From Actinomycetota bacterium (GTDB lineage: Bacteria > Actinomycetota > Thermoleophilia > Gaiellales > Gaiellaceae), in the NCBI GenBank assembly GCA_004366385.1, contig SIRU01000034.1:1-64000 (forward strand): 64,000 bases of DNA, written 5' to 3'. Within the stretch, counting starts at the first letter, position 1. Each line of letters starts with the position of its first letter. Below are positions 1 through 64,000 of this stretch, piece by piece. Under the pieces are notes generated by a model that had not been told where the DNA came from, did no database searches, and worked only from the letters and a program-made list of their open reading frames with translations. The position numbers and the translations under genes are program-made.

Positions 1-462
1 GCGGCGCCGCCGAGCGGCCTGCTCGAGCCGAGCTTGTGGGAGGCGGTGCGCACCTTCTGGGAGCGGACGGTCGGCTTCCAGTCGCAGCGCGACTCGCCGT
101 TCTCGATCTTCGGCTGGGGCCAGTACCACGCGGAAGGGATCCCAGACCTCGGCTTCCTCCAGCCGGTGCTCGCGGCGCTCGCCGTCGCCCTGGCGCTCGC
201 CCTCGGCGCCGTGCCGCGCGAGAAGAGCCCGGTGGAGCTCGCGGCGCTGACCGTCGCCGTGCTCGTCGCCGCCCAGCTCGCGCTCACCCACTGGTTCTTC
301 CTCTACCTCCCGTGGATGCTGCCGTTCGTCCTCCTCTGGCTGCTCCTCCCGCGGGAGGCGCCGCCTCAGGAGATCGAGATGCGGAGCGGCTCGATCGAGC
401 TCGCCCTGCCCGACTCGGAGTCGCAGTCGATCACGGCGCCCTCGATCCGCACGTCGCCTTGA
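1..462 (+). CDS. C-terminal part of an integral membrane protein (possibly a GT-C/GT87-type glycosyltransferase), 5' truncated
   Basis: The frame is open from the first base, so the gene begins outside the window. About 154 residues remain, with at least two hydrophobic helices (around residues 56-75 and 82-118) and an aromatic-rich stretch FWERTVGFQSQRDSPFSI of a kind I associate with the C-terminus of actinobacterial polyprenyl-phosphate mannosyltransferase-like membrane proteins. That family call is inference. The last about 32 residues lie antisense to the end of the convergent phosphoesterase gene and look low in constraint. A TTG at 34 would be an internal codon rather than the true start. 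Confidence 0.6.
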   Translation, partial: AAPPSGLLEPSLWEAVRTFWERTVGFQSQRDSPFSIFGWGQYHAEGIPDLGFLQPVLAALAVALALALGAVPREKSPVELAALTVAVLVAAQLALTHWFFLYLPWMLPFVLLWLLLPREAPPQEIEMRSGSIELALPDSESQSITAPSIRTSP

Positions 463-1148
463 GCGGTCTCGAACCGGACCGGCAGCCCGGTCCGCATGCG
501 CTTGAGCGCGAGGTCGACCTCGACCCCGATCACCGACTCGTGCGGGCCGGTCATGCCCGCGTCCGTGATGAACGCCGTGCCTTTCGGGAGCACGCGCGCG
601 TCCGAGGTCTGGACGTGCGTGTGCGTGCCGACGACCGCCGTCACCTTCCCGTCGAGCCAGCGCGCGAGCGCGGCCTTCTCGCTCGTCGCCTCGGCGTGGC
701 AGTCGACGAGCACGAGCGGCGTCTCGGCGCGCGCGGCCTCGACGAGGTCGTCGACGACCTCGAACATCGACGTGGCCGGGTGCAGGAACAGCGACCCGAG
801 GACGTTGATCACGGCGAGGCGCGCCCCGTTCGCGGTAGGCACGATCGCGAGCCCGCTCCCCGGCGAGTGCCTGGAGAGGTTCGCGGGCCGCACGATCCGC
901 TCCGAGGACTCGAGGTACGGGCCGATCTCGGTGCGCCGGAACGCGTGGTTCCCGAGCGTGATCGCGTCGATGCCGAAGGAGTACAGGCGGTCGGCGAGCC
1001 GCGGGGTGATCCCGATCCCGTCCGCCGCGTTCTCCCCGTTCGCCACGCACACGTCGATCTCGAGCTCGGCGCGGAGCGCGGGCAGGCGCGCCTCGAGGGC
1101 GCCGCGGCCGGGCGCTCCGACGACGTCTGCGAGGAAGAGGATTCGCAA
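366..1148 (-). CDS. YmdB-family metallophosphoesterase (TIGR00282 type)
   Basis: About 260 residues, the usual size for the YmdB family of dimetal phosphodiesterases, which hydrolyse 2',3'-cyclic or cyclic dinucleotide phosphodiesters in the cytoplasm. Visible family landmarks in order: LADVVGAPGRG at the N-terminus (metal Asp), NGENAADGIGIT, the GNHAF metal motif, VDCHAEATSEK near residue 160, and GTHTHVQTSD followed by TAFITDAGMTGPHES. TTG at 1146-1148 is taken as start because it directly precedes the conserved RILFLADV strand. It lies 11 nt after the stop of the upstream M23-like gene, so the two are probably one operon. It converges on and overlaps the membrane-protein gene by 97 nt. The family is well supported; the substrate is not known. 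Confidence 0.88.
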   Translation of the reverse strand: MRILFLADVVGAPGRGALEARLPALRAELEIDVCVANGENAADGIGITPRLADRLYSFGIDAITLGNHAFRRTEIGPYLESSERIVRPANLSRHSPGSGLAIVPTANGARLAVINVLGSLFLHPATSMFEVVDDLVEAARAETPLVLVDCHAEATSEKAALARWLDGKVTAVVGTHTHVQTSDARVLPKGTAFITDAGMTGPHESVIGVEVDLALKRMRTGLPVRFETAQGDVRIEGAVIDCDSESGRASSIEPLRISIS

Positions 1149-1159
1149 GCGCGCGGAGA

Positions 1160-1930
1160 CTACGGGATGCCGAGGGACGCCGAGGGCAGGACCTCGATCG
1201 ACACGTTGTTCCCCCCGTCGGTGGCGAACCGGCCCAGCGCCTGCTCCTCGAAGCGCCTGATGTTCACGACCCGCCCGAGCTTGGACGAGCCTGCCGCTAC
1301 GTTCGCGCCGACCGTGAGCGCGCGGTCCGGGCGCACGTTCCGGACCGAGACGACGAGCGACGGCGCCGCGGTCGGCCGGAGCTCGATCTCGGCTCCCACG
1401 ACCTTCCCAGACACGACGTGGTCGCGGATTGCGACCACCGTGCCGTCGACGGGCGAGTAGACGTCGGTTCCCGCGACCGCGCCGACGTCGAGCGCCCGGG
1501 GAGCGCCGCCCTCGAGCTGGTACCAGGCGAGCCCCTGCCTCGACGTGCCGGTGATCCTGTGCCACAGGCGGGCGAGCAGGCCCTCGTTCGCCTGCGGCCC
1601 GGTCGGCTGGAGCACGAGTGCGCTGGCCTCGGAGCCGTGGAAGCCGACGGCCGTGATCCCGCCCTGTGCGACCGGGGACTCGAGGCGGAGGTTGCCGACC
1701 GTCGCCAGCACCTGGGGCTCGGGCGGCGCGGCGGTGACGGGGAGCGGCGGCGGGTCGGGCTGCGCGACGGGGACGTTCCCCGTTCCGTCGAACGCGGTGA
1801 GGAGCAGAGCCGCGACGCCGAGGACGCCGACGACGATCGCCAGCGCGAACCAGCGAGCGCGCGCCTGGGCACGGCGCCGGTGCTCGCGGAGCCGGGCCGC
1901 GTGCCTCGAGCGTGGGGTCAGCGTCGACAT
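1160..1930 (-). CDS. Membrane-anchored protein with degenerate M23-like (LytM) fold
   Basis: 256 residues. A basic N-terminus is followed by one membrane helix (about residues 27-46), a Pro-rich linker, then a beta-rich region ending in a stretch TDVYSPVDGTVVAI that matches the core of M23/LytM and biotinyl-like barrel domains. I do not see the paired His/Asp metal ligands of active M23 peptidases, so this is more likely a structural or regulatory domain facing the cell exterior. ATG at 1928-1930 is preceded six nt away by TACGGT, a good -10, so the message is probably leaderless. It lies just upstream of the YmdB-type gene on the same strand. Confidence 0.65.
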   Translation of the reverse strand: MSTLTPRSRHAARLREHRRRAQARARWFALAIVVGVLGVAALLLTAFDGTGNVPVAQPDPPPLPVTAAPPEPQVLATVGNLRLESPVAQGGITAVGFHGSEASALVLQPTGPQANEGLLARLWHRITGTSRQGLAWYQLEGGAPRALDVGAVAGTDVYSPVDGTVVAIRDHVVSGKVVGAEIELRPTAAPSLVVSVRNVRPDRALTVGANVAAGSSKLGRVVNIRRFEEQALGRFATDGGNNVSIEVLPSASLGIP

Positions 1931-1936
1931 GCGCGG

Positions 1937-1942
1937 ACCGTA
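1937..1942 (-). promoter_or_regulatory. -10 box TACGGT of the M23-like gene (leaderless)
   Basis: TACGGT read on the minus strand, then six nt, then ATG at 1930. There is no ribosome-binding site between them, so transcription should begin at or next to the start codon. Confidence 0.5.
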
Positions 1943-1985
1943 GCAAGGCGGTCTGCGAGGAGCCCATCGTGCCCGGTCACGGCGG

Positions 1986-1991
1986 TACGAT
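1986..1991 (+). promoter_or_regulatory. -10 box TACGAT of the AI-2E-family gene (leaderless)
   Basis: TACGAT lies nine nt before ATG 2001. It runs divergently from the M23-like promoter 45 nt away. No Shine-Dalgarno is seen. Confidence 0.5.
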
Positions 1992-2000
1992 CGCCCGCAG

Positions 2001-3209
2001 ATGGGGGCATCGGGCCCGACGATCCAGATCCCGCGCTGGGTACAGCTCGTCGGCCTGCCCGTGCTCCTGGTGCTCGCGTACCTGCTCGCCAGCACCCTGG
2101 GGCACGTCCTCTTCCTCTTCCTCACGGGCTCCGTGATCGCCTTCATGCTGAACCCGCTCGTGCGCGATCTGACGCGCGTCCGGGTTCCGCGTGCGCTCTC
2201 GGTCGCGATCGTGTACTCGATCTTCGCGGCGACGGTGACCGCGCTCCTGATCGCGGTCGGCGTCGTCGCGTTCGATCAGGCGCGGAACGCCGGTGAGCGG
2301 GTCGACGGCTACGTGACGAACGAGGATCCAGTCTCGGGGCAGACCGCGGCACAGGTGGACATCGACGCCCTCCAGGGCTGGCTCGACGACCACGGGCTCG
2401 AGCGGATCCAGATCCGCGAGCAGTTCGGCGAGTGGGTCGACTCCCTCGGCGCCGGCGACATCTCCGGCTACGTCCAGGACGGCATCGAGTTTCTCCAGGG
2501 GGCCGCGCTCTCGGTTGTGATCCTGCTCTTCTCGCTGATCCTGATCGTCGTCATCTCGATCTACATGCTCCTCGACATGGAGCGCCTCGAGCGCTCGATC
2601 GACTCGCGCTTCCCGCCGCACGGCGGCCCGACGCTCACGAACGAGATCGAGAGCTCGCTCTGGGGCTACGTGAAGGGGCAGGCGATCCTGTCCGCCGTCA
2701 TCGGCGGGAGTGCGGGCGTGGGCATGTGGATCCTCGGCGAGACGGGCCTCGTCGAGGGCGCGCAGGAGTACGCGCTGCTCTTCGGCCTCTGGACGGCGTT
2801 CATCGAGGTGATCCCGTACATCGGGCCGTGGCTCTCGGCGGTGCCGCCGGTGATCTACGCGCTGTTCGTCGACCCGCCCTGGGCGGTGATCTGGGTCACG
2901 CTCCTCTTCCTGTTCATCTACCAGGTCGAGGGGCACGTGGTCGTCCCGAACGTGATGGCGAGCGCGCTGCGCCTGCACCCGCTGCTCGTGATCTTCGGCC
3001 TGCTCGCCGGGTTCGAGCTGTACGGGATCGCCGGGGCGCTCGTGGCGCTGCCGACGATGGCCGGGCTCCGCGCGATCTGGGGGTTCTTCCAGCCCAGGGT
3101 GCGCCTCGAGCGCTGGGACGAGGGCGCGCCCGAAGTGCCGGTGGAGGTGGAGCTGAAACCGCCCGAAACCGAGCCGGAGGCGCCGAGGGCGGCGTCCGAG
3201 GCCCACTAG
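2001..3209 (+). CDS. AI-2E family transporter (PerM/TqsA-like permease)
   Basis: 402 residues with the family's usual plan: two or three N-terminal helices, a hydrophilic central domain (about residues 95-155), then a run of C-terminal helices. Landmarks include IAFMLNPLV in the first helical block, a long helix SVVILLFSLILIVVISIYM, WGYVKGQAILS, the FIEVIPYIGPWLSAVPPVI segment and VEGHVVVPNVM typical of the C-terminal half. Family members export autoinducer-2 or act as Na+/H+ antiporters; substrate cannot be told here. The C-terminus is an acidic/proline tail. Starts at ATG 2001, nine nt after a TACGAT -10. Confidence 0.9.
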   Translation: MGASGPTIQIPRWVQLVGLPVLLVLAYLLASTLGHVLFLFLTGSVIAFMLNPLVRDLTRVRVPRALSVAIVYSIFAATVTALLIAVGVVAFDQARNAGERVDGYVTNEDPVSGQTAAQVDIDALQGWLDDHGLERIQIREQFGEWVDSLGAGDISGYVQDGIEFLQGAALSVVILLFSLILIVVISIYMLLDMERLERSIDSRFPPHGGPTLTNEIESSLWGYVKGQAILSAVIGGSAGVGMWILGETGLVEGAQEYALLFGLWTAFIEVIPYIGPWLSAVPPVIYALFVDPPWAVIWVTLLFLFIYQVEGHVVVPNVMASALRLHPLLVIFGLLAGFELYGIAGALVALPTMAGLRAIWGFFQPRVRLERWDEGAPEVPVEVELKPPETEPEAPRAASEAH

Positions 3210-3214
3210 CCATC

Positions 3215-3220
3215 TAGGCT
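3215..3220 (+). promoter_or_regulatory. -10 box TAGGCT of the gene at 3229 (leaderless)
   Basis: TAGGCT sits eight nt before GTG 3229, inside the 19-nt gap after the AI-2E gene. Confidence 0.45.
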
Positions 3221-3228
3221 CCTGCCCC

Positions 3229-3744
3229 GTGTGGGAGACGATCGCGTCCGAGGCCGGCGCCGAGAGCGAGCTGTGGCGGAGTGTGCTGCGTCCGGAGGGC
3301 GGGCGCGCGACCGAGCCCGTCTTCTCGCCGCTCGCCCCGCCGGAGCTGGGCCTCGGTGTCGAGACGATCTACGAGGGCTACCTCGTCCACTACGGCCGCC
3401 CGCGGCTCTTCGCGCCCGGGGACGGCGACATTGCGCTGCTGCTCGGCGACTACCTGTATGCGCACGGTCTCGTGCGGGTGGCCGAGGCGGGGGACGTGGA
3501 CGCGGTGGCCGATCTCGCGGAGCTGATCTCGCTCTGTGCGCAGGGGCGAGCGGAGGGGCGGGACGGCGACGGCGCGGCGTGGGCGGCGACGGCTGCCCTG
3601 CTCGGGCGGGGAGGCCTCGAGGGTGCGCGCCGCGACTTGCGCGTGCGGGGGGACGCGGCGGAGCTCGAGGCCGAGGCCCGCCGCGCCGCGGGGGACGAGG
3701 CGGTGGACGCTGCCCTCGCCGCGCACGCCCGGCTCGTGGGGTAG
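3229..3744 (+). CDS. Polyprenyl-synthase-like orphan protein lacking the catalytic Asp motifs
   Basis: 171 residues, mostly helical, no membrane segment. Residues around 75-115 (GDYLYAHGLVRVAEAGD) read very like GDYLFARAFSGLARAGD in the real polyprenyl synthase at 12863-13759 in this window, including the following helix that ends LISLCAQGRAEG versus CLDLARGEALQ. The DDxxD metal-binding motifs of prenyl synthases are absent, so it is unlikely to be an active synthase by itself; a regulatory or partner subunit is possible. Start GTG 3229 is eight nt after a -10 box. The next gene follows after 9 nt and encodes a tiny membrane protein. Function unknown. Confidence 0.6.
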   Translation: MWETIASEAGAESELWRSVLRPEGGRATEPVFSPLAPPELGLGVETIYEGYLVHYGRPRLFAPGDGDIALLLGDYLYAHGLVRVAEAGDVDAVADLAELISLCAQGRAEGRDGDGAAWAATAALLGRGGLEGARRDLRVRGDAAELEAEARRAAGDEAVDAALAAHARLVG

Positions 3745-3747
3745 AGT
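3742..3747 (+). promoter_or_regulatory. -10 box TAGAGT of the 45-residue membrane protein
   Basis: TAGAGT begins with the TAG stop of the preceding gene and lies six nt before GTG 3754. Confidence 0.4.
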
Positions 3748-3753
3748 CGCGCC

Positions 3754-3891
3754 GTGCTCCACCTGCTGGCGAAGACGGCCGCCGAGGAAGGCCGCGACAT
3801 CATCCTCTCGATGCTCGTCGTGGGCCTGATCTTCATCGCGGTGGTGCTGCTGGGCGACCTGAACGCCTGGCGCAGCCGCCGCAAGCACTAG
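3754..3891 (+). CDS. Single-pass membrane micro-protein, 45 residues
   Basis: GTG start to TAG stop gives 45 residues: an amphipathic N-terminal piece (LHLLAKTAAEEGRD), one clear membrane helix (ILSMLVVGLIFIAVVLLG) and a basic tail ending RSRRKH, so the C-terminus should be cytoplasmic. A TAGAGT -10 lies six nt before the start. It follows the prenyl-synthase-like gene closely. Its stop codon is part of the CTAG end of the palindromic element that begins at 3888. No family recognised; size and position suggest a small anchor or partner protein. Confidence 0.6.
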   Translation: MLHLLAKTAAEEGRDIILSMLVVGLIFIAVVLLGDLNAWRSRRKH

Positions 3892-4110
3892 GTGATTGAT
3901 TCCACAGGCTCGCCACCTCCGGGGTGCGAGCTGGCCGCTCTGGGGCGCGCGGCGAGCGCGTCGGCGCTACTGGACGTACCGGTGACGGGCTCGCCGTGCG
4001 AAGCGGACGCGGCGGCGGAGCGGCCGCAGGCCGCGCAGCCGCTGCGGGAGCGGCCCAGACGCGCCAGATCGCGCAGTCGGACGCGCGAGAGTTTGGAATC
4101 AATCATCTAG
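3888..4110. repeat. 223-bp palindromic (MITE-like) element with 17-bp terminal inverted repeats
   Basis: The left end CTAGGTGATTGATTCCA (3888-3904) and the right end TGGAATCAATCATCTAG (4094-4110) are inverted copies with one mismatch. The interior is also an imperfect palindrome: the two strands give similar peptides (both start MIDS and contain LA-LGR), and GCTCGCC/CTCGCGC arms can be paired over about 40 bp from each end. The outer CTAG supplies the TAG stop codon to both convergent neighbours (the 45-residue gene and vapC). No transposase is inside, so it is either a non-autonomous mobile element or a large transcription-ending cruciform between convergent genes. Confidence 0.65.
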
Positions 4111-4532
4111 CCGGGCACGACGGGGAAGCCCTCGCGTCGCGCGGCCGCGGCGAGCCGCTCGTCGAGCGTGACGACGGGCACCGTGTCCACCCGCTGCTCG
4201 CCGAGGGTGGCGGCTGCCGCGATCTGGAACGCGTCGGCGGTGCCCACCTCGTGGACGCGAACGAGTCGACGGGCGACCTCGCGCACGGTCTCGCTCGGCG
4301 GGACTTCCAGCCATCCGTCCGCGAGGTCCGCGAGCGATGCGAGGGCGTGCCCGACCTCGGGCGGGTCGAGCTCGCCGGATCGCTCGCGCCGTGCGATCGC
4401 AGCGAGGCACTCGACGGGCGTCGCCCACCAGACCGCCGTTCGTGGGTCGTCTGCGAGCAGTCGTCGCATCTCCGAGGACGACTCCTCGGAGATGAGGGTG
4501 GGGACCAGCGCCGAGCTGTCCCAGAACCTCAT
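4107..4532 (-). CDS. vapC: VapC-family PIN-domain ribonuclease toxin
   Basis: 141 residues, typical PIN length. The N-terminal WDSSALVPTLI carries the first catalytic Asp; E39-type acid is in TPVECLAAIARRERSG; the third cluster is GTADAFQIAAAA near residue 98 (Asp), followed by VVTLDERLAAAARREGF with a further Asp. All four acidic positions expected for a Mg-dependent RNase appear present. VapC toxins cleave specific tRNA or rRNA. It overlaps the upstream antitoxin gene by 4 nt (ATGA), as usual for these modules. Its TAG stop is supplied by the end of the palindromic element. Confidence 0.85.
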   Translation of the reverse strand: MRFWDSSALVPTLISEESSSEMRRLLADDPRTAVWWATPVECLAAIARRERSGELDPPEVGHALASLADLADGWLEVPPSETVREVARRLVRVHEVGTADAFQIAAAATLGEQRVDTVPVVTLDERLAAAARREGFPVVPG

Positions 4533-4825
4533 CGCGCGTCTTCGCGTCGCTCCTCGAGGAGCGCTTCGAGGACGCTGGCGCGGGACTTCGCCAGCGGCCG
4601 TGCGAGGAATGCGTCGACGTCGAACGGCCTCTTCGGTCTGGTGATCACGCCCTGCCGTTCGAGCCGCTCGATGCGTTCGTCCCAGTCGACGGTCGACGGG
4701 TCGATGGGGACGATTCGGGCGACCGGCTTCCCCCGGTCCGTGATCGTGACGGCCTCGCCGCTCTTGACGCGCTCGAGCAGCGCGCTGAGCTTCGCCTTGG
4801 CTTCCGAGATCGACGCAGTCGCCAC
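4529..4825 (-). CDS. Phd/YefM-type antitoxin of the VapC module
   Basis: 98 residues. The N-terminus MATASISEAKAKLSALLERVKSGEAVTI is written here only in part as ISEAKAKLSALLERV; it is the Phd/YefM DNA-binding fold, followed by ITDRGKPVARIVPID. The C-terminal half (from about residue 45) is the likely toxin-binding arm. GTG at 4825 is chosen because a TAGAAT -10 lies six nt before it. An 18-bp perfect palindrome overlaps that promoter, which fits the autorepression normal for this family. Confidence 0.85.
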   Translation of the reverse strand: MATASISEAKAKLSALLERVKSGEAVTITDRGKPVARIVPIDPSTVDWDERIERLERQGVITRPKRPFDVDAFLARPLAKSRASVLEALLEERREDAR

Positions 4826-4831
4826 GTGACC

Positions 4832-4860
4832 ATTCTAGTCAGATCCATCTGACTTACAAG
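4832..4860 (-). promoter_or_regulatory. VapBC promoter with perfect 18-bp operator (4837-4854)
   Basis: On the minus strand TTGTAA (4854-4859), 16 nt, TAGAAT (4832-4837), six nt, GTG. AGTCAGATCCATCTGACT (4837-4854) is a perfect inverted repeat filling the spacer between -35 and -10, the expected place for the antitoxin or toxin-antitoxin complex to bind. Confidence 0.6.
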
Positions 4861-4902
4861 GTCTGTTTGAGCCAGGTCCTGTTCGGACGGATGATCTGCG
4901 GG

Positions 4903-7401
4903 ATGCGGCCCGACCTTCCGACCGGCACGGTGACGTTCCTGTTCACGGACGTGGAGGGCTCGACGCGGCTGCTGCACGAGTTGGGGGCGGAGGGGTATGC
5001 GGTGGCGTTGGCGGAGCATCGCCGGGTGATCCGCGAGGCGTGCGTGGCCGAGGGTGGGGTGGAGGTGGACACGCAGGGGGATGCGTTCTTCTTCGCGTTC
5101 CCGACCGCGCCTGGTGCGCTGGCGGCGGCGGGGGTGTTCACGGAGGAGCTTGCGCGCGGCCCGATCCGGGTGCGGGTCGGCCTGCACACGGGCGAGCCGC
5201 TGCTGGGCGAGGAGGGGTACGTCGGCGAGGACGTGCACTTCGCGGCGCGCGTGGCGGCCACTAGTCATGGCGGGCAGGTGGTTGTGTCTGCGGAGACGGC
5301 GGCGCTGGTGGAGGCAAGTGGCTCTGAGCCACAAGCGTTGCCTGTCGTCTTGCTGGGTTCGCATCGGCTGAAAGACGTCGCCGAGCCGGTTGTGATCTTC
5401 CAGCTCGGGGAGGGTGCTTTTCCGCCGTTGAAGACCATCGCGAACTCGAATCTGCCGACGCCGGCGTCGAGCTTCCTGGGCCGCGAGCACGAGCTGTTCG
5501 AGGCGGACGGGCTGCTGCGCGGGACGCGGCTGTTGACGGTGTCGGGGCCTGGTGGGCAGGGGAAGACCCGGTTCGCGCTGGAGCTCGCGACAAGAGCGCG
5601 CGAGGAGCGCTTCTCCGACTACGCGGACGGCGTGTTCAGCTGCTTCCTGTCTTCGCTGCGGGATCCCGCGCTGGTCTTGCCGACGGTCGCGCAAACGCTG
5701 TCGGTCTCCGAGCAGCCCGGGCAGAGCGCGCTCGACGCGCTCTCCTCGCAGCTGCAGGGCAAGCGCATGCTGCTGCTGCTGGACAACGCGGAGCATCTCC
5801 TCGAGGCGGCGTCGGAGCTGGCGCAGCTGCTCGAGGCCGCGTCCGGGCTGACGCTGCTCGTCACCTCGCGCGAGCTGCTGCGCATCCGCGGCGAGACGAC
5901 GTACGAGCTTCCGCCGCTGCCCGAGGACGAGGCCGTCGAGCTGTTCTGCGAGCGCGCCCAGACAGAGCCCTCGCAGCCGATCCGGGAGCTGTGCGCGCGC
6001 CTCGAAGGGCTACCGCTGGCGCTCGAGCTCGCCGCCGCCCGGCTGCGCATCCTCACCCCGGAGCAGCTCCTCGATCGCCTCTCCCAGCGCCTCGACCTGC
6101 TCAAGGCCGGCCGAGACGCCGACCCACGCCAGCAGACGCTCAGAGCCACGATCGAGTGGTCATACGACCTGCTCCTAGACGAGGAGCAGCGTCTCTTCCG
6201 CTCGCTCTCCGTCTTCGCCGGCGGCTGCACCCTGCAAGCAGCCGAAGAAGTCTGCGGCGCCGACCTCGACACCCTCCAGAGCCTCGTCGACAAGAGCCTC
6301 CTCCGCTACACCGACGAGCGCTTCTGGATGCTCGAGACCATCCGCGGGTACGCGCAAGAGCGGCTCGAGGAAGCAGGTGAGGCGAGTGGCGCACGCCGGA
6401 GACATGCCGTGTTCTTCACTCGCCTCGCTGCGGAGGCCGAGCCGGCTCTGCTCGGCGGCCGCGAGCAGGCGCGGTGGCTGGCCGGGGTCGACGCCGAGCA
6501 TCGCAACGTCTCGGCCGCCGTGACGTGGGCCGTGCGGGAGGATGCGCCGCTCGGGCTCGAGTTGACAGGGAGCATCTGGCGGTACTGGTGGTACCGCGCG
6601 CATCTGGCCGAGGGATACGGGCACGCGGTGGCCACGCTCGATGCGGACTCCGGGTCGGACCCGAAGCGTCGGTTGAAGGTGCTCGAGGCCGCGTCGTACC
6701 TCGCGTACCGGCGTGGAGACACGGACGAGATGCGCGCGTGGTGCGAGGAAGCGCTCGAGCTCGCGCGCGAGCTGAGCGATCGAGTCGCCGAGGGCGTCTT
6801 CGTGAACCAGCTCGCACTGATCGCCAACGCGCAGGGCGACCGACTGCAGGCGCAGGAGCTCTTCGGGGAGAGCGCACGGCTCCTCGACGGAGACCCCTAC
6901 GCTCGCTATCCGCTCGCCAACGTCGGGCTTCACGCACTCGGCGACGGGGACGCGACTCGAGCGGCGGCGATCTTCGAGGACGTGGGCGCTCTGGATCGTT
7001 TGGTAGGTGACGAGCATCATCTGTGCGGTGTCGAGGCATGGCTGGCGCTCGCACTCAGCGTTGCGGGCAGAGACGAGGAGGAGAGGTCGCACGTGCGCGA
7101 GAGCCTCGTGCTCGCAGCCGCGCTCGAGGCCGACGAGGCGGCCGCGATGGCGTTGCTCGTCCTCGCGCGCATCGAGAGAGAGCGTCGGCCAGAGCACGCC
7201 GCTGCCGCGCTCGGCAGCGCTGACGGAATCCTCGAGCGCTCGGGAGCGCGGCGCCGGGAGATGGCGCCCGGGTTGTACGGGCAGCTCAGGGGCGAGCTCG
7301 AGGATCGTCTCGGCGCCGAGGCGTTCCAGCGGGCATACGGCCACGGGCATGCGCTCTCGCTCAAGGAGGCCCTCCACGCTGGGCTCGCGTCCCTAGACTG
7401 A
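4903..7401 (+). CDS. Class III adenylate/guanylate cyclase domain protein with NB-ARC/STAND ATPase and TPR-like tail
   Basis: About 832 residues. Residues 8-165 form a class III nucleotide cyclase homology domain (TVTFLFTDVEGSTRLL with one metal Asp, TQGDAFFFAF with the second, and VGLHTGEPL). A P-loop ATPase follows: Walker A GPGGQGKTRFAL near residue 215 and Walker B KRMLLLLDNAEHL near 290, the arrangement of AfsR/MalT-type STAND proteins. The last 350 residues are helical, TPR-like. No C-terminal HTH is visible, so output is unclear: cAMP/cGMP or protein binding. ATG 4903 is chosen because family members usually begin just before the TVTFLFTD strand; TTG 4867 and ATG 4891 are alternatives. 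It is divergent from the toxin-antitoxin pair. Confidence 0.85.
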   Translation: MRPDLPTGTVTFLFTDVEGSTRLLHELGAEGYAVALAEHRRVIREACVAEGGVEVDTQGDAFFFAFPTAPGALAAAGVFTEELARGPIRVRVGLHTGEPLLGEEGYVGEDVHFAARVAATSHGGQVVVSAETAALVEASGSEPQALPVVLLGSHRLKDVAEPVVIFQLGEGAFPPLKTIANSNLPTPASSFLGREHELFEADGLLRGTRLLTVSGPGGQGKTRFALELATRAREERFSDYADGVFSCFLSSLRDPALVLPTVAQTLSVSEQPGQSALDALSSQLQGKRMLLLLDNAEHLLEAASELAQLLEAASGLTLLVTSRELLRIRGETTYELPPLPEDEAVELFCERAQTEPSQPIRELCARLEGLPLALELAAARLRILTPEQLLDRLSQRLDLLKAGRDADPRQQTLRATIEWSYDLLLDEEQRLFRSLSVFAGGCTLQAAEEVCGADLDTLQSLVDKSLLRYTDERFWMLETIRGYAQERLEEAGEASGARRRHAVFFTRLAAEAEPALLGGREQARWLAGVDAEHRNVSAAVTWAVREDAPLGLELTGSIWRYWWYRAHLAEGYGHAVATLDADSGSDPKRRLKVLEAASYLAYRRGDTDEMRAWCEEALELARELSDRVAEGVFVNQLALIANAQGDRLQAQELFGESARLLDGDPYARYPLANVGLHALGDGDATRAAAIFEDVGALDRLVGDEHHLCGVEAWLALALSVAGRDEEERSHVRESLVLAAALEADEAAAMALLVLARIERERRPEHAAAALGSADGILERSGARRREMAPGLYGQLRGELEDRLGAEAFQRAYGHGHALSLKEALHAGLASLD
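5314..5335 (+). repeat. 22-bp palindrome-centred repeat inside the cyclase gene (copy 1)
   Basis: Core GTGGCTCTGAGCCAC (5319-5333) is a palindrome with one central base, flanked by GCAA and AAG. The same 22 bp, differing only at the central base, occurs at 12822-12843 in the menG/ubiE gene. In both genes it is read in the frame giving ASGSEPQ. Confidence 0.6.
7394..7399 (+). promoter_or_regulatory. -10 box TAGACT before ubiD-like gene
   Basis: TAGACT lies ten nt before TTG 7410 and overlaps the last codons of the cyclase gene. No Shine-Dalgarno is seen. Confidence 0.35.
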
Positions 7402-7409
7402 CCAGCGGC

Positions 7410-8852
7410 TTGGCGCTGCCCCGTGACCTCCGCGAGTGGATCGCGCTCCTCGAGCGCGAGGGCGAGCTGCACCGGGTCGCGGCCGAGGTCGACCCCGACC
7501 TCGAGATCACGGAGATCGTCGACCGCACGGTCAAGGCCGGCGGGCCGGCGCTCTTCTTCGAGAACCCGAAGGGCTCGTCGCACCCGCTTCTCATCAACCA
7601 GTTCGGCACCGAGCGGCGCATGTGCCTCGCGTTCGGCGTCGAGCGGCTCGACGACGTCGCGGCCAAGCTCGGCGACGTGCTCGAGATGCAGCCGCCCGAA
7701 GGGCTGCGCGAGAAGGTCAAGGGGCTCCTCAAGCTCAAGTCGATCGCCGACTCCCGCCCCAAGCAGGTCTCGAAGGGCGCCTGCCAGGAGGTCGTCCTCG
7801 AAGGGGACGACGTCGATCTCGGCCTGCTCCCCGTCCAGCGTTGCTGGCCTGGTGACCCGGCGCCGTTCATCACGCTCCCCGCGGTCATCACGGCGGATCC
7901 CAAGACCGGCACGCGCAACGTCGGCATGTACCGGATGCAGGTCATCGACAAGAGCTCGACCTTCATGCACTGGCAGCTGCACAAGGACGGGCGCGCCGAC
8001 CTGCTCGCCGCGGAGGACGGGCGCATACCCGTCGCGGTTGCGATCGGGCTCGACCCGGTCACCGCCTACTCCGCGAGCGCGCCGCTCCCGAAGCACCTCG
8101 ACGAGTTCATGCTTGCGGGCTTCCTGCGCGGCGAGCCGGTCGAGCTCGTGAAGTGCAAGACCGTTCCGCTGGAGGTGCCCGCGAACGCGGAGATCGTCCT
8201 CGAGGGCTGGGTGGCGAAGGACGACACCGGGATCGAGGGGCCGTTCGGCGATCACACCGGCTACTACTCGCACGCGGAGCCGTTCCCGATCTTCCGCCTG
8301 AGCGCGATGACGATGCGAAAGGACGCGATCTACGCGTCGATCGTCGTCGGCAAGCCTCCCGCCGAGGACGCCTGGCTCGGGAAGGCAACCGAGCGCATCT
8401 TCCTCCCGGCCGTGCGCATGACCCTCCCGGAGATCGTCGACTACGACCTCCCGGTCGCGGGCGCGTTCCACAACTGCGTCATCGTCTCCATCCGCAAGAC
8501 CTACCCCGGCCACGCGCAGAAGGTCATGCACGCGCTCTGGGGCCTCGGGATGCTGTCGCTCTCGAAGGCGATCGTCGTCGTCGACGAGCACGTGGACGTC
8601 CACGACTACGAGGACGTCTTCTTCCGCGTCACCGCCAACGTCGACCCGAAGCGCGACGTGCTCATCAGCGAAGGGCCGCTCGACCACCTCGACCACGCGC
8701 CGGGGCGGCAGTTCTACGGCGGCAAGCTGGGGATCGACGCGACGCACAAGCTCCCCGAGGAGGACGCGCGACCGTGGCCGGAGGAGATCGAGATGAGCGA
8801 CGAGATCAAGGATCTGGTGACGCGCCGCTGGGCCGAGTACCGCCTCCCCTGA
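7410..8852 (+). CDS. UbiD-family prenylated-FMN decarboxylase (probable menaquinone branch, MqnL-like)
   Basis: 480 residues, full UbiD length. Family landmarks include RDLREWIALLE at the N-terminus, GGPALFFENPKG, LLPVQRCWPGDPAPFITLP, TRNVGMYRMQV, HWQLHKDG and EGPFGDHTGYYS near residue 290, with the acidic and Arg residues used in prFMN-dependent decarboxylation. UbiD enzymes remove an aromatic ring carboxylate. A UbiX-type prFMN synthase (11554) and futalosine-pathway genes are in the same block, so I infer it acts late in menaquinone synthesis, the role proposed for MqnL. TTG 7410 is the only start near the N-terminal motif. Confidence 0.9.
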   Translation: MALPRDLREWIALLEREGELHRVAAEVDPDLEITEIVDRTVKAGGPALFFENPKGSSHPLLINQFGTERRMCLAFGVERLDDVAAKLGDVLEMQPPEGLREKVKGLLKLKSIADSRPKQVSKGACQEVVLEGDDVDLGLLPVQRCWPGDPAPFITLPAVITADPKTGTRNVGMYRMQVIDKSSTFMHWQLHKDGRADLLAAEDGRIPVAVAIGLDPVTAYSASAPLPKHLDEFMLAGFLRGEPVELVKCKTVPLEVPANAEIVLEGWVAKDDTGIEGPFGDHTGYYSHAEPFPIFRLSAMTMRKDAIYASIVVGKPPAEDAWLGKATERIFLPAVRMTLPEIVDYDLPVAGAFHNCVIVSIRKTYPGHAQKVMHALWGLGMLSLSKAIVVVDEHVDVHDYEDVFFRVTANVDPKRDVLISEGPLDHLDHAPGRQFYGGKLGIDATHKLPEEDARPWPEEIEMSDEIKDLVTRRWAEYRLP

Positions 8853-8905
8853 CACGCATCCGCCGAACACGTCAGAATCGCCGCGTCGCGACAAGCGTCA
8901 CGTCG

Positions 8906-8935
8906 TTGACAGCGGCGAGGGGCGAGCGATTGAAT
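8906..8935 (+). promoter_or_regulatory. Possible promoter TTGACA-N18-TTGAAT before the qcr genes
   Basis: TTGACA (8906-8911), 18 nt, TTGAAT (8930-8935), then 16 nt to the TTG start of qcrA. The -35 is perfect, the -10 weak. Confidence 0.35.
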
Positions 8936-8951
8936 CCAGCCAGGGTCGGTC

Positions 8952-9875
8952 TTGAGCGATAACGGAAACGACACTCCGCACCTCCCGGGCCCGAGCCTCT
9001 GGCCGATCGCCTTCGCGATCGGCGTCGCGCTCCTCCTCCTCGGCCTCGTCATCAGCTGGCTCGTCGCGCTGATCGGCGCGATCGTCGCCGTCGTCTTCGG
9101 GCTGCTGTGGGGGCGCGACGCGACGGGCGAGGTGCGCGCCGAGGCGCCGCCGATCCAGCCGGAGACGCCCGCGGACGACCCGGGCGCGGTCGAGGGGGCG
9201 GTCCAGGAGACGCTCCCGGGCTACACGCGCTCCCGCTTCCTCGAGGCGTCGCTGATCGGCCTTGCGGGCGGCATGGGCGCCGTGCTCACGCTGCCGGTGC
9301 TCGGGTTCATGGTGCTGCCGTCCTTCACCAACGTGGAGGAGGACGAGGCCGACCTCGGCCCGCTCGAGAACTTCCCGGAGGGGCAGTACGTCATCGCGAC
9401 CTACCTCGCGGTGCCGGCGCAGGGCGAGGTCACGCGGCGGACGGCGTTCGTCCGCAACAACGGCCCCACCGACGACGGCGAGCCGAGCTTCACGATCCTC
9501 TACAGCCGCTGCGTCCATCTCGGCTGCCCGGTGCAGCCGAACGGGCCGATCGACGAGACCGCGATGACCGAGATCGAGGGCGGGGTCGAGCTCCGGCCCG
9601 TGCTCGCGCAGTCCTTCGGATGCCCGTGCCACGGCGGCCAGTACGACGCCGAGGGCAACCGCACGGCCGGCCCGCCGGTGCGCTCCATGGATCGCTACAC
9701 GTTCTCGATCCGCAACGGCCGGCTCGTCCTCGGCGAGCTGTACGCGGTCGGGAACGTGTCCGGCGCCGGCGCCAACGCGACGATCTCGAGGTACCCGTGG
9801 TCGGTGCCCGGGACGCACGTCGACGGCGTCTCGGCGTGGCTGTACCCCATCGTCCCGAGCCAGGTGACGGGGTAG
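8952..9875 (+). CDS. qcrA: Rieske iron-sulfur subunit of quinol-cytochrome c reductase
   Basis: 307 residues. Two N-terminal helices (about residues 16-53) precede a third helix LIGLAGGMGAVLTLPVLGFMVL (part shown) around residue 100, then the soluble Rieske domain. The [2Fe-2S] ligands are in CVHLGCPV (near 195) and FGCPCHGGQYD (near 223), and the disulfide cysteines are present in both motifs. It takes electrons from menaquinol and passes them to the cytochrome c domain. The extra N-terminal helices lengthen it compared with Bacillus QcrA. TTG 8952 is the only start before the first helix; qcrB follows after 7 nt. Confidence 0.92.
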   Translation: MSDNGNDTPHLPGPSLWPIAFAIGVALLLLGLVISWLVALIGAIVAVVFGLLWGRDATGEVRAEAPPIQPETPADDPGAVEGAVQETLPGYTRSRFLEASLIGLAGGMGAVLTLPVLGFMVLPSFTNVEEDEADLGPLENFPEGQYVIATYLAVPAQGEVTRRTAFVRNNGPTDDGEPSFTILYSRCVHLGCPVQPNGPIDETAMTEIEGGVELRPVLAQSFGCPCHGGQYDAEGNRTAGPPVRSMDRYTFSIRNGRLVLGELYAVGNVSGAGANATISRYPWSVPGTHVDGVSAWLYPIVPSQVTG

Positions 9876-9882
9876 CGGCGGC

Positions 9883-10692
9883 GTGGCGAAGGTCAAGACC
9901 CGGCGCCAGCTCGCCGTCGAGACAGCGGTGCTCGCGCCCCTCGACTGGATCGACGAGCGCACGGGCGCCGTCCGCGGCACGAAGTGGTTCCTCTTCCGCA
10001 ACGTCCCGCGCGACATCTCGTGGGCGCAGACGCTCGGCTTCGCCACGCTCATCGCCTTCGCGGCCCAGGCGCTGACCGGCGCGATCCTGGCGATGTACTA
10101 CAAGCCGTCCTCCGAGATCGACCCGACGACCGGCAAGCCGATCGCGTACGCGTCGATCGAGCACATCACGAGCGAGCTCACGCTGGGCTGGCTCGTGCGC
10201 GGCATGCACCGCTGGGGTGCGAGCGTGTTCGTGATCCTCCTCTTCCTGCACATGGGCCGCGTGTTCCTGTTCGGCGCCTACAAGTACCCGCGCGAGCTCC
10301 AGTGGATCACCGGCGTGCTCCTCCTCGTCACGGGGATGCTCATGGGCTTCACGGGCTACCTGCTGCCGTGGGATCAGACTGCGTACTGGGCGACCGTCGT
10401 CGGGATCAACCTGAACGGCACGGCGCCCTTCGCGGGGCCGTGGCTCGCGCAGTTCCTCGCCGGCGGGCCCGAGATCGGGGCCGACACGCTGGCGAAGTGG
10501 TACGCGCTGCACATGCTCCTGATCCCGGGCGCGGTCATCGCGCTCATCGGCGTCCACCTGTACCTCGTCACGCGGCTCGGGGTCGTGTCCCCGCCGTGGT
10601 CGAAGGAGCAGGCGGGCCGCATCCGGGGCGAGGCGCCGGCGCCGGAGGGCGCGCGCGAAGGCCTCGTCCGCGGCTCCGGAGGAGGCGACTGA
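9883..10692 (+). CDS. qcrB: Cytochrome b (b6-like N-terminal half) of the menaquinol reductase
   Basis: 269 residues, four core helices. The haem ligands are visible as two His pairs: RGMHRWGA and LFLHMGR, and YALHMLLIPG and IGVHLYLVTR, with 14 residues between members of a helix pair as in b6-type proteins. GYLLPWDQTAYWA is the quinone-site loop. By hand alignment the residue matching the Bacillus/b6 Cys that binds the extra haem c-i is Thr (start of QTLGFATLI), so that haem may be missing. A hydrophilic C-terminal tail overlaps the next gene by one nt (TGATG). Confidence 0.92.
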   Translation: MAKVKTRRQLAVETAVLAPLDWIDERTGAVRGTKWFLFRNVPRDISWAQTLGFATLIAFAAQALTGAILAMYYKPSSEIDPTTGKPIAYASIEHITSELTLGWLVRGMHRWGASVFVILLFLHMGRVFLFGAYKYPRELQWITGVLLLVTGMLMGFTGYLLPWDQTAYWATVVGINLNGTAPFAGPWLAQFLAGGPEIGADTLAKWYALHMLLIPGAVIALIGVHLYLVTRLGVVSPPWSKEQAGRIRGEAPAPEGAREGLVRGSGGGD

Positions 10693-11504
10693 TGGCGCGC
10701 GACCTCGGCGAGCGCAACCGCGAGTGGTTCGCGCGCTACAAGGACGACGTCAAGAAGGAGGGCAAGCCCTTCTTCCCGCGCGCGATGCTCCACGACACGA
10801 TCATGGGGCTGGTCACGATCCTCGTGATGATCGGTCTCGCGGTCGTCTGGTACTACGACGCCGACGGCACCGAGCCGGGGATCCTCGGCCCCTGGTACAC
10901 GGAACCGGCGGAGCCGGGGACGACCGACTTCATCCCGCGGCCCGACTGGTACTTCTACTTCCTCTTCTACCTCCTCCGGATCTTCGAGTGGCCGGAGACG
11001 GTCTTCATCGCGACGGTCGGGATCCCGACGGTCGCGCTCGTCCTGCTGCTCGGGCTGCCGTTCTACGACCGGCGCCCGGAGCGCCGCCCGTCGCGGCGGC
11101 CGGTGGCGATGGTCGCCGCCGTCCTGACCGTGGTCTCGATGGGCGTCCTGACCTGGAAGGGCGCGACCGCGACCGAGGCGCTCGGGTCGGAGCTGATCGA
11201 GCTGGTGCCGGAGTGGGCGGAGGAGCAGGGCTTCGCGGACGACGAGCAGGCGGTCGCCGGGGCGGACCTCTTCGCCGTCAGCGGCTGCCTGAACTGCCAC
11301 ACCTACCTCGGCCAGGGGTCCGCGAACCTCGGCGCGCCGGACCTCTCGGCGGTGGGGCGCACGAACGACGCGGCGTACTTCGTCCAGTACCTCGCGAACC
11401 CGGCGCAGTTCGGGAACACGGTCATGGGGTCGTACTCGTACCTCGGCCAGGAGAACCTCGAGGCGCTCGGCGCATTCCTCGAGGCCTCGAAGGGCGGCGG
11501 GTAG
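10692..11504 (+). CDS. qcrC: Subunit IV-like cytochrome b C-terminal half fused to cytochrome c
   Basis: 270 residues. The first part (to about residue 165) is the subunit IV half of cytochrome b with DFIPRPDWYFYFLFYLLRIFEW carrying the PDWY-type Qo motif (shown here as RPDWYFYF). The remaining about 100 residues are a mono-haem cytochrome c domain: haem motif CLNCH near 198 and a distal Met in GNTVMGSYSYL. This subunit IV-cytochrome c fusion is the Bacillus QcrC plan, not the usual actinobacterial QcrCAB plan with a di-haem c subunit. ATG overlaps the qcrB stop by one nt, so the two are translationally coupled. Confidence 0.92.
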   Translation: MARDLGERNREWFARYKDDVKKEGKPFFPRAMLHDTIMGLVTILVMIGLAVVWYYDADGTEPGILGPWYTEPAEPGTTDFIPRPDWYFYFLFYLLRIFEWPETVFIATVGIPTVALVLLLGLPFYDRRPERRPSRRPVAMVAAVLTVVSMGVLTWKGATATEALGSELIELVPEWAEEQGFADDEQAVAGADLFAVSGCLNCHTYLGQGSANLGAPDLSAVGRTNDAAYFVQYLANPAQFGNTVMGSYSYLGQENLEALGAFLEASKGGG

Positions 11505-11539
11505 GCCGCTACACCGCCCCGAGAGTCGCGACCCGCGCG

Positions 11540-11545
11540 TACGCT
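11540..11545 (+). promoter_or_regulatory. -10 box TACGCT of ubiX (leaderless)
   Basis: TACGCT lies eight nt before ATG 11554, giving the second half of the quinone block its own promoter. Confidence 0.5.
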
Positions 11546-11553
11546 TTCCGCCG

Positions 11554-12141
11554 ATGCGCGTCTTCCTCGGCGTGACCGGCGCTTCCGGCGCTCCGTACGC
11601 CGAGCGGCTCCTTCGCGCGCTCGTCGAGGCCGGCTGCGAGGTCGGGGTCTGCGCGTCGCGCTCCGGCGTCGAGGTGCTCGCGACGGAGCTCTACCGCGAC
11701 CCGTCGCTCCCGCGCGAGGAGGTGCTCTCACGCTTCGTCGGCGACGGGGGCCAGCAGGTGACGGTGTACGCCGAGGGCGACTTCTCCAGCCCGTACGCGA
11801 GCGGCTCCGCGAAGGTCGACGCGTACGTGATCTGCCCGTGCTCCATGGCGACCGTGGGCACGCTCGCGTCCGGCGCGATGCAGAACCTGATCCACCGCGC
11901 CGCCTCGGTCGCGCTCAAGGAGCGCCGCACGCTCGTGCTCGTGCCGCGCGAGACGCCGCTCTCGTCGATCCACCTGCGCGGGCTCGCGACGCTGAACGAG
12001 GCGGGCGCGGTCGTCCTGTTCGCGGCGCCGGGCTTCTACCACGGCGCCGAGACCGTGGCAGACCTCGTGAACTTCGTCGTCGCCCGCTGCCTCGACCAGC
12101 TCGGGATCGACAACTCGCTCGTCGCGAGGTGGGGCCAGTGA
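11554..12141 (+). CDS. ubiX: UbiX-family flavin prenyltransferase
   Basis: 195 residues, full length. VFLGVTGASGAPYAERLL at the N-terminus is the FMN-binding GASG motif; ICPCSMATVGTLASG and LVLVPRETPLSSIHLR are the other two family signatures, and the C-terminal PGFYHGAETVADLVNFVV is conserved. The enzyme joins dimethylallyl phosphate to FMN to make prFMN, the cofactor of UbiD enzymes such as the one at 7410. A TACGCT -10 lies eight nt upstream. Its TGA overlaps the next start by four nt (GTGA). Confidence 0.93.
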   Translation: MRVFLGVTGASGAPYAERLLRALVEAGCEVGVCASRSGVEVLATELYRDPSLPREEVLSRFVGDGGQQVTVYAEGDFSSPYASGSAKVDAYVICPCSMATVGTLASGAMQNLIHRAASVALKERRTLVLVPRETPLSSIHLRGLATLNEAGAVVLFAAPGFYHGAETVADLVNFVVARCLDQLGIDNSLVARWGQ

Positions 12142-12866
12142 CCCACGAGACCGGGACGCTCGCGCCGGCCGAGGTGCGTGGGATGTTCGACCGCATCGCG
12201 CCCGTCTACGACGCGATGAACCGCGTCATGACCGCGGGGCTCGACCGCCGCTGGCGCAAGCTCGCGGTGCGCGAGGTGGTGTGGCCCGGCGACCGCGTGC
12301 TCGACGCGTGCTGCGGGACCGGCGACTTCGCGGTCGAGGCCGAGCGCCGCGGGGGTCGCGTGACCGGGCTCGACTTCTCCGAGAAGATGCTCGAGCGCGC
12401 ACGCAAGAAGTCCGGCGCGATCGAGTGGGTGCAAGGTGATGCGCTCGCGATGCCGTTCGCGGACGGCGAGTTCGACGCGGTCACCGTCGGCTTCGGCGTC
12501 CGCAACCTCGAGGACCTCGCGCGCGGCTTCGCGGAGGTCGCGCGCGTGCTGCGGCCCGGCGGGAGGATCGCGGTGCTGGAGATCACGCGCCCGCGGGGTC
12601 TCCTGCGCCCGTTCTTCCGGCTCTGGCTCGACGTGCTCGTGCCGTTCGCGGGCAGGGTGCTCCCGGGCGGCAAGGCGTACACGTACCTTCCTGCCAGCGT
12701 GCGCCGCTTCCCCGGCCCCGAGGACCTCTCCGCGCTGATGGAGGCCGCGGGCTTCTCAGGCGTCCGCTATCGGCTCCTCGGCGGCGGGAGTGTCGCGCTG
12801 CACACGGCGGTGCGCCCGAGCGCAAGTGGCTCAGAGCCACAAGGTCTCGAAGGCGGGGTGCTGTGA
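12138..12866 (+). CDS. menG: Demethylmenaquinone methyltransferase (UbiE/MenG family)
   Basis: 242 residues. N-terminal VRGMFDRIAPVYDAMNRVM is the UbiE signature; SAM motif I is VLDACCGTGDFAVEA, then VTGLDFSEKML, GDALAMPFADGEFDAVTVGFG (part) and VLRPGGRIAVLEITRP. It methylates the naphthoquinone ring, the last step of menaquinone synthesis. GTG 12138 overlaps the ubiX stop by four nt. The C-terminus carries an added ASGSEPQGLEGGVL tail that is encoded by a 22-bp palindromic repeat shared with the cyclase gene, so the tail may be a recent insertion. Confidence 0.9.
   Translation: MTHETGTLAPAEVRGMFDRIAPVYDAMNRVMTAGLDRRWRKLAVREVVWPGDRVLDACCGTGDFAVEAERRGGRVTGLDFSEKMLERARKKSGAIEWVQGDALAMPFADGEFDAVTVGFGVRNLEDLARGFAEVARVLRPGGRIAVLEITRPRGLLRPFFRLWLDVLVPFAGRVLPGGKAYTYLPASVRRFPGPEDLSALMEAAGFSGVRYRLLGGGSVALHTAVRPSASGSEPQGLEGGVL
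12822..12843 (+). repeat. 22-bp palindrome-centred repeat at the 3' end of menG (copy 2)
   Basis: Core GTGGCTCAGAGCCAC (12827-12841). It equals copy 1 (5314-5335) except for the central base, which is what an inverted copy of the same palindrome would show. Confidence 0.6.
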
Positions 12867-13759
12867 TCGCCGCGGCTCAGGAGGTTCTCGCCGAGGCCAG
12901 GCCGTTCCTCGAGGAGCTCGAGACACGGCTTGCGGACGAGGTTCGCGGGCATCCCGGGCTGGTCGCGGCCGTCGGCGAGAACGCGATCTCGGCCGGCGGC
13001 AAGCGACTGCGCCCCGTTCTCGTTCACCTCACCTCGCCCGACCGTGAGCGCGCACTACGAGGGGGAGTCGCCGTGGAGCTCGCGCACGTCGCGACGCTCG
13101 TCCATGACGACCTCATCGACGGCGCGAAGCTCAGGCGTGGCCGCATGTCCGCGTGGCACGAGCACGGGGAAGACGCAGCGCGCGCCGGCGGCGACTACCT
13201 CTTCGCCCGCGCGTTCTCGGGGCTCGCCCGCGCGGGCGACCTCGAGGGCGTCGAGATCCTCGCGCGCGCCTGCCTCGACCTCGCGCGCGGCGAGGCGCTG
13301 CAGCGGCTCCAGTCCCACGACCCCTCGACGACCGTGGAGGCGTACCTCGAGCGGATCTCGTTGAAGACCGCGAGGCTCTTCGAGGCGGCGTGCCTGCTCG
13401 GCTCGCGCGACGCGCGCGTGGGCGCGTTCGGGCTCGCGCTCGGGATCGCGTTCCAGATCGCGGACGACATCCTCGACTGCGTCGGCGACACGATCGAGAC
13501 GGGGAAGATCCCGGGCGCCGACCTGCGCGAGGGCGTCCCCACGCTCCCGCTGCTCCTCGCCGCGCGCGAGGACGAGATCGTGCGCCGCGCCCTCGCCGGC
13601 GGCCCGCTCGAAGGGGCGCTCGTGCGCGTCGCCGCGACCGGCGCGTTGGACGAGTCCCGCGCGCTGGCCCTCGACTACGCTAGGCGCTCGAGGCCGATGC
13701 CGTCCGACGAGCCCGAGCTGGAGGCCCTCACGCACATCGTCATCGACCGGGAGAGCTAG
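12863..13759 (+). CDS. Polyprenyl diphosphate synthase (trans-isoprenyl chain elongation)
   Basis: 298 residues. GGKRLRPVLVHL is the IPP-binding region, HDDLIDGAKLRRGR gives the first Asp-rich motif (DDLID) near residue 75, GDYLFARAF and YLERISLKTARLFEA follow, and QIADDILDCVGD near 190 gives the second DDxxD. These enzymes make the long isoprenoid chain of menaquinone. The gene is slightly shorter than usual (about 320-340 residues). GTG 12863 overlaps the menG stop by four nt, so it belongs to the quinone operon. Confidence 0.9.
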   Translation: MIAAAQEVLAEARPFLEELETRLADEVRGHPGLVAAVGENAISAGGKRLRPVLVHLTSPDRERALRGGVAVELAHVATLVHDDLIDGAKLRRGRMSAWHEHGEDAARAGGDYLFARAFSGLARAGDLEGVEILARACLDLARGEALQRLQSHDPSTTVEAYLERISLKTARLFEAACLLGSRDARVGAFGLALGIAFQIADDILDCVGDTIETGKIPGADLREGVPTLPLLLAAREDEIVRRALAGGPLEGALVRVAATGALDESRALALDYARRSRPMPSDEPELEALTHIVIDRES

Positions 13760-13762
13760 AAG

Positions 13763-14920
13763 GTGGCCGTCGCCGAGCTACGAGCCTTGGAGCCGATACG
13801 CGAGAAGGTCGAGGCCGGCGCGCGCCTGGACTTCGACGACGGGCTTGCGCTCCTCGAGTCGGACGACCTGCTCGCGCTCGGCGAGCTCGCGGACACGGCG
13901 CGGCGCCTGCGCGGCGGCACGGACGAGGTCTACTTCGTCCAGAACCTGTACGTGAACCAGACGAACGTCTGCCGCGTGAAGTGCAAGTTCTGCGCGTTCG
14001 CGGCGACGCAGAAGCAGGAGCACGCCTACACGATCACCGCCGAGGAGCTGGTCGAGGACGTCCTCCGCCAGCGTGAAGTCACGGGGTTCACCGAGATCCA
14101 CATGGTCAACGGCGAGAACCCGCACGTCGACTTCGAGTTCTACCGCGGGACGATCGCCGCGCTCCACGACGTACTCCCCGACGTACACCTCAAGTGCTAC
14201 ACGGCGTCCGAGATCCACCACATGACGACGCTCTCCGGGCTCACGCACGAGCAGGTGCTGCGGGAGCTGAAGAACGCGGGGCTCGGGTCACTCCCGGGCG
14301 GCGGCGCGGAAGTGTTCGCCGACCGCGTCCGGCGGCTCGTCGCGCCCGGGAAGGAGTCCCCGGAGATCTGGTTCCACGTCCACGACACTGCGCACAAGCT
14401 CGGCATCCCAACCCACTGCACGATGCTGTACGGGCACGTCGAGACGTACGAGGAGCGCGTCGACCACGTCATCCGTCTGCGCGCGCAGCAGGACGAGACG
14501 GGTGGCTTCCTCGCGTTCATCCCGCTCGCGTTCCACCCCGAGAACACCGTCTTCGAGCGGCGCGGCTGGCGGCATACGACCGGCGCCGACGACCTGAAGA
14601 TGCTCGCGTTCTCGCGCCTGATGCTCGACAACGTCCCGAACATCAAGGCCTACTGGATCATGATGGGGATGCCGCTCGCAGCTGTCGCGCTCCACTTCGG
14701 AGCCAACGACGTGCAGGGAACGGTCGTGCGCGAGGAGATCTTCCACGCTGCGGGCGCCGTCACCGAGACGGAGCAGAAGATCGAGGAGCTGGTGCGGTTC
14801 GTACGCGAGGCGGGCCGGATTCCGGTCCAGCGCGACACGCTGTACCGGGAGATCCGAAGGTGGGGGGCGCACGAGGGCGAGGCAAGCCTCGCCCCGACGA
14901 CCAGCGGCGGCACGGCGTGA
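13763..14920 (+). CDS. mqnE: Aminodeoxyfutalosine synthase (radical SAM)
   Basis: 385 residues. CRVKCKFCAF near residue 72 is the CxxxCxxC [4Fe-4S]/SAM motif. IHMVNGENPHVDFEFY and LPGGGAEVFADRVR are typical of the MqnE/MqnC family, and the C-terminal IPVQRDTLYREI is shared with the neighbouring mqnC. MqnE condenses 3-[(1-carboxyvinyl)oxy]benzoate (the MqnA product) with SAM to give aminodeoxyfutalosine. GTG 13763 lies three nt after the synthase stop; the TGA overlaps the mqnA start by four nt. Confidence 0.93.
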   Translation: MAVAELRALEPIREKVEAGARLDFDDGLALLESDDLLALGELADTARRLRGGTDEVYFVQNLYVNQTNVCRVKCKFCAFAATQKQEHAYTITAEELVEDVLRQREVTGFTEIHMVNGENPHVDFEFYRGTIAALHDVLPDVHLKCYTASEIHHMTTLSGLTHEQVLRELKNAGLGSLPGGGAEVFADRVRRLVAPGKESPEIWFHVHDTAHKLGIPTHCTMLYGHVETYEERVDHVIRLRAQQDETGGFLAFIPLAFHPENTVFERRGWRHTTGADDLKMLAFSRLMLDNVPNIKAYWIMMGMPLAAVALHFGANDVQGTVVREEIFHAAGAVTETEQKIEELVRFVREAGRIPVQRDTLYREIRRWGAHEGEASLAPTTSGGTA

Positions 14921-15678
14921 TCCGCCTCGGCCGCATCTCGTACGTGAACATGGCGCCGCTCTTCCACGGGCTCGAGGTCGACGTCGAGGAGGTCATCGGC
15001 GTTCCGACCGAGCTCAACCGGATGCTGCTCGCGGGGGAGATCGACGTCGCGCCGATCCCGTCCATCGAGTACGCGCGGAACGCGTCGCGGCTGCGGATCC
15101 TGCCGCGCCTGTGCGTCTCGTCGGAAGGTGCGGTCGAGTCGATCCAGCTCGTGACGCGTATCCCGTTCGGGCAGGTGCGCTCGGTCGCCGTGACCCCGGA
15201 GAGCGCGACCTCGGTCGTCCTCACGAGGATCCTGCTGCCGAAGGCGGAGATCCTCCCGCTCGAGGCCGATGCCGACGCGACGCTGCTCATCGGGGACGCC
15301 GCGCTCAAGAGCGCCTTCGAGGACCCGACGCCGCACTACGACCTCGGCAGGCTGTGGCTCGAGCGAACCGGGCTGCCGATGGTGTTCGCGGTCTGGGCCG
15401 CGCCGGAGCCCGTCGCCGAGGGGCTGCTCGACCTCGAGCACGCGCTCGTCGCGTCCGTCCGGCTCGCGCGCTCCGAGCCGGAACGACTCGCGCGGCTGGC
15501 GAGCGAGACGTACGGCTACCCACCCGGTTTCCTCGCGCGCTACTTCGAGAAGCTCCGCTACAGCTTCGGGCCGCGCGAGCGGGCCGGCCTCTACACCTTC
15601 CTCGAGATGGCGCGCGACGTGGGCGAGCTCGAGCACGTCCCGGAGCTCAGGTTCGTCCGCGAGGGAGTGCCCGCGTGA
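14917..15678 (+). CDS. mqnA: Chorismate dehydratase of the futalosine pathway
   Basis: 253 residues. LGRISYVNMAPLFHGL at the N-terminus and AGEIDVAPIPSIEYARN are MqnA signatures of this periplasmic-binding-protein-like fold; LLIGDAALKSAF and GLPMVFAVWAAPEP follow. It dehydrates chorismate to 3-[(1-carboxyvinyl)oxy]benzoate, the first committed step. GTG 14917 overlaps mqnE by four nt and its own stop overlaps mqnC by four nt, so the three genes are translated as a coupled set. Confidence 0.93.
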   Translation: MIRLGRISYVNMAPLFHGLEVDVEEVIGVPTELNRMLLAGEIDVAPIPSIEYARNASRLRILPRLCVSSEGAVESIQLVTRIPFGQVRSVAVTPESATSVVLTRILLPKAEILPLEADADATLLIGDAALKSAFEDPTPHYDLGRLWLERTGLPMVFAVWAAPEPVAEGLLDLEHALVASVRLARSEPERLARLASETYGYPPGFLARYFEKLRYSFGPRERAGLYTFLEMARDVGELEHVPELRFVREGVPA

Positions 15679-16778
15679 CCGTCGTCGCGGAGCCGTCCGT
15701 CGCGGACGTCCTCGAGAAGGCCCTCGACGGCGAGCGGATCACGGACGAGGACGCGGTCGCGCTCCTGCGCTCCCGCGACCTCGTCGCGGTCGGGCGCGTC
15801 GCCAACGAGATCCGGAGCCGGCTGACCGACCCGTCGAAGGTCACGTTCATCGTCGACCGGAACCTCAACTACACGAACGTCTGCGTCACCGACTGCGACT
15901 TCTGCGCCTTCTACCGCCGGCCGGGCGACCAGCGCGAGAGCTACCTCCTGCCGAAGCCCGTGATCTTCAAGAAGATCGAGGAGACGCTCGCGCTCGGCGG
16001 CACCGGGCTGCTGATGCAGGGCGGGCACCACCCCGACCTCGGCATCGACTACTACGAGGATCTCTTTCACTCCATCAAGGCCCGGTACAAGATCCATCTG
16101 CACGCGCTGAGCCCGCCCGAGATCCAGCACATCGCGCGACGCTCCAAGCTCACGACCGCGGAGACGCTCACCCGTCTGCGCGACGCCGGGCTCGACTCGG
16201 TCCCCGGCGGCGGCGCCGAGGTGCTCGTCGACCGCGTGCGGAAGATCATCGCGCCGAAGAAGACCAAGTCGGACGAGTGGCTCGACGTCATGCGCCAGGC
16301 GCACCGGCTGGGGATGTCGACGACGGCGACGATGATGTACGGCCACGTGGAGACGCTCGAGGAGCGCGTCGAGCACATGCGGCGGATCCGCGAGTTGCAG
16401 GACGAGACGCGCGGCTTCCGCGCCTTCATCTCGTGGACGTTCCAGCGGGACGGCAACCGCCTCGAGGACCTCGTGCCCGAGGACACGCGGCCGACCTCGT
16501 TCGACTACCTGCTCACGCAGGCGGTCTCCCGGATCTACCTCGACAACGTCCCGCACATCCAGTCGTCCTGGGTCACGCAAGGGATGAAGGTGGGCCAGGT
16601 CGCGCTCGGCTTCGGCGCCGACGACATGGGCTCGGTGATGATCGAGGAGAACGTCGTCTCAGCCGCCGGGACGACCTACCGCACGACGCGCGACGAGCTG
16701 ATCCACCTCATCCGCTCGCTCGGCAAGACCCCGGTGCAGCGAGACACGCTGTACCGCGAGGTCGAGGTCTTCGCGTAG
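15675..16778 (+). CDS. mqnC: Cyclic dehypoxanthine futalosine synthase (radical SAM)
   Basis: 367 residues. CVTDCDFCAFYRRPGD near residue 73 is the cluster-binding motif; GLLMQGGHHPDLGIDYYEDL, LPEIQHIARRSK-like SPPEIQHIARRS, SVPGGGAEVLVDRVR and TPVQRDTLYREVEVFA complete the family pattern. It cyclises dehypoxanthine futalosine. MqnB (hydrolase), MqnD and a UbiA-type prenyltransferase are needed too and are not in the window. GTG start in a four-nt overlap with mqnA. Last gene of the block. Confidence 0.93.
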   Translation: MTVVAEPSVADVLEKALDGERITDEDAVALLRSRDLVAVGRVANEIRSRLTDPSKVTFIVDRNLNYTNVCVTDCDFCAFYRRPGDQRESYLLPKPVIFKKIEETLALGGTGLLMQGGHHPDLGIDYYEDLFHSIKARYKIHLHALSPPEIQHIARRSKLTTAETLTRLRDAGLDSVPGGGAEVLVDRVRKIIAPKKTKSDEWLDVMRQAHRLGMSTTATMMYGHVETLEERVEHMRRIRELQDETRGFRAFISWTFQRDGNRLEDLVPEDTRPTSFDYLLTQAVSRIYLDNVPHIQSSWVTQGMKVGQVALGFGADDMGSVMIEENVVSAAGTTYRTTRDELIHLIRSLGKTPVQRDTLYREVEVFA

Positions 16779-16845
16779 GCGAAGGGCCTTCCGGCCCGCG
16801 TGTTCGGATCCTGTTAGACCTGCAAAGCGACCTGTTCCGGTTCGC

Positions 16846-16851
16846 TAGCCT
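16846..16851 (+). promoter_or_regulatory. -10 box TAGCCT before the phosphodiester glycosidase gene
   Basis: TAGCCT lies ten nt before GTG 16862. The 83-nt gap after mqnC holds no other feature beyond a weak GGGCC/GGCCC hairpin just after the mqnC stop. Confidence 0.35.
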
Positions 16852-16861
16852 CGGCTGGGTC

Positions 16862-18625
16862 GTGGTTCGCCTCCTCGCCGCCGCCGGGCTCGTCGCCCTA
16901 GCCGTCGCAGCCCTGCCCGCGACCGCCGTGGCGGCACCGGCGCAACTCTTCCCGGGCGTCACCTACGAGAACAGCGTCCAGTTCACGCCGCGGGGACCCG
17001 TCGCGCTCCACGTCGTGCGCGGCCCGCGCCCGACGGGGCTCTACCGGCTGCGCCCGGTGCTCTCGAACGAGTCCGTGCTCTCGCGCGAGCGGGTCTCGTC
17101 GATGCAGAAGCGGCTGTCGTCGCAGGCCACCTCGGTCGGCGTGAACGGGGACTTCTTCTCGCTCTCGGACGGGCGGCCGAGCGGGATCACGCTCCGGGAC
17201 GGCGTGCTCGTCACGCAGCCGAACCCGGCCCGCTCGAGCGTCGGCGTCATGCTCGACGGCACGCTCGACGTCCGGAAGATCGCGTTCCGTGGGACCTGGC
17301 GCGGCGCCGGGCCTCGCCGCACGCTCACGGTGTTCAACAAGGCGCCCGGGCCGAACCAGATCGCGCTCTTCTCCTCGGACTGGGGGAGGCTGACGCCGCA
17401 GGTGGCCGGGTCGTACTCGGTCGTGCTCGCCCCCTTCCCGCCCACGGCGCCGAACGAGGACATCGAGGCCGTCGTCACGAGGACCGTCGACAACGCGCGG
17501 GTCGGCATCGCCCCGGGGACGGCCGTGCTCGTGGCGCGCGGGAACGCCGCCGCGAACCTCCGGGCGGAGGCGCCCGTCGACGCCGCGGTCACCGTGCGGC
17601 TCATCCTCCAGCCCGACTGGGCCACCGTCTCCGACGCGATCGGGGGTGGGCCGCTGCTCGTGCAGAGCCGCAGGCCCGTGTACCGCGCGAACGAGGCGTT
17701 CGAGGCCTTGCAGCTCGCCCCGCGCGGGCCGCGCAGCGCGGTCGGGCAGACGGCAGACGGCAGCGTCCTCTTCGTGACCACGGACGGGCGGCGGCCCGGC
17801 TACTCGATCGGGATGACGAACTTCGAGCTCGCCCAGACGCTCGTGCGCCTCGGCGCCGTGCGTGGGATGGCGCTCGACGGCGGCGGCTCGGCGACGATGG
17901 CGTTCAACGGGACCGTCCTCAACCGGCCGTCCGACGGCCGCGAGCGCGCGATCGCGAACTCGCTCATGCTCCAGTACTTTGGCGTGTACGCGCCGCCCCC
18001 GCTGACCGCAGTGCTGTCGCCGAACGGGGACGGGGTCGGCGAGCGCCAGTCGCTCTCGTACAAGGTCGTCCGCCAGTCCGAGGTCACCGTGACCCTGACC
18101 GCCCCGAACGGCGTGGTCGCGTTCACCGAGACCGGCCCGCGCGCGCCGGGGACGTACGCGGTCGCGTTCCCGCCGCCACCCCCGAGCCCGGCCGCGAAGC
18201 AGGTGACGCCGCCGGGGACGCTCCAACAGGGCGCATGGACGGTGACCGTCGAGGCAGTCGACGATCAGGGCCTCCCCTCGACCGCCTCCCGCCGCTTCTC
18301 CGTGAACACGACGCTCGGGTTCCTGCGGGTCGCGCCGGCACGCTTCGTCGTGCGGCCGAAGCAGGCCCGCACCGCCGCGGTCGGCTGGAAGCAGGACCGC
18401 CCCGCGCGCGTGCGCGTCGTCGTGGAGACGACGAGCGGCGTCCCCGTTCGCGTGCTCGCGAGCAAGCGCTTCGCCGGCGGGAGCCAGACCGCGACCTGGA
18501 ACGGGACGCTGCGGAACGGCAAGCCTGCGCCCGGTGGCGCGTACCTCGTCCGGGTGGAGGCGAGGAACGAGCTCGGGCTCACCTCCCTCGAGCGGGTGAT
18601 CCGTCTCGTCCGGCCTGCCAAGTAG
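16862..18625 (+). CDS. Secreted phosphodiester glycosidase (NAGPA/DUF2233 type) with C-terminal Ig-like domains
   Basis: 587 residues. A signal peptide (LLAAAGLVALAVAALPATAVA) is followed by an NAGPA-type domain with NGDFFSLSDGRPSGI near residue 90, DAIGGGPLLVQ near 257, TTDGRRPGYSIGMTNFELAQ and the metal-site stretch MALDGGGSATMAFNG near 337. About 210 C-terminal residues contain a LSPNGDGVGE calcium-type motif and a FlgD-like Ig fold (WNGTLRNGKPAPGGAYLVRV). NAGPA-fold enzymes uncover phosphodiester-linked sugars, here probably in cell-wall glycans. GTG 16862 gives an ideal signal peptide length. Confidence 0.8.
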   Translation: MVRLLAAAGLVALAVAALPATAVAAPAQLFPGVTYENSVQFTPRGPVALHVVRGPRPTGLYRLRPVLSNESVLSRERVSSMQKRLSSQATSVGVNGDFFSLSDGRPSGITLRDGVLVTQPNPARSSVGVMLDGTLDVRKIAFRGTWRGAGPRRTLTVFNKAPGPNQIALFSSDWGRLTPQVAGSYSVVLAPFPPTAPNEDIEAVVTRTVDNARVGIAPGTAVLVARGNAAANLRAEAPVDAAVTVRLILQPDWATVSDAIGGGPLLVQSRRPVYRANEAFEALQLAPRGPRSAVGQTADGSVLFVTTDGRRPGYSIGMTNFELAQTLVRLGAVRGMALDGGGSATMAFNGTVLNRPSDGRERAIANSLMLQYFGVYAPPPLTAVLSPNGDGVGERQSLSYKVVRQSEVTVTLTAPNGVVAFTETGPRAPGTYAVAFPPPPPSPAAKQVTPPGTLQQGAWTVTVEAVDDQGLPSTASRRFSVNTTLGFLRVAPARFVVRPKQARTAAVGWKQDRPARVRVVVETTSGVPVRVLASKRFAGGSQTATWNGTLRNGKPAPGGAYLVRVEARNELGLTSLERVIRLVRPAK

Positions 18626-18641
18626 CGGCCGGTCGCGCGGG

Positions 18642-18647
18642 TAGGCT
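18642..18647 (+). promoter_or_regulatory. -10 box TAGGCT of the DedA gene (leaderless)
   Basis: TAGGCT lies six nt before GTG 18654; no Shine-Dalgarno. Confidence 0.5.
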
Positions 18648-18653
18648 GCCGCG

Positions 18654-19343
18654 GTGCTCGTCGCCTCGATCCTGAGCGCGATCACCGACGCGATCACGCA
18701 CGCGATCGGGGACTACGGCCTCTACGCCGTCTTCCTGCTCATGCTGATCGACGCGGTGCTCCCGGCCGCCAGCGAGGTCGTGATGGTCTATGGCGGTGCG
18801 CTCGCCTCCGGCGCGTTCGCGAGCGAGGTCGTCCTCTTCGGGCGGACGATCGAGGAGGGGCTTCCTGCGTACCTCGCGATCGCGCTCGCGGGGACCATCG
18901 GGTACACGATCGGCGCGGTCATCGGCTGGGCGATCGGGCTCTACGGCGGCCGCCCGTACCTCGAGCGGCACGGGCGCTGGCTGCACCTGAACCAGGAGAA
19001 GCTCGACCGCGCGGAGCGCTGGTACGAACGCTGGGGGGAGTGGGCGACGTTCCTCGGCCGGCTGACGCCGGTCGTCCGCTCGTTCGTCTCCGTGCCCGCG
19101 GGCGTGCTCGAGGCGAGGCTCGGCCGCTACACGCTCCTCACGCTGCTCGGCTCCGCGATCTGGTGCTTCGCGTTCGCGGCCGCGGGGTACGTCGCCGGTG
19201 CCAACTGGGAGACCTTCCACCATGCGTTCCGCTACGTCGACTACCTCGTCGCCGCCACGATCGTCGCGGGTGTCGCCTACCTCGCGCTCCGCTACCTGCG
19301 CCGACGGCGGCGCCGGCTCGCCGAGGAGTCGCCGGGCGCCTGA
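18654..19343 (+). CDS. DedA/SNARE-associated family membrane protein
   Basis: 229 residues. Family plan: an N-terminal membrane-dipping segment (GDYGLYAVFLLMLIDAVLPAASEV contains the E-x-x-LP-like acidic position), ALAGTIGYTIGAVIGWAIGLYGG, then FLGRLTPVVRSFVSVPAG with the conserved Arg pair of DedA proteins, and two or three C-terminal helices with a basic tail RYLRRRRRRL. DedA members act as lipid scramblases or proton-dependent transporters; undecaprenyl phosphate recycling fits the glycan genes that follow. GTG start six nt after a -10. Confidence 0.88.
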   Translation: MLVASILSAITDAITHAIGDYGLYAVFLLMLIDAVLPAASEVVMVYGGALASGAFASEVVLFGRTIEEGLPAYLAIALAGTIGYTIGAVIGWAIGLYGGRPYLERHGRWLHLNQEKLDRAERWYERWGEWATFLGRLTPVVRSFVSVPAGVLEARLGRYTLLTLLGSAIWCFAFAAAGYVAGANWETFHHAFRYVDYLVAATIVAGVAYLALRYLRRRRRRLAEESPGA

Positions 19344-19373
19344 GGAATCAAGGGGCGACGGCCCCGCCGGAGC

Positions 19374-19379
19374 TACACT
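19374..19379 (+). promoter_or_regulatory. -10 box TACACT of the aminotransferase gene (leaderless)
   Basis: TACACT lies seven nt before GTG 19387. Confidence 0.5.
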
Positions 19380-19386
19380 CGCCCGC

Positions 19387-20472
19387 GTGCACGACCCGAT
19401 CCCCCTCGTCGACGTGAAGGCGCAGTACGCGCCGCTCCTGCCTTCGATCCGGGAGGCGATCGACGCGGTTCTCGAGAGCGGCCAGTTCGTCTTCGGGCCG
19501 AACGTCACCGCCTTCGAGGAGGAGGCCGCGCGCTACCTCGGCGTCCGCGAGACGGTCGGCGTCGGGAACGGGACGGACGCCATCGTGCTCGTGCTGAACG
19601 CGCTCGAGATCGGCCCCGGCGCCGAGGTGATCTGCCCCGCGTTCACGTTCTACGCGACGGCCGAGGCGATCGCGCGCGCCGGCGCCACGCCCGTCTTCGC
19701 GGACATCGACCCGCTGACCATGAACCTCGCGCCCGAGCGCGTCGCGGAGCGGATCACGCGGCGCACGAAGGCGATCATGCCGGTGCACCTGTTCGGGAGG
19801 CCCGCGCCGCTCGCGGAGCTCGCCGACTTCGGGCTCCCGCTGATCGAGGACGCAGCGCAGGCGTTCGGCTCGCCGGAGATCGCGCGCGCCGGCGTCGCGT
19901 CGACGTTCAGCTTCTACCCGACGAAGAACCTGTTCGGGCTCGGCGACGGAGGCCTCGTCGCGACCGACGACCCCGACCTCGCCGAGCGCCTGCGCATGCT
20001 GCGCTTCCACGGCTCGAAGGCGAAGAAGATCTTCGAGTACGTGGGCACCAACTCGCGGCTCGACGAGATCCAGGCGGCGGTGCTCCGCATCTTCCTCCGC
20101 GAACTGGACGCCTGGACCGCGCTCCGCCGCGAGGCCGCCGAGCGCTACCGCGAGCTCGGGCTCGGCGAGGCGTGCGAGGCGCCGGTCGACGAGCCCGGCC
20201 ACGTGTACCACCTGTTCGTCTCCCGCTCGCCGCAGCGAGACGCGATCCGCGTCGCACTCGCCGACGCGCGGATCGGGAGCGCCGAGTACTACCTTCCGCC
20301 GCTCCACCTCCAGCCCGCGCTTTCGTACCTCGGCTACTCCGAGGGCGACCTCCCGGAGACCGAGCGCGCGGCGCGCGAGAACTTCTCGGTGCCGCTGTGG
20401 GCCGGGATCACCGCGGAGCAGCAGGCGCGCGTCGTCGAGACCGTGCGCGCGGCAGTCGGAGTCCCGGCGTGA
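19387..20472 (+). CDS. DegT/DnrJ/EryC1-family sugar aminotransferase
   Basis: 361 residues. IPLVDVKAQYAPLLPSIREAI at the N-terminus is summarised by LVDVKAQYAPL; GNGTDAIVLVLNAL binds the phosphate, PLIEDAAQAFG carries the Asp that contacts PLP nitrogen, and FSFYPTKNLFGLGDGG holds the Schiff-base Lys near residue 180. These enzymes transaminate keto-sugar nucleotides. The next gene is a CapD-type dehydratase that would supply such a 4-keto sugar. GTG 19387 follows a TACACT box; its stop overlaps the next start by four nt. Confidence 0.9.
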   Translation: MHDPIPLVDVKAQYAPLLPSIREAIDAVLESGQFVFGPNVTAFEEEAARYLGVRETVGVGNGTDAIVLVLNALEIGPGAEVICPAFTFYATAEAIARAGATPVFADIDPLTMNLAPERVAERITRRTKAIMPVHLFGRPAPLAELADFGLPLIEDAAQAFGSPEIARAGVASTFSFYPTKNLFGLGDGGLVATDDPDLAERLRMLRFHGSKAKKIFEYVGTNSRLDEIQAAVLRIFLRELDAWTALRREAAERYRELGLGEACEAPVDEPGHVYHLFVSRSPQRDAIRVALADARIGSAEYYLPPLHLQPALSYLGYSEGDLPETERAARENFSVPLWAGITAEQQARVVETVRAAVGVPA

Positions 20473-22379
20473 CGGTCAACAGGCACCGTCTCTGGCAGGT
20501 CGTGGTCGACGCCGGGCTGATCGCGGCCGCGTGGGTCTTCTCCTGGTACATCCGCTTCGACGACTCGTGGCCCGTCTACTACGACCGCTACCTCCAGTGG
20601 GACGTGCTCGTGCTCGTGGTCGGCGTGACGCTCCCGGTCTTCGTCGCCTTCGGCTTCTACAACCGCTGGTGGCGGTACGTGTCGACCCGGGACATGTGGG
20701 GGGCGGTGCGCGGAGTGGCGGTCGCCGGGATCGCCGTCTACGTCGTCTTCTCGCTGCTCGACTTCCACCCGGCGAGCGTGCCGCGCGGCATCTGGATCGT
20801 CTTCGTGCTGCTGCTGATGGCGTTCGTGACCGGCTCGAGGCTGCTCGCACGGACGATCATCGAGCGGCCCGCCGCAGGCGCGGTGGTCGCCCGCGGGAAG
20901 GAAGTGATCATCGTGGGCGCCGGGGACGCGGCGCAGCTGATCCTCCGGGAGATGCTCCGGAACCCCGCGCTCGGGTACACCCCGATCGGCCTCGTCGACG
21001 ACGACCCGCGCAAGAAGAACGTCCGCCTGCACGGGATCCGCGTGCTCGGGACGACCGAGGAGCTGCCGCTCCTCCTCCGCGACCGCCGCCCCGACGAGCT
21101 GCTGATCGCGATCCCCTCCGCCGCCGGCGAGGTGCGCGAGCGGATCGTCGAGATCGCGCGCTCCGCGCGGGTTCCCGTGAAGACGCTGCCGGGGCTCCCC
21201 GACCTCATCGCGGGCGAGTTCGACTTCGACCTCGCGCGCCAGATCCGCCCGGTCGAGGTGGAAGACCTCCTCGGCCGCGAGCCGGTCACCGTCGACCTCG
21301 ACTCCATCGCCGGCTACCTGACCGGCGAGGTCGTGCTCGTGACCGGGGCGGGTGGATCGATCGGCAGCGAGCTCTGCCGCCAGATCGCACGTGTGGGCCC
21401 GACGAAGCTCGTGCTCGTGGACAACGGCGAACCGGGGCTCTTCGAGATCGAGCGCGAGCTCGTCGACGAGCGCGGGTTCCACGCGACGGCGGCCGTGCTC
21501 GCGGACGCGGGGAACGCGACGAAGATGCGCCAGGTCTTCGAGAAGTACCGGCCGGCCGTGGTCTTCCACGCCGCGGCCTACAAGCACGTCCCGCTGCTCG
21601 AGGCGAACCCGCTCGACGCCGTCCGCAACAACACGCTGACGACCCGAACGGTCGCCGACGTCGCGGTCGAGATGGGCGCGAAGCGCTTCGTCCTCGTCTC
21701 GACGGACAAGGCCGTGAACCCGAAGACGATCATGGGCCAGTCGAAGGCGCTCTGCGAGCGGATCGTCGAGGCGTGGGGCCACCGTGAGGACACGTCCACC
21801 CGCTTCTGCGCCGTCCGCTTCGGGAACGTGCTCGGCTCGTCGGGCAGCGTGATCCCGATCTTCCGCAAGCAGATCGCGCGCGGCGGCCCGGTGACGGTGA
21901 CTCACGCCGAGATGACGCGCTACTTCATGACCATCCCCGAGGCCGTCCAGCTCGTCATCCAGGCGGGCGCGATCGGCGGGCGCGGGCAGGTCTACGTGCT
22001 CGACATGGGCGAGCCGGTGAAGATCGCCGACCTCGCCGAGACCATGATCCGCCTCTCCGGCAAGGAGCCGGGCACCGAGATCCCGATCGAGTTCGTCGGC
22101 GCCCGCCCCGGCGAGAAGCTCCACGAGGAGCTGTGGTCCGGCGACGAGACCGTGACGCCGTCCGCGCACGAGGCGATCGCGCTCGTGACGCGCGCGCCGG
22201 TCGACTCCGCGTGGCTCGAGGAGGAGCTGGACGCCCTTGCGTCGCTCGTCGAGGGTGGCGAGACGCTGGAGCTCGTCGGCCGCCTGAACGCGATCATGGC
22301 CCGCTCGACGCGCGAGCCCGTGCCCGAGCCTGCGCCCGGAGACGGCGCGGGCGCCGTCGAGACGGCGCCCGCATCGTAG
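20469..22379 (+). CDS. CapD/WbpM-type membrane nucleotide-sugar 4,6-dehydratase
   Basis: 636 residues. Four N-terminal helices (residues about 10-125), a first Rossmann region with IIVGAGDAAQLILREM near 148, then the catalytic SDR domain: VLVTGAGGSIGSELCRQ near 293, VFHAAAYKHVPLLE near 370, VSTDKAVNPKTIMGQSK near 415 (the Lys of the active site) and RFGNVLGSSGSVIP. These inner-membrane enzymes convert UDP-GlcNAc-like sugars to 4-keto-6-deoxy sugars for surface glycans. It overlaps the upstream aminotransferase by four nt, making a two-step amino-deoxysugar module. Confidence 0.92.
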   Translation: MTVNRHRLWQVVVDAGLIAAAWVFSWYIRFDDSWPVYYDRYLQWDVLVLVVGVTLPVFVAFGFYNRWWRYVSTRDMWGAVRGVAVAGIAVYVVFSLLDFHPASVPRGIWIVFVLLLMAFVTGSRLLARTIIERPAAGAVVARGKEVIIVGAGDAAQLILREMLRNPALGYTPIGLVDDDPRKKNVRLHGIRVLGTTEELPLLLRDRRPDELLIAIPSAAGEVRERIVEIARSARVPVKTLPGLPDLIAGEFDFDLARQIRPVEVEDLLGREPVTVDLDSIAGYLTGEVVLVTGAGGSIGSELCRQIARVGPTKLVLVDNGEPGLFEIERELVDERGFHATAAVLADAGNATKMRQVFEKYRPAVVFHAAAYKHVPLLEANPLDAVRNNTLTTRTVADVAVEMGAKRFVLVSTDKAVNPKTIMGQSKALCERIVEAWGHREDTSTRFCAVRFGNVLGSSGSVIPIFRKQIARGGPVTVTHAEMTRYFMTIPEAVQLVIQAGAIGGRGQVYVLDMGEPVKIADLAETMIRLSGKEPGTEIPIEFVGARPGEKLHEELWSGDETVTPSAHEAIALVTRAPVDSAWLEEELDALASLVEGGETLELVGRLNAIMARSTREPVPEPAPGDGAGAVETAPAS

Positions 22380-22401
22380 GGGCGAGGGCTCGCCTCGCCC
22401 C
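22379..22401. terminator. Hairpin between convergent capD-like and phoX genes
   Basis: GGGGCGAGG (22379-22387), loop GCTCG, CCTCGCCCC (22393-22401). A perfect 9-bp GC stem in the 39-nt gap between two convergent genes; no U-tract on either side. Confidence 0.5.
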
Positions 22402-22418
22402 CTCCTCTCGCCTCCCGG

Positions 22419-24236
22419 CTACGCGCCGGGGATCTTGATCGCGAGCAGCTGCCCGCCCTCGCGTTTGTAGGTGAAGTCCTTCCCGTTCGGTGGGTCCAAC
22501 GCGTCCGGCCCGTCGGCCTTCTCCACCCAGAGCGTGTGTGCCTGGATGGTCACGAAGAACCAGTGCTTCCCGAGCACCGAGGAGGCGTCGACGATGCCGC
22601 TCGACTCCCAGGCCCCGAGCGCGCCGGGCGCGTTCACGCCCGGTGTGCCGTCGACGTCCGTCGGCCCTTCGTCCGCCGACTGGTCGACGCTGGCCACGAC
22701 GGTCGTCGCGCCGGTCTTCAGGTCGTACTTCCAGATCCGGGCAGTCGTCGCGTTCGGGTCGCTCGTCGGCAACGGGAACTGCTGGCTCGAGCCCGGGTCC
22801 TCCGTGATCAGGAGGCTCGACGTCGTGGACTCGAGGTTGTCCGGCTGGTGGATCCTGGCCAGCGTCTTCACCGGCATGTCGTCACCCTCGATGAGGATCT
22901 CCATCGAGTCGACCTTCCGCGGATCCTTCTTGTTCAGCACCATCTTCCAGACGCGGCCGTTCGTCGAGACATCCGGGCCGGGCGGGACGGCCTGGCCGCG
23001 ACCGGAGTCGATCAGGTAGACGATGTTCTCCTTGCCGCGGCGCTGGTCGTATGCGAGATCCTCGAGCCGTACGAAGCGGAAGACGTTCTCGTTGTACGAG
23101 TTGTTCGCGGCGTTGCCCCACTGGTCGAGCACCCACTGCGGCCCGTTCGGCGGCGCACCGCCGACGGCCGGCGGCGGCAGCATCCCCGGGAAGTCCGTGG
23201 AGAGCCAGTCCTTGCCCGTCGCCGGGTTCTTACCGGTGGCGATCGCCTTCGGGACCTTGATGAAGTGCCCCTTGATCTTCGTCGTGTCGCCGGGCATGAA
23301 GTCGTAGTAGTCGTCGTAGCCGGGCGTGTCCGACACGAAGGCCCACAGGTCGCCCTTGTCGTTCCAGACCGACTTCGTGTCGCGGGCCATGTACGTGTAC
23401 AGCTGCGACCAGGACTTCGTGTTGTAGGTCCGACCCCCCGCCGTGGTGATCGGCGTGGTGAAGAACGTGTCGTCCGTGGACATGACGACGAGGTCCTTGT
23501 AGCCGGGGATCGCGACGCTGTTCTCGTGGTTGTGGCGGCCCATACCGTAGATGGCCTTGCGCTTGCCGTTGCGCACGTCGTAGGCGACGACTGCGCCCGA
23601 CTGCTCTGCGCCTGCCGTGCCGGGAGCGATGAAGCTCGGCCCGGGCCACGCGCTGCCGGTCCGGTACACCCAGTCCTGGGCCTCCTCGTTCATGAAGAGG
23701 AGCGGGCGGTCGAAGCCCTCCTTCTTCGTCGCGAGGTAGCTCGAGCAGAAGCGCTGGTAGTTCTCGCTGCTCTTGATCACCATCTTCGCCCGCACGATCT
23801 CGTTGCGGCCGTTCAGCGTGAGGTGGCTGAGCTGCGCGTTGTCGAAGTCGTTCTGGTTCGCCTCTCCCTGCGACGCCGCGAAGGGCGTGTTGAACGGGAA
23901 CGGGACCGTCGACGTCTCGTGGTTGACGTAGAGGTCGAAGGTGCCCTTGCCGTGACCGCCGTGGCGGTCGTCATCGTCGTCGTCGCTCCGCTTGGTGTGG
24001 ACCGCGATGCCGTCCGGGATCGCCTCGAAGCGATACCCGCCGATGGTCTCGCCGACGGTGATGATCGGGACGACGTTCGGGCCGCACGACGGGCACGTCA
24101 GCATTGCTGCCTGCGACGTCTTGAAGCCCCGCTTGCCGCGCTTGTCGCCGTCGTCGCCGGCCACGGCGGCAGCGGTCACGAGCCCTGCCGTGGCGACGAC
24201 GAGGACCACCAGCGCGACGCGCTTGAGACTCGTCAT
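22419..24236 (-). CDS. phoX: Secreted PhoX/DUF839-type alkaline phosphatase
   Basis: 605 residues. A signal peptide (VALVVLVVATAGLVTAAAVA) is followed by an Asp-rich insert RSDDDDDDRHGGHG near residue 87, YVNHETSTVPFPFN, RHNHENSVAIPGYKDLVVMSTDD near 250, then ARIHQPDNLESTTSSLLITEDPG (part) and WESSGIVDASSVLG towards the end, the usual order in Ca/Fe-dependent PhoX proteins. It releases phosphate from monoesters outside the cell. ATG 24236 has a strong ribosome-binding site (AAGGGGGAG), unlike most genes here. It is divergent from the UshA-like gene, so a shared phosphate-starvation control is likely but not shown. Confidence 0.82.
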   Translation of the reverse strand: MTSLKRVALVVLVVATAGLVTAAAVAGDDGDKRGKRGFKTSQAAMLTCPSCGPNVVPIITVGETIGGYRFEAIPDGIAVHTKRSDDDDDDRHGGHGKGTFDLYVNHETSTVPFPFNTPFAASQGEANQNDFDNAQLSHLTLNGRNEIVRAKMVIKSSENYQRFCSSYLATKKEGFDRPLLFMNEEAQDWVYRTGSAWPGPSFIAPGTAGAEQSGAVVAYDVRNGKRKAIYGMGRHNHENSVAIPGYKDLVVMSTDDTFFTTPITTAGGRTYNTKSWSQLYTYMARDTKSVWNDKGDLWAFVSDTPGYDDYYDFMPGDTTKIKGHFIKVPKAIATGKNPATGKDWLSTDFPGMLPPPAVGGAPPNGPQWVLDQWGNAANNSYNENVFRFVRLEDLAYDQRRGKENIVYLIDSGRGQAVPPGPDVSTNGRVWKMVLNKKDPRKVDSMEILIEGDDMPVKTLARIHQPDNLESTTSSLLITEDPGSSQQFPLPTSDPNATTARIWKYDLKTGATTVVASVDQSADEGPTDVDGTPGVNAPGALGAWESSGIVDASSVLGKHWFFVTIQAHTLWVEKADGPDALDPPNGKDFTYKREGGQLLAIKIPGA

Positions 24237-24241
24237 GGTCT

Positions 24242-24250
24242 CTCCCCCTT
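24242..24250 (-). promoter_or_regulatory. Strong Shine-Dalgarno of phoX
   Basis: AAGGGGGAG on the minus strand ends six nt before ATG 24236. It fixes the start after a 60-nt-longer open frame. Confidence 0.6.
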
Positions 24251-24466
24251 CCTGGATGGTCGTTGCGGCTGCACCTAAACAGATCGCCGGCCGGAATGTC
24301 TCACCCACTGCTCTCAGGCCGGTGAGCGGGCGGCGTCGGTCCGGTTTCGCTCCGACGGCACCCTCCGCATCGCCGGCGCAGCTGTCCTAGGATCGGCCGT
24401 GCGCCGCCGCGTGCGGGCCTTGGGGGACTGGGGCTCGGCGCAGCCGGCGCGCTGGAGACAATCGAC

Positions 24467-24479
24467 GAGGGGAGAAGGA
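24467..24479 (+). promoter_or_regulatory. Strong Shine-Dalgarno of the UshA-like gene
   Basis: GAGGGGAGAAGGA ends four nt before ATG 24484. The 247-nt divergent region 24237-24483 must hold both promoters; I could not identify a convincing -35/-10 pair or Pho box by eye. Confidence 0.6.
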
Positions 24480-24483
24480 CTCC

Positions 24484-26499
24484 ATGGGCACAGCTTTCCG
24501 GCGTCCGCTCGCACGAGCGGTCGTCACGACGCTCGTCGCGCTGTTCGCCGCCGCGTCGCTGGCCGGCGCCGCGTACTCCGACGGGAAGAAGGGCTCGTCG
24601 GCGCCGAAGGCGCACTTCACGCTGACGATCCTGCACAACAACGACGGCGAGTCGCGGTTGACGGCCGCCGGGACCGGCGTGCTGGCGCAGTACGGCGGCA
24701 TCGCGCGCTTCGCGACCGTTGTCGAGAACCTGCGCAAGGAGGCTCTGAAGAAGCCCAAGGGCAAGCCCGACAGCCCGAAGCGGGGCGTGATCACGCTCTC
24801 GTCCGGCGACAACTTCCTCGCCGGCGCCGAGTGGAACGCGAGCCTCGTGAAGGGCCCGCCGTTCTACGACTCGATCGGCCTCGACATGATCGGGTACGAC
24901 GCGATGGCGCTCGGGAACCACGAGTTCGACTTCGGGCCCGAGACGCTCGCCGACTTCATCGAGGGCTTCGACTCGCCGGTGCCGTTCCTGAGCTCGAACC
25001 TCGAGTTCGACCAGGAGCCGCGGCTCCAGGCGCTCGTCCGCGAGAAGAGCAAGCACTGCGGGCGTGGCGGCCGCGATGACGACGATGACGACGATGACGA
25101 CGACGACCGCGGCACGAAGGGGAGCAAGGGCAAGGGCAAGGGCAAGGACGACGACAAGGGCAAGAAGAGCAAGAAGAAGCGGAACTGCGGCGGCTTCATC
25201 GCCCAGAGCGTCGTCGTGAAGGAGGCCGGCGAAGAGATCGGCGTCATCGGCGCGACGACTCCCCTGCTCCCGGCGATCTCGAGCCCGCGCAACGTGAGAG
25301 TGCTGCAGGACGTGGCCGGCGAGATCCAGAAGGAGGTCACCCGGCTTCAGAAGAAGGGCGTCGACATCATCGTCCTCATCAGCCACCTCCAGAACGTGAA
25401 CGAGGATCTCGCGCTGGCGCCGATGCTGAAGGGGATCGACGTGATGATCGCGGGCGGCGGCGACGAGCTGCTCGCCAACCCGGGGACGCCGCTCGTGCCA
25501 GGCGACTCGATCCAGCGGGAGTACCCGATCTTCGCGACGGGCGGCGACGGAGCGAGGATCCCGGTCGTCACGACCGCGGGTGACTACAAGTACGTCGGGA
25601 AGCTCACGGTCGACTTCGACAAGAAGGGCAAGATCGTCACTGTCCACAACGGCCCGGTGCGGGTGTCCGGGAATCCGGCCGATCCGGATGCGGTCGCGCC
25701 GAGCCCCGCCATCCAGACAGCTGTGGTCGAGCCGGTCGCGGCGTCCGTCGCCGGTCTTGCAGCGAACGTCATCGCCCAGTCCCAGGTGGCGCTCGAGGGT
25801 CGCAGGCCGGCGATCCGGCAGCGTGAGACGAACCTCGGGAACCTGATGGCGGATGCCCTCAGGTGGCAGGGCGAGCAGCTGGCGGCGTCGTTCGGCGTCC
25901 CGGTCCCGCAGGTCGGGATCCAGAACGGCGGCGGCATCCGCAACGGAAACCTCATCCCGCCCGGCCCGATCACCGAGCTGACGACGTTCCAGATCGCGGC
26001 CTTCACCAACTTCGTCAGCGTCGTGCCGAACATCCCGCCGGCGCAGCTCAAGGAGCTGCTCGAGAACGGGATCTCGCGCGAGCCGCTCGAGGACGGGCGC
26101 TTCACGCAGGTGTCCGGCCTCAGGTTCACGTACGACGTGGCCGGGACGGCGCAGGTCGTGAACAACGAGGGCGTCGTGCTCACTCCCGGGAACCGCATCC
26201 GCACGGTGACGCTGGACAACGGGACGCCGATCATCGTCAACGGCGCGGTGGCGCCGGGCGCGCCGAACGTCGCGATCGCGACGAACGACTTCTCGGCCCG
26301 TGGCGGCGATCAGTACCCGTTCCGCGGGGCGCCGTTCACGACCCTCGGAGTCGTGTACCAGCAGGCGCTGTTCAACTACCTCACGTCGCCCGTGGGGCTG
26401 AACGGGACGATCACGACGGCTCGGTACCCGGAAGGCGGCGAGGGGCGCATCACCTGCGTCGACTCGAACACGCCGGGAGTCGCGCCGGACTGCCCGTAG
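24484..26499 (+). CDS. Secreted 5'-nucleotidase/UshA-like metallophosphatase with Asp/Lys-rich insert
   Basis: 671 residues. After a signal peptide (VVTTLVALFAAASLAGAAYS), the metallophosphatase domain shows LTILHNNDGESRL, SSGDNFLAGAEWN, ALGNHEFDFG and VLISHLQNVNED with the metal ligands. Between two Cys (near residues 194 and 233) lies an insert of eleven consecutive Asp followed by Lys/Gly repeats. The C-terminal nucleotide-binding domain has RQRETNLGNLMADALRWQ and IQNGGGIRNGNLIPPGPIT. It should dephosphorylate nucleotides outside the cell. Divergent from phoX, which has a similar but shorter Asp run. Strong ribosome-binding site. Confidence 0.9.
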   Translation: MGTAFRRPLARAVVTTLVALFAAASLAGAAYSDGKKGSSAPKAHFTLTILHNNDGESRLTAAGTGVLAQYGGIARFATVVENLRKEALKKPKGKPDSPKRGVITLSSGDNFLAGAEWNASLVKGPPFYDSIGLDMIGYDAMALGNHEFDFGPETLADFIEGFDSPVPFLSSNLEFDQEPRLQALVREKSKHCGRGGRDDDDDDDDDDDRGTKGSKGKGKGKDDDKGKKSKKKRNCGGFIAQSVVVKEAGEEIGVIGATTPLLPAISSPRNVRVLQDVAGEIQKEVTRLQKKGVDIIVLISHLQNVNEDLALAPMLKGIDVMIAGGGDELLANPGTPLVPGDSIQREYPIFATGGDGARIPVVTTAGDYKYVGKLTVDFDKKGKIVTVHNGPVRVSGNPADPDAVAPSPAIQTAVVEPVAASVAGLAANVIAQSQVALEGRRPAIRQRETNLGNLMADALRWQGEQLAASFGVPVPQVGIQNGGGIRNGNLIPPGPITELTTFQIAAFTNFVSVVPNIPPAQLKELLENGISREPLEDGRFTQVSGLRFTYDVAGTAQVVNNEGVVLTPGNRIRTVTLDNGTPIIVNGAVAPGAPNVAIATNDFSARGGDQYPFRGAPFTTLGVVYQQALFNYLTSPVGLNGTITTARYPEGGEGRITCVDSNTPGVAPDCP

Positions 26500-26516
26500 G
26501 CGAGTCGCATCGCTCG

Positions 26517-26547
26517 GAGGAAGGGCCCGCAGCGCGGGCCCTTCCTC
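26517..26547. terminator. Bidirectional terminator hairpin, perfect 14-bp stem
   Basis: GAGGAAGGGCCCGC (26517-26530), loop AGC, GCGGGCCCTTCCTC (26534-26547). It fills the 50-nt gap between the convergent UshA-like and DUF354 genes. Confidence 0.75.
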
Positions 26548-26549
26548 GT

Positions 26550-27557
26550 TCAGAGGGCGGTGAGCATGAGGTCGAGGAGGAGCGCGGGGTCGCGCTCGAC
26601 GCGCTTGCGTGTGCCGCCGCGCTTCCCGAGCACGAGCTCGTCGGCGGACTCGAGCCTGCGCAGCCTGCCCGCGCGGATCAGGCCTTCGTCGACCGCGCCG
26701 ATCCGGCCTGCGAACGTCGTGTAGACGGGGACGCCGAGCGCCGCCGCCTCCCGGTTCATCGTCCCGCCCGCCGAGACGACGAGGTCGGAGAGCGCGACGA
26801 GGCTCTGCGCGTCGACCGCGTGCTCCGGGACGACGAGCGACGGGAGCTCGAGGCCGAGGATCGCGGCGCGCTGCTCGGCGGTGCGGGGGAGGACGACTGC
26901 CTGCACGTCCGCGGCCGTGCCGAGCCGCCGGAGGACGTTCGCGAAGAGCGGGTTCCCGTGCCGGTGGTAGAGCGAGACGTCGGGCGGCGTACGGACGACG
27001 ACGAGGATCCGCTCCGGGTCGAGGCCGAGCTCGTCGAGCACGCCGTGATCGGGCTCGAAGCCGGCGAGGTAGTACTCCTCCTCGAGCCCCGGGAAACGGC
27101 GCACCTTGCGCTCACGGGCGCCGAGCCGGTCGAGGCGCTCCTGCGGGATCGCGTCCGGGACGACGACGCGACGCGCCGCCCGCGACCCGAGCCCGTGCTG
27201 GACACGCGCGAGCTCGTAGTCGAACGCGTACGCGGACGGGATGCCGAGCGAGCGTGCGACCAACTGCGGCTCGTGCGAGGCGTGCGAGAGCACGAGGTCG
27301 AAGCCGCGACGCCTCGACCAGCGGCGCAGCGCGGGGAGGCGGCCGGCTGCCGCGCGTGCCTTCCCGAGCGTGCTCGCGCCGCCGTGCCCAGGCCCGACGA
27401 CCTCGTGCGGGATCCCGTGCAGGCGCAGGAGCTCGACCGTCTGCGCGTACTCGCGCGTCGTCACCTCCACCTCGTGCCCCCGCTGCTCGAGCAGTGCGAT
27501 CAGCGGCCAGAAGAACGGCACCTGTGGCGAGTTCGAGACGTCGATCCAGACGCGCAC
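26550..27557 (-). CDS. DUF354 family protein (predicted glycosyltransferase-like)
   Basis: 335 residues. N-terminal WIDVSNSPQVPFFWPLIALL and HEVEVTTREYAQTVELL are DUF354 landmarks; FDLVLSHASHEPQLVARSLG, YAFDYELARVQHG and the C-terminal VSAGGTMNREAAALGVPVYTTFAG (part) match the second Rossmann half of GT-B-like folds. The biochemical role of this family is not established; glycan assembly is the usual guess. GTG 27557 lies six nt after a TAGGGT -10, and the gene is divergent from lysR with 40 nt between the starts. Confidence 0.85.
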   Translation of the reverse strand: MRVWIDVSNSPQVPFFWPLIALLEQRGHEVEVTTREYAQTVELLRLHGIPHEVVGPGHGGASTLGKARAAAGRLPALRRWSRRRGFDLVLSHASHEPQLVARSLGIPSAYAFDYELARVQHGLGSRAARRVVVPDAIPQERLDRLGARERKVRRFPGLEEEYYLAGFEPDHGVLDELGLDPERILVVVRTPPDVSLYHRHGNPLFANVLRRLGTAADVQAVVLPRTAEQRAAILGLELPSLVVPEHAVDAQSLVALSDLVVSAGGTMNREAAALGVPVYTTFAGRIGAVDEGLIRAGRLRRLESADELVLGKRGGTRKRVERDPALLLDLMLTAL

Positions 27558-27563
27558 GCTCTG

Positions 27564-27569
27564 ACCCTA
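27564..27569 (-). promoter_or_regulatory. -10 box TAGGGT of the DUF354 gene (leaderless)
   Basis: TAGGGT on the minus strand, six nt before GTG 27557. It is 14 bp from the LysR-type palindrome, so the regulator bound there could affect this promoter too. Confidence 0.45.
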
Positions 27570-27582
27570 GCCGTGCGCTGGT

Positions 27583-27601
27583 GGATAACGTTCGCTTATG
27601 G
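27583..27601 (+). promoter_or_regulatory. LysR-type operator GGATAA-N7-TTATGG over the lysR -10 and start codon
   Basis: GGATAA (27583-27588), CGTTCGC, TTATGG (27596-27601). It has the T-N11-A spacing of LysR sites. TAACGT (27586-27591), six nt before ATG 27598, is the likely -10, so occupancy should block lysR transcription. The same palindrome, perfect, lies at 30544-30562. Confidence 0.6.
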
Positions 27602-28494
27602 ACACGAAGCAGCTGGCGGCGTTCTGCATGGTCGTCGAACGGCGGAGCTTCTCGCAGGCGGCCGAGCGGCTCGGCGTGACGCAGCCGGCGGTCTCGCTCC
27701 AGGTCCGCGCGCTCGAGAAGCGTCTCGGCACGCAGCTCCTCGACCGCTCGGGGCGGCGGGTCGAGCCGACGGAGGCGGGGCTGCGGCTGTACCGCGGCGC
27801 GCAGAAACTGCTCGCGCTCGAGGAGCAGCTGGTCGCGGACGTTGCCGCCTCGACGGACGGCGAGTTGCGCGGCGACCTCGTGCTCGGTGCCTCGACCGGC
27901 CCGGCGGCGATCGTCGTCCCCGTCCTGCTCGGCGAGTTCCAGCGCGAGAGCCCGGACGTGCGGGTCTTCCTCACCGTGTCGGACACGCACACGGTCGTCG
28001 AGCGCGTCGCCGAGCGCGAGCTCGAGCTCGGCATCGTCGGCGCGTCGCGGCGCCACCGCGGCGTTCGCTTCGAGCCGTTCTTCGCGGACGAGGTCATCCT
28101 CGCGTGCCCGCCGGGGCACCGTTTCGCGGGTCGCACGGTCACGCTGGACGAGCTGCGCGACGACACCCTGATCCTCATGCAGGAGGGCGCCGGCGTGCGG
28201 CAGATCGTCGAAGACGCGCTCCGGCGGCAGGGTGTCCGGCTCCGGGACCTCGACGTGCGGCTCGAGCTCGGGCTGCAGGAGTCGGTCAGGCGCGCGGTCG
28301 AGGAGGGGTACGGCGTCACGTTCATCTCGCGGACGGCGGTGGAGCCGGAGCTCGCGGACGGGCGGCTCGCGGAGGCGCGGGTCGAGGGCCTCGACGCGAG
28401 CCGCGAGATCTCGCTCGCGTCCGCTGCCGGCCGCACGCGCACGCGGGTCGCGGAGGCGTTCGTCGAGTTCGCGCGGGGCCGCGTCGGTAGATAA
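27598..28494 (+). CDS. LysR-family transcriptional regulator (CysL/CbbR-like)
   Basis: 298 residues. The N-terminal HTH reads LAAFCMVVERRSFSQAAERL and TQPAVSLQVRALEKRLGTQL; an effector domain follows with GASTGPAAIVVPVLLGEF, VERVAERELELGIVG and ELGLQESVRRAVEEGYGVTF (near residue 225). The look is of the CysL/CysB/CbbR branch whose ligands are small anions or sulfur/carbon metabolites. ATG 27598 lies inside its own operator. An almost identical operator precedes the fumarase-ComA-sulfate operon, so I infer that this protein represses itself and controls that operon. Its TAA stop abuts a REP-like element. Confidence 0.9.
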   Translation: MDTKQLAAFCMVVERRSFSQAAERLGVTQPAVSLQVRALEKRLGTQLLDRSGRRVEPTEAGLRLYRGAQKLLALEEQLVADVAASTDGELRGDLVLGASTGPAAIVVPVLLGEFQRESPDVRVFLTVSDTHTVVERVAERELELGIVGASRRHRGVRFEPFFADEVILACPPGHRFAGRTVTLDELRDDTLILMQEGAGVRQIVEDALRRQGVRLRDLDVRLELGLQESVRRAVEEGYGVTFISRTAVEPELADGRLAEARVEGLDASREISLASAAGRTRTRVAEAFVEFARGRVGR

Positions 28495-28664
28495 AGACCG
28501 GTGTCAGACACCGGTCTTGTCAAGAGGTCTCTGTGCCGAGACCGCAACGATGTGTCCACAGCAGCGGGGGTCAATGTGGCTCCGCAGTGCGGAGTCGAGC
28601 CGAATGGGACCTGTCATCGCCGCGGCGACCGCTGGAGGCCGAGAACCGGTGTCTGACACCGGCT
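28491..28664. repeat. Palindrome-bounded intergenic element, copy 1
   Basis: Left palindrome ACCGGTGTCAGACACCGGT (28497-28515), then CTTGTCAAGAGG, an inner GTCCACAG, and right palindrome ACCGGTGTCTGACACCGG (28645-28662). The outer A/T-rich base run and the left/right spacing (148 bp between palindrome starts) are shared with copies near 43.0 and 63.0 kb. It fills the gap between the convergent lysR and methyltransferase genes. Confidence 0.75.
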
Positions 28665-28669
28665 TCGCC

Positions 28670-29587
28670 CTACGCCGGGCGCGCGACCAGCACGAGCGCG
28701 GTGACCGCGAGGTCGTCGAGCGTGTAGCCGCGGAAGCGCTCCGCGACCTCGAGCCGCGCGAGCTCCGCCAGGCCCGCCTCGTCCGGCCGCGTCGCCGTCT
28801 CCTCCACCACCGCGAGGCCCGCCTCGACGAACGCGCCCAGGTAGTCCGGCCGGCGCAGGCGGTTCTGGTACAGGAGATCGGAGTTGAGCCAGCGCCACCG
28901 CGAGTCCTCGTAGCGGAGGAAGTTGTAGGGCGTGAGGCCGCGGTCGAAGTACGAGTAGTGGTCGGCGAGGTCGATGCGCGAGCTCATGACTCCGTCCGGG
29001 CGCAACAGCCGGCGGCACTCGGCCAGGATCGGCGGGATGTCGACGGCGGGGATGTGCTCGAGCGTGTTCGTGCTCGTGACGAGATCGACGCACGCGTCCT
29101 CGAACCCGGTCGAGCGCGCATCCCGCGGCGCCACGTAGTCGATGCCGAAACGCTCTCGGAGGTCGTCCGCCGACGAGATGGCACCCGCGTCCGGCACGCG
29201 GATCTCCCGGGCCGCCGCCGCCTCGAGCTCCGGCGCGAGCCGCCTTAGCCGCTCGAGCGCGCCGTTCACGAGCTCGGGTCGGAGGTTCGCGTGGATGTCG
29301 ACGAGGAGCTGCCGCTCGGCCCCGAGCGCCCAGTACGCGACCGGCACGGCGAGGTCCCACCCGGCGCCGAACTCGTAGAGCACGGCCTCGCCGAGCGGCC
29401 GCCCCGGCCCGTGCTCCTCGTACGCCCGCAGGTGCGCCGTCGCACGCTCGAACTTCCGCCGGAACGCGGCCTCCGAGGCGGGCAGCGAGCGCGAGACGTG
29501 CCGCTGGAAGAGGTAGTTGACGCTCTCGGACGCGGGAAGCGCGCTCATGCCCTTCTGGAGAGCGGCCTTCACGAGCCAGCGCGCCAC
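28670..29587 (-). CDS. SAM-dependent methyltransferase (class I-like)
   Basis: 305 residues. An N-terminal helical part is followed by a Rossmann-type SAM domain: VLYEFGAGWDLAVPVAYW (motif I), LLVDIHANLRPELV, IDYVAPRDARS, VDLVTSTNTLEHIPAVDIP near residue 170 and CRRLLRPDGVMSSRIDLADHY. It ends with RFRGYTLDDLAVTALVLVAR. The acceptor is unknown; similar proteins sit in glycan clusters. GTG 29587 is chosen because a TAGGGT -10 lies seven nt before it; a GTG at 29596 would overlap that box. Confidence 0.75.
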   Translation of the reverse strand: MARWLVKAALQKGMSALPASESVNYLFQRHVSRSLPASEAAFRRKFERATAHLRAYEEHGPGRPLGEAVLYEFGAGWDLAVPVAYWALGAERQLLVDIHANLRPELVNGALERLRRLAPELEAAAAREIRVPDAGAISSADDLRERFGIDYVAPRDARSTGFEDACVDLVTSTNTLEHIPAVDIPPILAECRRLLRPDGVMSSRIDLADHYSYFDRGLTPYNFLRYEDSRWRWLNSDLLYQNRLRRPDYLGAFVEAGLAVVEETATRPDEAGLAELARLEVAERFRGYTLDDLAVTALVLVARPA

Positions 29588-29594
29588 GCGCGCC

Positions 29595-29600
29595 ACCCTA
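29595..29600 (-). promoter_or_regulatory. -10 box TAGGGT of the methyltransferase gene
   Basis: TAGGGT on the minus strand, seven nt before GTG 29587. Confidence 0.4.
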
Positions 29601-29621
29601 CCGGGGCTTGACGATCCCCGC

Positions 29622-30059
29622 GTGTGGGCCGACGATGCGGCGGTGGTCGAGTACGGGAGCATCGTGGCCGCGATGGCCGTCCTCGCCTCGACGCTGGGTG
29701 GGGCGTTCGGGCAGAAGCTCGCCGTGCTGCCGACGTCCGGCGCGACGGCCGTCTCCGCCTTGAGCGCAGGCGCCCGCGCGCAGGGTGTCGCTCCGGCGCA
29801 GGCCCGCGCCGCCTACAAGCGCGCACCGTACAAGAAGCCCGTGCTCAAGTACCTGTACGCGGTCGGCTGGATCGGCGGGAAGAAGAGCCCGCTCTCGTGC
29901 CTGTTCGCGCGCGTCCAGCCGAAGCAGACCGAGGCGGAGGCGCTCGCCGAGATCCGGAAGAACAGGAAGCTCTCGAAGCAGCTCGCGCGCCGGGGCGTGA
30001 GCAAGCCCGCCGCGGCGAAGGTCGTCGTCGCCGGGATCGCCTCCGCCTGCTCGTCGTAG
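29622..30059 (+). CDS. Small Ala/Lys-rich protein with one hydrophobic N-terminal segment, function unknown
   Basis: About 145 residues from GTG 29622. A hydrophobic stretch YGSIVAAMAVLASTLGGAFG near the start could be a signal or anchor. The rest is basic and helical, with KYLYAVGWIGGKKSPLSC and LAEIRKNRKLSKQLARRGV. Two or three Cys are present (SPLSCLFAR, IASACSS). No family recognised. A GACGAT box six nt before the start resembles a -10 with one mismatch. It is divergent from the methyltransferase gene. Confidence 0.5.
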   Translation: MWADDAAVVEYGSIVAAMAVLASTLGGAFGQKLAVLPTSGATAVSALSAGARAQGVAPAQARAAYKRAPYKKPVLKYLYAVGWIGGKKSPLSCLFARVQPKQTEAEALAEIRKNRKLSKQLARRGVSKPAAAKVVVAGIASACSS

Positions 30060-30093
30060 GAGTGAGGCTCGCCCGGACGACCCGAGGCCGCCC

Positions 30094-30483
30094 CTACGTG
30101 GTCTCGGACTTCGCCGGCCGGCGACCGCCCATCACGCGCCGCAGGCTGACGACGCCGAGGACGTTCTGGCCGTCCACCACCGGCAGGTGCCGGAAGCCGT
30201 TGTCGAGCATGATCTTCGCGGCCTCCTCGAGATCCAGCTCCGGGGGAGCCGTTATCGGGTCCGACGTCATCCACTGGCGGACACGCGCGTCGCTCGTGTG
30301 CACCCGCGCGGCCATCGCGCGCAGCATGTCGCGCTCGGTGAGGATGCCGATCAGCCGGCCGAAGTCGCGCACCACCACGGCGCCCGTGTTCTGCTGCGTC
30401 ATGCGCTCCGCGACCTCGCCGAGCGTGTCCTCGGGCGCGACGGTGATGAAGTTGGGGGAGACGACCTCTGCGAGCGTGCCCAT
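30094..30483 (-). CDS. CBS-domain-pair protein
   Basis: 129 residues, two CBS repeats: VVSPNFITVAPEDTLGEVAERM with GAVVVRDFGRLIGILTERDML (residues 1-60), and WMTSDPITAPPELDLEEAAKIM with HLPVVDGQNVLGVVSLRRVM (70-125). Stand-alone CBS pairs bind adenine nucleotides and act as energy or redox sensors for partner proteins. ATG 30483 follows a TAGACT box at ten nt. It is divergent from the flavoprotein operon. Confidence 0.88.
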   Translation of the reverse strand: MGTLAEVVSPNFITVAPEDTLGEVAERMTQQNTGAVVVRDFGRLIGILTERDMLRAMAARVHTSDARVRQWMTSDPITAPPELDLEEAAKIMLDNGFRHLPVVDGQNVLGVVSLRRVMGGRRPAKSETT

Positions 30484-30492
30484 CGTTCGCGC

Positions 30493-30498
30493 GAGTCT
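30493..30498 (-). promoter_or_regulatory. -10 box TAGACT of the CBS gene
   Basis: TAGACT on the minus strand, ten nt before ATG 30483. Confidence 0.4.
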
Positions 30499-30543
30499 AT
30501 CCGGTCGCGCCCCGCGCCGCCGATGGCCGCCCGGTGAGCGTTT

Positions 30544-30562
30544 GGATAACGTCTGATTATCC
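30544..30562 (+). promoter_or_regulatory. Perfect LysR-type operator GGATAA-N7-TTATCC before the flavoprotein-fumarase-sulfate operon
   Basis: GGATAA (30544-30549), CGTCTGA, TTATCC (30557-30562). If transcription starts at or near ATG 30594, the site covers about -50 to -32, where an activating LysR protein would replace a -35 box; none is seen. It matches the site over the lysR start (27583-27601). Confidence 0.65.
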
Positions 30563-30581
30563 GTTACATAAGGGGATGCGC

Positions 30582-30587
30582 TAGTAT
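30582..30587 (+). promoter_or_regulatory. -10 box TAGTAT of the flavoprotein operon (leaderless)
   Basis: TAGTAT lies six nt before ATG 30594 and inside GGGGAT-N8-ATCCCC. An alternative is TTGGAT (30542-30547)-N17-TACATA (30565-30570) with a 23-nt leader. Confidence 0.45.
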
Positions 30588-30593
30588 CCCCGC

Positions 30594-31799
30594 ATGCCTG
30601 CGACGGCCGCCCTCGACGTGCTCGTGGTCGGGAGCGGGGCCTCGGGACTCGCCGCTGCCGTCTCCGCCGAACGAGCCGGCGCCCGCGTCGCCCTCGCGAC
30701 GAAGACGACGCTCCAGGCGTGCAACTCGGCGAAGGCGCAGGGCGGCATCCAGGCCGCGCTCGGCGAGGACGACTCCCCGGAGATGCACGCCGAGGACGTC
30801 ATGCGCTCGTCGCACGACACCGCCGACCCCCGCCTCGTCCAGGTGCTCACCGGTGAGGCGCCCTCCGCGATTCATTGGCTCGAGGAGGTCGGCGTCGAGT
30901 TCACGCGCGACAACGGCGGCTACCGCCTAGCGCGCTGCGGCGGCGCCACGCGCAAGCGGCTCCTCCAGGTCGGCGACCGGACAGGCCACGCGATCACGAA
31001 GGCCCTGCGCGACGCGTACGAGGCGGGCGGCGGCGCCGAATTGCCGCACCACGTACTGCGATCACTCGAGCCCGCCGAGGGCGGCTGGCGTGCGAGCTTC
31101 GAGACGAAGGAGGGGCCAGCGACCGTGGATGCCGCGACGGTGATCCTCGCGGCGGGCGGCCGCTGCTTCGCCGAGGCCGAGGCGCGCGGCGAGCTCTCCA
31201 CGAACCACCCGAACGCCACCGGCGAGGTGACGCGGATCGCGCTCGACGCCGGCGCCGAGGCGCGTGACCTCGACGCGCTCCAGTACCACCCGAACGGCGG
31301 CGCATGGCCGCCGACGATGCAGGGCTACTCCATCCCGGAGACGACGCGTGCGTACGGCGCCGTGCTCCTGAACGCGGACGGCGAGGAGTTCACGGACTCG
31401 CTCGGCGCCCGCGACGCCGTCTCGCAGGCGATCGTGGAAGAGGTCGAGAAGGGCAAGGGCGTCTCAACGCCGGACGGGCGGCCTGCGGTCTGGCTCGACA
31501 CGACGAGGATCTCGGAGGAGGACGCGCAGATCTCGCTGCCGTACATGCTCCGCCGCTACCGCGGAGCGGGGATCGACCCGCTCACGGAGAGGATCTACAC
31601 GTACCCCGTCCTCCACTACCAGAACGGCGGGCTCGTGATCGACGAGCACGCGGAGACGACGCTCGAGGGCGTCTTCGCCTGCGGCGAGATCGCGGGCGGG
31701 ACGCACGGGAGGAACCGCATGATGGGAAACTCGCTCTTGGAGTGCACGGTGTTCGGCCGGCGCGCCGGGCGCGCGGCCGCGGAGAGGGCGCGCGCGTGA
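30594..31799 (+). CDS. FAD-dependent fumarate reductase/succinate dehydrogenase-like flavoprotein
   Basis: 401 residues. FAD site VLVVGSGASGLAAAVSAERA at the N-terminus, AKAQGGIQAALGEDDSPEMH and DRTGHAITKALRDAYEAG follow, LDALQYHPNG near 223 and RAYGAVLLNADGEEF near 250 hold catalytic His/Arg positions, and GVFACGEIAGGTHGRNRMMGNSL (part) ends the FAD domain. It is shorter than SdhA/FrdA (about 580-600) because the C-terminal domain is missing, closer to L-aspartate-oxidase or TfrA-like forms; no Fe-S or membrane subunit is nearby. First gene of a coupled operon with class I fumarase and sulfate genes. Substrate could be fumarate/succinate or an analogue. Confidence 0.8.
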   Translation: MPATAALDVLVVGSGASGLAAAVSAERAGARVALATKTTLQACNSAKAQGGIQAALGEDDSPEMHAEDVMRSSHDTADPRLVQVLTGEAPSAIHWLEEVGVEFTRDNGGYRLARCGGATRKRLLQVGDRTGHAITKALRDAYEAGGGAELPHHVLRSLEPAEGGWRASFETKEGPATVDAATVILAAGGRCFAEAEARGELSTNHPNATGEVTRIALDAGAEARDLDALQYHPNGGAWPPTMQGYSIPETTRAYGAVLLNADGEEFTDSLGARDAVSQAIVEEVEKGKGVSTPDGRPAVWLDTTRISEEDAQISLPYMLRRYRGAGIDPLTERIYTYPVLHYQNGGLVIDEHAETTLEGVFACGEIAGGTHGRNRMMGNSLLECTVFGRRAGRAAAERARA

Positions 31800-32692
31800 C
31801 CGTCGTGGCCACCGATCTCGGGCAGGCCGTCGAGGACGCGGCCGCGCACCTCTACGTCTGGGCGTTGAAGGACATCCCGCAGGACCTGCGCGACGCGCTC
31901 GGCGACGCGGCCGGCCGCGAGACCTCGGTCACGGGCCAGCGTGTCCTCCAGACCATCCTCCGCAACGTGAACGTCGCCGAGGAGGAGAAGAACCTCGTCT
32001 GCCAGGACACGGGGATCGCGGTGTACTACTGCCGCGTCGGCGAGGGTTTTCCCCTGCATCCAGCGCGGATCTACGAGGCGTTGAAGGCAGGGACGGAGCG
32101 CGCGACGGTCGAGCATCCGCTGCGCTCGAACACGGTGCACACGCTCACGCGCGAGAACACCGGCCAGAACGTCGGCTTCCGCGTGCCGATCGTCCATTGG
32201 GACTTCGTCCCGGACTGGGACGGTCTGGACGTGAAGTGCGTGCCGAAGGGCTCGGGCTCCGAGAACATGAGCTTCCTGAAGATGTGCGTCCCCGCCGACG
32301 GCGTCACGGGGATCAAGAAGTTCGTGCTCGAGTCGATCGTGGGCGCCGGCGGGAAGCCGTGCCCGCCGGGAATCGTGGGCGTCGGGATCGGCGGGTCGGC
32401 CGACTACGCGATGCACCTCGCGAAGGAGGCGATCGCGCGGCCCGTGGGGACCCGGAACCCCGACCCGCTCGTGGCCGAGCTCGAGGACGACCTCTTCCAG
32501 CTGCTGAACGAGACCGGAGTCGGGCCGATGGGGCTCGGCGGCGACGTGACCGTGCTCTCGGTGCACGTCGAGCACGCGGACACGCACATGACGCTGAACC
32601 CGGTCGCCGTCAACTACCAGTGCTGGGCCGCGCGGCGCGCCTCCGCGCACGTCGCCGCGGACGGCACGGTCGAGTACGAGAGGGACGCCTGA
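31796..32692 (+). CDS. Class I (Fe-S) fumarate hydratase alpha-type subunit
   Basis: 298 residues. NLVCQDTGIAVYYCRVG near residue 62, KCVPKGSGSENMSFLKM near 145 and GGKPCPPGIVGVGIGGSADY near 185 carry the three Cys that bind the [4Fe-4S] cluster in fumarase/L-tartrate dehydratase alpha subunits; ADTHMTLNPVAVNYQCWAAR lies near the end. The beta subunit is separated from it by a 100-codon ORF rather than adjoining directly. GTG overlaps the flavoprotein stop by four nt. Fumarate/malate is the default substrate; tartrate or sulfolactate-like hydroxy acids cannot be excluded. Confidence 0.88.
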   Translation: MTVVATDLGQAVEDAAAHLYVWALKDIPQDLRDALGDAAGRETSVTGQRVLQTILRNVNVAEEEKNLVCQDTGIAVYYCRVGEGFPLHPARIYEALKAGTERATVEHPLRSNTVHTLTRENTGQNVGFRVPIVHWDFVPDWDGLDVKCVPKGSGSENMSFLKMCVPADGVTGIKKFVLESIVGAGGKPCPPGIVGVGIGGSADYAMHLAKEAIARPVGTRNPDPLVAELEDDLFQLLNETGVGPMGLGGDVTVLSVHVEHADTHMTLNPVAVNYQCWAARRASAHVAADGTVEYERDA

Positions 32693-32994
32693 TGGCCGCG
32701 GCGATTCGTGTGACGAGGCTCGCGCGCGAGTCGAGACCTGTGGGCGTGCCGAGCCGTGTGAGCATGTCGAGGCGCGTGAGTGTGCCGAGCCGTGTGAGCA
32801 TGTCGAGGCCTGTGAGCAAGCCGAGGCGTGCGGACGAGCCGAGGCCTGTGGACGAATTGGCACACAATCGGCGCAGTTCGAGCCGGCTCGCGGACGTATA
32901 CTCGGCCGTGAGGGTGGCGGGAAGGCTCCCCACCCTGGGTGGGGGAATGCGCGCTCGCTCGCTCACGCGCGACGCTCACGGGGAGGCGGTCTGA
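32692..32994 (+). CDS. 100-residue repeat ORF inserted between fumarase alpha and beta genes
   Basis: Its ATG overlaps the alpha stop (TGATG, 32690-32694) and its TGA overlaps the beta ATG (TGATG, 32992-32996), so it is joined to both neighbours. The middle is seven imperfect 18-bp repeats giving six-residue units such as SRVSMS and RPVSKP; the peptide is very basic and has no recognised fold. Both ends start with the same CTGATGGC, as if a roughly 300-bp segment had been inserted at an original alpha-beta TGATG junction. It may be a coupling linker rather than a functional protein. An internal start at GTG 32908 has its own -10. Confidence 0.4.
   Translation: MAAAIRVTRLARESRPVGVPSRVSMSRRVSVPSRVSMSRPVSKPRRADEPRPVDELAHNRRSSSRLADVYSAVRVAGRLPTLGGGMRARSLTRDAHGEAV
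32733..32858 (+). repeat. Seven tandem 18-bp units
   Basis: Units start at 32733, 32751, 32769, 32787, 32805, 32823 and 32841. Units 2 and 4 are identical (GAGCCGTGTGAGCATGTC); the others follow GAGGC-TGTGAGC--GCC with a few changes. Being a multiple of three, copy changes would keep the ORF frame. Confidence 0.75.
32897..32902 (+). promoter_or_regulatory. -10 box TATACT of a 28-codon mini-ORF before fumarase beta
   Basis: TATACT lies five nt before GTG 32908. The mini-ORF 32908-32994 (28 residues, in the frame of the 100-residue ORF) ends in TGATG with the fumarase beta start, so this promoter could load ribosomes for the beta, comA and sulfate genes independently of the alpha gene. Confidence 0.45.
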
Positions 32995-33596
32995 TGGCGG
33001 CGCACGAGGTCACGTTCCCCGTCACCGACCCGGCCGAGATCCTGAAGCTCTGCGCGGGCGACGAGGTCATCGTCCAGGGCCACATCATCGGGATCCGTGA
33101 CCGCACGCAGATCCGGATCTTCGACCAGGGCATCGAGCCGCCGATGGATCTCTCGGGCGCGTTCCTCCTGCACACGGCGCCGAACGTGCGCAAGGTCGGC
33201 ACCGACGCGGAGGGCAGGGGGCAGTACGAGAAGCTCTGCATCGGCACCACCACCTCGGCGCGCATGGTCCGCTTCACCGAGGGGCTCGGCTCGCAGTACG
33301 GCGTGCGCGCGATCTGCGGCAAGGGCGGCTTCCCGGACGAGGCGATCGAGCCGATGCAGCGGCTCGGAATGGTCTACTTCGCGATCGTCGGCGGGGCGGC
33401 CGCGCTCGAGACGACGCAGATCGAGGAGATCGAGGAGGTCGCGTGGGAGGAGCTGATGCCCGAGTGCCTCTGGAGGTTCCGCGTGAAGGACTTCGGCCCG
33501 CTCACCGTCGGCATCGACGCGCACGGCAGCTCGCTGTATCGCGACGTGCAGGCGCAGGCCCACAAGAAGCTGGAGGAAATCTATGCACGGCTCTGA
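32994..33596 (+). CDS. Class I fumarate hydratase beta-type subunit
   Basis: 200 residues. The beta-subunit landmarks are ILKLCAGDEVIVQGHIIGIRD (part), GAFLLHTAPNV, GTTTSARMVRF near 84, ICGKGGFPDEAIEPM near 105 (conserved GKGG) and VGGAAALETTQIEEI near 132. It completes the swivelling domain of two-subunit class I fumarases and tartrate dehydratases. ATG 32994 overlaps the stop of the repeat ORF by one nt. Its last 14 nt overlap comA, so stoichiometric translation is likely. Confidence 0.88.
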   Translation: MAAHEVTFPVTDPAEILKLCAGDEVIVQGHIIGIRDRTQIRIFDQGIEPPMDLSGAFLLHTAPNVRKVGTDAEGRGQYEKLCIGTTTSARMVRFTEGLGSQYGVRAICGKGGFPDEAIEPMQRLGMVYFAIVGGAAALETTQIEEIEEVAWEELMPECLWRFRVKDFGPLTVGIDAHGSSLYRDVQAQAHKKLEEIYARL

Positions 33597-34404
33597 CGGG
33601 TTCCTCGAGGTGCCGACCCGCGAGGGAAAGCCCCGCGAGCGCGGCCTCACCCACGTCATGGACAAAGGCCTGAACCTGCGCGAGATCGAGGGCCTGTTCG
33701 ACACCGCCGGCGAGTACGTCGACATCGTGAAGCTCGGCTGGGGCACGAGCTACGTCACGAACAACCTCGAGAAGAAGATCGCGCTCTACCGCTCGTTCCG
33801 CACGCCGGTCGTCTGCGGCGGCACGCTCTTCGAGGCGGTGTACGGGCAGTCCAAGCTCGACGACTTCAAGCGCTGGCTCACGCACTACCGCTTCTCGCAC
33901 GTCGAGATCTCGGACGGCACGCTCGAGATCCCGCGCGACGAGAAGCTCCGCCTCATCGCCGAGTTCGCGCAGGACTTCGTCGTCCTCTCCGAGGTCGGCT
34001 CCAAGGACTCCGACGTCAACATCGCTCCCTACCTGTGGGTGCAGTGGATGCGCGAGGAGCTCGACGCCGGTGCGTGGAAGGTGATCGCCGAGGGCCGCGA
34101 GGGCGGCACCGCCGGCATCTACCGCCCGACCGGGGAGCTCCGCACCGGGCTCGTCGACGAGATCGAGCACTCGCTCAGCTTCCACGACCTCATCTGGGAG
34201 GCGCCGACCAAGGCCTCGCAGGCCTGGTTCGTACGCCACTTCGGCCCCGAGGTGAACCTCGGGAACATCCCGCCCGACGAGGTGATCGCGCTCGAGACGC
34301 TCCGCCTCGGGCTGCGCGCCGACACGTTGAAGGAGGTGCTCTTACGCGGGGGAACCCAGGGTTCCCCCGCGGGCCCCCTCCTTCAGGAGCAAGGAGCAGA
34401 GTGA
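33583..34404 (+). CDS. comA: Phosphosulfolactate synthase (ComA family)
   Basis: 273 residues. GLTHVMDKGLNLREIEGLF, VDIVKLGWGTSYV near residue 48, VVCGGTLFEAVYGQSK near 76, HVEISDGTLEIPRDEK near 106 (catalytic acid and Mg ligand region) and FVVLSEVGSKD near 135 are ComA landmarks; LGNIPPDEVIALETLRLGLR follows. ComA adds sulfite to phosphoenolpyruvate to make (2R)-phospho-3-sulfolactate, the entry to coenzyme M or sulfolactate in archaea, Bacillus spores and Xanthobacter. The next gene (CysH) makes sulfite. ComB and later CoM genes are not in the window. The C-terminal tail is encoded by a perfect 27-bp palindrome. Confidence 0.85.
   Translation: MHGSDGFLEVPTREGKPRERGLTHVMDKGLNLREIEGLFDTAGEYVDIVKLGWGTSYVTNNLEKKIALYRSFRTPVVCGGTLFEAVYGQSKLDDFKRWLTHYRFSHVEISDGTLEIPRDEKLRLIAEFAQDFVVLSEVGSKDSDVNIAPYLWVQWMREELDAGAWKVIAEGREGGTAGIYRPTGELRTGLVDEIEHSLSFHDLIWEAPTKASQAWFVRHFGPEVNLGNIPPDEVIALETLRLGLRADTLKEVLLRGGTQGSPAGPLLQEQGAE
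34345..34371. repeat. Perfect 13+1+13 inverted repeat inside the comA 3' end
   Basis: Left arm CGCGGGGGAACCC (34345-34357), one A, right arm GGGTTCCCCCGCG (34359-34371). It is translated as part of comA, about 30 nt before cysH starts, and could act as a processing or attenuation hairpin between the two cistrons. Confidence 0.6.
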
Positions 34405-35123
34405 TGGCGGTTCCAGCCCAACGCCCGGCGAGCCCGCCCCAACTGCCTGACCTCGACTTCGAGGGCATGACGGCCGAGGAGCTGATCTCCTGGGCGCACT
34501 CCCACTTCTGGCCGCGGCTCTGCCTCACGTGCTCGTGGCAGAAGCAGTCGTCCGTGCTCGTGCACATGGTCGCCGAGCTCGGCCTGCGCATGGACACGGT
34601 CGAGCTCGACACGCACCTGTTCTTCCGCGAGTCGTACGAGACGCGCGACGCGCTCGTCGATCGCTACCAGCTCAAGCTGATCCAGCCCGAGATCCCGACG
34701 ATCGCGGAGCAGCATCGCGCCGAGGGCCCGAACCTGTGGGAGCGCGACCCCGACCGCTGCTGCCACATCCGCAAGGTCGAGCCGCTCGTGACGGCGCTCG
34801 CCCCGTACGACGCGTGGATCTCCGGCATCCGCCGCGACCAGTCTCCGAGCCGCGCGGACACGCCGAAGATCCAATGGTCCGAGCGTTACGGCGTGTTCAA
34901 GATCCATCCGCTCGCAGACTGGGACGAGCAGCGCGTGTGGGCGTATGTGAACGTCAACGAGATCCCCCACAACCCGCTTCACGACGCGGGGTACCGTTCC
35001 ATCGGCTGCATCCCGTGCACGCGGCCGACCCGCGCCGACGAGGAGGAGCGTGCAGGCCGCTGGGCCGGCTCCGACAAGCTCGAGTGCGGCATCCACGAAG
35101 ACACCCTCGAAAGGAAGACATGA
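34404..35123 (+). CDS. cysH: Assimilatory APS reductase (CysH family, Fe-S type)
   Basis: 239 residues. The 3'-phosphosulfate/APS-binding fold shows [17 protein letters not shown] near residue 41 and [30 protein letters not shown] near 120 and [11 protein letters not shown] near 200 provide the CC...CxxC ligands of a [4Fe-4S] cluster, which mark APS (not PAPS) reductases of the bacterial/plant type. KLECGIHE near the end carries the catalytic Cys. It reduces APS to sulfite. ATG overlaps the comA stop by one nt. With ComA immediately upstream, part of the sulfite could go into phosphosulfolactate rather than to sulfite reductase, which is not in the window. Confidence 0.92.
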
Positions 35124-35719
35124 CGCAGAACATCCACGCCCACGACCATCCCGAGTCCGACCGGGTGCGCGGCGGCGGCTTCACCCTCTGGTTCACGGGG
35201 CTCTCGGGCTCCGGCAAGTCCACGATCGCACACCTCGTCGGCCCCGAGCTCGACCGCCGCGGCTGCATCGTCGAGTACCTCGACGGCGACACCGTGCGCA
35301 CGCACCTCTCGAAGGGCCTCGGGTTCTCGAAGGAGGACCGCGACACGAACATCGAGCGCATCGGCTGGGTCGCGTCGCGGCTCACCCGCCAGGGCGGCGC
35401 GGTGCTCGCGGCCGCGATCTCGCCGTACGAGGAGACGCGCGCGAAGGCGCGGGGCATGGTCGAGGAGTTCGGCCGTTTCGTCGAGGTGTTCGTGAAGGCG
35501 TCGGTCGACGAGTGCGCGCGCCGCGACGTGAACGGCCTCTACGCGAAGGCGTTCGCCGGCGAGATCAAGGGCTTCACCGGCGTCGACGACCCATACGAGG
35601 AGCCGTCCGCCCCCGAGCTCGTCATCGACACCGAGCAGACCTCCGAGGAGGAGGCTGCGGCGCTCGTCGTCGCGAAGCTCGAGGAGCTCGGGTTGATCCC
35701 GGCGCAGGTGACGGCGTGA
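35120..35719 (+). CDS. cysC: Adenylylsulfate kinase
   Basis: 199 residues. [18 protein letters not shown] near residue 24 is the P-loop; [20 protein letters not shown] and [20 protein letters not shown] follow, [14 protein letters not shown] contacts the nucleotide and [20 protein letters not shown] is the C-terminal signature. It phosphorylates APS to PAPS. As the neighbouring CysH looks APS-specific, PAPS made here is probably meant for sulfotransfer, and a sulfotransferase gene lies at 39178. ATGA overlap with cysH and GTGA overlap with sat. Confidence 0.95.
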
Positions 35720-36867
35720 CGGTCGCGGCGATCGACCGCCTGATCAGCCCGCACGGCGGCACGCTCGTCGACCGCACGGGCGAGGCGCCGGACGACCTCG
35801 CGTCGCTCGAGATCGTCGCGCTCGCCTCGCGCGAGCTCTCGGACCTGGACCTGATCGCCTCGGGCGCGCTGTCGCCTCTTCAGGGCTTCATGGGCAGGGC
35901 CGACTACGAGCGCGTCGTCGACGAGATGCACCTCGCGAACGGGCTGCCGTGGGCGCTCCCTGTCTGCCTGGCGATCGACGCGGCGCCGGCGGGCGACCGG
36001 GTCGTCCTCGTCGACGAGGCCTCGAAGCCGGTCGCGCTACTCGAGGTCGAGGAGGTCTACGAGTACGACAAGGAGCGCGAGGCCGAGAACTGCTTCCGTA
36101 CCACCGACCAGGCGCACCCCGGGGTCGCGCGGCTGTACGCGCAGAAGCCGCTCTACCTCGCCGGGCGCGTGACGGTCTTCGAGCGCGCGAAACCCCAGTT
36201 CCCGGAGCTCGCGCTCGACCCGGCGGACACACGGCGGGTCTTCGCCGAGCGCGGGTGGAAGCGCGTCGTCGGCTTCCAGACGCGGAACCCGATCCACCGC
36301 GCGCACGAGTACCTGACGAAGGTCGCGCTCGAGACCGTGGACGGGCTCCTCGTGCACCCGCTCGTGGGCGACACGAAGTCGGACGACGTGCCTGTGGCCG
36401 TGCGCGTCGCCTGCTACCGAACGCTGCTCGACGGCTACTACCCCGAGGATCGCGTCCTGCTCTCGGCGTTTCCGGCGGCGATGCGCTACGCGGGCCCGCG
36501 CGAGGCGATCTGGCACGCGATCTGCCGCAAGAACTACGGCTGCTCGCACTTCATCGTCGGCCGCGACCACGCCGGTGTCGGCGACTACTACGGGACGTAC
36601 GACGCGCAGCTGATCTTCGACGAGTTCGCGCCGCACGAGCTCGACATCGAGCCGATGTTCTTCGAGCACACCTTCTGGTGCAACGTGTGCGGGTCGATGG
36701 CGAGCACGAAGTCGTGTCCGCACGGCGCAGACGACCGCGTGTTCCTGTCGGGGACGAAGGTGCGCGAGATGCTCGGCGAGGGTGAGGTGCCGCCCGTCGA
36801 GTTCACGCGGTCGGAGGTGGCGCAGGTGCTCATCGACGCGTACCGGGGGGGTCAGGCTTCAGCCTGA
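35716..36867 (+). CDS. sat: ATP sulfurylase (sulfate adenylyltransferase)
   Basis: 383 residues, the single-chain Sat type. [17 protein letters not shown] near residue 57, [17 protein letters not shown] near 190 ([11 protein letters not shown] nucleotide-binding motif), [20 protein letters not shown] and [14 protein letters not shown] near 285 are the active-site motifs. Cys residues in FWCNVCGSM and KSCPHG near 320-336 match the zinc site of bacterial/archaeal Sat. It makes APS from sulfate and ATP. GTG overlaps cysC by four nt. The stop lies in a hairpin that ends the operon. Confidence 0.95.
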
Positions 36868-36869
36868 CC
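36850..36869 (+). terminator. Terminator-like hairpin over the sat stop codon
   Basis: GGTCAGGC, loop TTCA, GCCTGACC. An 8-bp perfect stem (9 counting the inner T-A) that contains the TGA of sat (36865-36867). No U-tract. Confidence 0.45.
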
Positions 36870-37203
36870 ACGGTGTGGGAGCGAAGCCGTCGCGAGCCGT
36901 GCTCGAGCCGTCCGCATCGCGCTGTGACGAAGTTGACGCAGACTTGGCACCCACGCGTCAGGCGATCCCGAGTAGCGTTCGTGTAGGGACACGGGAGTGC
37001 CCCTGGGGGCGGTTGGGGACCCGTCGGAAGGGCCGCGCGAAGCGAGCTCGGACGCGCAGGGCGAGTGTGGGTGCCGTTGCGATCGCGTTCGCTCGTGGCT
37101 CCTTCGAGAAAGCTCGAAGGAGCCACCTGCCGCCTTCAGGTCCTTTGCTCTCCCGCGCAGGCGGGGATCCCCGCTCGCGGCTCCCGGCCGTGCGCACAGA
37201 CTG
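36868..37203. other. 336-nt gap between sat and tauE: no confident gene
   Basis: The gap has no clear promoter. It contains a strong 14-bp hairpin (37095-37126) and a CGGGGATCCCCG palindrome near 37170. One frame stays open across it from within sat and ends as TGATG on the tauE start, which may be chance in GC-rich DNA. A TTGACG near 36932 has no matching -10. Confidence 0.5.
37095..37126. repeat. Perfect 14-bp stem hairpin upstream of tauE
   Basis: GTGGCTCCTTCGAG (37095-37108), AAAG, CTCGAAGGAGCCAC (37113-37126). Either a terminator for read-through from the sulfate operon or a regulatory RNA structure before tauE, 78 nt away. Confidence 0.6.
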
Positions 37204-38103
37204 ATGGACTGGAAGTACTCCGTCCTCGGGCTCCTCACGGGCCTGCTCGTCGGGATGACCGGCATGGGAGGGGGGTCGCTCATGACTCCCCTCCTCGTCT
37301 TTCTGTTCGGCGTGCCGCCGACGACTGCGATCGGGACGGACATCGCGCACGGCGCCGCCTTCAAGTCGGTCAGCGCGGTGCAGCACCGGCGCATGGGCAA
37401 CGTGCGCGCGCGGCTCGCGGGCTGGATGTTCATCGGCTCCGCGCCGCTCTCCCTCGTCGGCGTCTGGGCCGCGGTGCAGATCACGAACCGGTACGGCGAC
37501 GGCGTGGAGAGCGTCATGGCGCAGGTCCTCGGCGGCGCCCTCCTCTTCGGTGCGATCGGGCTCGTCGCGAAGAGCCTGATCCGCGCGGGCACGCTCGACG
37601 ACCGCTGGCGGCTCTCCGCGCGCGACAAGGTCGCGGCGATCCTCATCGGCGCGTTCGGCGGGTTCGTCGTCGGCCTCACGTCGGTCGGGAGCGGCGTCTT
37701 CTTCGGGCTGACGCTCCTGATCCTGTTCCCGCTGCGCGCCCACAAGGTGGTGGGCACGGACATCTTCCACGCCGCCGCGCTCTTGTACGTCGCCGGCGCC
37801 GGCCACTGGGTTGCCGGGAACGTCGACTTCAACCTGCTCTTCTGGCTGCTCCTGGGGTCGATCCCGGGTGTTCTCGTCGGCGGGCGGCTCACGCTCGCGA
37901 TCCCGGAGCAGGTGCTCAGACTCGTGCTGGCCGGCGTGCTCGGGCTCGCAGGTATCAAGCTGCTGAACCTGCCGGGTGCGAGCGTGATCGTCGTGGTCGC
38001 GCTCTCCGCTGGCGGGGTCGCGCTCCTCGTCTGGATCGGCCGCCACAGCTGGGCCAGGCTCCAGCGCGCGAGGAACGGAAGCGTGCCGAGCGCGGTGGAC
38101 TAA
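37204..38103 (+). CDS. TauE/SafE (TSUP) family sulfite/sulfonate exporter
   Basis: 299 residues, eight or so helices in two similar halves. First half: LLTGLLVGMTGMGGGSLMTPLL, with TTAIGTDIAHGAAFKSVSA; second half: GFVVGLTSVGSGVFFGLTLL and HKVVGTDIFHAAALLYVAG, the repeated G-T-D-I motif of this family. TSUP proteins export sulfite, sulfoacetate or related organosulfonates. Being next to the Sat-CysC-CysH-ComA genes, sulfite or a sulfonate is the natural guess; sulfite detoxification when APS reduction outruns use would fit. ATG 37204; no ribosome-binding site seen. Confidence 0.88.
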   Translation: MDWKYSVLGLLTGLLVGMTGMGGGSLMTPLLVFLFGVPPTTAIGTDIAHGAAFKSVSAVQHRRMGNVRARLAGWMFIGSAPLSLVGVWAAVQITNRYGDGVESVMAQVLGGALLFGAIGLVAKSLIRAGTLDDRWRLSARDKVAAILIGAFGGFVVGLTSVGSGVFFGLTLLILFPLRAHKVVGTDIFHAAALLYVAGAGHWVAGNVDFNLLFWLLLGSIPGVLVGGRLTLAIPEQVLRLVLAGVLGLAGIKLLNLPGASVIVVVALSAGGVALLVWIGRHSWARLQRARNGSVPSAVD

Positions 38104-38239
38104 GCGGTTGATCGAAAGGTCGCGCGGGCCGGATGACGGCCCCGGGCACGCGCAGGAGCGCCACCCGCACGGTCGGACAGGCTAGCGTCGCCCGTAGGCG
38201 CTAGCTATATCTCGCTCTACGACCGATCGGCCCGCCGCG

Positions 38240-39181
38240 TTGACCCGACTTCCGAAGCTCCTCCTCGTCCTCGCCCTCCTCGCTGCGAGCGCGGCCGCGT
38301 TCGCGGTGACCGAGCGGCTGAAGCTCGAGCGCAGCCCGATCACGGGCACGCACGTCGACCGCGTGTTCTCGCCGGTCTGCGAGTGCGCGCGCGACATCGC
38401 GGTCGTCTCGTTCGTCCTGCGGAAGCGCGAGACGGTCACGGTCGATCTGCTCGACGCCGCGGGGGACTCCGTGCGTACGCTCGTCGCCGACCGCGACGAG
38501 GAGGCGGGGCGCGTCTCGTACACCTGGGACGGCCGCGACGACGCCGAGGAGATCGTCGCCGAGGGGCAGTACCGCCCTCGCGTCCAGCTCGAGGACCACG
38601 GCCGGACGATCGTGATGCCGAACCAGATCCGCGTGGACACGACGCCCCCTCGGATTCGCATGGTGAGCCTGCTCCCGCGCGTGTTCTCGCCGGACGGGGA
38701 CGGGCGCCGCGACTTCGTCACCGCGCGCTACGCGACCGACGAGCCGGCGAAGGCGCTGATGCTCGTCGACGGAAGGCGCGTCGTGGAGGGCAGGTATCGG
38801 CCGAGCGGCGGCCGGCTCGAGTGGTACGGGCGGATCAGGGGGCGCGTGGTGCGCCCGGGGATCTACGAGATCCGCCTGCGGGCGATCGACCGGGCGGGGA
38901 ACCGCGCGGTCTCCCGCCGGCGCGTCCGCGTGCTCGTCCGCTTCGTCGCGCTCGCTCGCGACCGCGTCGAGGTCGTGGCGGGACAGCGCTTCGCGATCGG
39001 TGTCCGCACCGACGCGGCGGCGTTCCGCTGGCGATTCGCGGGCCGGACGGGGACGCGTAGCGGCACCGTGCTCGGCCTGACCGCGCCCCAGGAGCCGGGC
39101 GAGTACCGCGTCTACGTCCGCGTCGGCCGCTGGGCGGACGCCGCCGACGTGCTCGTCACCGAGCCGGCCGAGGCGCCGTGA
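38240..39181 (+). CDS. Secreted protein with FlgD-type Ig-like repeats
   Basis: 313 residues. A signal peptide (LPKLLLVLALLAASAAAFAV) precedes Ig-like beta domains: RDIAVVSFVLRKRETVTVDLL with YTWDGRDDAEEIVAEGQYRP (FlgD-like turn), then RVFSPDGDGRRDFVTARY near 150 (a calcium-type DGDG turn seen in such repeats) and RVVRPGIYEIRLRAIDRAGN. Function unknown; similar domains end the phosphodiester glycosidase at 16862. TTG 38240 gives a complete signal peptide. Its stop overlaps the sulfotransferase start by four nt, so the two are co-translated. Confidence 0.7.
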   Translation: MTRLPKLLLVLALLAASAAAFAVTERLKLERSPITGTHVDRVFSPVCECARDIAVVSFVLRKRETVTVDLLDAAGDSVRTLVADRDEEAGRVSYTWDGRDDAEEIVAEGQYRPRVQLEDHGRTIVMPNQIRVDTTPPRIRMVSLLPRVFSPDGDGRRDFVTARYATDEPAKALMLVDGRRVVEGRYRPSGGRLEWYGRIRGRVVRPGIYEIRLRAIDRAGNRAVSRRRVRVLVRFVALARDRVEVVAGQRFAIGVRTDAAAFRWRFAGRTGTRSGTVLGLTAPQEPGEYRVYVRVGRWADAADVLVTEPAEAP

Positions 39182-40206
39182 CCCCGCCGCTCCTCGTTCT
39201 CGGCGTCTCCCGCTCCGGCACGACGCTGCTCCGCGTCGTGCTCGACCGCTCGCCCGGTATCGCGATCCCCGACGAGTCCTTCTTCGTCCCGCTGCTCGCG
39301 CGTCGTCACCGAGGCGGGATCGACCCCGCACGCTTCCTCGACGACCTCGCGCGGATCCCCGTCCTGGCCGAGTGGGACGTGCCCCTGGAGGACGTCGGCC
39401 ACCGGATACACCCCGGGATGTCTGTCGGCGACGCGATCGCCGCGATCTACGAGTCGTACGCGGCGAAGGAGAGCAAGCCGCGCTGGGGCGACAAGACGCC
39501 GATGTACATGCGCCACCTCCCGTTCCTCGAGAGGCTCTTCCCCGACGCGCAGTACGTCCATCTGATCCGCGACGGGCGCGACGCAGCGGTCTCGTTCCTC
39601 CGCATGCCGGCCGGGACGTACACGCGCACGTGGGCGCACCCGGAGGCCCCGGCCGCGTTCGCGTGCCTCTGGCGTACCGAGGTGTCGGCCGCGCGCGAGC
39701 TCGGCGCGCGGGTCGGGTCGGAGCGGTACTTCGAGGTGCGCTACGAGGATCTCGTCGCGAGCCCCGATGCCACGGTGTCCGCCATCTGCAGCTTTGCGGG
39801 CATCCCCTTCGTCCTGGAGATGCTGGAGTATCCCGGTCAAGTGGACATTTCCGACAAACCTCATCAACAACGTCTTCAGCACCCGCCGACTGCGGGCGTG
39901 CGGAACTGGCGGGAGGAGCTGGGCCCGGACGAGGCGCTCGCGTTCGAGGCCGTCGCCGGCGATCTCCTCGCCGAGCTCGGCTACCCGCTGCTCTCGACGA
40001 CCCGGCGCCGGCGGGACCTACGCGCCCGGGTCACGCTCGGCTCCTACCGGGCGCGCCTCGCCGCGTGGAACGGCGCGGTCTCGGCCGTTCAGCGCTCGCC
40101 GCTCTGGCGCCGGCGTCATCCCACGCTCCGCTCCGCCGGCGTGCCGCGCGACGACGAGCGACCGTCGCGCACCGGCTCGGGCGCGGGCGCGTCGCGGCCA
40201 CGGTAG
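39178..40206 (+). CDS. PAPS-dependent sulfotransferase
   Basis: 342 residues. The N-terminal LLVLGVSRSGTTLLRVVLDR is the 5'-phosphosulfate-binding loop; RWGDKTPMYMRHLPFLERLF and YVHLIRDGRDAAVSFLRM near residue 125 form the 3'-phosphate-binding region; YFEVRYEDLVASPDATVSAI is typical of the C-terminal half. It would transfer sulfate from PAPS to a sugar, lipid or protein acceptor. CysC at 35120 supplies PAPS. A segment near 39830-39890 is noticeably A/T-richer than its surroundings. The last 91 nt overlap the convergent PQQ-repeat gene, so the C-terminal tail may be poorly conserved. Confidence 0.85.
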   Translation: MTPPLLVLGVSRSGTTLLRVVLDRSPGIAIPDESFFVPLLARRHRGGIDPARFLDDLARIPVLAEWDVPLEDVGHRIHPGMSVGDAIAAIYESYAAKESKPRWGDKTPMYMRHLPFLERLFPDAQYVHLIRDGRDAAVSFLRMPAGTYTRTWAHPEAPAAFACLWRTEVSAARELGARVGSERYFEVRYEDLVASPDATVSAICSFAGIPFVLEMLEYPGQVDISDKPHQQRLQHPPTAGVRNWREELGPDEALAFEAVAGDLLAELGYPLLSTTRRRRDLRARVTLGSYRARLAAWNGAVSAVQRSPLWRRRHPTLRSAGVPRDDERPSRTGSGAGASRPR

Positions 40207-41438
40207 GCGAGCAGCCGTCCGCTGAGCGTGAAGAAGTACGTTCGCTCGGTCGCGATTCCCGGGGAGTAGCGCCCGAGCGGGAGCTGCCACGCGATCTCGC
40301 CGTCGGTGGCGCGCAGCGCGAAGGTGCGGCTCGAGCGCGTCGAGACGAACACGTACGGGCCGATGACCACCGGTGCCCCGAGGAGCCTCCCGCCGAGCCA
40401 GCGGCTCCACAGCTCCTGTCCGGTCGTCGCCGAGAACGCGCGCAGGCGACCGTCGAGGCCCCCCGCGAACACCCGCCCCTGCGCGACGGCCGGGGTCGTG
40501 TACCCGAGGCCGCCGACGCGCGCCGTCCAGACGACGTCGCCGCGCTGCGCGTTCAGTGCGACCACCTTCCCCGACCGCGCGACCGAGAAGACGCGCTGCC
40601 CGTCGGAGGACGGGCTCGCGTAGAAGCTCTCGTATCGGAAGGAGTCGCGCTTGAGGTACGTCGTCCACCGCTCGCGTCCCGTCCGGGCGTTCACGCAGAG
40701 GATCGAGCCGGCGTACGTCGTCACGCATGCCTGCCCGCGGAACACCGACGGGCTGGCGTTGATCCGGCCGGACGTCTGGTAGGCCCAGCGGATCCGGCCT
40801 GTCGCCGAGTCGACCGCGAAGAGGCGGCCGTCGTGCGAGCCGAAGTAGACGAGCCCGTCGACGACGATCGGGGACGACTCGACCTTGCCGCCCGTCACGA
40901 CGCGCCATACGACGCGCCCGCGTGCGCGGTCGAGCGCGGTCACCGCCCCGGACTGCGACGCCACGATGAGCCGCGGCCCGTCGATGGCGGGGCTGGACGG
41001 GAGCGTCCCGCCGACTCTCCGCTTCCAGCGCACCTTCCCCGTCTCGGTCTCGAAAGCGAACGTGGTGCCCTCGACCGTGTTCACGTAGAAGGTCCCGTCG
41101 CAGTACACGCCCGGGAACTCCACGTACCCGCCGAGCTGGCGCAGCCACAACGGCTTGGCCGCCGGCAGCCCGAGCTTCGCCCGCGGGCGCGCGAGCGACC
41201 TGCGCGCGTCGCCTCCGAACGCGAGCCAGCACGTGCGGTCGGCGCGCGCGACGGGCTCGGGCTCGGGCTCGGGAGCGGGCGGAGGCGTCGTCGCCGTCGT
41301 GACCGTGACGTCTTCGAGCTCGGTGTCGAGCGCGCCGCTGTCCCGGTCGGTCGCAACCCAGATCGCCACGACGGCGCCGCCCAGGACGGCGACGAGCACG
41401 GCGACCACGATGATGATCCACTTGACGGGTCTGGGCAT
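40116..41438 (-). CDS. Membrane-anchored PQQ-type beta-propeller protein (BamB-like)
   Basis: 440 residues. One N-terminal helix (WIIIVVAVLVAVLGGAVVAIW) and a Pro/Glu linker PPPAPEPEPEPVA lead to a seven- or eight-bladed propeller. Blades repeat patterns such as GVYCDGTFYVNTVEGTTFAF, VVDGLVYFGSHDGRLFAVDS and VAQGRVFAGGLDGRLRAFSA, each followed by TG-x-x-x-W, as in PQQ enzymes and BamB. PQQ-binding residues were not assessed; a scaffold or sensor role is as likely as catalysis. It follows the O-antigen ligase gene by 30 nt on the same strand. Confidence 0.8.
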   Translation of the reverse strand: MPRPVKWIIIVVAVLVAVLGGAVVAIWVATDRDSGALDTELEDVTVTTATTPPPAPEPEPEPVARADRTCWLAFGGDARRSLARPRAKLGLPAAKPLWLRQLGGYVEFPGVYCDGTFYVNTVEGTTFAFETETGKVRWKRRVGGTLPSSPAIDGPRLIVASQSGAVTALDRARGRVVWRVVTGGKVESSPIVVDGLVYFGSHDGRLFAVDSATGRIRWAYQTSGRINASPSVFRGQACVTTYAGSILCVNARTGRERWTTYLKRDSFRYESFYASPSSDGQRVFSVARSGKVVALNAQRGDVVWTARVGGLGYTTPAVAQGRVFAGGLDGRLRAFSATTGQELWSRWLGGRLLGAPVVIGPYVFVSTRSSRTFALRATDGEIAWQLPLGRYSPGIATERTYFFTLSGRLLAYRGRDAPAPEPVRDGRSSSRGTPAERSVG

Positions 41439-41468
41439 GGGCTGACGCCGTGATCGCGACGCCTCGGC

Positions 41469-42938
41469 TCAGTGTGCCTGTTGCCCCTCCGGTCCCGGTG
41501 CGGCTGCCCTCGGCGTCGCCAGCGCAGCCGCTGCCAGGGCGACGACGCCCCACGTCAGCGGGTCCTCGAAGAAGCCTGCGTACAGCAGGGAGTGCACGAC
41601 GAGGACGAGCAGCACGGCCGCGAGGCCGATCCCGAGCATCCGGTCACGGCGCTCGGCGACGAGGTAGAAGGCCCAGGCTGCGGCCGCGAGCAGCCACGCG
41701 TAGAGCGCGAGCCCGATCATGCCCTGCTCGGCGAGGACGGTGAGCGGGGTCGTGTGGGATGCGTTCCGGTTCGGCGAGCCCCGGCCGACGAGGTCGGTGC
41801 TCGCGCGGGGCTGGCCGCCCACGCCAACGCCCGCCACCGGCCGCTCCGCGACCACCTCCAGCGTGACCGAGACGAGCCGCGAGCGGCCGCTCGTGACGTC
41901 CTTCGAGGATCGGCCCTCGATCGCGTCGGCGGCGACCGCGGCGGCGGCGAGCGTCACGGCCAGCGCGCACGCGAGCAGCGCCACGCGCAGCCACTTCCCG
42001 AGCACGAGCAGCGCGAGCGCGAACGTCACCACGAAGAGGGCGACGAAGCTCGACTGCGAGTACGAGTAGTAGAGGCCCCAGAACAGGAACGCGCCGAGCG
42101 CCGTCGCGCCGAGCCAGTCGAGCGAGCCGTTGCGGCGGAGGAGGACGACGGCGAGGAGGACGGCGATCGGGATCACGAGGTAGCGCCCGTACAGGCTGGG
42201 ATCCTTGAAGAGCGACGTGACGCGGAAGAACGATGTGTACGCGTTCGCGACCTCCACGTCACGGGCGAAGAACACCGTCCGCGTGTGCGCCTGCCAGATC
42301 CCGACGCCGGCGAACAGGATCCCGAGACCGACGAGCGTCGCCCCTAGCACCCGCGGGAGCCAGGCCGCGAGCGGCGTGCGGGCCACCACCGCGAAGCCGG
42401 CCGTGAACGGGAAGACGAAGAACGCGAGCGTGATCGCGCCGGAGCGCTCGTCCCACGTCCACAGGTACGAGACCGTCGTGAAGGCCACGACCGCCGCGAC
42501 GGCCGCGACGAGGAAGCGGGGAGCCGCGGCCGGCCGGTAGCCGCGGAGCATCCTGTACGCGAGCGCCAGCACGGTCGAGGTGAGAACGAGGTAGAGCGGG
42601 AGGAGCAGGAACGCGTCCTGGTTCCCGAGCTCGACCGGTATCCGGAAGGGGGCGGCGACCAGCAGCGCGACCGGTGCGACCTCCGGGTAGCGGACGAACG
42701 GGATCGCGCCGAGCACGGCGACGAGCACGCCGATCCCCACGAGCACGAGGCCGCGCGGCTCCCGGTACAGGAGCTCGAGGTCGTCGTCGCCGACGAGGGA
42801 GCGGGCGAGCCCTGCGGTTCCGAGGCCCAGGAGCACGAAGCCCGCGAGCGGCGCGAAGCGGTCGCGCGCCAGGAGCACGAGCAGCGCGCCGACGGCTCCC
42901 AGGAGCGCGAAGACCTGGGCGGCGTCGGCGTGCTCCAC
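41469..42938 (-). CDS. O-antigen ligase/polymerase-like membrane protein (Wzy_C/WaaL family)
   Basis: 489 residues with about 12 helices. The large periplasmic loop near residues 355-400 shows VERPVAGVGVGGQPRA-like AERPVAGVGVGGQPRAS and NASHTTPLTVLAEQGMIGLA; the His in the latter is the usual catalytic position of WaaL/Wzy proteins. It would polymerise or ligate surface glycan made by neighbouring genes. GTG 42938 lies nine nt after a TAACGT -10 on the minus strand. The start region faces a REP-like element and the divergent deacetylase gene. Confidence 0.85.
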   Translation of the reverse strand: MEHADAAQVFALLGAVGALLVLLARDRFAPLAGFVLLGLGTAGLARSLVGDDDLELLYREPRGLVLVGIGVLVAVLGAIPFVRYPEVAPVALLVAAPFRIPVELGNQDAFLLLPLYLVLTSTVLALAYRMLRGYRPAAAPRFLVAAVAAVVAFTTVSYLWTWDERSGAITLAFFVFPFTAGFAVVARTPLAAWLPRVLGATLVGLGILFAGVGIWQAHTRTVFFARDVEVANAYTSFFRVTSLFKDPSLYGRYLVIPIAVLLAVVLLRRNGSLDWLGATALGAFLFWGLYYSYSQSSFVALFVVTFALALLVLGKWLRVALLACALAVTLAAAAVAADAIEGRSSKDVTSGRSRLVSVTLEVVAERPVAGVGVGGQPRASTDLVGRGSPNRNASHTTPLTVLAEQGMIGLALYAWLLAAAAWAFYLVAERRDRMLGIGLAAVLLVLVVHSLLYAGFFEDPLTWGVVALAAAALATPRAAAPGPEGQQAH

Positions 42939-42947
42939 GGCACGAGA

Positions 42948-42953
42948 ACGTTA
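42948..42953 (-). promoter_or_regulatory. -10 box TAACGT of the O-antigen ligase gene
   Basis: TAACGT on the minus strand, nine nt before GTG 42938. Confidence 0.45.
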
Positions 42954-43003
42954 CGCGTTCGCCGCTCGCGTGCGGCCGCCTGCGGGCGCACCGCCACCAG
43001 AAC

Positions 43004-43185
43004 ATAAAAACCGGTGTCAGACACTGCCGCTGTCAAGAGGGAGGTGTCGAAAGTCTGTGCCGATGTCTCCACAGGCTCGCTCCGCTCGCCGCCTCGTGAT
43101 TCCTGGGTCGGCCTGTCCTTCGCGGACGTGTCATTGGCAAGACCAGCCGCCTGTTCTTCGACCCCGGTGTCTGACACCGGTCGCA
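43004..43185. repeat. Palindrome-bounded intergenic element, copy 2
   Basis: Left side ATAAAAACCGGTGTCAGACA (from 43004), with its palindrome's right arm decayed to TGCCGC; inner GTCAAGAGG, GTGTCGAAAGTC and TCCACAGG; right palindrome CCGGTGTCTGACACCGG (43164-43180). Palindrome starts are 153 bp apart, as in copy 3. It takes up most of the 301-nt divergent gap 42939-43239; the rest holds the two divergent promoters. Confidence 0.75.
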
Positions 43186-43239
43186 CCGGTCGCGGGGGCT
43201 CGCCCGCTCGCCGTCGCGCGAGCCTGGTACGAATTCCGC

Positions 43240-43875
43240 GTGCTCGACGGGTACTCGCGCGCGCTCGTGCTCGCGCCTCACACGGACGACGGCGAGCTCG
43301 GCTGCGGCGGGACGACCGCGCGGCTCGTCGAGAACGGGTGCGAGGTGCGCTACGTCGCCTTCTCGATCGCGACCCGCTCGCTCCCGCCCGGCTTCGAGCC
43401 CGACACGCTCGCGCGCGAGGTGCGCGAGGCGACCGCGGCACTCGGCATCCCCGGCGACAACCTCACCGTTCACGACTTCGACGTCCGCACCTTCCCGCAG
43501 CACCGGCAGGAGATCCTGGAGCTCCTCGTCGCGCTGTGGGAGGAGTGGAGGCCGGACGTCGTCTTCCAGCCGTCCCATCACGACGTCCACCAGGACCACC
43601 AGACGATCGCGCAGGAGGGGCTGCGCGCGTTCAAGCGGACGACGATCCTCGGCTACGAGGTGCCGTGGAACAACTTCGACTTCTCGTACGGGGCGTACGT
43701 CGCGCTCGAGAAGCGGCACCTCGAGCGCAAGGTCGCCGCGCTCGCCTGCTACGCGTCGCAGCAGCACCGCCGCTACGCCGACCCGGAGTACATCTGGAAC
43801 CTCGCCCGCGTCCACGGCGTGAACGTGAACCGCGAGTACGCCGAGTGCTTCCAGGTCTACCGGATCGTCGCGTAG
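43240..43875 (+). CDS. PIG-L/LmbE-family deacetylase
   Basis: 211 residues. ALVLAPHTDDGELGCGGTTA at the N-terminus is the zinc motif (H-x-D-D), and VVFQPSHHDVHQDHQTIAQE near residue 110 provides the second His cluster. Family members de-N-acetylate GlcNAc-containing sugars or lipids. GTG 43240 is chosen because it comes just before the conserved RALVLAP strand and a TACGAA -10-like box lies six nt before it. Neighbouring glycan genes suggest a sugar-lipid substrate. Confidence 0.88.
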   Translation: MLDGYSRALVLAPHTDDGELGCGGTTARLVENGCEVRYVAFSIATRSLPPGFEPDTLAREVREATAALGIPGDNLTVHDFDVRTFPQHRQEILELLVALWEEWRPDVVFQPSHHDVHQDHQTIAQEGLRAFKRTTILGYEVPWNNFDFSYGAYVALEKRHLERKVAALACYASQQHRRYADPEYIWNLARVHGVNVNREYAECFQVYRIVA

Positions 43876-43888
43876 ACGGCACCGGTCG

Positions 43889-44839
43889 CTACAGCGAGGC
43901 GTAGACCTCGATCAGCCGGCCGGCGAGCTTGTCGATGTCGTGCACTCGCTCGACGTACGCGCGCGCGGCGGCCCCCAGCCGCTTTCGCTCCTCGAACGAC
44001 TCCACGAGCGGCCGCAGCTTCTCCACCAGGTCGTTCGGCCCGGCGGAGACGATCGGCACCTCGACGCCGAACGCCTCCTCGGTCTGGCGGACGGCCGTCT
44101 CGTCGAGGTGGGTCACGACGGGCTTCCCGAGGGCCATCGCCTCGATCGCGAAGACGCCGTGCCAGAGGTAGTGCATCTGGTCGACGACGATGTCCGCACG
44201 CTCGAAGCGCTCGACGGCCTCGTCGTGCTGGACTCCGTGGACGACGTCGAGGTCGACCGGGAGCTGCTCGCACGCCTCGATCACGAAGCGCGTGCCCTTC
44301 TTCTCGAGGTTCGAGGGCGCGTGCACGACGAGCGGCCGCTCCCGCTCGACCGGCTCCACCGGCCGGTACTCGGTGAGGTCGAGCCCCGGCGGCACGACCA
44401 CGGCGTCGGGCACCCAGCGCGTCGCGGCGTAGGAACCGACGATCTCGCGGTCTGCCTTCTTCCCGTAGGCGAGCTCCGCGCGCGTCTTCCCGCGGATGTC
44501 GTCTCCGAGGTAGTGCATGACGCATTTCTTGCGGGCCGCCTTCAGGATCGGGAACTGGAGGAACTTCGGGACGAGCGTCTGCCCGAAGTAGAAGTGGAAG
44601 ACGTCCGTCTTCGGAAGGTGGCGGGCGAGCGCGCCCCACTGCGAGACCTGGCGGCGCACGCCCGACATCCCGGCGAGGTCGAGGCTCTCGTCGTGCTCCC
44701 CGGGCCGCCACGGCTGCGGCCGGAAGACGAGCAGCTTCGCGTCCACGCCTTTCCGCCTGAGCGCGAGGACGTTCGACCATCCTGTCCCCGCCAGGTTGAC
44801 GGGACAGTGCAAGATCCTGCCCTCGAACCTGGCCTCCAC
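43889..44839 (-). CDS. Glycosyltransferase, GT4-like (GT-B fold)
   Basis: 316 residues. N-terminal part: ILHCPVNLAGTGWSNVLALR and DVFHFYFGQTLVP. C-terminal GT-B domain: PLVVHAPSNLEKKGTRFVIEA near residue 170 and the nucleotide-sugar site HYLWHGVFAIEAMALGKPVV near 230 (E-x7-E-like acid pair with GVFAIEAMALG). It should move an activated sugar to a lipid-linked glycan. GTG start is six nt after TAGAAT, which overlaps the opposing -10 of the ATP-grasp gene. It converges with the PIG-L gene. Confidence 0.85.
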   Translation of the reverse strand: MEARFEGRILHCPVNLAGTGWSNVLALRRKGVDAKLLVFRPQPWRPGEHDESLDLAGMSGVRRQVSQWGALARHLPKTDVFHFYFGQTLVPKFLQFPILKAARKKCVMHYLGDDIRGKTRAELAYGKKADREIVGSYAATRWVPDAVVVPPGLDLTEYRPVEPVERERPLVVHAPSNLEKKGTRFVIEACEQLPVDLDVVHGVQHDEAVERFERADIVVDQMHYLWHGVFAIEAMALGKPVVTHLDETAVRQTEEAFGVEVPIVSAGPNDLVEKLRPLVESFEERKRLGAAARAYVERVHDIDKLAGRLIEVYASL

Positions 44840-44845
44840 GGGGCG

Positions 44846-44855
44846 ATTCTAGAAT
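44846..44855. promoter_or_regulatory. Symmetric divergent promoter ATTCTAGAAT with overlapping -10 boxes
   Basis: TAGAAT on the plus strand (44850-44855) is seven nt before GTG 44863; TAGAAT on the minus strand (44846-44851) is six nt before GTG 44839. The two -10 boxes share the two central bases of a perfect 10-bp palindrome, so polymerase can bind one or the other but not both. Confidence 0.6.
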
Positions 44856-44862
44856 CCCCAGC

Positions 44863-46020
44863 GTGAAGGGCCTCCCCGAGCCGTGCGAGGCGGACGCGCC
44901 GCCGGCGCAGGGCGGCCCGCCCGCCGTCGTGGTCGACGTGGGCTGGGTGAACGGGCTCGCGGCGATCCGCTCGCTCGGTCGCGCCGGCGCGACGGTGTAC
45001 GCGGTCGATCACCGGCCGTGGGCGCTCGGCTTCCGTTCGCGCTACGCAACGCGGCTCGTCTCACCCGACCCCGCCGTCTACGAGGACGCCTTCGTCGCCT
45101 GCCTCGCGAAGCTCGGCGAGACCCTCGAGCGGGCCGCTCCCTTCTTCGCGACACACGACGCCGGCCTGAACGCGGCCGCGCGCCACCAGGACGAGCTCGC
45201 GGCGAACTTCCTGTTCCCGTTCCCGGGCCGCGAGACGATGGAGCGGATCCAGAACAAGCGCACGCAGCTCGAGGCGGCCGAGGCGGCGGGAGTCGACATC
45301 CCCGGCACCGGCCACCCTCGAACCGCCGGCGACGCGCGCGCGCTCGCCCGCGAGCTCGGCTTCCCCGTCCTCGTGAAGCCCGCCGACCCGGTCGGGTTCA
45401 AGCGCGTCCACAAGCGGCAGGCCTTCCGCTGCGAGAGCGAGGCCGAGCTCGAGAAGGCGTTCGCGAAAGCCGAGCCGTACGAGCCGATGGTGCAGGAGCT
45501 GATCCCCGGCGGCGACGACGAGCTGTACACGCTCGGGAGCTACCTCGACGCCTCCGGTGTCCCGCTCGGCCTCTTCAGCGGGCGCAAGCTCCGGCAGACG
45601 CCGCCGAACGTGGGCACGTGCCGCGTCGGCGAGGCGGTGTGGGTGCAGGAGGTCGTGGACGCCGGCCTCCGTCTCCTCGCCGCGGTCGGGTTCCGCGGGC
45701 TCTCGCAGGTGGAGTTCAAGCGCGACCCGCGCGACGGCCGCTTCAAGCTCATGGAGATCAACCCGCGCCTCTTCCAGTGGCACGGGCTCGCGGCTGCGTG
45801 CGGAGTCGACCTGCCCGCGATCGCGTACTGGGACCTCCTCGGCTCGCCGCGCCCTGCCGCGACCATGAACGGGGGCGGGAGGCGGTGGGCGATCACGTTC
45901 GTCGCGAAGGAGGGGCTGGCGCTCCAGCGCCCGCCGTACGTCGACGCCGTCCTCGCGCTCGACGACCTCCGCCCGGCCGCCGTTCACGCCGCGCGCGTCC
46001 TCCGGAGCCTCGTCCGCTGA
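44863..46020 (+). CDS. ATP-grasp carboxylate-amine/thiol ligase-like protein (first of two)
   Basis: 385 residues. PAVVVDVGWVNGLAAIRSLG and TVYAVDHRPWALGFRSRY form the N-terminal Rossmann domain; IQNKRTQLEAAEAAGVDIPG and FPVLVKPADPVGFKRVHKRQ (ATP-binding Lys, near residue 170) open the grasp fold, YEPMVQELIPGGDDELYTLGS continues it, and FKLMEINPRLFQWHGLAAACG supplies the Mg-binding E-x-N. Such proteins join carboxylates to amines in cell-wall and natural-product sugars. GTG start comes from a symmetric divergent promoter. Its stop overlaps the next gene by four nt. Confidence 0.85.
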   Translation: MKGLPEPCEADAPPAQGGPPAVVVDVGWVNGLAAIRSLGRAGATVYAVDHRPWALGFRSRYATRLVSPDPAVYEDAFVACLAKLGETLERAAPFFATHDAGLNAAARHQDELAANFLFPFPGRETMERIQNKRTQLEAAEAAGVDIPGTGHPRTAGDARALARELGFPVLVKPADPVGFKRVHKRQAFRCESEAELEKAFAKAEPYEPMVQELIPGGDDELYTLGSYLDASGVPLGLFSGRKLRQTPPNVGTCRVGEAVWVQEVVDAGLRLLAAVGFRGLSQVEFKRDPRDGRFKLMEINPRLFQWHGLAAACGVDLPAIAYWDLLGSPRPAATMNGGGRRWAITFVAKEGLALQRPPYVDAVLALDDLRPAAVHAARVLRSLVR

Positions 46021-47216
46021 TCCCGGAGGCCGTCGAGCGCCGCGCGCGCTGGGTGCTGGGCACGATTGGAGGACGGGATCTCGTCCTCGGCCAGGACGTG
46101 CCCTACGACCCCGCTGCGTGGGAGCTCGTCGTGCGCGGCGAGCGGCCCGACGACGAGCTCGCCGCGGCTTTCTTCCACCTCGCGCGGCTGGAGGAGCGAG
46201 GCGCGGCGCGCGACGAGCACGGTCGCTTCGCCGCTGCGTCCTCGTGCCTCGACCCGCTCGACCCGCCTCTCGAGCGCCTGCGCCGCAGCCTCGGCCTGGA
46301 GCCCCCGCGGTGGCGAGGCGCCCGCTTCGCGGTCGCGCTGACGCACGACGTCGACGTGCCGTGGAGATGGACACGCCGCGCGGTCCGCGGCACGGCCGCG
46401 CGATTGAAGGGGCACGTGCTCGGGCGACGCCGCGCTGAGGCCGTGCGCGAGGCCCGCGCGCTCGCCGGGCTCCCGCTGCACAAGCTCCGCCGCAGCGACC
46501 CGAACTGGCGCTTCGACGCGATCCTCGAGACCGAGCGCGAGCGCGGCTCGTCGTCCACGTTCTTCCTCCTCGCCGGCCACGCGGACCCGCACGACGGGCC
46601 CTCGCCGGAGACCTACGACCGCGTGCGGCCGCGGCTCGTGAGGTCGATCCTCGCCGGCGGCGGCGAGGTGGGGCTGCACGGGAGCTACCTCGCGGCGCGC
46701 GACCCGGCCCGGCTCGCGGAGGAGGTGCGCTCGCTCGAAGCGCTCGGTGCCGCGGTGCGCGGCCAGCGCTACCACTACCTCCGCGTCGACCCGCACGAGA
46801 ACCTCGCGCCCCTCGCGGAGCTTGGCCTCGCCTACGACTCGACACTCGGCTTCCCGGACGCGATCGGCTTCCGCGCAGGGATCGTGCAGCCGTTCCGGCC
46901 GTGGGACCTCTCCCGCGACCGCCCGCTCGACCTCGTCGAGGTGCCGCTCGCGGCGATGGACGTCACGCTGGGCGAGACCCGCTACCGGGGGCTCTCAGCG
47001 AGCGAGGCGGAGCAGCCGCTCCTCGACCTGCTCGACGTGGCGGCGGAGCTCGGCGGCGGCTTCGCGGTGCTGTGGCACACGGACCGCTTCGATCGCGGGA
47101 CCGCGCAGGGCTGGGACCGCCTGTACGCGCGCTTCCTCGACGCGGTGGGCGAGCGCGGCGGCGTGCTCCTCTCCGCCGGCGACCTGGCGGCCGAGGCGGA
47201 CGCCTGGCTCGCGTAG
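46017..47216 (+). CDS. Polysaccharide deacetylase-like protein
   Basis: About 399 residues. FAVALTHDVDVPWRWTRRAV near residue 105 holds the Asp-Asp-like metal motif (T-H-D-V-D), SSSTFFLLAGHADPHDG near 178 and GGGEVGLHGSYLAARD near 213 (H-x3-H-like site) follow, with YHYLRVDPHENLAPLAELG and a final AVLWHTDRFDRG. These are NodB-type features. CTG at 46017, in a CTGA overlap with the ATP-grasp gene, is taken as start because sense-like sequence runs up to it; GTG 46053 is the nearest conventional start. It probably trims an N- or O-acetyl group in the same glycan pathway. Confidence 0.8.
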   Translation: MIPEAVERRARWVLGTIGGRDLVLGQDVPYDPAAWELVVRGERPDDELAAAFFHLARLEERGAARDEHGRFAAASSCLDPLDPPLERLRRSLGLEPPRWRGARFAVALTHDVDVPWRWTRRAVRGTAARLKGHVLGRRRAEAVREARALAGLPLHKLRRSDPNWRFDAILETERERGSSSTFFLLAGHADPHDGPSPETYDRVRPRLVRSILAGGGEVGLHGSYLAARDPARLAEEVRSLEALGAAVRGQRYHYLRVDPHENLAPLAELGLAYDSTLGFPDAIGFRAGIVQPFRPWDLSRDRPLDLVEVPLAAMDVTLGETRYRGLSASEAEQPLLDLLDVAAELGGGFAVLWHTDRFDRGTAQGWDRLYARFLDAVGERGGVLLSAGDLAAEADAWLA

Positions 47217-47279
47217 CGCCGCGGGTGGGGTGTGATCCCGTGGCCATCGGTCGCGGGCTGGCGCTCCTGGTGAAGTGAC

Positions 47280-47285
47280 TATCCT
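47280..47285 (+). promoter_or_regulatory. -10 box TATCCT of the SDR gene (leaderless)
   Basis: TATCCT lies nine nt before TTG 47295. Confidence 0.4.
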
Positions 47286-47294
47286 CTCCCGGTC

Positions 47295-48293
47295 TTGAGC
47301 GCGACGCGAGTCCTCGTCACCGGCGGCGCCGGCTTCATCTCCTCGAACGTCGTCCGGCACCTCCTGGAGACGACGCCGTACGAGGTGATCTCGCTCGATG
47401 CCCTCACCTACGCGGGGAACATGGAGAACCTCGAGGACGTGATCACGCACGAGCGGCTGACGTTCGTCCACGGCGACGTGCGCGACGCCGAGCTCGTGCG
47501 CAGGGTCGTGGCCGAGACCGACGTGATCGTGAACGCGGCCGCGGAGTCGCACGTCGAGAAGTCGATCGACGAGGGTGCCTCCGAGTTCGTGACCACCAAC
47601 GTGGAAGGGACGCAGATCCTGCTCGACGCCATGCGCTCCACCCCGGTCGAGCGCTTCATCCTCATCTCGTCGAGCGAGGTGTACGGGACGGCCGAGAGCG
47701 ACCCGATGGACGAGGGGCATCCGCTGAACCCGCGCAGCCCGTACGCGGCGACGAAGGCCGGCGCCGACCGGCTCGCCTACTCGTACTTCGTCACGTACGG
47801 GCTCCCGATCGTGATCCTGCGGCCGTTCAACAACTACGGGCCGCGCCAGCATCCGGAGAAGGTGCTCCCGCGGTTCATCACGGCCGCGCTCGCCGACCAG
47901 CCACTCACGGTGCACGGGGACGGCCACGCGAGCCGCGACTGGCTGCACGTCGACGATCACGCGGAGGCGATCGAGGCGGTCATCGCGGCCGACCTCGACG
48001 CGGTCGCGGGCGAGGTGATCAACGTCGCGACGGGCGTCGACATCTCGGTCGAGCGCATTGCCGACCTCGTGCTCGACGCGCTCGGCAAGCCCTCCTCGCT
48101 GAAGGTGCACGTCCCGGAGCGCGCGGGCCAGGTCGACCGCCACATCGGCTCGACGGAGAAGGCGAAGCGGCTGCTCGGGTGGGAGGCGAGGACCTCCTTC
48201 GCCGACGGTGGTCTGGAGCAGACGATCGAGTGGTACCGCGCGAACGAGGCGTGGTGGCGGGACGCGCTCGAGCAGACGCCCGTCCACGCCTGA
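47295..48293 (+). CDS. NAD-dependent nucleotide-sugar epimerase/4,6-dehydratase (RfbB-like SDR)
   Basis: 332 residues. RVLVTGGAGFISSNVVRHLL binds NAD; SLDALTYAGNMENLEDV, NAAAESHVEKSIDEGASEFV, ISSSEVYGTAESDPMDE (Ser/Glu of the active site) and PYAATKAGADRLAYSY (Tyr-x3-Lys) follow in RfbB order. LRPFNNYGPRQHPEKVLP is also typical. The family includes dTDP-glucose and UDP-GlcNAc 4,6-dehydratases; exact sugar unknown. An aminotransferase two genes downstream could use its 4-keto product. TTG start. Confidence 0.88.
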   Translation: MSATRVLVTGGAGFISSNVVRHLLETTPYEVISLDALTYAGNMENLEDVITHERLTFVHGDVRDAELVRRVVAETDVIVNAAAESHVEKSIDEGASEFVTTNVEGTQILLDAMRSTPVERFILISSSEVYGTAESDPMDEGHPLNPRSPYAATKAGADRLAYSYFVTYGLPIVILRPFNNYGPRQHPEKVLPRFITAALADQPLTVHGDGHASRDWLHVDDHAEAIEAVIAADLDAVAGEVINVATGVDISVERIADLVLDALGKPSSLKVHVPERAGQVDRHIGSTEKAKRLLGWEARTSFADGGLEQTIEWYRANEAWWRDALEQTPVHA

Positions 48294-48294
48294 C

Positions 48295-49494
48295 TTGAGC
48301 CGGACGCTGCTCGTCCTCGGGGCCGGGCCGGCGCAGCTCGGGCTGCTCGCGGCGGCGCGCGCGGCGGGAGTGCGGGTGGCGGCGGCGGATCGCGACTTGC
48401 GCGCGGTGGGAGCAGCGCTGGCGGACGAGCTCGTGGAGGTCTCGGTCGAGGACGAGGATGCGGTTCGCCGCGTGGCCGAGGAGCTCCGGCCCGACGGGAT
48501 CGTCGCGCCCGGGACGGACTTCCCGGTGCTCGTGGCCGCGCGCGTGGCGGCGGCGATCAGGCTCCCGCACCCGCTCTCGCCGGAGATCGCGGAGGCGGCT
48601 GTCTCGAAGCGGCGCCAGCGCGAGCTGTTCGCGGCGGCAGGGGTCCCGCAGCCGGAGTCACGGGTGACGCGGACGCTCGGCGAGGCCGAGGACGCCGCGC
48701 CCGCACTCGGCTTCCCGTGCGTCGTCAAGCCGCCGGACCGGCAGGGCCAGCGCGGGCTCTCGCTCGTGCGTCGCGCCGGCGAGCTGCCGCGTGCGTTCGA
48801 GTTGGCGCTCGCAGCCTCGCGTGGCGGCGACGTCCTCGTCGAGGAGCAGGTCGACGGGCCGGAGCTGACGGTGAACGCGTTCTCGGTCGCCGGCCGCTTT
48901 CACCCGCTCACCGTGACCGACCGCGTCCTCGCCGAGCCGCCCGCCTTCGGCGTCGCGCTCGCCCACGTCTGGCCGAGCGAGCAGCAAGTTGCAACTTGCA
49001 ACTTGGCGATCGAGGCCGCCCGCGCCGCCGCCGAGGCGGTCGGTGTGCGGGACGGCCCCACGTACACGCAGGTTCTCCTCGGCCCGGACGGGCCGCGCGT
49101 CGTCGAGCTGGCCGCGCGGCTCGGCGGCGGCCACGATGCGGAGCTGTGCGAGGCGGCGCTCGGCGTCGACCTCAACCGACTGGCGCTCGCGGCGGCGCTC
49201 GGCGACCCGGTCGACGAGGCCGACCTGCGGCCGGGGGCCGGTCAGGGCGGGGCGTGCGTCCGCTTCCTCGTCCCGCCCGTCGGGACACTCGAACGGGTCG
49301 AGGGCCGCGACGGGGCCGCAGCGGCGGAGGGTGTTCACTGGGTCAGGGTCTACCGCGAGCCGGGCTTCGAGCTCCGCGAGCTCCGCACCGGCGCCGACCG
49401 CGCAGGCGCCGCGCTCGCGACCGGTGCGACTCGCGAGCAGGCGTTCGAGCGGGCGGACGAGGCGCTCGCGCGCGTCCGCCTCCTCACGGCGTAG
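48295..49494 (+). CDS. ATP-grasp ligase-like protein (second of two)
   Basis: 399 residues from TTG 48295, one nt after the SDR stop. LLVLGAGPAQLGLLAAARAA is the PurK-like N-terminal Rossmann loop; SKRRQRELFAAAGVPQPES, FPCVVKPPDRQGQRGLSLV (ATP Lys) and DVLVEEQVDGPELTVNAFSV form the grasp fold, and GPRVVELAARLGGGHDAELC gives the metal-binding E-x-x-A-R-x-G-G-G. A C-terminal domain resembles those of biotin-carboxylase-like amide ligases. The gene holds an A/T-rich palindrome (48985-48998). Substrate unknown; amino-acid or amide addition to a sugar is likely by context. Confidence 0.83.
   Translation: MSRTLLVLGAGPAQLGLLAAARAAGVRVAAADRDLRAVGAALADELVEVSVEDEDAVRRVAEELRPDGIVAPGTDFPVLVAARVAAAIRLPHPLSPEIAEAAVSKRRQRELFAAAGVPQPESRVTRTLGEAEDAAPALGFPCVVKPPDRQGQRGLSLVRRAGELPRAFELALAASRGGDVLVEEQVDGPELTVNAFSVAGRFHPLTVTDRVLAEPPAFGVALAHVWPSEQQVATCNLAIEAARAAAEAVGVRDGPTYTQVLLGPDGPRVVELAARLGGGHDAELCEAALGVDLNRLALAAALGDPVDEADLRPGAGQGGACVRFLVPPVGTLERVEGRDGAAAAEGVHWVRVYREPGFELRELRTGADRAGAALATGATREQAFERADEALARVRLLTA
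48985..49005 (+). repeat. Short palindrome with tandem arm inside the ATP-grasp gene
   Basis: CAAGTTG-CAACTTG (48985-48998) is a perfect 14-bp palindrome; CAACTTG is repeated once more at 48999-49005. It is an island of low GC, read as the codons for QVATCNL. Confidence 0.5.
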
Positions 49495-49498
49495 GGAG

Positions 49499-49504
49499 TA
49501 CGCT
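49499..49504 (+). promoter_or_regulatory. -10 box TACGCT of the second aminotransferase gene
   Basis: TACGCT lies nine nt before ATG 49514. Confidence 0.45.
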
Positions 49505-49513
49505 TCGCGCCCG

Positions 49514-50650
49514 ATGGCGACCGGGACGCGCCGTGAGACCTTCCTCGGCTTCCAGCCGCCCGCGATCGGCGAGGAGGAGATCGCCTCCGTCGCCGAGACG
49601 CTGCGCTCGGGCTGGCTCACGACCGGCCCGAAGGCGGCCGAGCTCGAGCGGCGCTTCGCGGAGTACGTGGAGGCGAAGCACGCGCTCGCGGTCACCTCGG
49701 GAACGGCCGCGCTGCACCTTGCGCTCGCCGCGCTCGGAGTCGGCCCGGGAGACGAGGTGATCACGACGCCGATCACGTGGCCCGCGACCGCGAACGTGAT
49801 CGTCCACGTGGGTGCGACGCCGGTCTTCGCGGACGTGCGCGCGGACGACCTGAACATCGACCCCGAGCACGCCGCCTCGCTCGTCACGGAGCGGACGAAG
49901 GCGCTCCTGCCCGTCCACCTCGCCGGCCAGCCGGCCGACCTCGACCCGCTGTGGGCGCTGGGCCTCCCCGTGATCGAGGATGCGGCGCACGCGGTCGAGA
50001 GCGCGTACCGTGGCCGCAAGATCGGGGGCCTTTCCGATGCGGCTTGCTTCTCGCTGTACGCCACGAAGAACGTGGCCGCGGGCGAGGGCGGGATCATCGC
50101 GACGAACCGCGACGACGTCGCGCAAGCGGTCGACGACCTGCGCGTGATGCGCCGCGGGCACGGCTCGCGCTACGACATCGCCGTCCCCGGCTACAAGGCG
50201 AATCTCTCGGACGTGCTGGCTGCGATCGCGCTCGTGCAGATGGACAAGCTCGAGCGGCACACGGAGATCCGCCGGCGTCACGTCGCGGCCTACGACGCCG
50301 CGGTCGCGGAGCTCGACGGGATCGAGCCGCTCGCACGCCATCCGGAGGATGTGCACGCGCTCCACCTCTACATCGTCCGCGTCGACGCGGCGCGGGCAGG
50401 CGCGACGCGCGACGAGTATCAGGCCGCGATGGCGGAGGAGAACATCGGGACGAGCATCCACTTCCTCCCGGTGCACACGCTGACCGCGTACCGCGAGCTG
50501 AATCCCGAGCAGCCTTCGCTGCCGGTCGCGGAGCAGGCGGGCGACGAGATCCTCTCGCTCCCCCTGTCGCCGGCGCACTCGGACGCGGACGTCGAGGACG
50601 CGATCGACGCCCTCCGCCGCGTGCACGAGCGGTTCAGGGGCTCGATCTAG
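49514..50650 (+). CDS. DegT/DnrJ/EryC1-family sugar aminotransferase (second copy)
   Basis: 378 residues. FLGFQPPAIGEEEIASVAET and GWLTTGPKAAELERRFAEYV are typical of ArnB/PseC-like enzymes; AVTSGTAALHLALAALGVG binds phosphate, LPVIEDAAHAVESAYRGRK has the PLP-contacting Asp, and FSLYATKNVAAGEGG carries the Schiff-base Lys near residue 185. It would transaminate a 4-keto or 3-keto nucleotide sugar made by the SDR at 47295. The C-terminal 17 nt overlap the convergent flippase gene. Confidence 0.92.
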   Translation: MATGTRRETFLGFQPPAIGEEEIASVAETLRSGWLTTGPKAAELERRFAEYVEAKHALAVTSGTAALHLALAALGVGPGDEVITTPITWPATANVIVHVGATPVFADVRADDLNIDPEHAASLVTERTKALLPVHLAGQPADLDPLWALGLPVIEDAAHAVESAYRGRKIGGLSDAACFSLYATKNVAAGEGGIIATNRDDVAQAVDDLRVMRRGHGSRYDIAVPGYKANLSDVLAAIALVQMDKLERHTEIRRRHVAAYDAAVAELDGIEPLARHPEDVHALHLYIVRVDAARAGATRDEYQAAMAEENIGTSIHFLPVHTLTAYRELNPEQPSLPVAEQAGDEILSLPLSPAHSDADVEDAIDALRRVHERFRGSI

Positions 50651-52088
50651 CGCGTGCGAGCCGGAGCCGGGCGCCGATCGCGCGCCGCTCGACCGGGAGG
50701 TAGAAGCCGGTCGCCAGCAAGGCGAGCGGGTACGCGAGCGAGAGCGCGAGCGCGACCGGCAGGCCGCCGCCGACGAGCTTCCCCGCCGCGAACAGCGCCA
50801 CCCCTACCGCCGCGGCCGTGAGCACCCGCCGCCACTGGTACTCGACCCGGTAGACCTGCTGCGCCCACCAGGCCATCCCGAGGAACATCGTCAGGTAGGC
50901 GGCGATCGTCGCGACCGCGGCGCCCATCATCCCGTAGCGGGGGATGAGCGTGAGGTTGAGCCCGACGTTGACGGCCGCTGCCGCCCCCGTCACCACCCAG
51001 TTGAACTGCGTGCGCCGCGCGCGGCCGACCCCGATCACGATCACGATGTAGGCGGCGAACGGCACGACCGCAAACGCGAGCGGGCCGACGACGGTCGACG
51101 ACTCGGAGAACGCCGGGTCCGCGATCCAGTCGACGAGCCACGGCGACAGCAGCCCGAGGCCGAGCGCGACCCAGCTCGTGATCGCGACGAGGTACGTGAG
51201 CACGAACGAGTAGGTCTCGCGCGCCTCGTCGTCGTCCTCGATCGAGTACGCGAACGCGGGCCACGCCATCCGGAACGCCGTCAGCAGCAGCGCCATCGCC
51301 GAGGCGAGCCGCACGCCGACCGAGTAGAGGCCGACCTCCTCCGTGTCGGCGAGCTTCACGAGGAAGAAGCGGTCGGAGAGGTTCGTGACCCAGAGAAAGA
51401 GCGCGCTCGGGACGAGCGGGATCCCGAAGCGGTTCATCTCGCGGAGCAGCGCGCGGTCGAACTGGAGGCCGAGCTGCTCGCGGCGGTATCCGAGCAGCGC
51501 CGTGTACACGATCAGCGTCCCGGTGAAGCCGCCGACGATGACGCCCATCGGCCCGGCGCCGAGCCCGACGACGAGGATCAGCGTCGCCGTGATGGTCAGC
51601 GCGATGTTCACGAGGCTCGCCGTCACGTACGCGACCGAGCGCTCCTCGACCCGGAAGAGTGCGGTCAGCTGCTCGTAGTTCATCTGCGCCCAGAGGCCGA
51701 CGAACGCCGCCATCACGAGCTCCGCGTCCCCGCGCGAGCCGAAGAGCGCGGTCGAGATCTCGCCCGAGAAGGCGAGCCCGAGCACGAGCCCGAGCGTCGC
51801 CATCCCCATCGTGAACCAGAACGACGTGCGTAGGACGAGGCGGCGGTGCGTGGGCTCGGCCGAGTCGAAGTAGAAGCGGAAGAACGCGTTCGTGATCCCC
51901 AGCCGGAGGGTGATCACGAGCACCGTCGTCAGGGCGACGAGGGTCTCGACCGTCCCGTAGTCCGCCGGGGTGAGGAAGCGCGTGTAGACCGGCAGCAGAA
52001 GGACGGCGAGGATGCGCTGGACGAGCCCGCCGAGCCCGTAGATCGCCGAGTGCTTGCCGAGCCGTCTGAGCTGCGGGCCGAGCGCCAT
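50634..52088 (-). CDS. Lipid-linked oligosaccharide flippase (MATE/Wzx superfamily)
   Basis: 484 residues, about 14 helices. HSAIYGLGGLVQRILAVLLLPVYTRFL near the start (shown in part: YGLGGLVQRILAVLLLPVYT) and TPADYGTVETLVAL are the usual Wzx/RfbX opening; LFLWVTNLSDRFFLVKLADT near 235 and AVNVGLNLTLIPRYGMMGAA near 385 are also typical. It moves undecaprenyl-linked repeat units across the membrane for the O-antigen ligase at 41469. ATG 52088 lies nine nt after a TACTCT -10. Confidence 0.88.
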   Translation of the reverse strand: MALGPQLRRLGKHSAIYGLGGLVQRILAVLLLPVYTRFLTPADYGTVETLVALTTVLVITLRLGITNAFFRFYFDSAEPTHRRLVLRTSFWFTMGMATLGLVLGLAFSGEISTALFGSRGDAELVMAAFVGLWAQMNYEQLTALFRVEERSVAYVTASLVNIALTITATLILVVGLGAGPMGVIVGGFTGTLIVYTALLGYRREQLGLQFDRALLREMNRFGIPLVPSALFLWVTNLSDRFFLVKLADTEEVGLYSVGVRLASAMALLLTAFRMAWPAFAYSIEDDDEARETYSFVLTYLVAITSWVALGLGLLSPWLVDWIADPAFSESSTVVGPLAFAVVPFAAYIVIVIGVGRARRTQFNWVVTGAAAAVNVGLNLTLIPRYGMMGAAVATIAAYLTMFLGMAWWAQQVYRVEYQWRRVLTAAAVGVALFAAGKLVGGGLPVALALSLAYPLALLATGFYLPVERRAIGARLRLARARSSP

Positions 52089-52097
52089 TCAGGCGCG

Positions 52098-52103
52098 AGA
52101 GTA
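52098..52103 (-). promoter_or_regulatory. -10 box TACTCT of the flippase gene
   Basis: TACTCT on the minus strand, nine nt before ATG 52088. Confidence 0.45.
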
Positions 52104-52128
52104 GTGGCCGTGCAGGCCGGTCGCCGCG

Positions 52129-52551
52129 CTACGACACGCCGCCGCGGGGGAAGAGCCACGGCGAGAGGGCGTTCCAGCGCGCGATCTCGCACCCGTTCGT
52201 GCGGTCGAACCTCGCGTCGACGCGCGCGGCGCCGAGCCTGCCCGTGACCCGCGCGACCTGCGGTCCGCCCCAGATCTCGGTGCACATGACCCTTGGGGGC
52301 ACGGGCGCGAAGAGCTTCGTCCCCCCGGCCTTCAGCTTCGTGCAGGCGCGTCCGGGCATGCGCAGCGTCCCGCCGGCGGGCTGGCAGCGAAGCGTCCAGC
52401 GCACGCTCTTCCCGGAGGTGCCGTTCGCCCAGAACGTGATCGTGAGCGACGTCTTCGCCGAGGCCTCGCGCGAGCTCGCGACCGCCACGGCGATCGCGGT
52501 CGCGGCGGCCGTGACCGCGACGGCGGCGACGAGGACGGCGAGACGGCGCAT
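52129..52551 (-). CDS. Secreted subtilisin-inhibitor-like (SSI, I16-type) protein
   Basis: 140 residues. A signal peptide (LAVLVAAVAVTAAATAIAVA) precedes about 105 residues with four Cys in the order expected for SSI: WTLRCQPAGGTLRMPGRACTKL, then RVMCTEIWGGPQVARVTGRL and FDRTNGCEIARWNAL. The C-T-E-I-W-G-G-P reactive-loop region and R-T-N-G-C-E-I-A-R-W ending match SSI-like proteins of actinobacteria. It would protect the cell from, or control, secreted serine proteases. ATG 52551 lies six nt after TACCCT. Confidence 0.7.
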   Translation of the reverse strand: MRRLAVLVAAVAVTAAATAIAVAVASSREASAKTSLTITFWANGTSGKSVRWTLRCQPAGGTLRMPGRACTKLKAGGTKLFAPVPPRVMCTEIWGGPQVARVTGRLGAARVDARFDRTNGCEIARWNALSPWLFPRGGVS

Positions 52552-52557
52552 GTGCCC

Positions 52558-52563
52558 AGGGTA
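52558..52563 (-). promoter_or_regulatory. -10 box TACCCT of the SSI-like gene (leaderless)
   Basis: TACCCT on the minus strand, six nt before ATG 52551. Confidence 0.5.
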
Positions 52564-52605
52564 CTCCGCCGCCCCCGCACGGCGTCACACCCGTTCGGCG
52601 GGGAC

Positions 52606-52639
52606 TTGACACGATGGCCTTTGTGAGTGAATAATCACT
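52606..52639 (+). promoter_or_regulatory. tetR promoter TTGACA-N18-AATAAT with operator (52626-52639)
   Basis: TTGACA (52606-52611), 18 nt, AATAAT (52630-52635). AGTGA-ATAA-TCACT (52626-52639) is an inverted repeat lying right over the -10, so its own repressor should shut it off. ATG 52646 follows after 10 nt. Confidence 0.7.
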
Positions 52640-52645
52640 TTCTTC

Positions 52646-53212
52646 ATGGCGACGCAAACGAGACAGACGGCGGCCGAGCGCCGCGAGGACGTGCTCGAGG
52701 CGGCGAACGCCGAGTTCGCGCTCCGCGGGCTCCACGGCGCCTCGACGGACGCGATCGCGCGCCGGGCAGGCATCTCGCAGCCATACCTCTTCCGGCTCTT
52801 CGGCTCCAAGAAGGACCTCTACATCGCGGCGCTCGAGCGCTGCTTCGACCGCACGCTCGACGCGTTCCGCGCCGCCGCGTCCGGGACCTCGGGCGAAGAG
52901 GCGCTGCGCGCGATCGGAGACACGTACCGCGACGCCGTCGAGAACGACCGCCAGATGCTCCAGGCTCAGCTCCAGTCCTACGCCGCGTCGGTGGAGGACG
53001 AGGAGATCCGCGAGGCGACCGCGCGCGGGTTCGGCCGGCTCGTCGACTACGTGGAGGCGGTGTCGGGCGCCGACCGGGGGACGGTCGCGAGGTTCTTCGC
53101 GGCCGGAATGCTCATGAACGTGCTCGCGGCCATGGACTACCCGCTCGGCGTCGACCCGCGCTACTCGTGGGTCGCGCGGCTCGCCGAGGGCTGCAGGGAG
53201 GACGCGACATGA
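52646..53212 (+). CDS. TetR-family transcriptional regulator
   Basis: 188 residues. The N-terminal HTH domain shows RREDVLEAANAEFALRGLHG and STDAIARRAGISQPYLFRLFGSKKDLY (given in part: IARRAGISQPYLFRLFGSKK), residues about 12-60. The C-terminal ligand-binding domain is helical, with FDRTLDAFRAAASGTSGEEAL. It probably represses itself and the MFS pump behind it; matching inverted repeats lie at 52626-52639 and 53238-53251. Its TGA overlaps a 27-codon mini-ORF by four nt (ATGA). Confidence 0.92.
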   Translation: MATQTRQTAAERREDVLEAANAEFALRGLHGASTDAIARRAGISQPYLFRLFGSKKDLYIAALERCFDRTLDAFRAAASGTSGEEALRAIGDTYRDAVENDRQMLQAQLQSYAASVEDEEIREATARGFGRLVDYVEAVSGADRGTVARFFAAGMLMNVLAAMDYPLGVDPRYSWVARLAEGCREDAT

Positions 53213-53292
53213 AGGCCCTTCTCTTTTTTCTCCAGCAACTGAGTAATCAGTCACTACATCAGAACCAGTCGGGAACCGGGAGGTCACGATGA
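53209..53292 (+). CDS. 27-residue mini-ORF linking tetR and the MFS gene
   Basis: ATG 53209 overlaps the tetR TGA (ATGA) and its own TGA (53290-53292) overlaps the MFS ATG (ATGA), so ribosomes could pass from tetR to the pump through it. The peptide (MKALLFFLQQLSNQSL...) has a short hydrophobic start and Gln/Ser-rich middle. The second TetR operator lies inside it. ATGAAGGCC occurs at both its start and at the MFS start, which looks like a 9-bp duplication around an inserted 80-bp segment. Whether the peptide itself matters is unknown. Confidence 0.35.
   Translation: MKALLFFLQQLSNQSLHQNQSGTGRSR
53238..53251 (+). promoter_or_regulatory. Second TetR operator ACTGA-GTAA-TCAGT before the MFS gene
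   Basis: A perfect 5-4-5 inverted repeat with the same pattern (A-S-TGA-NTAA-TCA-S-T) as the site over the tetR promoter, located 38 nt before the MFS start. Confidence 0.65.
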
Positions 53293-54710
53293 AGGCCGGC
53301 ACGCGCACGCTCTGGACGTTCGTCATCACGTCGACCGCGCTCTTCATGGTCGTGCTCGACAACCTCGTCGTCTCGACCGCCCTGCCGGTCATCCGCGTCG
53401 ACCTGGGCGCGACGATCGAGGAGCTCGAGTGGACGGTCAACGCGTACACGCTCACGTTCGCCGTCTTCCTGCTCACCGGCGCCGCGCTCGGCGACCGCTT
53501 CGGCCGCAAGCGGATGTTCATGCTCGGGGTCGGGATCTTCACCGCCGCCTCTGCCGCCGCGGCGCTCGCGCCTTCGGCCGACTGGCTGATCGCGGCGCGC
53601 GCGGTGCAGGGCTTCGGCGCCGCGCTCGTGACGCCGCTCACGCTGACCCTCCTCAGCGCCGCGGTCTCGCGCGAGCGGCGCGGCGCCGCGCTCGGCGCCT
53701 GGTCGGGGATCGCGGGCCTCGCCGTCGCGATGGGCCCGCTCGTCGGCGGCGCCGTCGTGGACGGCATCTCCTGGCAGTGGATCTTCTGGCTCAACGTCCC
53801 CGTCGGGCTCGTGCTGCTCCCGCTCGCGACGCAGCTCACCGAGTCGACCGGGCCCGACAAGGCGCTCGACCTGCGCGGGCTCGCGCTCGCGGGCGTCGGG
53901 ATGCTCGGGCTCGTCTGGGGCCTCATCCACGGGAACGGCGACGGCTGGACGAGCCCCGTCATCGTCGGCTCGCTCGCGGTCGGCGCCGCCGGGCTCGCCG
54001 CCTTCGTGTGGTGGGAGCGGCGGGTCGCCGAGCCGATGCTGCCGATGGGCTTCTTCCGCGACCGCGCGTTCGCGGCGGCGAACGGCGCCTCGCTCTTCAT
54101 GTACTTCGGGATGTTCGGCTCGATCTTCCTGCTGACGCAGTTCTTCCAGACCGCGCAGGGCTTCTCGCCGCTCGAGTCCGGGCTGCGCGTGCTCCCATGG
54201 ACGATCATGCCGATGTTCGTGGCTCCGGTCGCGGGCGCGCTGTCCGACCGCATCGGCGGCCGGCCGCTGATGGCGACCGGGCTCGCCCTCCAGGCGATCG
54301 GGCTCGCCTGGATCGCGGGCGTGTCCACCGCCACCGTCGGCTACGTGTCGCTCGTCGGCCCGTTCGTGCTCTCCGGGATCGGGATGGGGCTCTTCTTCGC
54401 GCCGGTCGCGAACGTGATCCTCTCGGCCGTCCGGCCCGAGCAGGAGGGGAAGGCGTCCGGCGCCAACAACGCCATCCGCGAGGTGGGCGGTGTGCTCGGC
54501 GTCGCCGTCCTCGCCTCGATCTTCGCGCGCGTCGGCGGCTACGAGTCGGCCGTGACGTTCACGAACGGCCTCGTGCCCGCGCTCTGGGTGGGCGCCGCGG
54601 TCGTCGGCGCAGGCGCCGTGCTCGCGCTCCTCATCCCGCCGAAGCGGCGTGCCGCCGAGGCACCGGTGACGCAACCCGAGCGGCTCGTGCCGCAGCCCGA
54701 GGCCGCCTGA
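53289..54710 (+). CDS. MFS drug efflux transporter, DHA2/EmrB-QacA type (14 helices)
   Basis: 473 residues. Helix 1 has FMVVLDNLVVSTALPVIRVD (the DHA2 D-x-x-x-V-x-x-A-L-P motif), the A-like loop GDRFGRKRMFMLGVGIF, motif C GIAGLAVAMGPLVGG, and WQWIFWLNVPVGLVLLPLA before helix 6. Fourteen helices can be counted. It should expel a hydrophobic compound in exchange for protons. A GGGAGG Shine-Dalgarno (53278-53283) is present. Control by the adjoining TetR protein through two similar operators is likely. Confidence 0.92.
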   Translation: MKAGTRTLWTFVITSTALFMVVLDNLVVSTALPVIRVDLGATIEELEWTVNAYTLTFAVFLLTGAALGDRFGRKRMFMLGVGIFTAASAAAALAPSADWLIAARAVQGFGAALVTPLTLTLLSAAVSRERRGAALGAWSGIAGLAVAMGPLVGGAVVDGISWQWIFWLNVPVGLVLLPLATQLTESTGPDKALDLRGLALAGVGMLGLVWGLIHGNGDGWTSPVIVGSLAVGAAGLAAFVWWERRVAEPMLPMGFFRDRAFAAANGASLFMYFGMFGSIFLLTQFFQTAQGFSPLESGLRVLPWTIMPMFVAPVAGALSDRIGGRPLMATGLALQAIGLAWIAGVSTATVGYVSLVGPFVLSGIGMGLFFAPVANVILSAVRPEQEGKASGANNAIREVGGVLGVAVLASIFARVGGYESAVTFTNGLVPALWVGAAVVGAGAVLALLIPPKRRAAEAPVTQPERLVPQPEAA

Positions 54711-54828
54711 TGCTCTCCGCCCGAGCCCTTGCGTCGGCGAGCGCGCGCCATCCGTGGCGCACGCTCGCCGCGCGGGGCGCTACGCCGCACGTGGAAGGAG
54801 AGTCGCGGGTGACGTAGGGCGGCGGCGC

Positions 54829-54834
54829 TACGGT
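54829..54834 (+). promoter_or_regulatory. -10 box TACGGT of the GT2 gene (leaderless)
   Basis: TACGGT lies seven nt before ATG 54842. The preceding 130 nt after the MFS gene show nothing else. Confidence 0.5.
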
Positions 54835-54841
54835 GCGCGCC

Positions 54842-55795
54842 ATGCGGCTGCGGGCGCCCAGGACGGTCTCGGTCGTCATTCCCACGCTGAACCGGTGCGA
54901 CAGCCTCCGGCGCACGCTCGAGGGGCTGCGGGAGCAGACGTACGCCCCGTTCGAGGTGATCGTCGTGAACGGGCCCTCGACCGACGGGACGGAGGAGCTG
55001 CTCGCGCTGTACCCGGTCCGTGCCGGCTCGTGCGCTGCGGCGAACGCCGCGGCAGCCCGGAACGAGGGAGTGCGCATCGCAGCCGGCGACCTGCTCCTCT
55101 TCGTCGACGACGACGCGGTCCCGGCGCGCGACTGGGTGGAGCTTCTCGTCGCCGCCTACGACGATCGCCGCGTCATGGGCGCCGGCGGCCCGGTGTTCAA
55201 CGTCGCGCTGCGGGAGGTCGAGTGGCGACTCTGCACCTGCACGCGGGACGGTGTCCCCGACACCGCGAGCGAGCCGCCGGTCGACCGCTACCTGGGCCGC
55301 GGCGCCGACCCGTTCGTCTACCTGGCCGGGTGCAACATGAGCTTCCGGCGCTCGGCTCTCCGGCGCGCCGGGGGGTTCCACGAGACGCTCGCGACGCGGT
55401 ACGAGGACGCGGAGGTCTGCGCGCACATCGTCGACGCGGGCGGCGTCATCGCGTACGTCGAGGGCGCGCTCGTCTACCACGACCCGCGGCCCTCGTCGCT
55501 GCGGGACGAGCGGCAGGCCGTGCGCGACCCGTACTCGGCGACCTTCGGTCGCGCGGTCTTCGCGCTCCAGCAGGCCGGCGAGGCCGCTCTGCCCGCGCTC
55601 GAGGCGTGGCTCGAGGACTGGCGTGTCGAGGCCGGCCTTCAGCTCCGGGCAGGCCTGCTCGACGAGCCCGGGCGGGACGAGTTCCTGCGCCGGGCGGAGC
55701 TCGGCCTCGCAGACGGGATCGCGGCGGCCGCGAGCGGGCGCCCGCGCGTCACGATCGGCCGTGCCGACCGGCGGCGCTTCCTCCCGTTCGAGTAG
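54842..55795 (+). CDS. Glycosyltransferase family 2
   Basis: 317 residues. TVSVVIPTLNRCDSLRRTLE at the N-terminus, VIVVNGPSTDGTEELL (nucleotide site), LLLFVDDDAVPARDWVELL near residue 88 (the DxD motif as DDD), and GCNMSFRRSALRRAGGFHET with YEDAEVCAHIVDAGG near 185 (catalytic E-D) are the GT-A features. No membrane helix. Acceptor unknown; it starts a small cluster with a flippase-like membrane protein, a second GT2 and a GT-C protein. Confidence 0.9.
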   Translation: MRLRAPRTVSVVIPTLNRCDSLRRTLEGLREQTYAPFEVIVVNGPSTDGTEELLALYPVRAGSCAAANAAAARNEGVRIAAGDLLLFVDDDAVPARDWVELLVAAYDDRRVMGAGGPVFNVALREVEWRLCTCTRDGVPDTASEPPVDRYLGRGADPFVYLAGCNMSFRRSALRRAGGFHETLATRYEDAEVCAHIVDAGGVIAYVEGALVYHDPRPSSLRDERQAVRDPYSATFGRAVFALQQAGEAALPALEAWLEDWRVEAGLQLRAGLLDEPGRDEFLRRAELGLADGIAAAASGRPRVTIGRADRRRFLPFE

Positions 55796-55831
55796 TCCCC
55801 GGCGCCCGGGTTGCTCGTACGGGAACACTGG

Positions 55832-55837
55832 TACGGT
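55832..55837 (+). promoter_or_regulatory. -10 box TACGGT driving a 22-residue leaderless mini-ORF
   Basis: TACGGT lies six nt before GTG 55844. A TTGCTC (55811-55816) upstream is a weak -35. Confidence 0.45.
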
Positions 55838-55843
55838 CGCCGC

Positions 55844-55912
55844 GTGGCGCGACCGACGCTCTTCGCTCCGTGCGTCCGCGCAGCGACCTCCGGCAGGAGC
55901 GCGTCGCGGTGA
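55844..55912 (+). CDS. 22-residue leaderless mini-ORF coupled to the LPG-synthase-like gene
   Basis: GTG 55844, six nt after TACGGT, opens a 22-codon frame whose TGA overlaps the next start as GTGA (55909-55912). The main gene has no Shine-Dalgarno or -10 of its own in range, so ribosomes probably reach it by finishing this peptide (VARPTLFAPCVRAATSGRSA..). Same layout as 32908-32994 before fumarase beta. Confidence 0.4.
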   Translation: MARPTLFAPCVRAATSGRSASR

Positions 55913-56880
55913 GCCGCTCCGTGCGCGTCGCCGGGACGCTCGTTCTGACGACCGCCGCGATCGCATACCTCGCGTGGAAGATCGACCTCGCGACGACGCT
56001 CGACGTTCTGCGCGATGCGAGCCTCGCGTGGTTCGCCCTCGCGGCCGCGATCATGGTGCTCACCGTCCCCGTGCTCGCCGCCCGCTGGGGCCGCCTCCTG
56101 CGGGCGCACGCGATCGAGGAGCGGCTGCCGTGGCTCACGCGGGCCTACTTCGTCGCGTACACGGCGGGCCAGCTCCTGCCCACGTCGCTCGGCGGCGACG
56201 CGGTCCGGATCGTGGACACGGCGCGGCGCCACGCCGGGCGGACGGCCGCGATCACCGGCACGGTCGTGCTCGAGCGCGGGCTCGGCGGCGCCGCGACCGT
56301 CCTCCTCGGCGCGATCGCCTTCGTGCTCTCGATCGGCCGCTACGACGTGAGCGCGTACGTCTGGCTCGAGGGCGTCTTCGTGTTCGGGACGATCGTGCTC
56401 GTGTTCGTCTTCTTCGCCCGCTCGGCCCGCCCGCTGCTGCGCCGCACGCGTCCGCTGCTCGAGCGGGTGCGCCTCGCCCGCCCGCTGCGCGCCTTCTACG
56501 AGAGCGTGCACCACTACCGCGGCCGGCCGAGACTGCTCCTCGGCGTGTCCGCCGTGACGCTCGCCGTCCAGACCGTGCGCGTGCTCGCGATCTGGGCGTG
56601 CGCCGAGGCGGTCGGGATCGAGCTGGACGTGCTCGCGTACTACGTCATGGGGCCGCTGCTCTTCCTCGTCATGCTCGTCCCCTTCACGCTGAACGGGATC
56701 GCGGTGCGCGAGGCGTTCTTCGTCAGCTTCCTCGGGAGTCTCGGCGTCGGCGCCGAGCAGGCGTTCGCGGCCGGCTTCCTGTTCTTCCTCGTGACCGTGA
56801 TCCTCGCGCTGCCGGGCGGGGCGATCCTCGCGTGGGAGGGCGTGCGCGGCGGGGCTCGCGCCCGGGTCGAGCATGGCTAG
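55909..56880 (+). CDS. Lysylphosphatidylglycerol synthase TM region/UPF0104-type membrane protein
   Basis: 323 residues, eight or nine helices. AIAYLAWKIDLATTLDVLRDA, WGRLLRAHAIEERLPWLTRA and AYTAGQLLPTSLGGDAVRIVD near residue 85 (the P-x-x-x-G-G-D motif of this family), TGTVVLERGLGGAATVLLG and the C-terminal PFTLNGIAVREAFFVSFLG (N-G-x-x-x-R-E) are clear. These proteins flip or bind lipids, often with glycosyltransferases as here. GTG 55909 overlaps a 22-codon mini-ORF. The 3' end overlaps the next GT2 gene by 8 nt. Confidence 0.88.
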   Translation: MSRSVRVAGTLVLTTAAIAYLAWKIDLATTLDVLRDASLAWFALAAAIMVLTVPVLAARWGRLLRAHAIEERLPWLTRAYFVAYTAGQLLPTSLGGDAVRIVDTARRHAGRTAAITGTVVLERGLGGAATVLLGAIAFVLSIGRYDVSAYVWLEGVFVFGTIVLVFVFFARSARPLLRRTRPLLERVRLARPLRAFYESVHHYRGRPRLLLGVSAVTLAVQTVRVLAIWACAEAVGIELDVLAYYVMGPLLFLVMLVPFTLNGIAVREAFFVSFLGSLGVGAEQAFAAGFLFFLVTVILALPGGAILAWEGVRGGARARVEHG

Positions 56881-57772
56881 CGCCGTCGCACCGGACATCG
56901 CGGCCGTCGTCGTGACGTACGACGCGCTCCCGTGGATCGAGCAGTGCCTCGAGAGCGTCCGGGGCGTGCCGACCGTCGTCGTCGACAACGGCTCGAGCGA
57001 CGGCACCGTCGCCTTCGTCCGCGAGCGGTTCCCGGAGGTCCGCCTGCTCGAGCGCGAGAACCGGGGGCTCGCGGCGGGCTGGAACGCCGGCCTCGCCGAG
57101 ACCGACAGCCGGTGGGTGCTCCTCCTGAACGCGGACGCGTGGCTCCTCCCGGGCGCGCTCGAGCGCCTCGTGGAGTTCGCGGGGACGCGGCCGCGCGCCG
57201 CCGTCGTCGGCCCGCTCCTGCGCTACCCGGACGGGCGGCTCCAGCGCTCGGTGCGCGGCTTCCCCACGCTCTGGCGCCTTGCGACCGAGTACTTCTTCCT
57301 GCGGAAGCTTGCGCCGCGCTCCTCCGCGCTGAATGCCTTCTACGCGGGCGGCTTCGACCACGACGAGACACGGGACGTGGAGGTGGTGATGGGCGCGTGC
57401 ATGCTCGTTCGCCGGGCCGCGGTGGCCGAGGCGGGTCCGGCCGACGACGCGTTCTTCCTCTTCAGCGAGGAGACAGACTGGTGCTACCGCTTCCACGAGG
57501 CCGGGTGGGAGGTCGTCTTCTTCCCCGGCGCGGAGTGCGTGCACGTCGGCGGCGCTGCGCACGGCGGCCGCCTGTACCGCGAGAACCTCCGCGGCCACCT
57601 CCGGTTCCTGGCGAAGCACCACGGCGAGCGCTCCGCCGCGCGGGCGCGCCGGCTCCTGCTCGTCGCCCTCCGCCTGCGCGGTGTGCTCTTCCGGGGCGCC
57701 CGGGGCGCGACCTACCGCGAGGCGGCCGACTGGCTCGCGTCGGGCGACGTCGCCGCGCTCCTCGTCGAGTGA
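56873..57772 (+). CDS. Glycosyltransferase family 2 (rhamnosyltransferase-like)
   Basis: 299 residues. IAAVVVTYDALPWIEQCLES, PTVVVDNGSSDGTVAFVRE, LERENRGLAAGWNAGLAET and WVLLLNADAWLLPGALERL near residue 80 (the N-x-D variant of DxD) are WbbL/rhamnosyltransferase-like. EVVMGACMLVRRAAVAEAG and FFLFSEETDWCYRFHEAGWE near 195 give the catalytic acid pair. It adds a deoxy-sugar such as rhamnose to a lipid-linked glycan. ATG 56873 lies eight nt inside the previous gene. Confidence 0.9.
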   Translation: MASAVAPDIAAVVVTYDALPWIEQCLESVRGVPTVVVDNGSSDGTVAFVRERFPEVRLLERENRGLAAGWNAGLAETDSRWVLLLNADAWLLPGALERLVEFAGTRPRAAVVGPLLRYPDGRLQRSVRGFPTLWRLATEYFFLRKLAPRSSALNAFYAGGFDHDETRDVEVVMGACMLVRRAAVAEAGPADDAFFLFSEETDWCYRFHEAGWEVVFFPGAECVHVGGAAHGGRLYRENLRGHLRFLAKHHGERSAARARRLLLVALRLRGVLFRGARGATYREAADWLASGDVAALLVE

Positions 57773-57791
57773 GGGAGGATCGGCCGAGCAC

Positions 57792-59729
57792 GTGAGCAAC
57801 ATCTGGCTCTACCTCAAGCTCCTCGCGGCGACCGCGATCGTGCTCGCGCCGGGGATCGCGCTCGCGCGCGCGCTCGGCGTGAAGGGCGTCTCGGCCGCGC
57901 TCGCCTGGGCGCTGACGCTGCTCTTCGGCGCGCTCGCGGTGACGTTCGCCCTCGGCAGCTCGCTCGTCCTCGCCGCGGCGCTCCTGCTCGTCGCCGGGAT
58001 CGTCTCGGTGGGCGTGCGGCTCGTGGTGCCGCGCGCCGAGCACAACTCCGTCCCGTGGGCCTGGCTCGCGGGAGTCGTGGGTGCCGGTCTCGGGATCCTC
58101 CTCTGGAGCGTGGCGGGGACCGTGCAGGGCGACGGCCTCTTCCACCTAGCGCGGATCCGCAAGCTTGCCGAGCTGGACGAGCTGTCGCTCCTCGGAGTGG
58201 GGGAGTTCGAGGACGCGAGCCTGCATCCCGGGTACGCGTTCCCGCTCTGGCACGGTTTCGTGGCGCTGATCGCGCGGATCGCGCGGGAGGACCCCGAGCT
58301 CGTCGTCCTGCATCTCCCGTCCGTCCTCGCGCCGCTCGCCGTCGTCGTCGCGTTCGAGGCGGGCTGGGCGGTCTTCCGGCGTGCCTGGGCCGCCGGCGCC
58401 GTGGCGGGAGCCTCGGCGGGGCTCGCCTGCTTCGCACCCGGGAGCGGCGGCGCGTACACCATCCTGGCGCTCCCGGCCACGTCGTCTCGGCATCTCCTCG
58501 TCCCGGCCGCGCTCGCGCTCGCGTTCGTCGCGCTCCGGACGCACTCGGCGGCGGTCTACGCGTCGGCCGCGGCGGCCGGCTTCGTGCTCGCGGTCGTGCA
58601 CCCGACGTACGCCATCTTCCTCTGGATCCCGTTCGCGGGGTTCCTGGCCGTCCGCTGGCTGTGGACGCGGGAGGATCTCCGGGCCGGGCTGGCCGCGCTC
58701 TGCGTCCTCGTCGTCCCCGCGTCGCTGTTCATGATCTGGCTGATCCCGATCGCGGCCGACACCGTCTCGGTCGCGCCGGCGGCCGAGGAGGTCGAGCGCG
58801 CCCTCCGGAAGTACCGAGGCCAGCTCGACGTCCGCTCGCCGACGAGCTACAGCCTCGCGCCCGAGGTCTTCGTCCGCGGCGGCGCCATCGCGATCGCCGC
58901 GCTCCTCCTCATTCCGGTCGCCGCGCTCGCTGCGCGCCGTCGGTGGGCGGCGTTCGTCGTCGGCGGCTCGCTCGCGGTCTTCGCGGTGCTGCTCATCCCG
59001 ATGCTGTTCACGACGCTGTCGGACTTCGTGTCGATCTCCCAGGCGCGCCGGGCGGCCGGCTTCCTCCCGTTCGCGTTCGCGTTCGCGGGCGGGCTCGGCG
59101 TTCTCGCGCGGCTCGTCTGGCCGTGGCTGCCGCCGATCGCGCTTGCCGCGGGCGCGGCGCTCCAGTACCTGTACGCCGGCGACTTCGACTACGTCCTGGA
59201 CGACTTCGGGCCGGCGTGGGTGGTCTGGATCGCGGTCGTCGGCGCGATCGTCGCGGTCGCCGTCGGCCTGCTGACGGCGCGCCGGGCGCCGCTCGAGGAG
59301 TCGGCCGGGCTCGCCGCCGCGCTCTTCCTCGCACCCGTGGTCGCAGTCGGGCTCGCGAAGTGGGACCCGCTCCCGGCACCGCCGGGAAGCCTGCTCTCGC
59401 CCGGCCTCGTCCAGGCCGTCCGCGAGCAGGTGCCGGAGCTCTCGGTCGTCTACTCCGACCAGGAGACGAGCTTCCGGATCGCCGCGGCGGCGCCCGTCTA
59501 CATCGCCGTCGCGCCGCCCGGCCACGTCGCGAGCACGGTGCAGAACCGGCCGTTCGAGCGCGCCGCCGAGGCCCGCCGCTTCCTCCGCACCGGCGATCTC
59601 GCGATCCCGCGCGGCTACGGCGCGGACTTCCTCGTCGTCGACCGGCTGCGCCTGCGGCGCGACTTCGACCTGCCGGAGCTGTACCGCGACCCGCGTTTCG
59701 TGCTCTACCGGCTGCCGCCCGAGCCGTAG
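57792..59729 (+). CDS. Polytopic membrane protein, GT-C-like glycosyltransferase
   Basis: 645 residues, about 12 helices in the first 500 and a soluble C-terminal domain. Loop 1 contains GTVQGDGLFHLARIRKLAEL, an acidic loop pattern (G-D-x-x-x-H) of GT-C enzymes that use polyprenyl-phosphate sugars; AVVHPTYAIFLWIPFAG and LVYSDQETSFRIAAAAPVY-like SVVYSDQETSFRIAAAA lie later. It follows the GT2 gene by 19 nt and is the last gene of this cluster. Its 3' end overlaps the convergent hydantoinase B gene by 25 nt. Family assignment is tentative. Confidence 0.7.
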   Translation: MSNIWLYLKLLAATAIVLAPGIALARALGVKGVSAALAWALTLLFGALAVTFALGSSLVLAAALLLVAGIVSVGVRLVVPRAEHNSVPWAWLAGVVGAGLGILLWSVAGTVQGDGLFHLARIRKLAELDELSLLGVGEFEDASLHPGYAFPLWHGFVALIARIAREDPELVVLHLPSVLAPLAVVVAFEAGWAVFRRAWAAGAVAGASAGLACFAPGSGGAYTILALPATSSRHLLVPAALALAFVALRTHSAAVYASAAAAGFVLAVVHPTYAIFLWIPFAGFLAVRWLWTREDLRAGLAALCVLVVPASLFMIWLIPIAADTVSVAPAAEEVERALRKYRGQLDVRSPTSYSLAPEVFVRGGAIAIAALLLIPVAALAARRRWAAFVVGGSLAVFAVLLIPMLFTTLSDFVSISQARRAAGFLPFAFAFAGGLGVLARLVWPWLPPIALAAGAALQYLYAGDFDYVLDDFGPAWVVWIAVVGAIVAVAVGLLTARRAPLEESAGLAAALFLAPVVAVGLAKWDPLPAPPGSLLSPGLVQAVREQVPELSVVYSDQETSFRIAAAAPVYIAVAPPGHVASTVQNRPFERAAEARRFLRTGDLAIPRGYGADFLVVDRLRLRRDFDLPELYRDPRFVLYRLPPEP

Positions 59730-61189
59730 CCGCCGCCGCCCGGCGTCTCGATCCTGAGGACGTCGCCGGGCTCGAGGTCGACGGTCGCGAACGCCGGGAG
59801 CTCGACGCCGTTCAGCAGGTTGCGGCCGGGGCGCCCGTCCCCGCCGCCGCGAACGCCACGGGGGGCGAGCGCGCGCCGCTGCGTGAGGAGCGAGAGCCGG
59901 CAGTGCTCGAGCGCGCGCAGCTCGCGTACGACGCCGTCCCCGCCGCGGCGGTCGCCGTCTCCGCCGGAGGCGCGCTGCAGCTCGTAGCGCTCGACGCGGA
60001 GCGGGTACGCGAGCTCGAGCGCCTCGACGGGCGTGTTCAGCGTGTTCGACATGGCGACGTGCACGGCGGACGGCCCGTCCGCGTCGGGGCACGCGCCCTG
60101 TCCGCCGCCGATCGTCTCGTAGTACGTGAAGCGCTCGTTCCCGACGACGACGTTGTTCATCGTCCCCTGGCCCTGCGCGGGTACCGGGACGGCGTGGGAG
60201 AGCGCGGCGAAGACGGTGTCGACGATGCGGCTCGACGTCTCCGTGTTCCCCGCCGCGACGGCGGCGGGCGGGAGCGCGTTCACGAGGCAGCCCTCCGGCG
60301 CGCGCACCGTCACGGGCGCGAAGGCGCCGCCGGACGCGGGGAGGTCGGGTGCGGTCAGGCAGCGGACGACGTAGAAGCACGCCGAGCGCGTGACGGCGAG
60401 CGGGCAGTTGAGGTTGCCGGCGTGTTGCGGCGCCGTGCCTGCGAAGTCGATCTCGATCCCGTCGCCGGCGATCGTCACGGTCGCACGGAGCGCGAGCTCG
60501 CCGTCCGGCGTCTCGAGCGCGTCGCTGCCCTCGAAGCGGCCGTCCGGGAGCCCGCGGAGCGCGGCGCGGACGACGCGCTCGGAGTAGGCGAGGAGTTCGT
60601 CCATCGCCGCGACGACACGGTCGTGGCCGCGCCGGGCACAGAGCTCCGCGATGCGTCGCTCGGCGAGGTGGTGCGCCGCGAGCTGCGCGCGGAGGTCGCC
60701 GCGCCGCTCCTCCGGGCTGCGCATGCGTGAGACGAGGGTCTCCACGGCCTCGTCGTCGAGCCGCGTCGGCGGGACGACGACGCCCTCCTCGTCGAGCGTC
60801 GTCGACCAGGCGGGGATGCTGCCGGGCTCTGCGCCGCCGACGTCTGCGTGGTGCGCGCGCGAGACGGCGAAGCCGAGGGCGGTGCGGGTGACGATCGTGA
60901 GGTCCGGGAGGTGCGTCCCGCCCGCGTACGGGTCGTTCAGGATCCACGGCTCGCCCGGCGCGAGGTCGTGCGCGGTGACGGCGGCGACTGCCTCGGGCAT
61001 CGCGCCCAGGTGCACCGGGATGTGCTCCGCCTGCGTGACCATGCGGCCCGCCTCGTCGAAGAGCGCGGTCGAGCAGTCGCGCCGCTCCTTGATGTTCGCG
61101 GAGAACGCGGAGCGGATCAGCACCGCGCCCATCTCCTCCGCGATCGCGCGCAGGCTCGCGCCGAGCACCTGGAGCTCGACCGGGATCAC
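59705..61189 (-). CDS. Hydantoinase/5-oxoprolinase B subunit (HyuB type)
   Basis: 494 residues. VELQVLGASLRAIAEEMGAV, RSAFSANIKERRDCSTALFD and LNDPYAGGTHLPDLTIVTR (near residue 90) are HyuB signatures; HADVGGAEPGSIPAWSTT, NCPLAVTRSACFYVVRCLT and ETIGGGQGACPDADGPSAVH follow. With HyuA it hydrolyses 5-oxoproline, hydantoins or acetone-like carboxylation substrates using ATP. GTG 61189 overlaps the hyuA stop by four nt. Length is slightly below the usual 520-600. Confidence 0.9.
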   Translation of the reverse strand: MIPVELQVLGASLRAIAEEMGAVLIRSAFSANIKERRDCSTALFDEAGRMVTQAEHIPVHLGAMPEAVAAVTAHDLAPGEPWILNDPYAGGTHLPDLTIVTRTALGFAVSRAHHADVGGAEPGSIPAWSTTLDEEGVVVPPTRLDDEAVETLVSRMRSPEERRGDLRAQLAAHHLAERRIAELCARRGHDRVVAAMDELLAYSERVVRAALRGLPDGRFEGSDALETPDGELALRATVTIAGDGIEIDFAGTAPQHAGNLNCPLAVTRSACFYVVRCLTAPDLPASGGAFAPVTVRAPEGCLVNALPPAAVAAGNTETSSRIVDTVFAALSHAVPVPAQGQGTMNNVVVGNERFTYYETIGGGQGACPDADGPSAVHVAMSNTLNTPVEALELAYPLRVERYELQRASGGDGDRRGGDGVVRELRALEHCRLSLLTQRRALAPRGVRGGGDGRPGRNLLNGVELPAFATVDLEPGDVLRIETPGGGGYGSGGSR

Positions 61190-62931
61190 GCATGCCTCCG
61201 CAGGACGAGGGTTCCGTGCGTGTCGGTCTCTCCCGCCCAGCCGTCGGGCACCCACGCGGTCGCACCGTCGAGCTCGAGGACCTGGGGGCCGCGGGCGGTG
61301 AGTCTCGGGCCGGTGACGTCGAGGCGCGGGGCGGGGCGCGTGTCGGCGGTGCGGACGGCGACGAGCTCGAGCGGGCGCTCCGGGTCGGCGTAGCCGTAGC
61401 GGTCGGCGTGCGCGGCGTGGAAGCGCTCGGCGAGATCGGCGCCGAGCGGGATCGTGAGCTCGAACGACTGGCCGGCGTAGCGAAGGTCGGCTTCACCCTC
61501 GTCGGGGAGCTCCGCGGCGGTGGCGAGCGGCGTCACGTACGAGCGCACGTGGTCGCGCCGCTCGTCCGCGGCGACGAGGCCCAGCGCCGAGAGGACGCCG
61601 GCGGCGGCCGGGACGAGCACCGTCTCCAGCTCCAGCTCGTCTGCGAGCGCGCACGCGTGCAGCGGGCCCGCGCCACCGAAGGCGACAAGTGCGAAGTCGC
61701 GCGGGTCGAGGCCCTGCTCCACGGAGACGACGCGGAGCGCACGGGTCATCTCCGCGTCGACGACCGCGACCGCGGCGGCGGGATCGATGCGGCCGAACGC
61801 GCGGCGGGCGGCGTCCTCGTCCAGCTCGATGCCGCCGGGAAGCGTCTGCGGGAGACGGCCGAGGAGGAGGTTCGCGTCCGTCACGGTGGGCTGCGTGCCG
61901 CCGTGGCCGTAGCAGGCGGGGCCGGGATCGGCGCCCGCGCTCTCCGGCCCGACGCGTAGGGCGCCGCCCTCGTCGAGGCGCACGATCGAGCCGCCGCCGG
62001 CGCCGACCGTGTGCACCGCGAGCGTGGGCAGTCGCACCGGGAAACCGCCGACCTCCCGCTCGTGCTCGCGCCGGGCCGCGCCGCCGCTGATCGCGCACAC
62101 GTCGGTGGACGTGCCGCCCATGTCGAAGGCGAGGGCGTTCTCGAAGCCGGCGAGGGCGGCGATGCGGGCCGCGCCGACGACGCCGGCGGCGGGGCCGGAG
62201 AGGAGCGCGAAGGCCGCGTGGGCAGCCGCCTCGTCCAGGGTCGCGAGCCCGCCCGACGACCGCATGACGAGCGGCGCGGGGAGGTCTGCTGCGGCGGAGG
62301 CCGCCGCCAGCGCGCGGAGGTAGCGGGCGAGCGTCGGCCCGAGGTACGCGTCGACGACGGTGGTGGACGCGCGCTCGTACTCGCGCAGCTCGGGCGAGAC
62401 CTCGTGCGAGGCGACGACGTGCGCCTCGGGATGGCGGCGCCGGAGCTCGACGGCGACGGCCTGCTCGTGGGTCGCGTCGCGGAACGCGAACAGGAGGCAC
62501 ACGGCGATCGCATCGGCGTCGACGTCAGGGAGCGTGGAGAGGTCGAGCGGCTCGAGCTCGCCGTCGCGCGAGATCCGGCCTCGGACTCCTGCGCAGCGCT
62601 CGAGCGGGACGAGCGGCTCGGGGTGCTCCGCGCACGGGCGGTAGAGGTGCGCGCGGGTCTGGCGGCGGAGGTGAAGGAGGTGCTCGAAGCCCTCGTTCGT
62701 CACGAACGCGGTGCGCGCGCCGCGCCGCTCCAGGAGGGCGTTCGTCGCGATCGTCGTCCCGTGCGTGAAGCGCTCCACGGGCGCGCCGAGCGCACCGACC
62801 GCCTCGGCGGCGGCGATCACGGAGCGCTCCTGGTCGCGCCGGGTCGGCACCTTCGCCGTCCGCACGTGCCCGCCGTCGACGAGCACGGCGTCGGTGAACG
62901 TCCCGCCGACGTCGATCCCGAGCGCGCGCAC
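61186..62931 (-). CDS. Hydantoinase/5-oxoprolinase A subunit (HyuA type)
   Basis: 581 residues. ALGIDVGGTFTDAVLVDGGH is the ASKHA phosphate loop; RFTHGTTIATNALLERRGAR and FVTNEGFEHLLHLRRQTRAH are N-terminal HyuA signatures; ALAFDMGGTSTDVCAISGG near residue 277, TVGAGGGSIVRLDEGGALRV and GPACYGHGGTQPTVTDANLL follow, then FGGAGPLHACALADEL near 420. It is the ATP-using half of the enzyme. GTG 62931 is preceded by GAGAAT six nt away, a weak -10. Divergent from hemA across a REP-like element. Confidence 0.92.
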   Translation of the reverse strand: MRALGIDVGGTFTDAVLVDGGHVRTAKVPTRRDQERSVIAAAEAVGALGAPVERFTHGTTIATNALLERRGARTAFVTNEGFEHLLHLRRQTRAHLYRPCAEHPEPLVPLERCAGVRGRISRDGELEPLDLSTLPDVDADAIAVCLLFAFRDATHEQAVAVELRRRHPEAHVVASHEVSPELREYERASTTVVDAYLGPTLARYLRALAAASAAADLPAPLVMRSSGGLATLDEAAAHAAFALLSGPAAGVVGAARIAALAGFENALAFDMGGTSTDVCAISGGAARREHEREVGGFPVRLPTLAVHTVGAGGGSIVRLDEGGALRVGPESAGADPGPACYGHGGTQPTVTDANLLLGRLPQTLPGGIELDEDAARRAFGRIDPAAAVAVVDAEMTRALRVVSVEQGLDPRDFALVAFGGAGPLHACALADELELETVLVPAAAGVLSALGLVAADERRDHVRSYVTPLATAAELPDEGEADLRYAGQSFELTIPLGADLAERFHAAHADRYGYADPERPLELVAVRTADTRPAPRLDVTGPRLTARGPQVLELDGATAWVPDGWAGETDTHGTLVLRRHA

Positions 62932-62950
62932 GCCCCGATTCTCCCGCGAA

Positions 62951-63130
62951 CATAAAAACCGGTGTCAGACACCGGTCTTGTCAAGGGCAACGTGTCGAAA
63001 GTTCGTGCAAATCGTTCCACAGGGCATCGCCACGCTTGATCACGGTTTTCGGTCGTTGGCCAGGTCCCGAAATGCCGAGGTGCGCGCGCCGGGGGCGCAG
63101 CGCCTCCAAACCCGGTGTCTGACACCGGTT
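62951..63130. repeat. Palindrome-bounded intergenic element, copy 3
   Basis: CATAAAA, left palindrome ACCGGTGTCAGACACCGGT (62958-62976), CTTGTCAAGGG, GTGTCGAAAGTTC and TTCCACAGGG inside, right palindrome CCGGTGTCTGACACCGG (63112-63128). Palindrome starts are 153 bp apart. It occupies the gap between the divergent hyuA and hemA genes. Confidence 0.78.
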
Positions 63131-63144
63131 CGAAGCGCGGGGGA

Positions 63145-63150
63145 TAGAGT
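63145..63150 (+). promoter_or_regulatory. -10 box TAGAGT of hemA
   Basis: TAGAGT lies ten nt before GTG 63161, directly after the REP-like element. Confidence 0.45.
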
Positions 63151-63160
63151 TCGCGGCGAC

Positions 63161-64000
63161 GTGGAGCGCCTCGTCTGCCTCGGCCTGAGCCATCGCACCG
63201 CGCCCGTGGAGCTGCGCGAGCGGCTCGGTGCGCTCGGGCCCGCCGCCGGCAGCTGCCCCGCCGTCGAGGAGCACGCCGTGCTCTCGACGTGCTACCGCGT
63301 CGAGCTCTACGCCTACCTCGCCGACGGCGTCGAGGGCGCCCGCGACGAGCTGATCGACGTGCTCGCGCACGGCCACGGCGTCGACCGCGAGCTGCTCGTC
63401 GACCACCTCTACGTGCACGCGGGCGAGGACGTCTGTCGCCACCTCTGCCGCGTCGCCGCGGGGCTCGACTCGCTCGTGCTCGGCGAGGCGGAGATCCTCG
63501 GCCAGGTCGGCGACGCGCACGAGGATGCGCGCGCCGCCGAGACGGCAGGCCCCGCGCTCACTCTGCTCTTCCGCAGCGCGATCACCGCCGGGCGCCGCGC
63601 CCGCTCCGAGACCGCGATTGGTGCCAATCCCGCGACCGCGAGCTCGATGGCGCTGGCCCTCGCCGCGAACGCGGTCGGCGACCTCCGCGACAGGCGGACG
63701 CTCGTCGTCGGCGCCGGCCGCATCGCGCTCCAGACGCTGAAGGCCGCCTCGGGCCGCGGCATCACCGAGCTCGCCGTCGTGAACAGGACTCCCGAGCGCG
63801 CGGCCGAGGTCGCGGCCGGCTTCGGCGCAGCCGCCCACGGCCTCGACCAGCTCGAGGACGCCCTCCGCCGCGCCGACGTCGCCGTCAGCGCGACGAGCGC
63901 GGAGGAGCACGTCGTCGACCAGGCCACCGTCCGTGCCGCGATGCGCGACCGCGCCGACCGCCCGCTCGTCCTCGTCGATCTCGCCGTCCCCGCCGACGTC
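63161..64000 (+). CDS. hemA: Glutamyl-tRNA reductase, 3' truncated by window end
   Basis: 280 residues visible; the frame is open at the edge. VCLGLSHRTAPVELRERLGAL is summarised by GLSHRTAPVELRERL at the N-terminus, STCYRVELYAYL carries the catalytic Cys (Asn of the usual S-T-C-N-R is Tyr here), GLDSLVLGEAEILGQVGDA near residue 104 is the family's strongest signature, and LVVGAGRIALQTLKAAS binds NADPH near 185. It reduces glutamyl-tRNA to glutamate-1-semialdehyde, the first step of haem synthesis. GTG 63161 follows TAGAGT at ten nt. Confidence 0.93.
   Translation, partial: MERLVCLGLSHRTAPVELRERLGALGPAAGSCPAVEEHAVLSTCYRVELYAYLADGVEGARDELIDVLAHGHGVDRELLVDHLYVHAGEDVCRHLCRVAAGLDSLVLGEAEILGQVGDAHEDARAAETAGPALTLLFRSAITAGRRARSETAIGANPATASSMALALAANAVGDLRDRRTLVVGAGRIALQTLKAASGRGITELAVVNRTPERAAEVAAGFGAAAHGLDQLEDALRRADVAVSATSAEEHVVDQATVRAAMRDRADRPLVLVDLAVPADV

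Follow-up and report, generated by a model that had tools for sequence, protein, structure and literature searches.

Three short coupled reading frames in a Gaiellaceae genome: a probable leaderless feeder, an insertion by-product and a possible TetR-gated terminator

Results

Three mini-ORFs at three gene junctions

The window, the whole 64,000-nucleotide stretch of Gaiellaceae DNA analysed here, contains three short open reading frames (mini-ORFs) that each overlap the start of the following gene. Do they feed ribosomes to that gene through a leaderless start followed by termination and reinitiation? The first-pass annotation had raised this possibility for all three, pointing to their similar length and layout in three unrelated operons ahead of genes without ribosome-binding signals. 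The mini-ORFs, at 53209-53292, 32908-32994 and 55844-55912 on the forward (+) strand, like all features below, do have the lengths and overlaps ascribed to them. The downstream genes, however, are each preceded by a Shine-Dalgarno (SD)-like sequence: GGGAGG for the MFS gene, GGGGAGG for fumarase beta and AGGAG for the LPG-synthase-like gene.

The spacing expected of leaderless starts separates the three cases. Among 1779 called genes, the distance from a TANNNT element to the start codon extends from 6 nt (161 genes) to 10 nt (27 genes), with 5 nt in only 3. The mini-ORF ahead of the LPG-like gene lies within this range at 6 nt, whereas the GTG of the fumarase mini-ORF, at 5 nt, is therefore outside it, and the mini-ORF between tetR and the MFS gene has no TANNNT 6-10 nt before its start at 53209, GGGAGG preceding it instead. 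Rfam models at gathering thresholds had no matches in the whole window, and RNA folding of the three mini-ORF leaders gave nothing unusual. Instead of one phenomenon, we see three different things with three origins, and we lean slightly towards a joint explanation in which a leaderless feeder at the LPG-like gene, a by-product of an insertion at the fumarase genes and a TetR-gated roadblock at tetR-MFS would account for them.

A probable leaderless feeder ahead of the LPG-synthase-like gene

An extended -10 element (TACGGT preceded by TGG, 55832-55837) stands 6 nt before the GTG start of the 22-codon mini-ORF (55844-55912), inside the genome-wide leaderless peak. The mini-ORF ends in a GTGA overlap at 55909 with a flippase/LPG-synthase TM-like gene (55909-56880; profile families PF03706 and TIGR00374). 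A glycosyltransferase-like gene starting at 54842 has the same hexamer (54829-54834) 7 nt upstream, which makes its start a direct leaderless one.

We handled 34 LPG loci, of which 32 were analysable and 6 were flagged as having a mini-ORF. Of the flagged loci, L069 and L281 come from a single genome, and at L065 the apparent mini-ORF is the last part of the upstream gene, read in that gene's frame. Four genomes remain (G000, G006, G033 and G026). In each of these, a TANNNT element is followed after 6-8 nt by an RTG opening a frame of 17-22 codons with an exact RTGA overlap (19 codons in G006, 21 in G033, 17 in G026), and the peptides are unrelated. Comparison of start, overlap and frame in relatives bears out the LPG mini-ORF in four genomes but not the fumarase one, and at tetR-MFS it recovers only the 3' part of the frame, in near relatives. 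As in the coupled class of Shell et al. (2015), which comprises 5-50 codons with an RTGA end, the linkage is conserved at the LPG site and the peptide is not.

We propose that transcription would begin with the GTG of the mini-ORF, placing this codon at the 5' end of the mRNA. There, 70S ribosomes would start without an SD, read the 22 codons and stop at TGA, then reinitiate on the GTG of the LPG-like gene that overlaps it. Under this scheme, selection would maintain the leaderless start together with frame and overlap, and not the peptide.

The same association was found in a survey of 1.95 Mb from two species (-10 spacing of 6-10 nt, 150 nt upstream of genes). Of 35 upstream leaderless starts, 12 open a frame that ends exactly in an RTGA overlap; for the remaining upstream RTGs the figure is 197 of 1870 (Fisher p=1.9e-4). 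With matching for distance, 4.1 would be expected (p about 3e-4). The count of 12/35 leaves out 20 extensions, and with these included it becomes 12/55 (p=0.002). Controls gave 5/51 and 2/38 in shifted frames and 2/22 and 2/17 at wrong spacing, and 16 of the 35 leaderless upstream ORFs terminate more than 10 nt short of the gene. The window's own LPG case is scored as a miss here, the home-made gene caller having put the start at 55870. An earlier survey, with spacing of 6-9 nt, 200 nt upstream and less DNA, had given 9/35 with extensions and 9/24 without, against 191/2497 and 191/2021 other RTGs. The RTGA-coupled leaderless class therefore goes beyond chance, which cannot be said of the fumarase case. 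Among 17 PEPCK orthologues analysed, 3 have a coupled mini-ORF and 6 a direct leaderless start; this apparent interchange of start types supports the feeder idea.

Alternatively, the LPG mini-ORF could be a chance open frame, and the LPG-like gene could have a leadered mRNA on which its own SD directs translation. AGGAG is indeed located 9 nt 5' of 55909, although such a match is weaker evidence for an SD in GC-rich DNA; that same composition often keeps short frames open, and the 4-nt overlap also ends about 10% of other upstream RTGs. We nevertheless consider a chance frame unlikely, given the threefold excess of RTGA overlaps at leaderless-spaced starts and a layout repeated in four genomes despite differing length and peptide. 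The feeder idea is supported for this gene, where promoter, frame and overlap are conserved and the PEPCK swaps and survey excess point the same way, and the mini-ORF probably does serve as a leaderless feeder. With weak SD-like matches at LPG-like genes, reinitiation may not be their sole translation route.

The fumarase mini-ORF lies within a recent insertion

The 28-codon fumarase mini-ORF (32908-32994; TATACT, 5 nt, GTG) ends in TGATG with the fumarase/tartrate dehydratase beta subunit gene (32994-33596; PF05683), which has the SD GGGGAGG upstream. It lies within a 301-nt insertion with 18-nt tandem repeats between fumarase alpha and beta (32693-32993), seen in this genome only among 29 loci and not seen at the alpha-beta junction in the 28 relatives compared. 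A direct repeat, CTGATGGCSGCG, occurs at 32689 and 32991. The alpha stop and beta start are separated by -4 to +5 nt in 19 of 29 loci, the other 10 falling outside this interval, and the insertion would have split an ancestral overlap of the two. Because the inherited junction sequence is found again at the end of the insertion, the TGATG end of the mini-ORF is incidental, and we judge the mini-ORF as a whole to be so. Its 5-nt spacing and a linkage that is not conserved in the 28 relatives set it apart from the leaderless-coupled class, and the feeder idea finds no support here. The insertion might have supplied a working promoter (TATACT at 32897-32902) and an 85-nt leader with GGGGAGG ahead of beta for this and later genes, a reading that we regard as doubtful since an insertion in one genome among 29 loci brings it no comparative support.

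A T-run at a fixed distance from an operator between tetR and the pump gene

The tetR gene (52646-53212; TetR_N, PF00440) is preceded by a promoter with 11 of 12 matches (TTGACA-18-AATAAT, 52606-52635), and 22 of 30 tetR orthologues have a TANNNT 5-10 nt before the start. A candidate operator O1, AGTGAATAATCACT (52626-52639), overlaps the -10 element. A second candidate operator, O2 (AGTAATCAGTCACT, 53242-53255), was identified by motif match between tetR and the gene for an MFS efflux pump of the DHA2/EmrB family (53289-54710; TIGR00711 above cut-off). In the whole 2.73-Mb genome, GAGTRANNNNTCACT has two matches, which are O1 and O2.

The 27-codon mini-ORF (53209-53292) spans this spacer with ATGA at both ends. 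At full length it occurs in 1 of 27 loci, this genome only, and the MFS gene has its own SD (GGGAGG, 53278-53283), with an SD-like match in 27/27 aligned orthologues; together with the missing -10 element, this speaks against a leaderless feeder. The mini-ORF does not look wholly accidental: near relatives preserve the frame of its coupled 3' part (from about 53239), and within the genus a shorter coupled frame persists across the spacer.

The strongly conserved feature of the spacer is not the mini-ORF but a T-run paired with the operator. A run of six T on the coding strand (53224-53229; T5-T8 in relatives) is found in 29 of 30 tetR loci, followed by a spacer (53230-53241, 12 bp) that is constant in length but has diverged in sequence. 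The gap from T-run to O2 is 12 bp in 27 of 29 loci and 11 bp in the other 2, and all 27 spacer sequences compared are distinct (mean identity 0.41). The distance from the tetR stop to the T-run varies from 3 to 18 over 29 loci.

A scan of the family picked up the pattern in 40 of 103 genomes, hence not in all, and a scan of the class in 66 of 399. When gaps of 0-30 bp were allowed, 63 of 67 sites in the class scan had a gap of 11-14 bp (p=4e-51, a value that overstates the evidence because the sites are related by descent). A stricter operator pattern matched 3 of 396 genomes in a phylum sample. Two belong to this genus, and the third, from outside it, has a different gap and looks like chance; the stricter pattern misses many class-scan relatives and says little about absence. 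In the 1.6 Mb of G006, none of the 11 runs of at least 6 T inspected by eye forms a T-run/operator pair besides that of tetR-MFS. The candidate repressor-gated terminator element is retained, on these scans, in several families of one bacterial class.

A tentative model of a repressor-gated terminator

In the model we propose, TetR would occupy O1, repressing the tetR promoter, and would bind O2 as well, ahead of the pump gene. RNA polymerase leaving tetR would run into TetR on O2 and halt with its RNA ending in the U-run, and the weak hybrid formed there would favour backtracking or release. The outcome would be that tetR mRNA is produced while the pump is kept off, until a ligand detaches TetR and opens O1 and O2 together. 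Binding of TetR to O2 is deduced purely from motif identity, and stalling and release are inferred. We put forward this bacterial, hairpin-free terminator, in which O2-bound TetR stops polymerase at the exact point where the hybrid ends in the U-run and the regulator is made without the pump until ligand arrives, as a tentative model to which we give somewhat less than an even chance.

Other roles for the T-run can be envisaged. A-tracts are classically as long as T6-T7. The T-run fits this length and its distance to the operator is fixed, so that it could be a DNA bend that aids TetR at O2, or looping between O1 and O2, with no action on polymerase. A palindromic operator would, however, allow a bend on either side and either strand, yet the T-run is upstream of O2 on the coding strand in 29/29 loci; an A-run was found in 0/30 loci and 1/103 family genomes, and O1 has a T- or A-run close by in only 1/30. 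These counts make the bend improbable. Still less probable is a separate MFS promoter of which the T-run would be a part: O2 sits over a possible start region, but the spacer of the window has no -10/-35 match and, on reading the relatives, no TANNNT stands at a fixed position. An ordinary intrinsic terminator after tetR has the slightest chance. The T-run does follow a GC-rich stretch and a 5-bp hairpin adjoins it in 4 of 29 loci; in the other 25 no hairpin is adjacent (mean z -0.30; none in G000), and it is the operator, not the tetR stop, from which the T-run keeps a constant distance, so we rejected this candidate.

Discussion

The coupled leaderless ORFs are already known from Mycobacterium, where, in the available text of Shell et al. 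(2015, PMC4633059), 23 of 220 leaderless small ORFs are coupled by RTGA compared with an expected 32 of 1000. The LPG site resembles these in a length within 5-50 codons and a linkage conserved without the peptide, and its RTG is predicted to be leaderless like theirs; it differs from what that text describes in its Gaiellaceae lineage, where it is known from sequence only, and in PEPCK orthologues that switch start type. The uPPE2-PPE2 pair of M. tuberculosis, as presented in the parts available of PMC11260477, has an upstream ORF with an AUGA end that is needed downstream and acts mainly by termination-reinitiation; uPPE2 has an SD and a riboswitch, in contrast to the leaderless start proposed here. 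According to the abstract of Beck et al. (2016, PMC4965119), a 5'-terminal AUG of E. coli 5'-uAUG ORFs binds ribosomes and can influence the next gene; those genes have conventional leaders, and the abstract does not name an RTGA overlap. If correct, our reading would mean that the mycobacterial kind also exists in a distantly related lineage of actinobacteria. Because orthologues such as PEPCK swap a leaderless start for a mini-ORF, frame and overlap, and not peptide, become testable as the selected trait.

The proposed TetR-gated T-run terminator would be the newest part of this analysis. Roadblock repression, in which a repressor inside the transcribed region halts polymerase (LacI, CcpA, CodY, PurR and others), is described in the excerpts available of PMC4132739 and PMC10310618, where road-blocked E. 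coli polymerase is released mostly by Mfd and no T-run is named; unlike at O2, a fixed T-run upstream of the operator does not feature in those excerpts. A literature search of open-licence papers found no bacterial repressor operator with a positioned T-run, which is weak evidence of novelty. The closest parallel is with RNA polymerase I terminators, in which, as far as the text at hand of PMC12366685 goes, Reb1, Nsi1 or TTF1 acts with a T-rich element and polymerase halts 15 bp upstream of the roadblock protein. The tetR-MFS spacer likewise has a T-rich non-template strand at a fixed distance upstream of the roadblock site, about 13-19 bp from the operator core. Pol I terminators are, on that account, eukaryotic and constitutive and need an RNA hairpin, whereas the tetR-MFS element is bacterial and presumably ligand-switchable, and no upstream hairpin was found in the 45-nt windows before the T-run; it would work like a Pol I terminator without being a member of that class.

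If the model is right, bacteria would possess a terminator that can be switched, with a repressor on the DNA standing in for the RNA hairpin, a compact way of splitting expression within an operon. It would also offer a simple test system for the cooperation of roadblock and T-run, a point of dispute in the case of RNA polymerase I. Both feeder mini-ORFs and T-run/operator elements are likely overlooked by annotation pipelines. The acuR-acuI-dddL operon, whose abstract (PMC3017554) does not mention a T-run or second operator, has a less translated, leaderless TetR-family regulator gene ahead of better translated downstream genes, and like it tetR-MFS has its regulator gene first and presumably leaderless.

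Short ORFs and leaderless starts

The genome of the window, G000, taken here as a member of Gaiellaceae (class Thermoleophilia), is a draft of 2.73 Mb in 63 contigs; GC content is 0.69-0.75. Among 1779 called genes, 161, 114, 94, 55 and 27 have the hexamer TANNNT ending 6, 7, 8, 9 and 10 nt ahead of the start, against 3 genes at 5 nt and 3.9 per position farther away; leaderless starts are therefore common here. Our home-made gene caller rewards TANNNT at 4-8 nt with a bonus, which explains neither the abrupt rise from 5 to 6 nt nor the excess at 9-10 nt. For Actinobacteria, one study puts TANNNT-led leaderless genes at about 20 percent (PMC3160421).

The first-pass annotation had proposed that three mini-ORFs of one shared layout act as leaderless ribosome feeders, by termination-reinitiation, for genes without ribosome-binding signals. 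The ORFs and their overlaps are all present, at 55844-55912 (LPG-synthase-like gene), 32908-32994 (fumarase beta) and 53209-53292 (tetR-MFS). The downstream genes do have Shine-Dalgarno (SD)-like sequences: GGGAGG upstream of MFS, with a match ahead of the aligned MFS orthologues in 27/27, GGGGAGG upstream of fumarase beta, and the weaker AGGAG 9 nt ahead of the LPG-like gene. The layouts also differ in their -10 spacing, which is 6 nt for the LPG mini-ORF, inside the TANNNT peak and thus fitting a leaderless start, and 5 nt for the fumarase mini-ORF, outside the peak and thus not fitting one.

For the LPG site, the feeder idea is probably right. We handled 34 loci (30 from the search and 4 named ones that apparently repeat genomes already present), 32 of them with an aligned N-terminus. 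A mini-ORF was flagged in six: G000, its congener G006 twice, G033, G026 and G007, the last of which was dropped because what was flagged there is the tail of the preceding gene, read in that gene's own frame. Four genomes keep the -10, the frame and the overlap: an RTG (ATG or GTG) follows TACGGT, TACCGT, TAGCCT and TAGCCT at 6, 6, 7 and 8 nt, and the ORFs opened by it, of 22, 19, 21 and 17 codons, each run to an exact RTGA overlap with the gene start, their peptides having nothing obvious in common. In the genome G024 the leaderless -10 belongs to the LPG-like gene itself, and at most other loci the upstream sequence reads, by eye, as the end of another gene adjoining or overlapping the start.

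A survey of 1.95 Mb from G006 and G000 gave 55 upstream RTGs preceded by TANNNT at 6-10 nt, the spacing counted as leaderless, and 20 of these are in-frame extensions into the gene. The other 35 ORFs comprise 12 with an exact 4-nt overlap, 16 that stop more than 10 nt short of the gene start, 3 that stop close to it and 4 that run past it. Exact overlap occurs in 197/1870 other upstream RTGs (Fisher p=1.9e-4 against 12/35); with extensions counted in, the figures are 12/55 and 197/2365 (p=0.002), and a distance-matched expectation is 4.1 overlaps against the 12 observed (p=3e-4). Reading the leaderless sites 1 or 2 bases off gave overlap in 5/51 and 2/38, placing TANNNT at 14-18 or 20-24 nt gave 2/22 and 2/17, and seven other hexamers gave 0 to 18 percent (maximum 5/28). 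The window's own LPG case is a miss in this survey because the caller set the gene start at 55870.

Orthologues switch between arrangements in three further genes, which from their protein sequences we take to be PEPCK, UDP-GlcNAc 2-epimerase-like and ccmF-like; frame and overlap are kept, peptide and length vary. Of 28 PEPCK loci, 8 were excluded (<40% identity) and 3 lacked the N-terminus; of the 17 left for analysis, 3 carry a mini-ORF recognised by the motif (7 codons in G006, 9 in G003, 8 with a TTG start in G008), 6 start leaderless directly and 8 do neither, although two of these (G001, G009) show, by eye, ORFs of 5 and 6 codons that close with GTGA and TGATG at other spacing. The epimerase-like gene has a direct leaderless start in 25/30 loci and, in G006, a 9-codon ATGA-coupled mini-ORF; the ccmF-like gene has a mini-ORF in 1/26 analysed. 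The LPG feeder would be a further case of the RTGA-coupled leaderless small ORFs known from M. tuberculosis, where RTGA coupling was counted in 23/220 vs 32/1000 and linkage is kept without peptide conservation (Shell et al. 2015, PMC4633059). Termination-reinitiation was shown at such an overlap in uPPE2-PPE2 (PMC11260477).

The fumarase mini-ORF is incidental. Where the alpha subunit adjoins, its stop lies -4 to +5 nt from the beta start in 19/29 loci, and 10/29, G000 among them, have insertions of 52-301 nt. The 301-nt insertion of G000 contains 18-nt tandem repeats (32711-32854) and has the 12-nt junction CTGATGGCSGCG at each end, so the simplest reading of the TGATG that closes the mini-ORF is as a copy of the alpha-stop/beta-start junction already inherited; the insertion may hold a promoter. 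Insertions in relatives (52-158 nt at L006, L008, L014, L016, L019, L021, L025, L027 and L031) look by eye unrelated in sequence to that of G000, some carrying repeats such as TTGTAACGATCAGTTACAAG or GTAACAGTCTGTTAC, and this junction appears prone to taking up small inserts.

A T-run at fixed distance from a putative second TetR operator

The tetR-MFS site holds a conserved element, and a leaderless feeder is not supported there: the 27-codon ORF beginning at the tetR stop occurs in 1/27 loci. A shorter coupled frame is kept in the genus. Upstream of tetR lies the promoter TTGACA-18-AATAAT, its -10 covered by the palindrome AGTGAATAATCACT (putative operator O1, 52626-52639). A second copy, AGTAATCAGTCACT (O2, 53242-53255), lies between tetR and MFS, a DHA2/EmrB-family efflux pump gene, and the motif GAGTRANNNNTCACT is found only at O1 and O2 in the whole G000 genome. 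Six Ts (53224-53229) are placed 12 bp ahead of O2.

A run of 5-8 Ts follows tetR in 29/30 tetR loci, 12 bp from the operator core in 27 of the 29 and 11 bp in 2. The 12-bp spacers are all distinct (27/27; mean identity 0.41). The interval between tetR stop and T-run varies from 3 to 18. No A-run was found within 60 nt downstream of tetR (0/30 loci), and a T- or A-run stands close to O1 in 1/30. Runs of at least six Ts are rare: 1.6 Mb of G006 contains 7 on one strand and 4 on the other. The pattern TTTTTT, 0-30 nt, AGTRANNNNTMAC occurs in 40/103 family genomes and 66/399 class genomes (family members included), and with AAAAAA replacing TTTTTT in 1/103 family genomes. With each place counted once, 63/67 sites class-wide have a gap of 11-14 (exactly 12 in 46); within the family it is 11-13 in 40/40, and outside the family 11-14 in 23/27, the remainder being 0, 15, 17 and 25. 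Since the sites share descent, we place weight on the contrast between a fixed gap and diverged sequence with freely varying neighbours, and not on a p-value. The T-run distance is tied to the operator, and neither to the SD nor to the MFS gene start or the stop of tetR. In the matched strings of the class genomes, the base after the T-run is mostly C or G, followed by C at positions +3 and +4.

The T-run stands on the coding strand, solely upstream of the operator; an adjacent hairpin was not found at 25/29 loci, nor a promoter match in the window's tetR-MFS spacer. Reb1/Nsi1 are reported to halt polymerase I 15 bp before their own site, inside a T-rich element, and termination additionally requires a hairpin (PMC12366685). 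Here the T-run takes up the stretch about 13-19 bp upstream of the operator core, a similar position; with no hairpin found at the tetR-MFS site, the likeness is one of working and not of membership. From the operator-tied distance, the strand, the missing hairpin and promoter and this likeness in spacing, we propose that the pair would act as a TetR-gated roadblock terminator between tetR and MFS. Roadblock repression as such is already known (PMC4132739, PMC10310618); a description of this element was not found in the open-licence literature.

A pump match downstream is absent at two of the 30 tetR loci, L050, also without T-run, and L036 (genome G009), where tetR, T-run and operator are kept with a different transporter gene next, a case suggesting that the element may move between targets. 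In the window, an ORF at 54710-54817, TGATG-joined to the MFS stop, begins MLSARALASASARHPWRTL, similar to the N-terminus MKLARVFSTGPLASASARHPWRVVG of that large membrane transporter, and appears to be a second pump gene in decay.

The operator lies 47, 47, 50, 47, 38, 32, 38 and 38 nt from the MFS start, always 2 modulo 3, in eight genomes: seven of the genus, counting G000, and G107. The spacer frame closes with ATGA in 7/8 of them; in the eighth its stop is TAA, two nt short of the MFS start. By eye, L036 agrees with this pattern. An in-frame ATG, GTG or TTG stands directly upstream of the operator except in G000, which has CTG there and a frame open up to tetR. That the frame is kept across at least three indels (about 1 in 27 by chance) is suggestive, and the coupled frame may matter in this genus; in the other genera compared it is not kept. 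At eight loci of two other genera (L045, L046, L048, L049, L052, L053, L058 and L059), the MFS start codon falls within O2 (AGTGATGACTCAC, ATG inside), and an SD stands directly before it.
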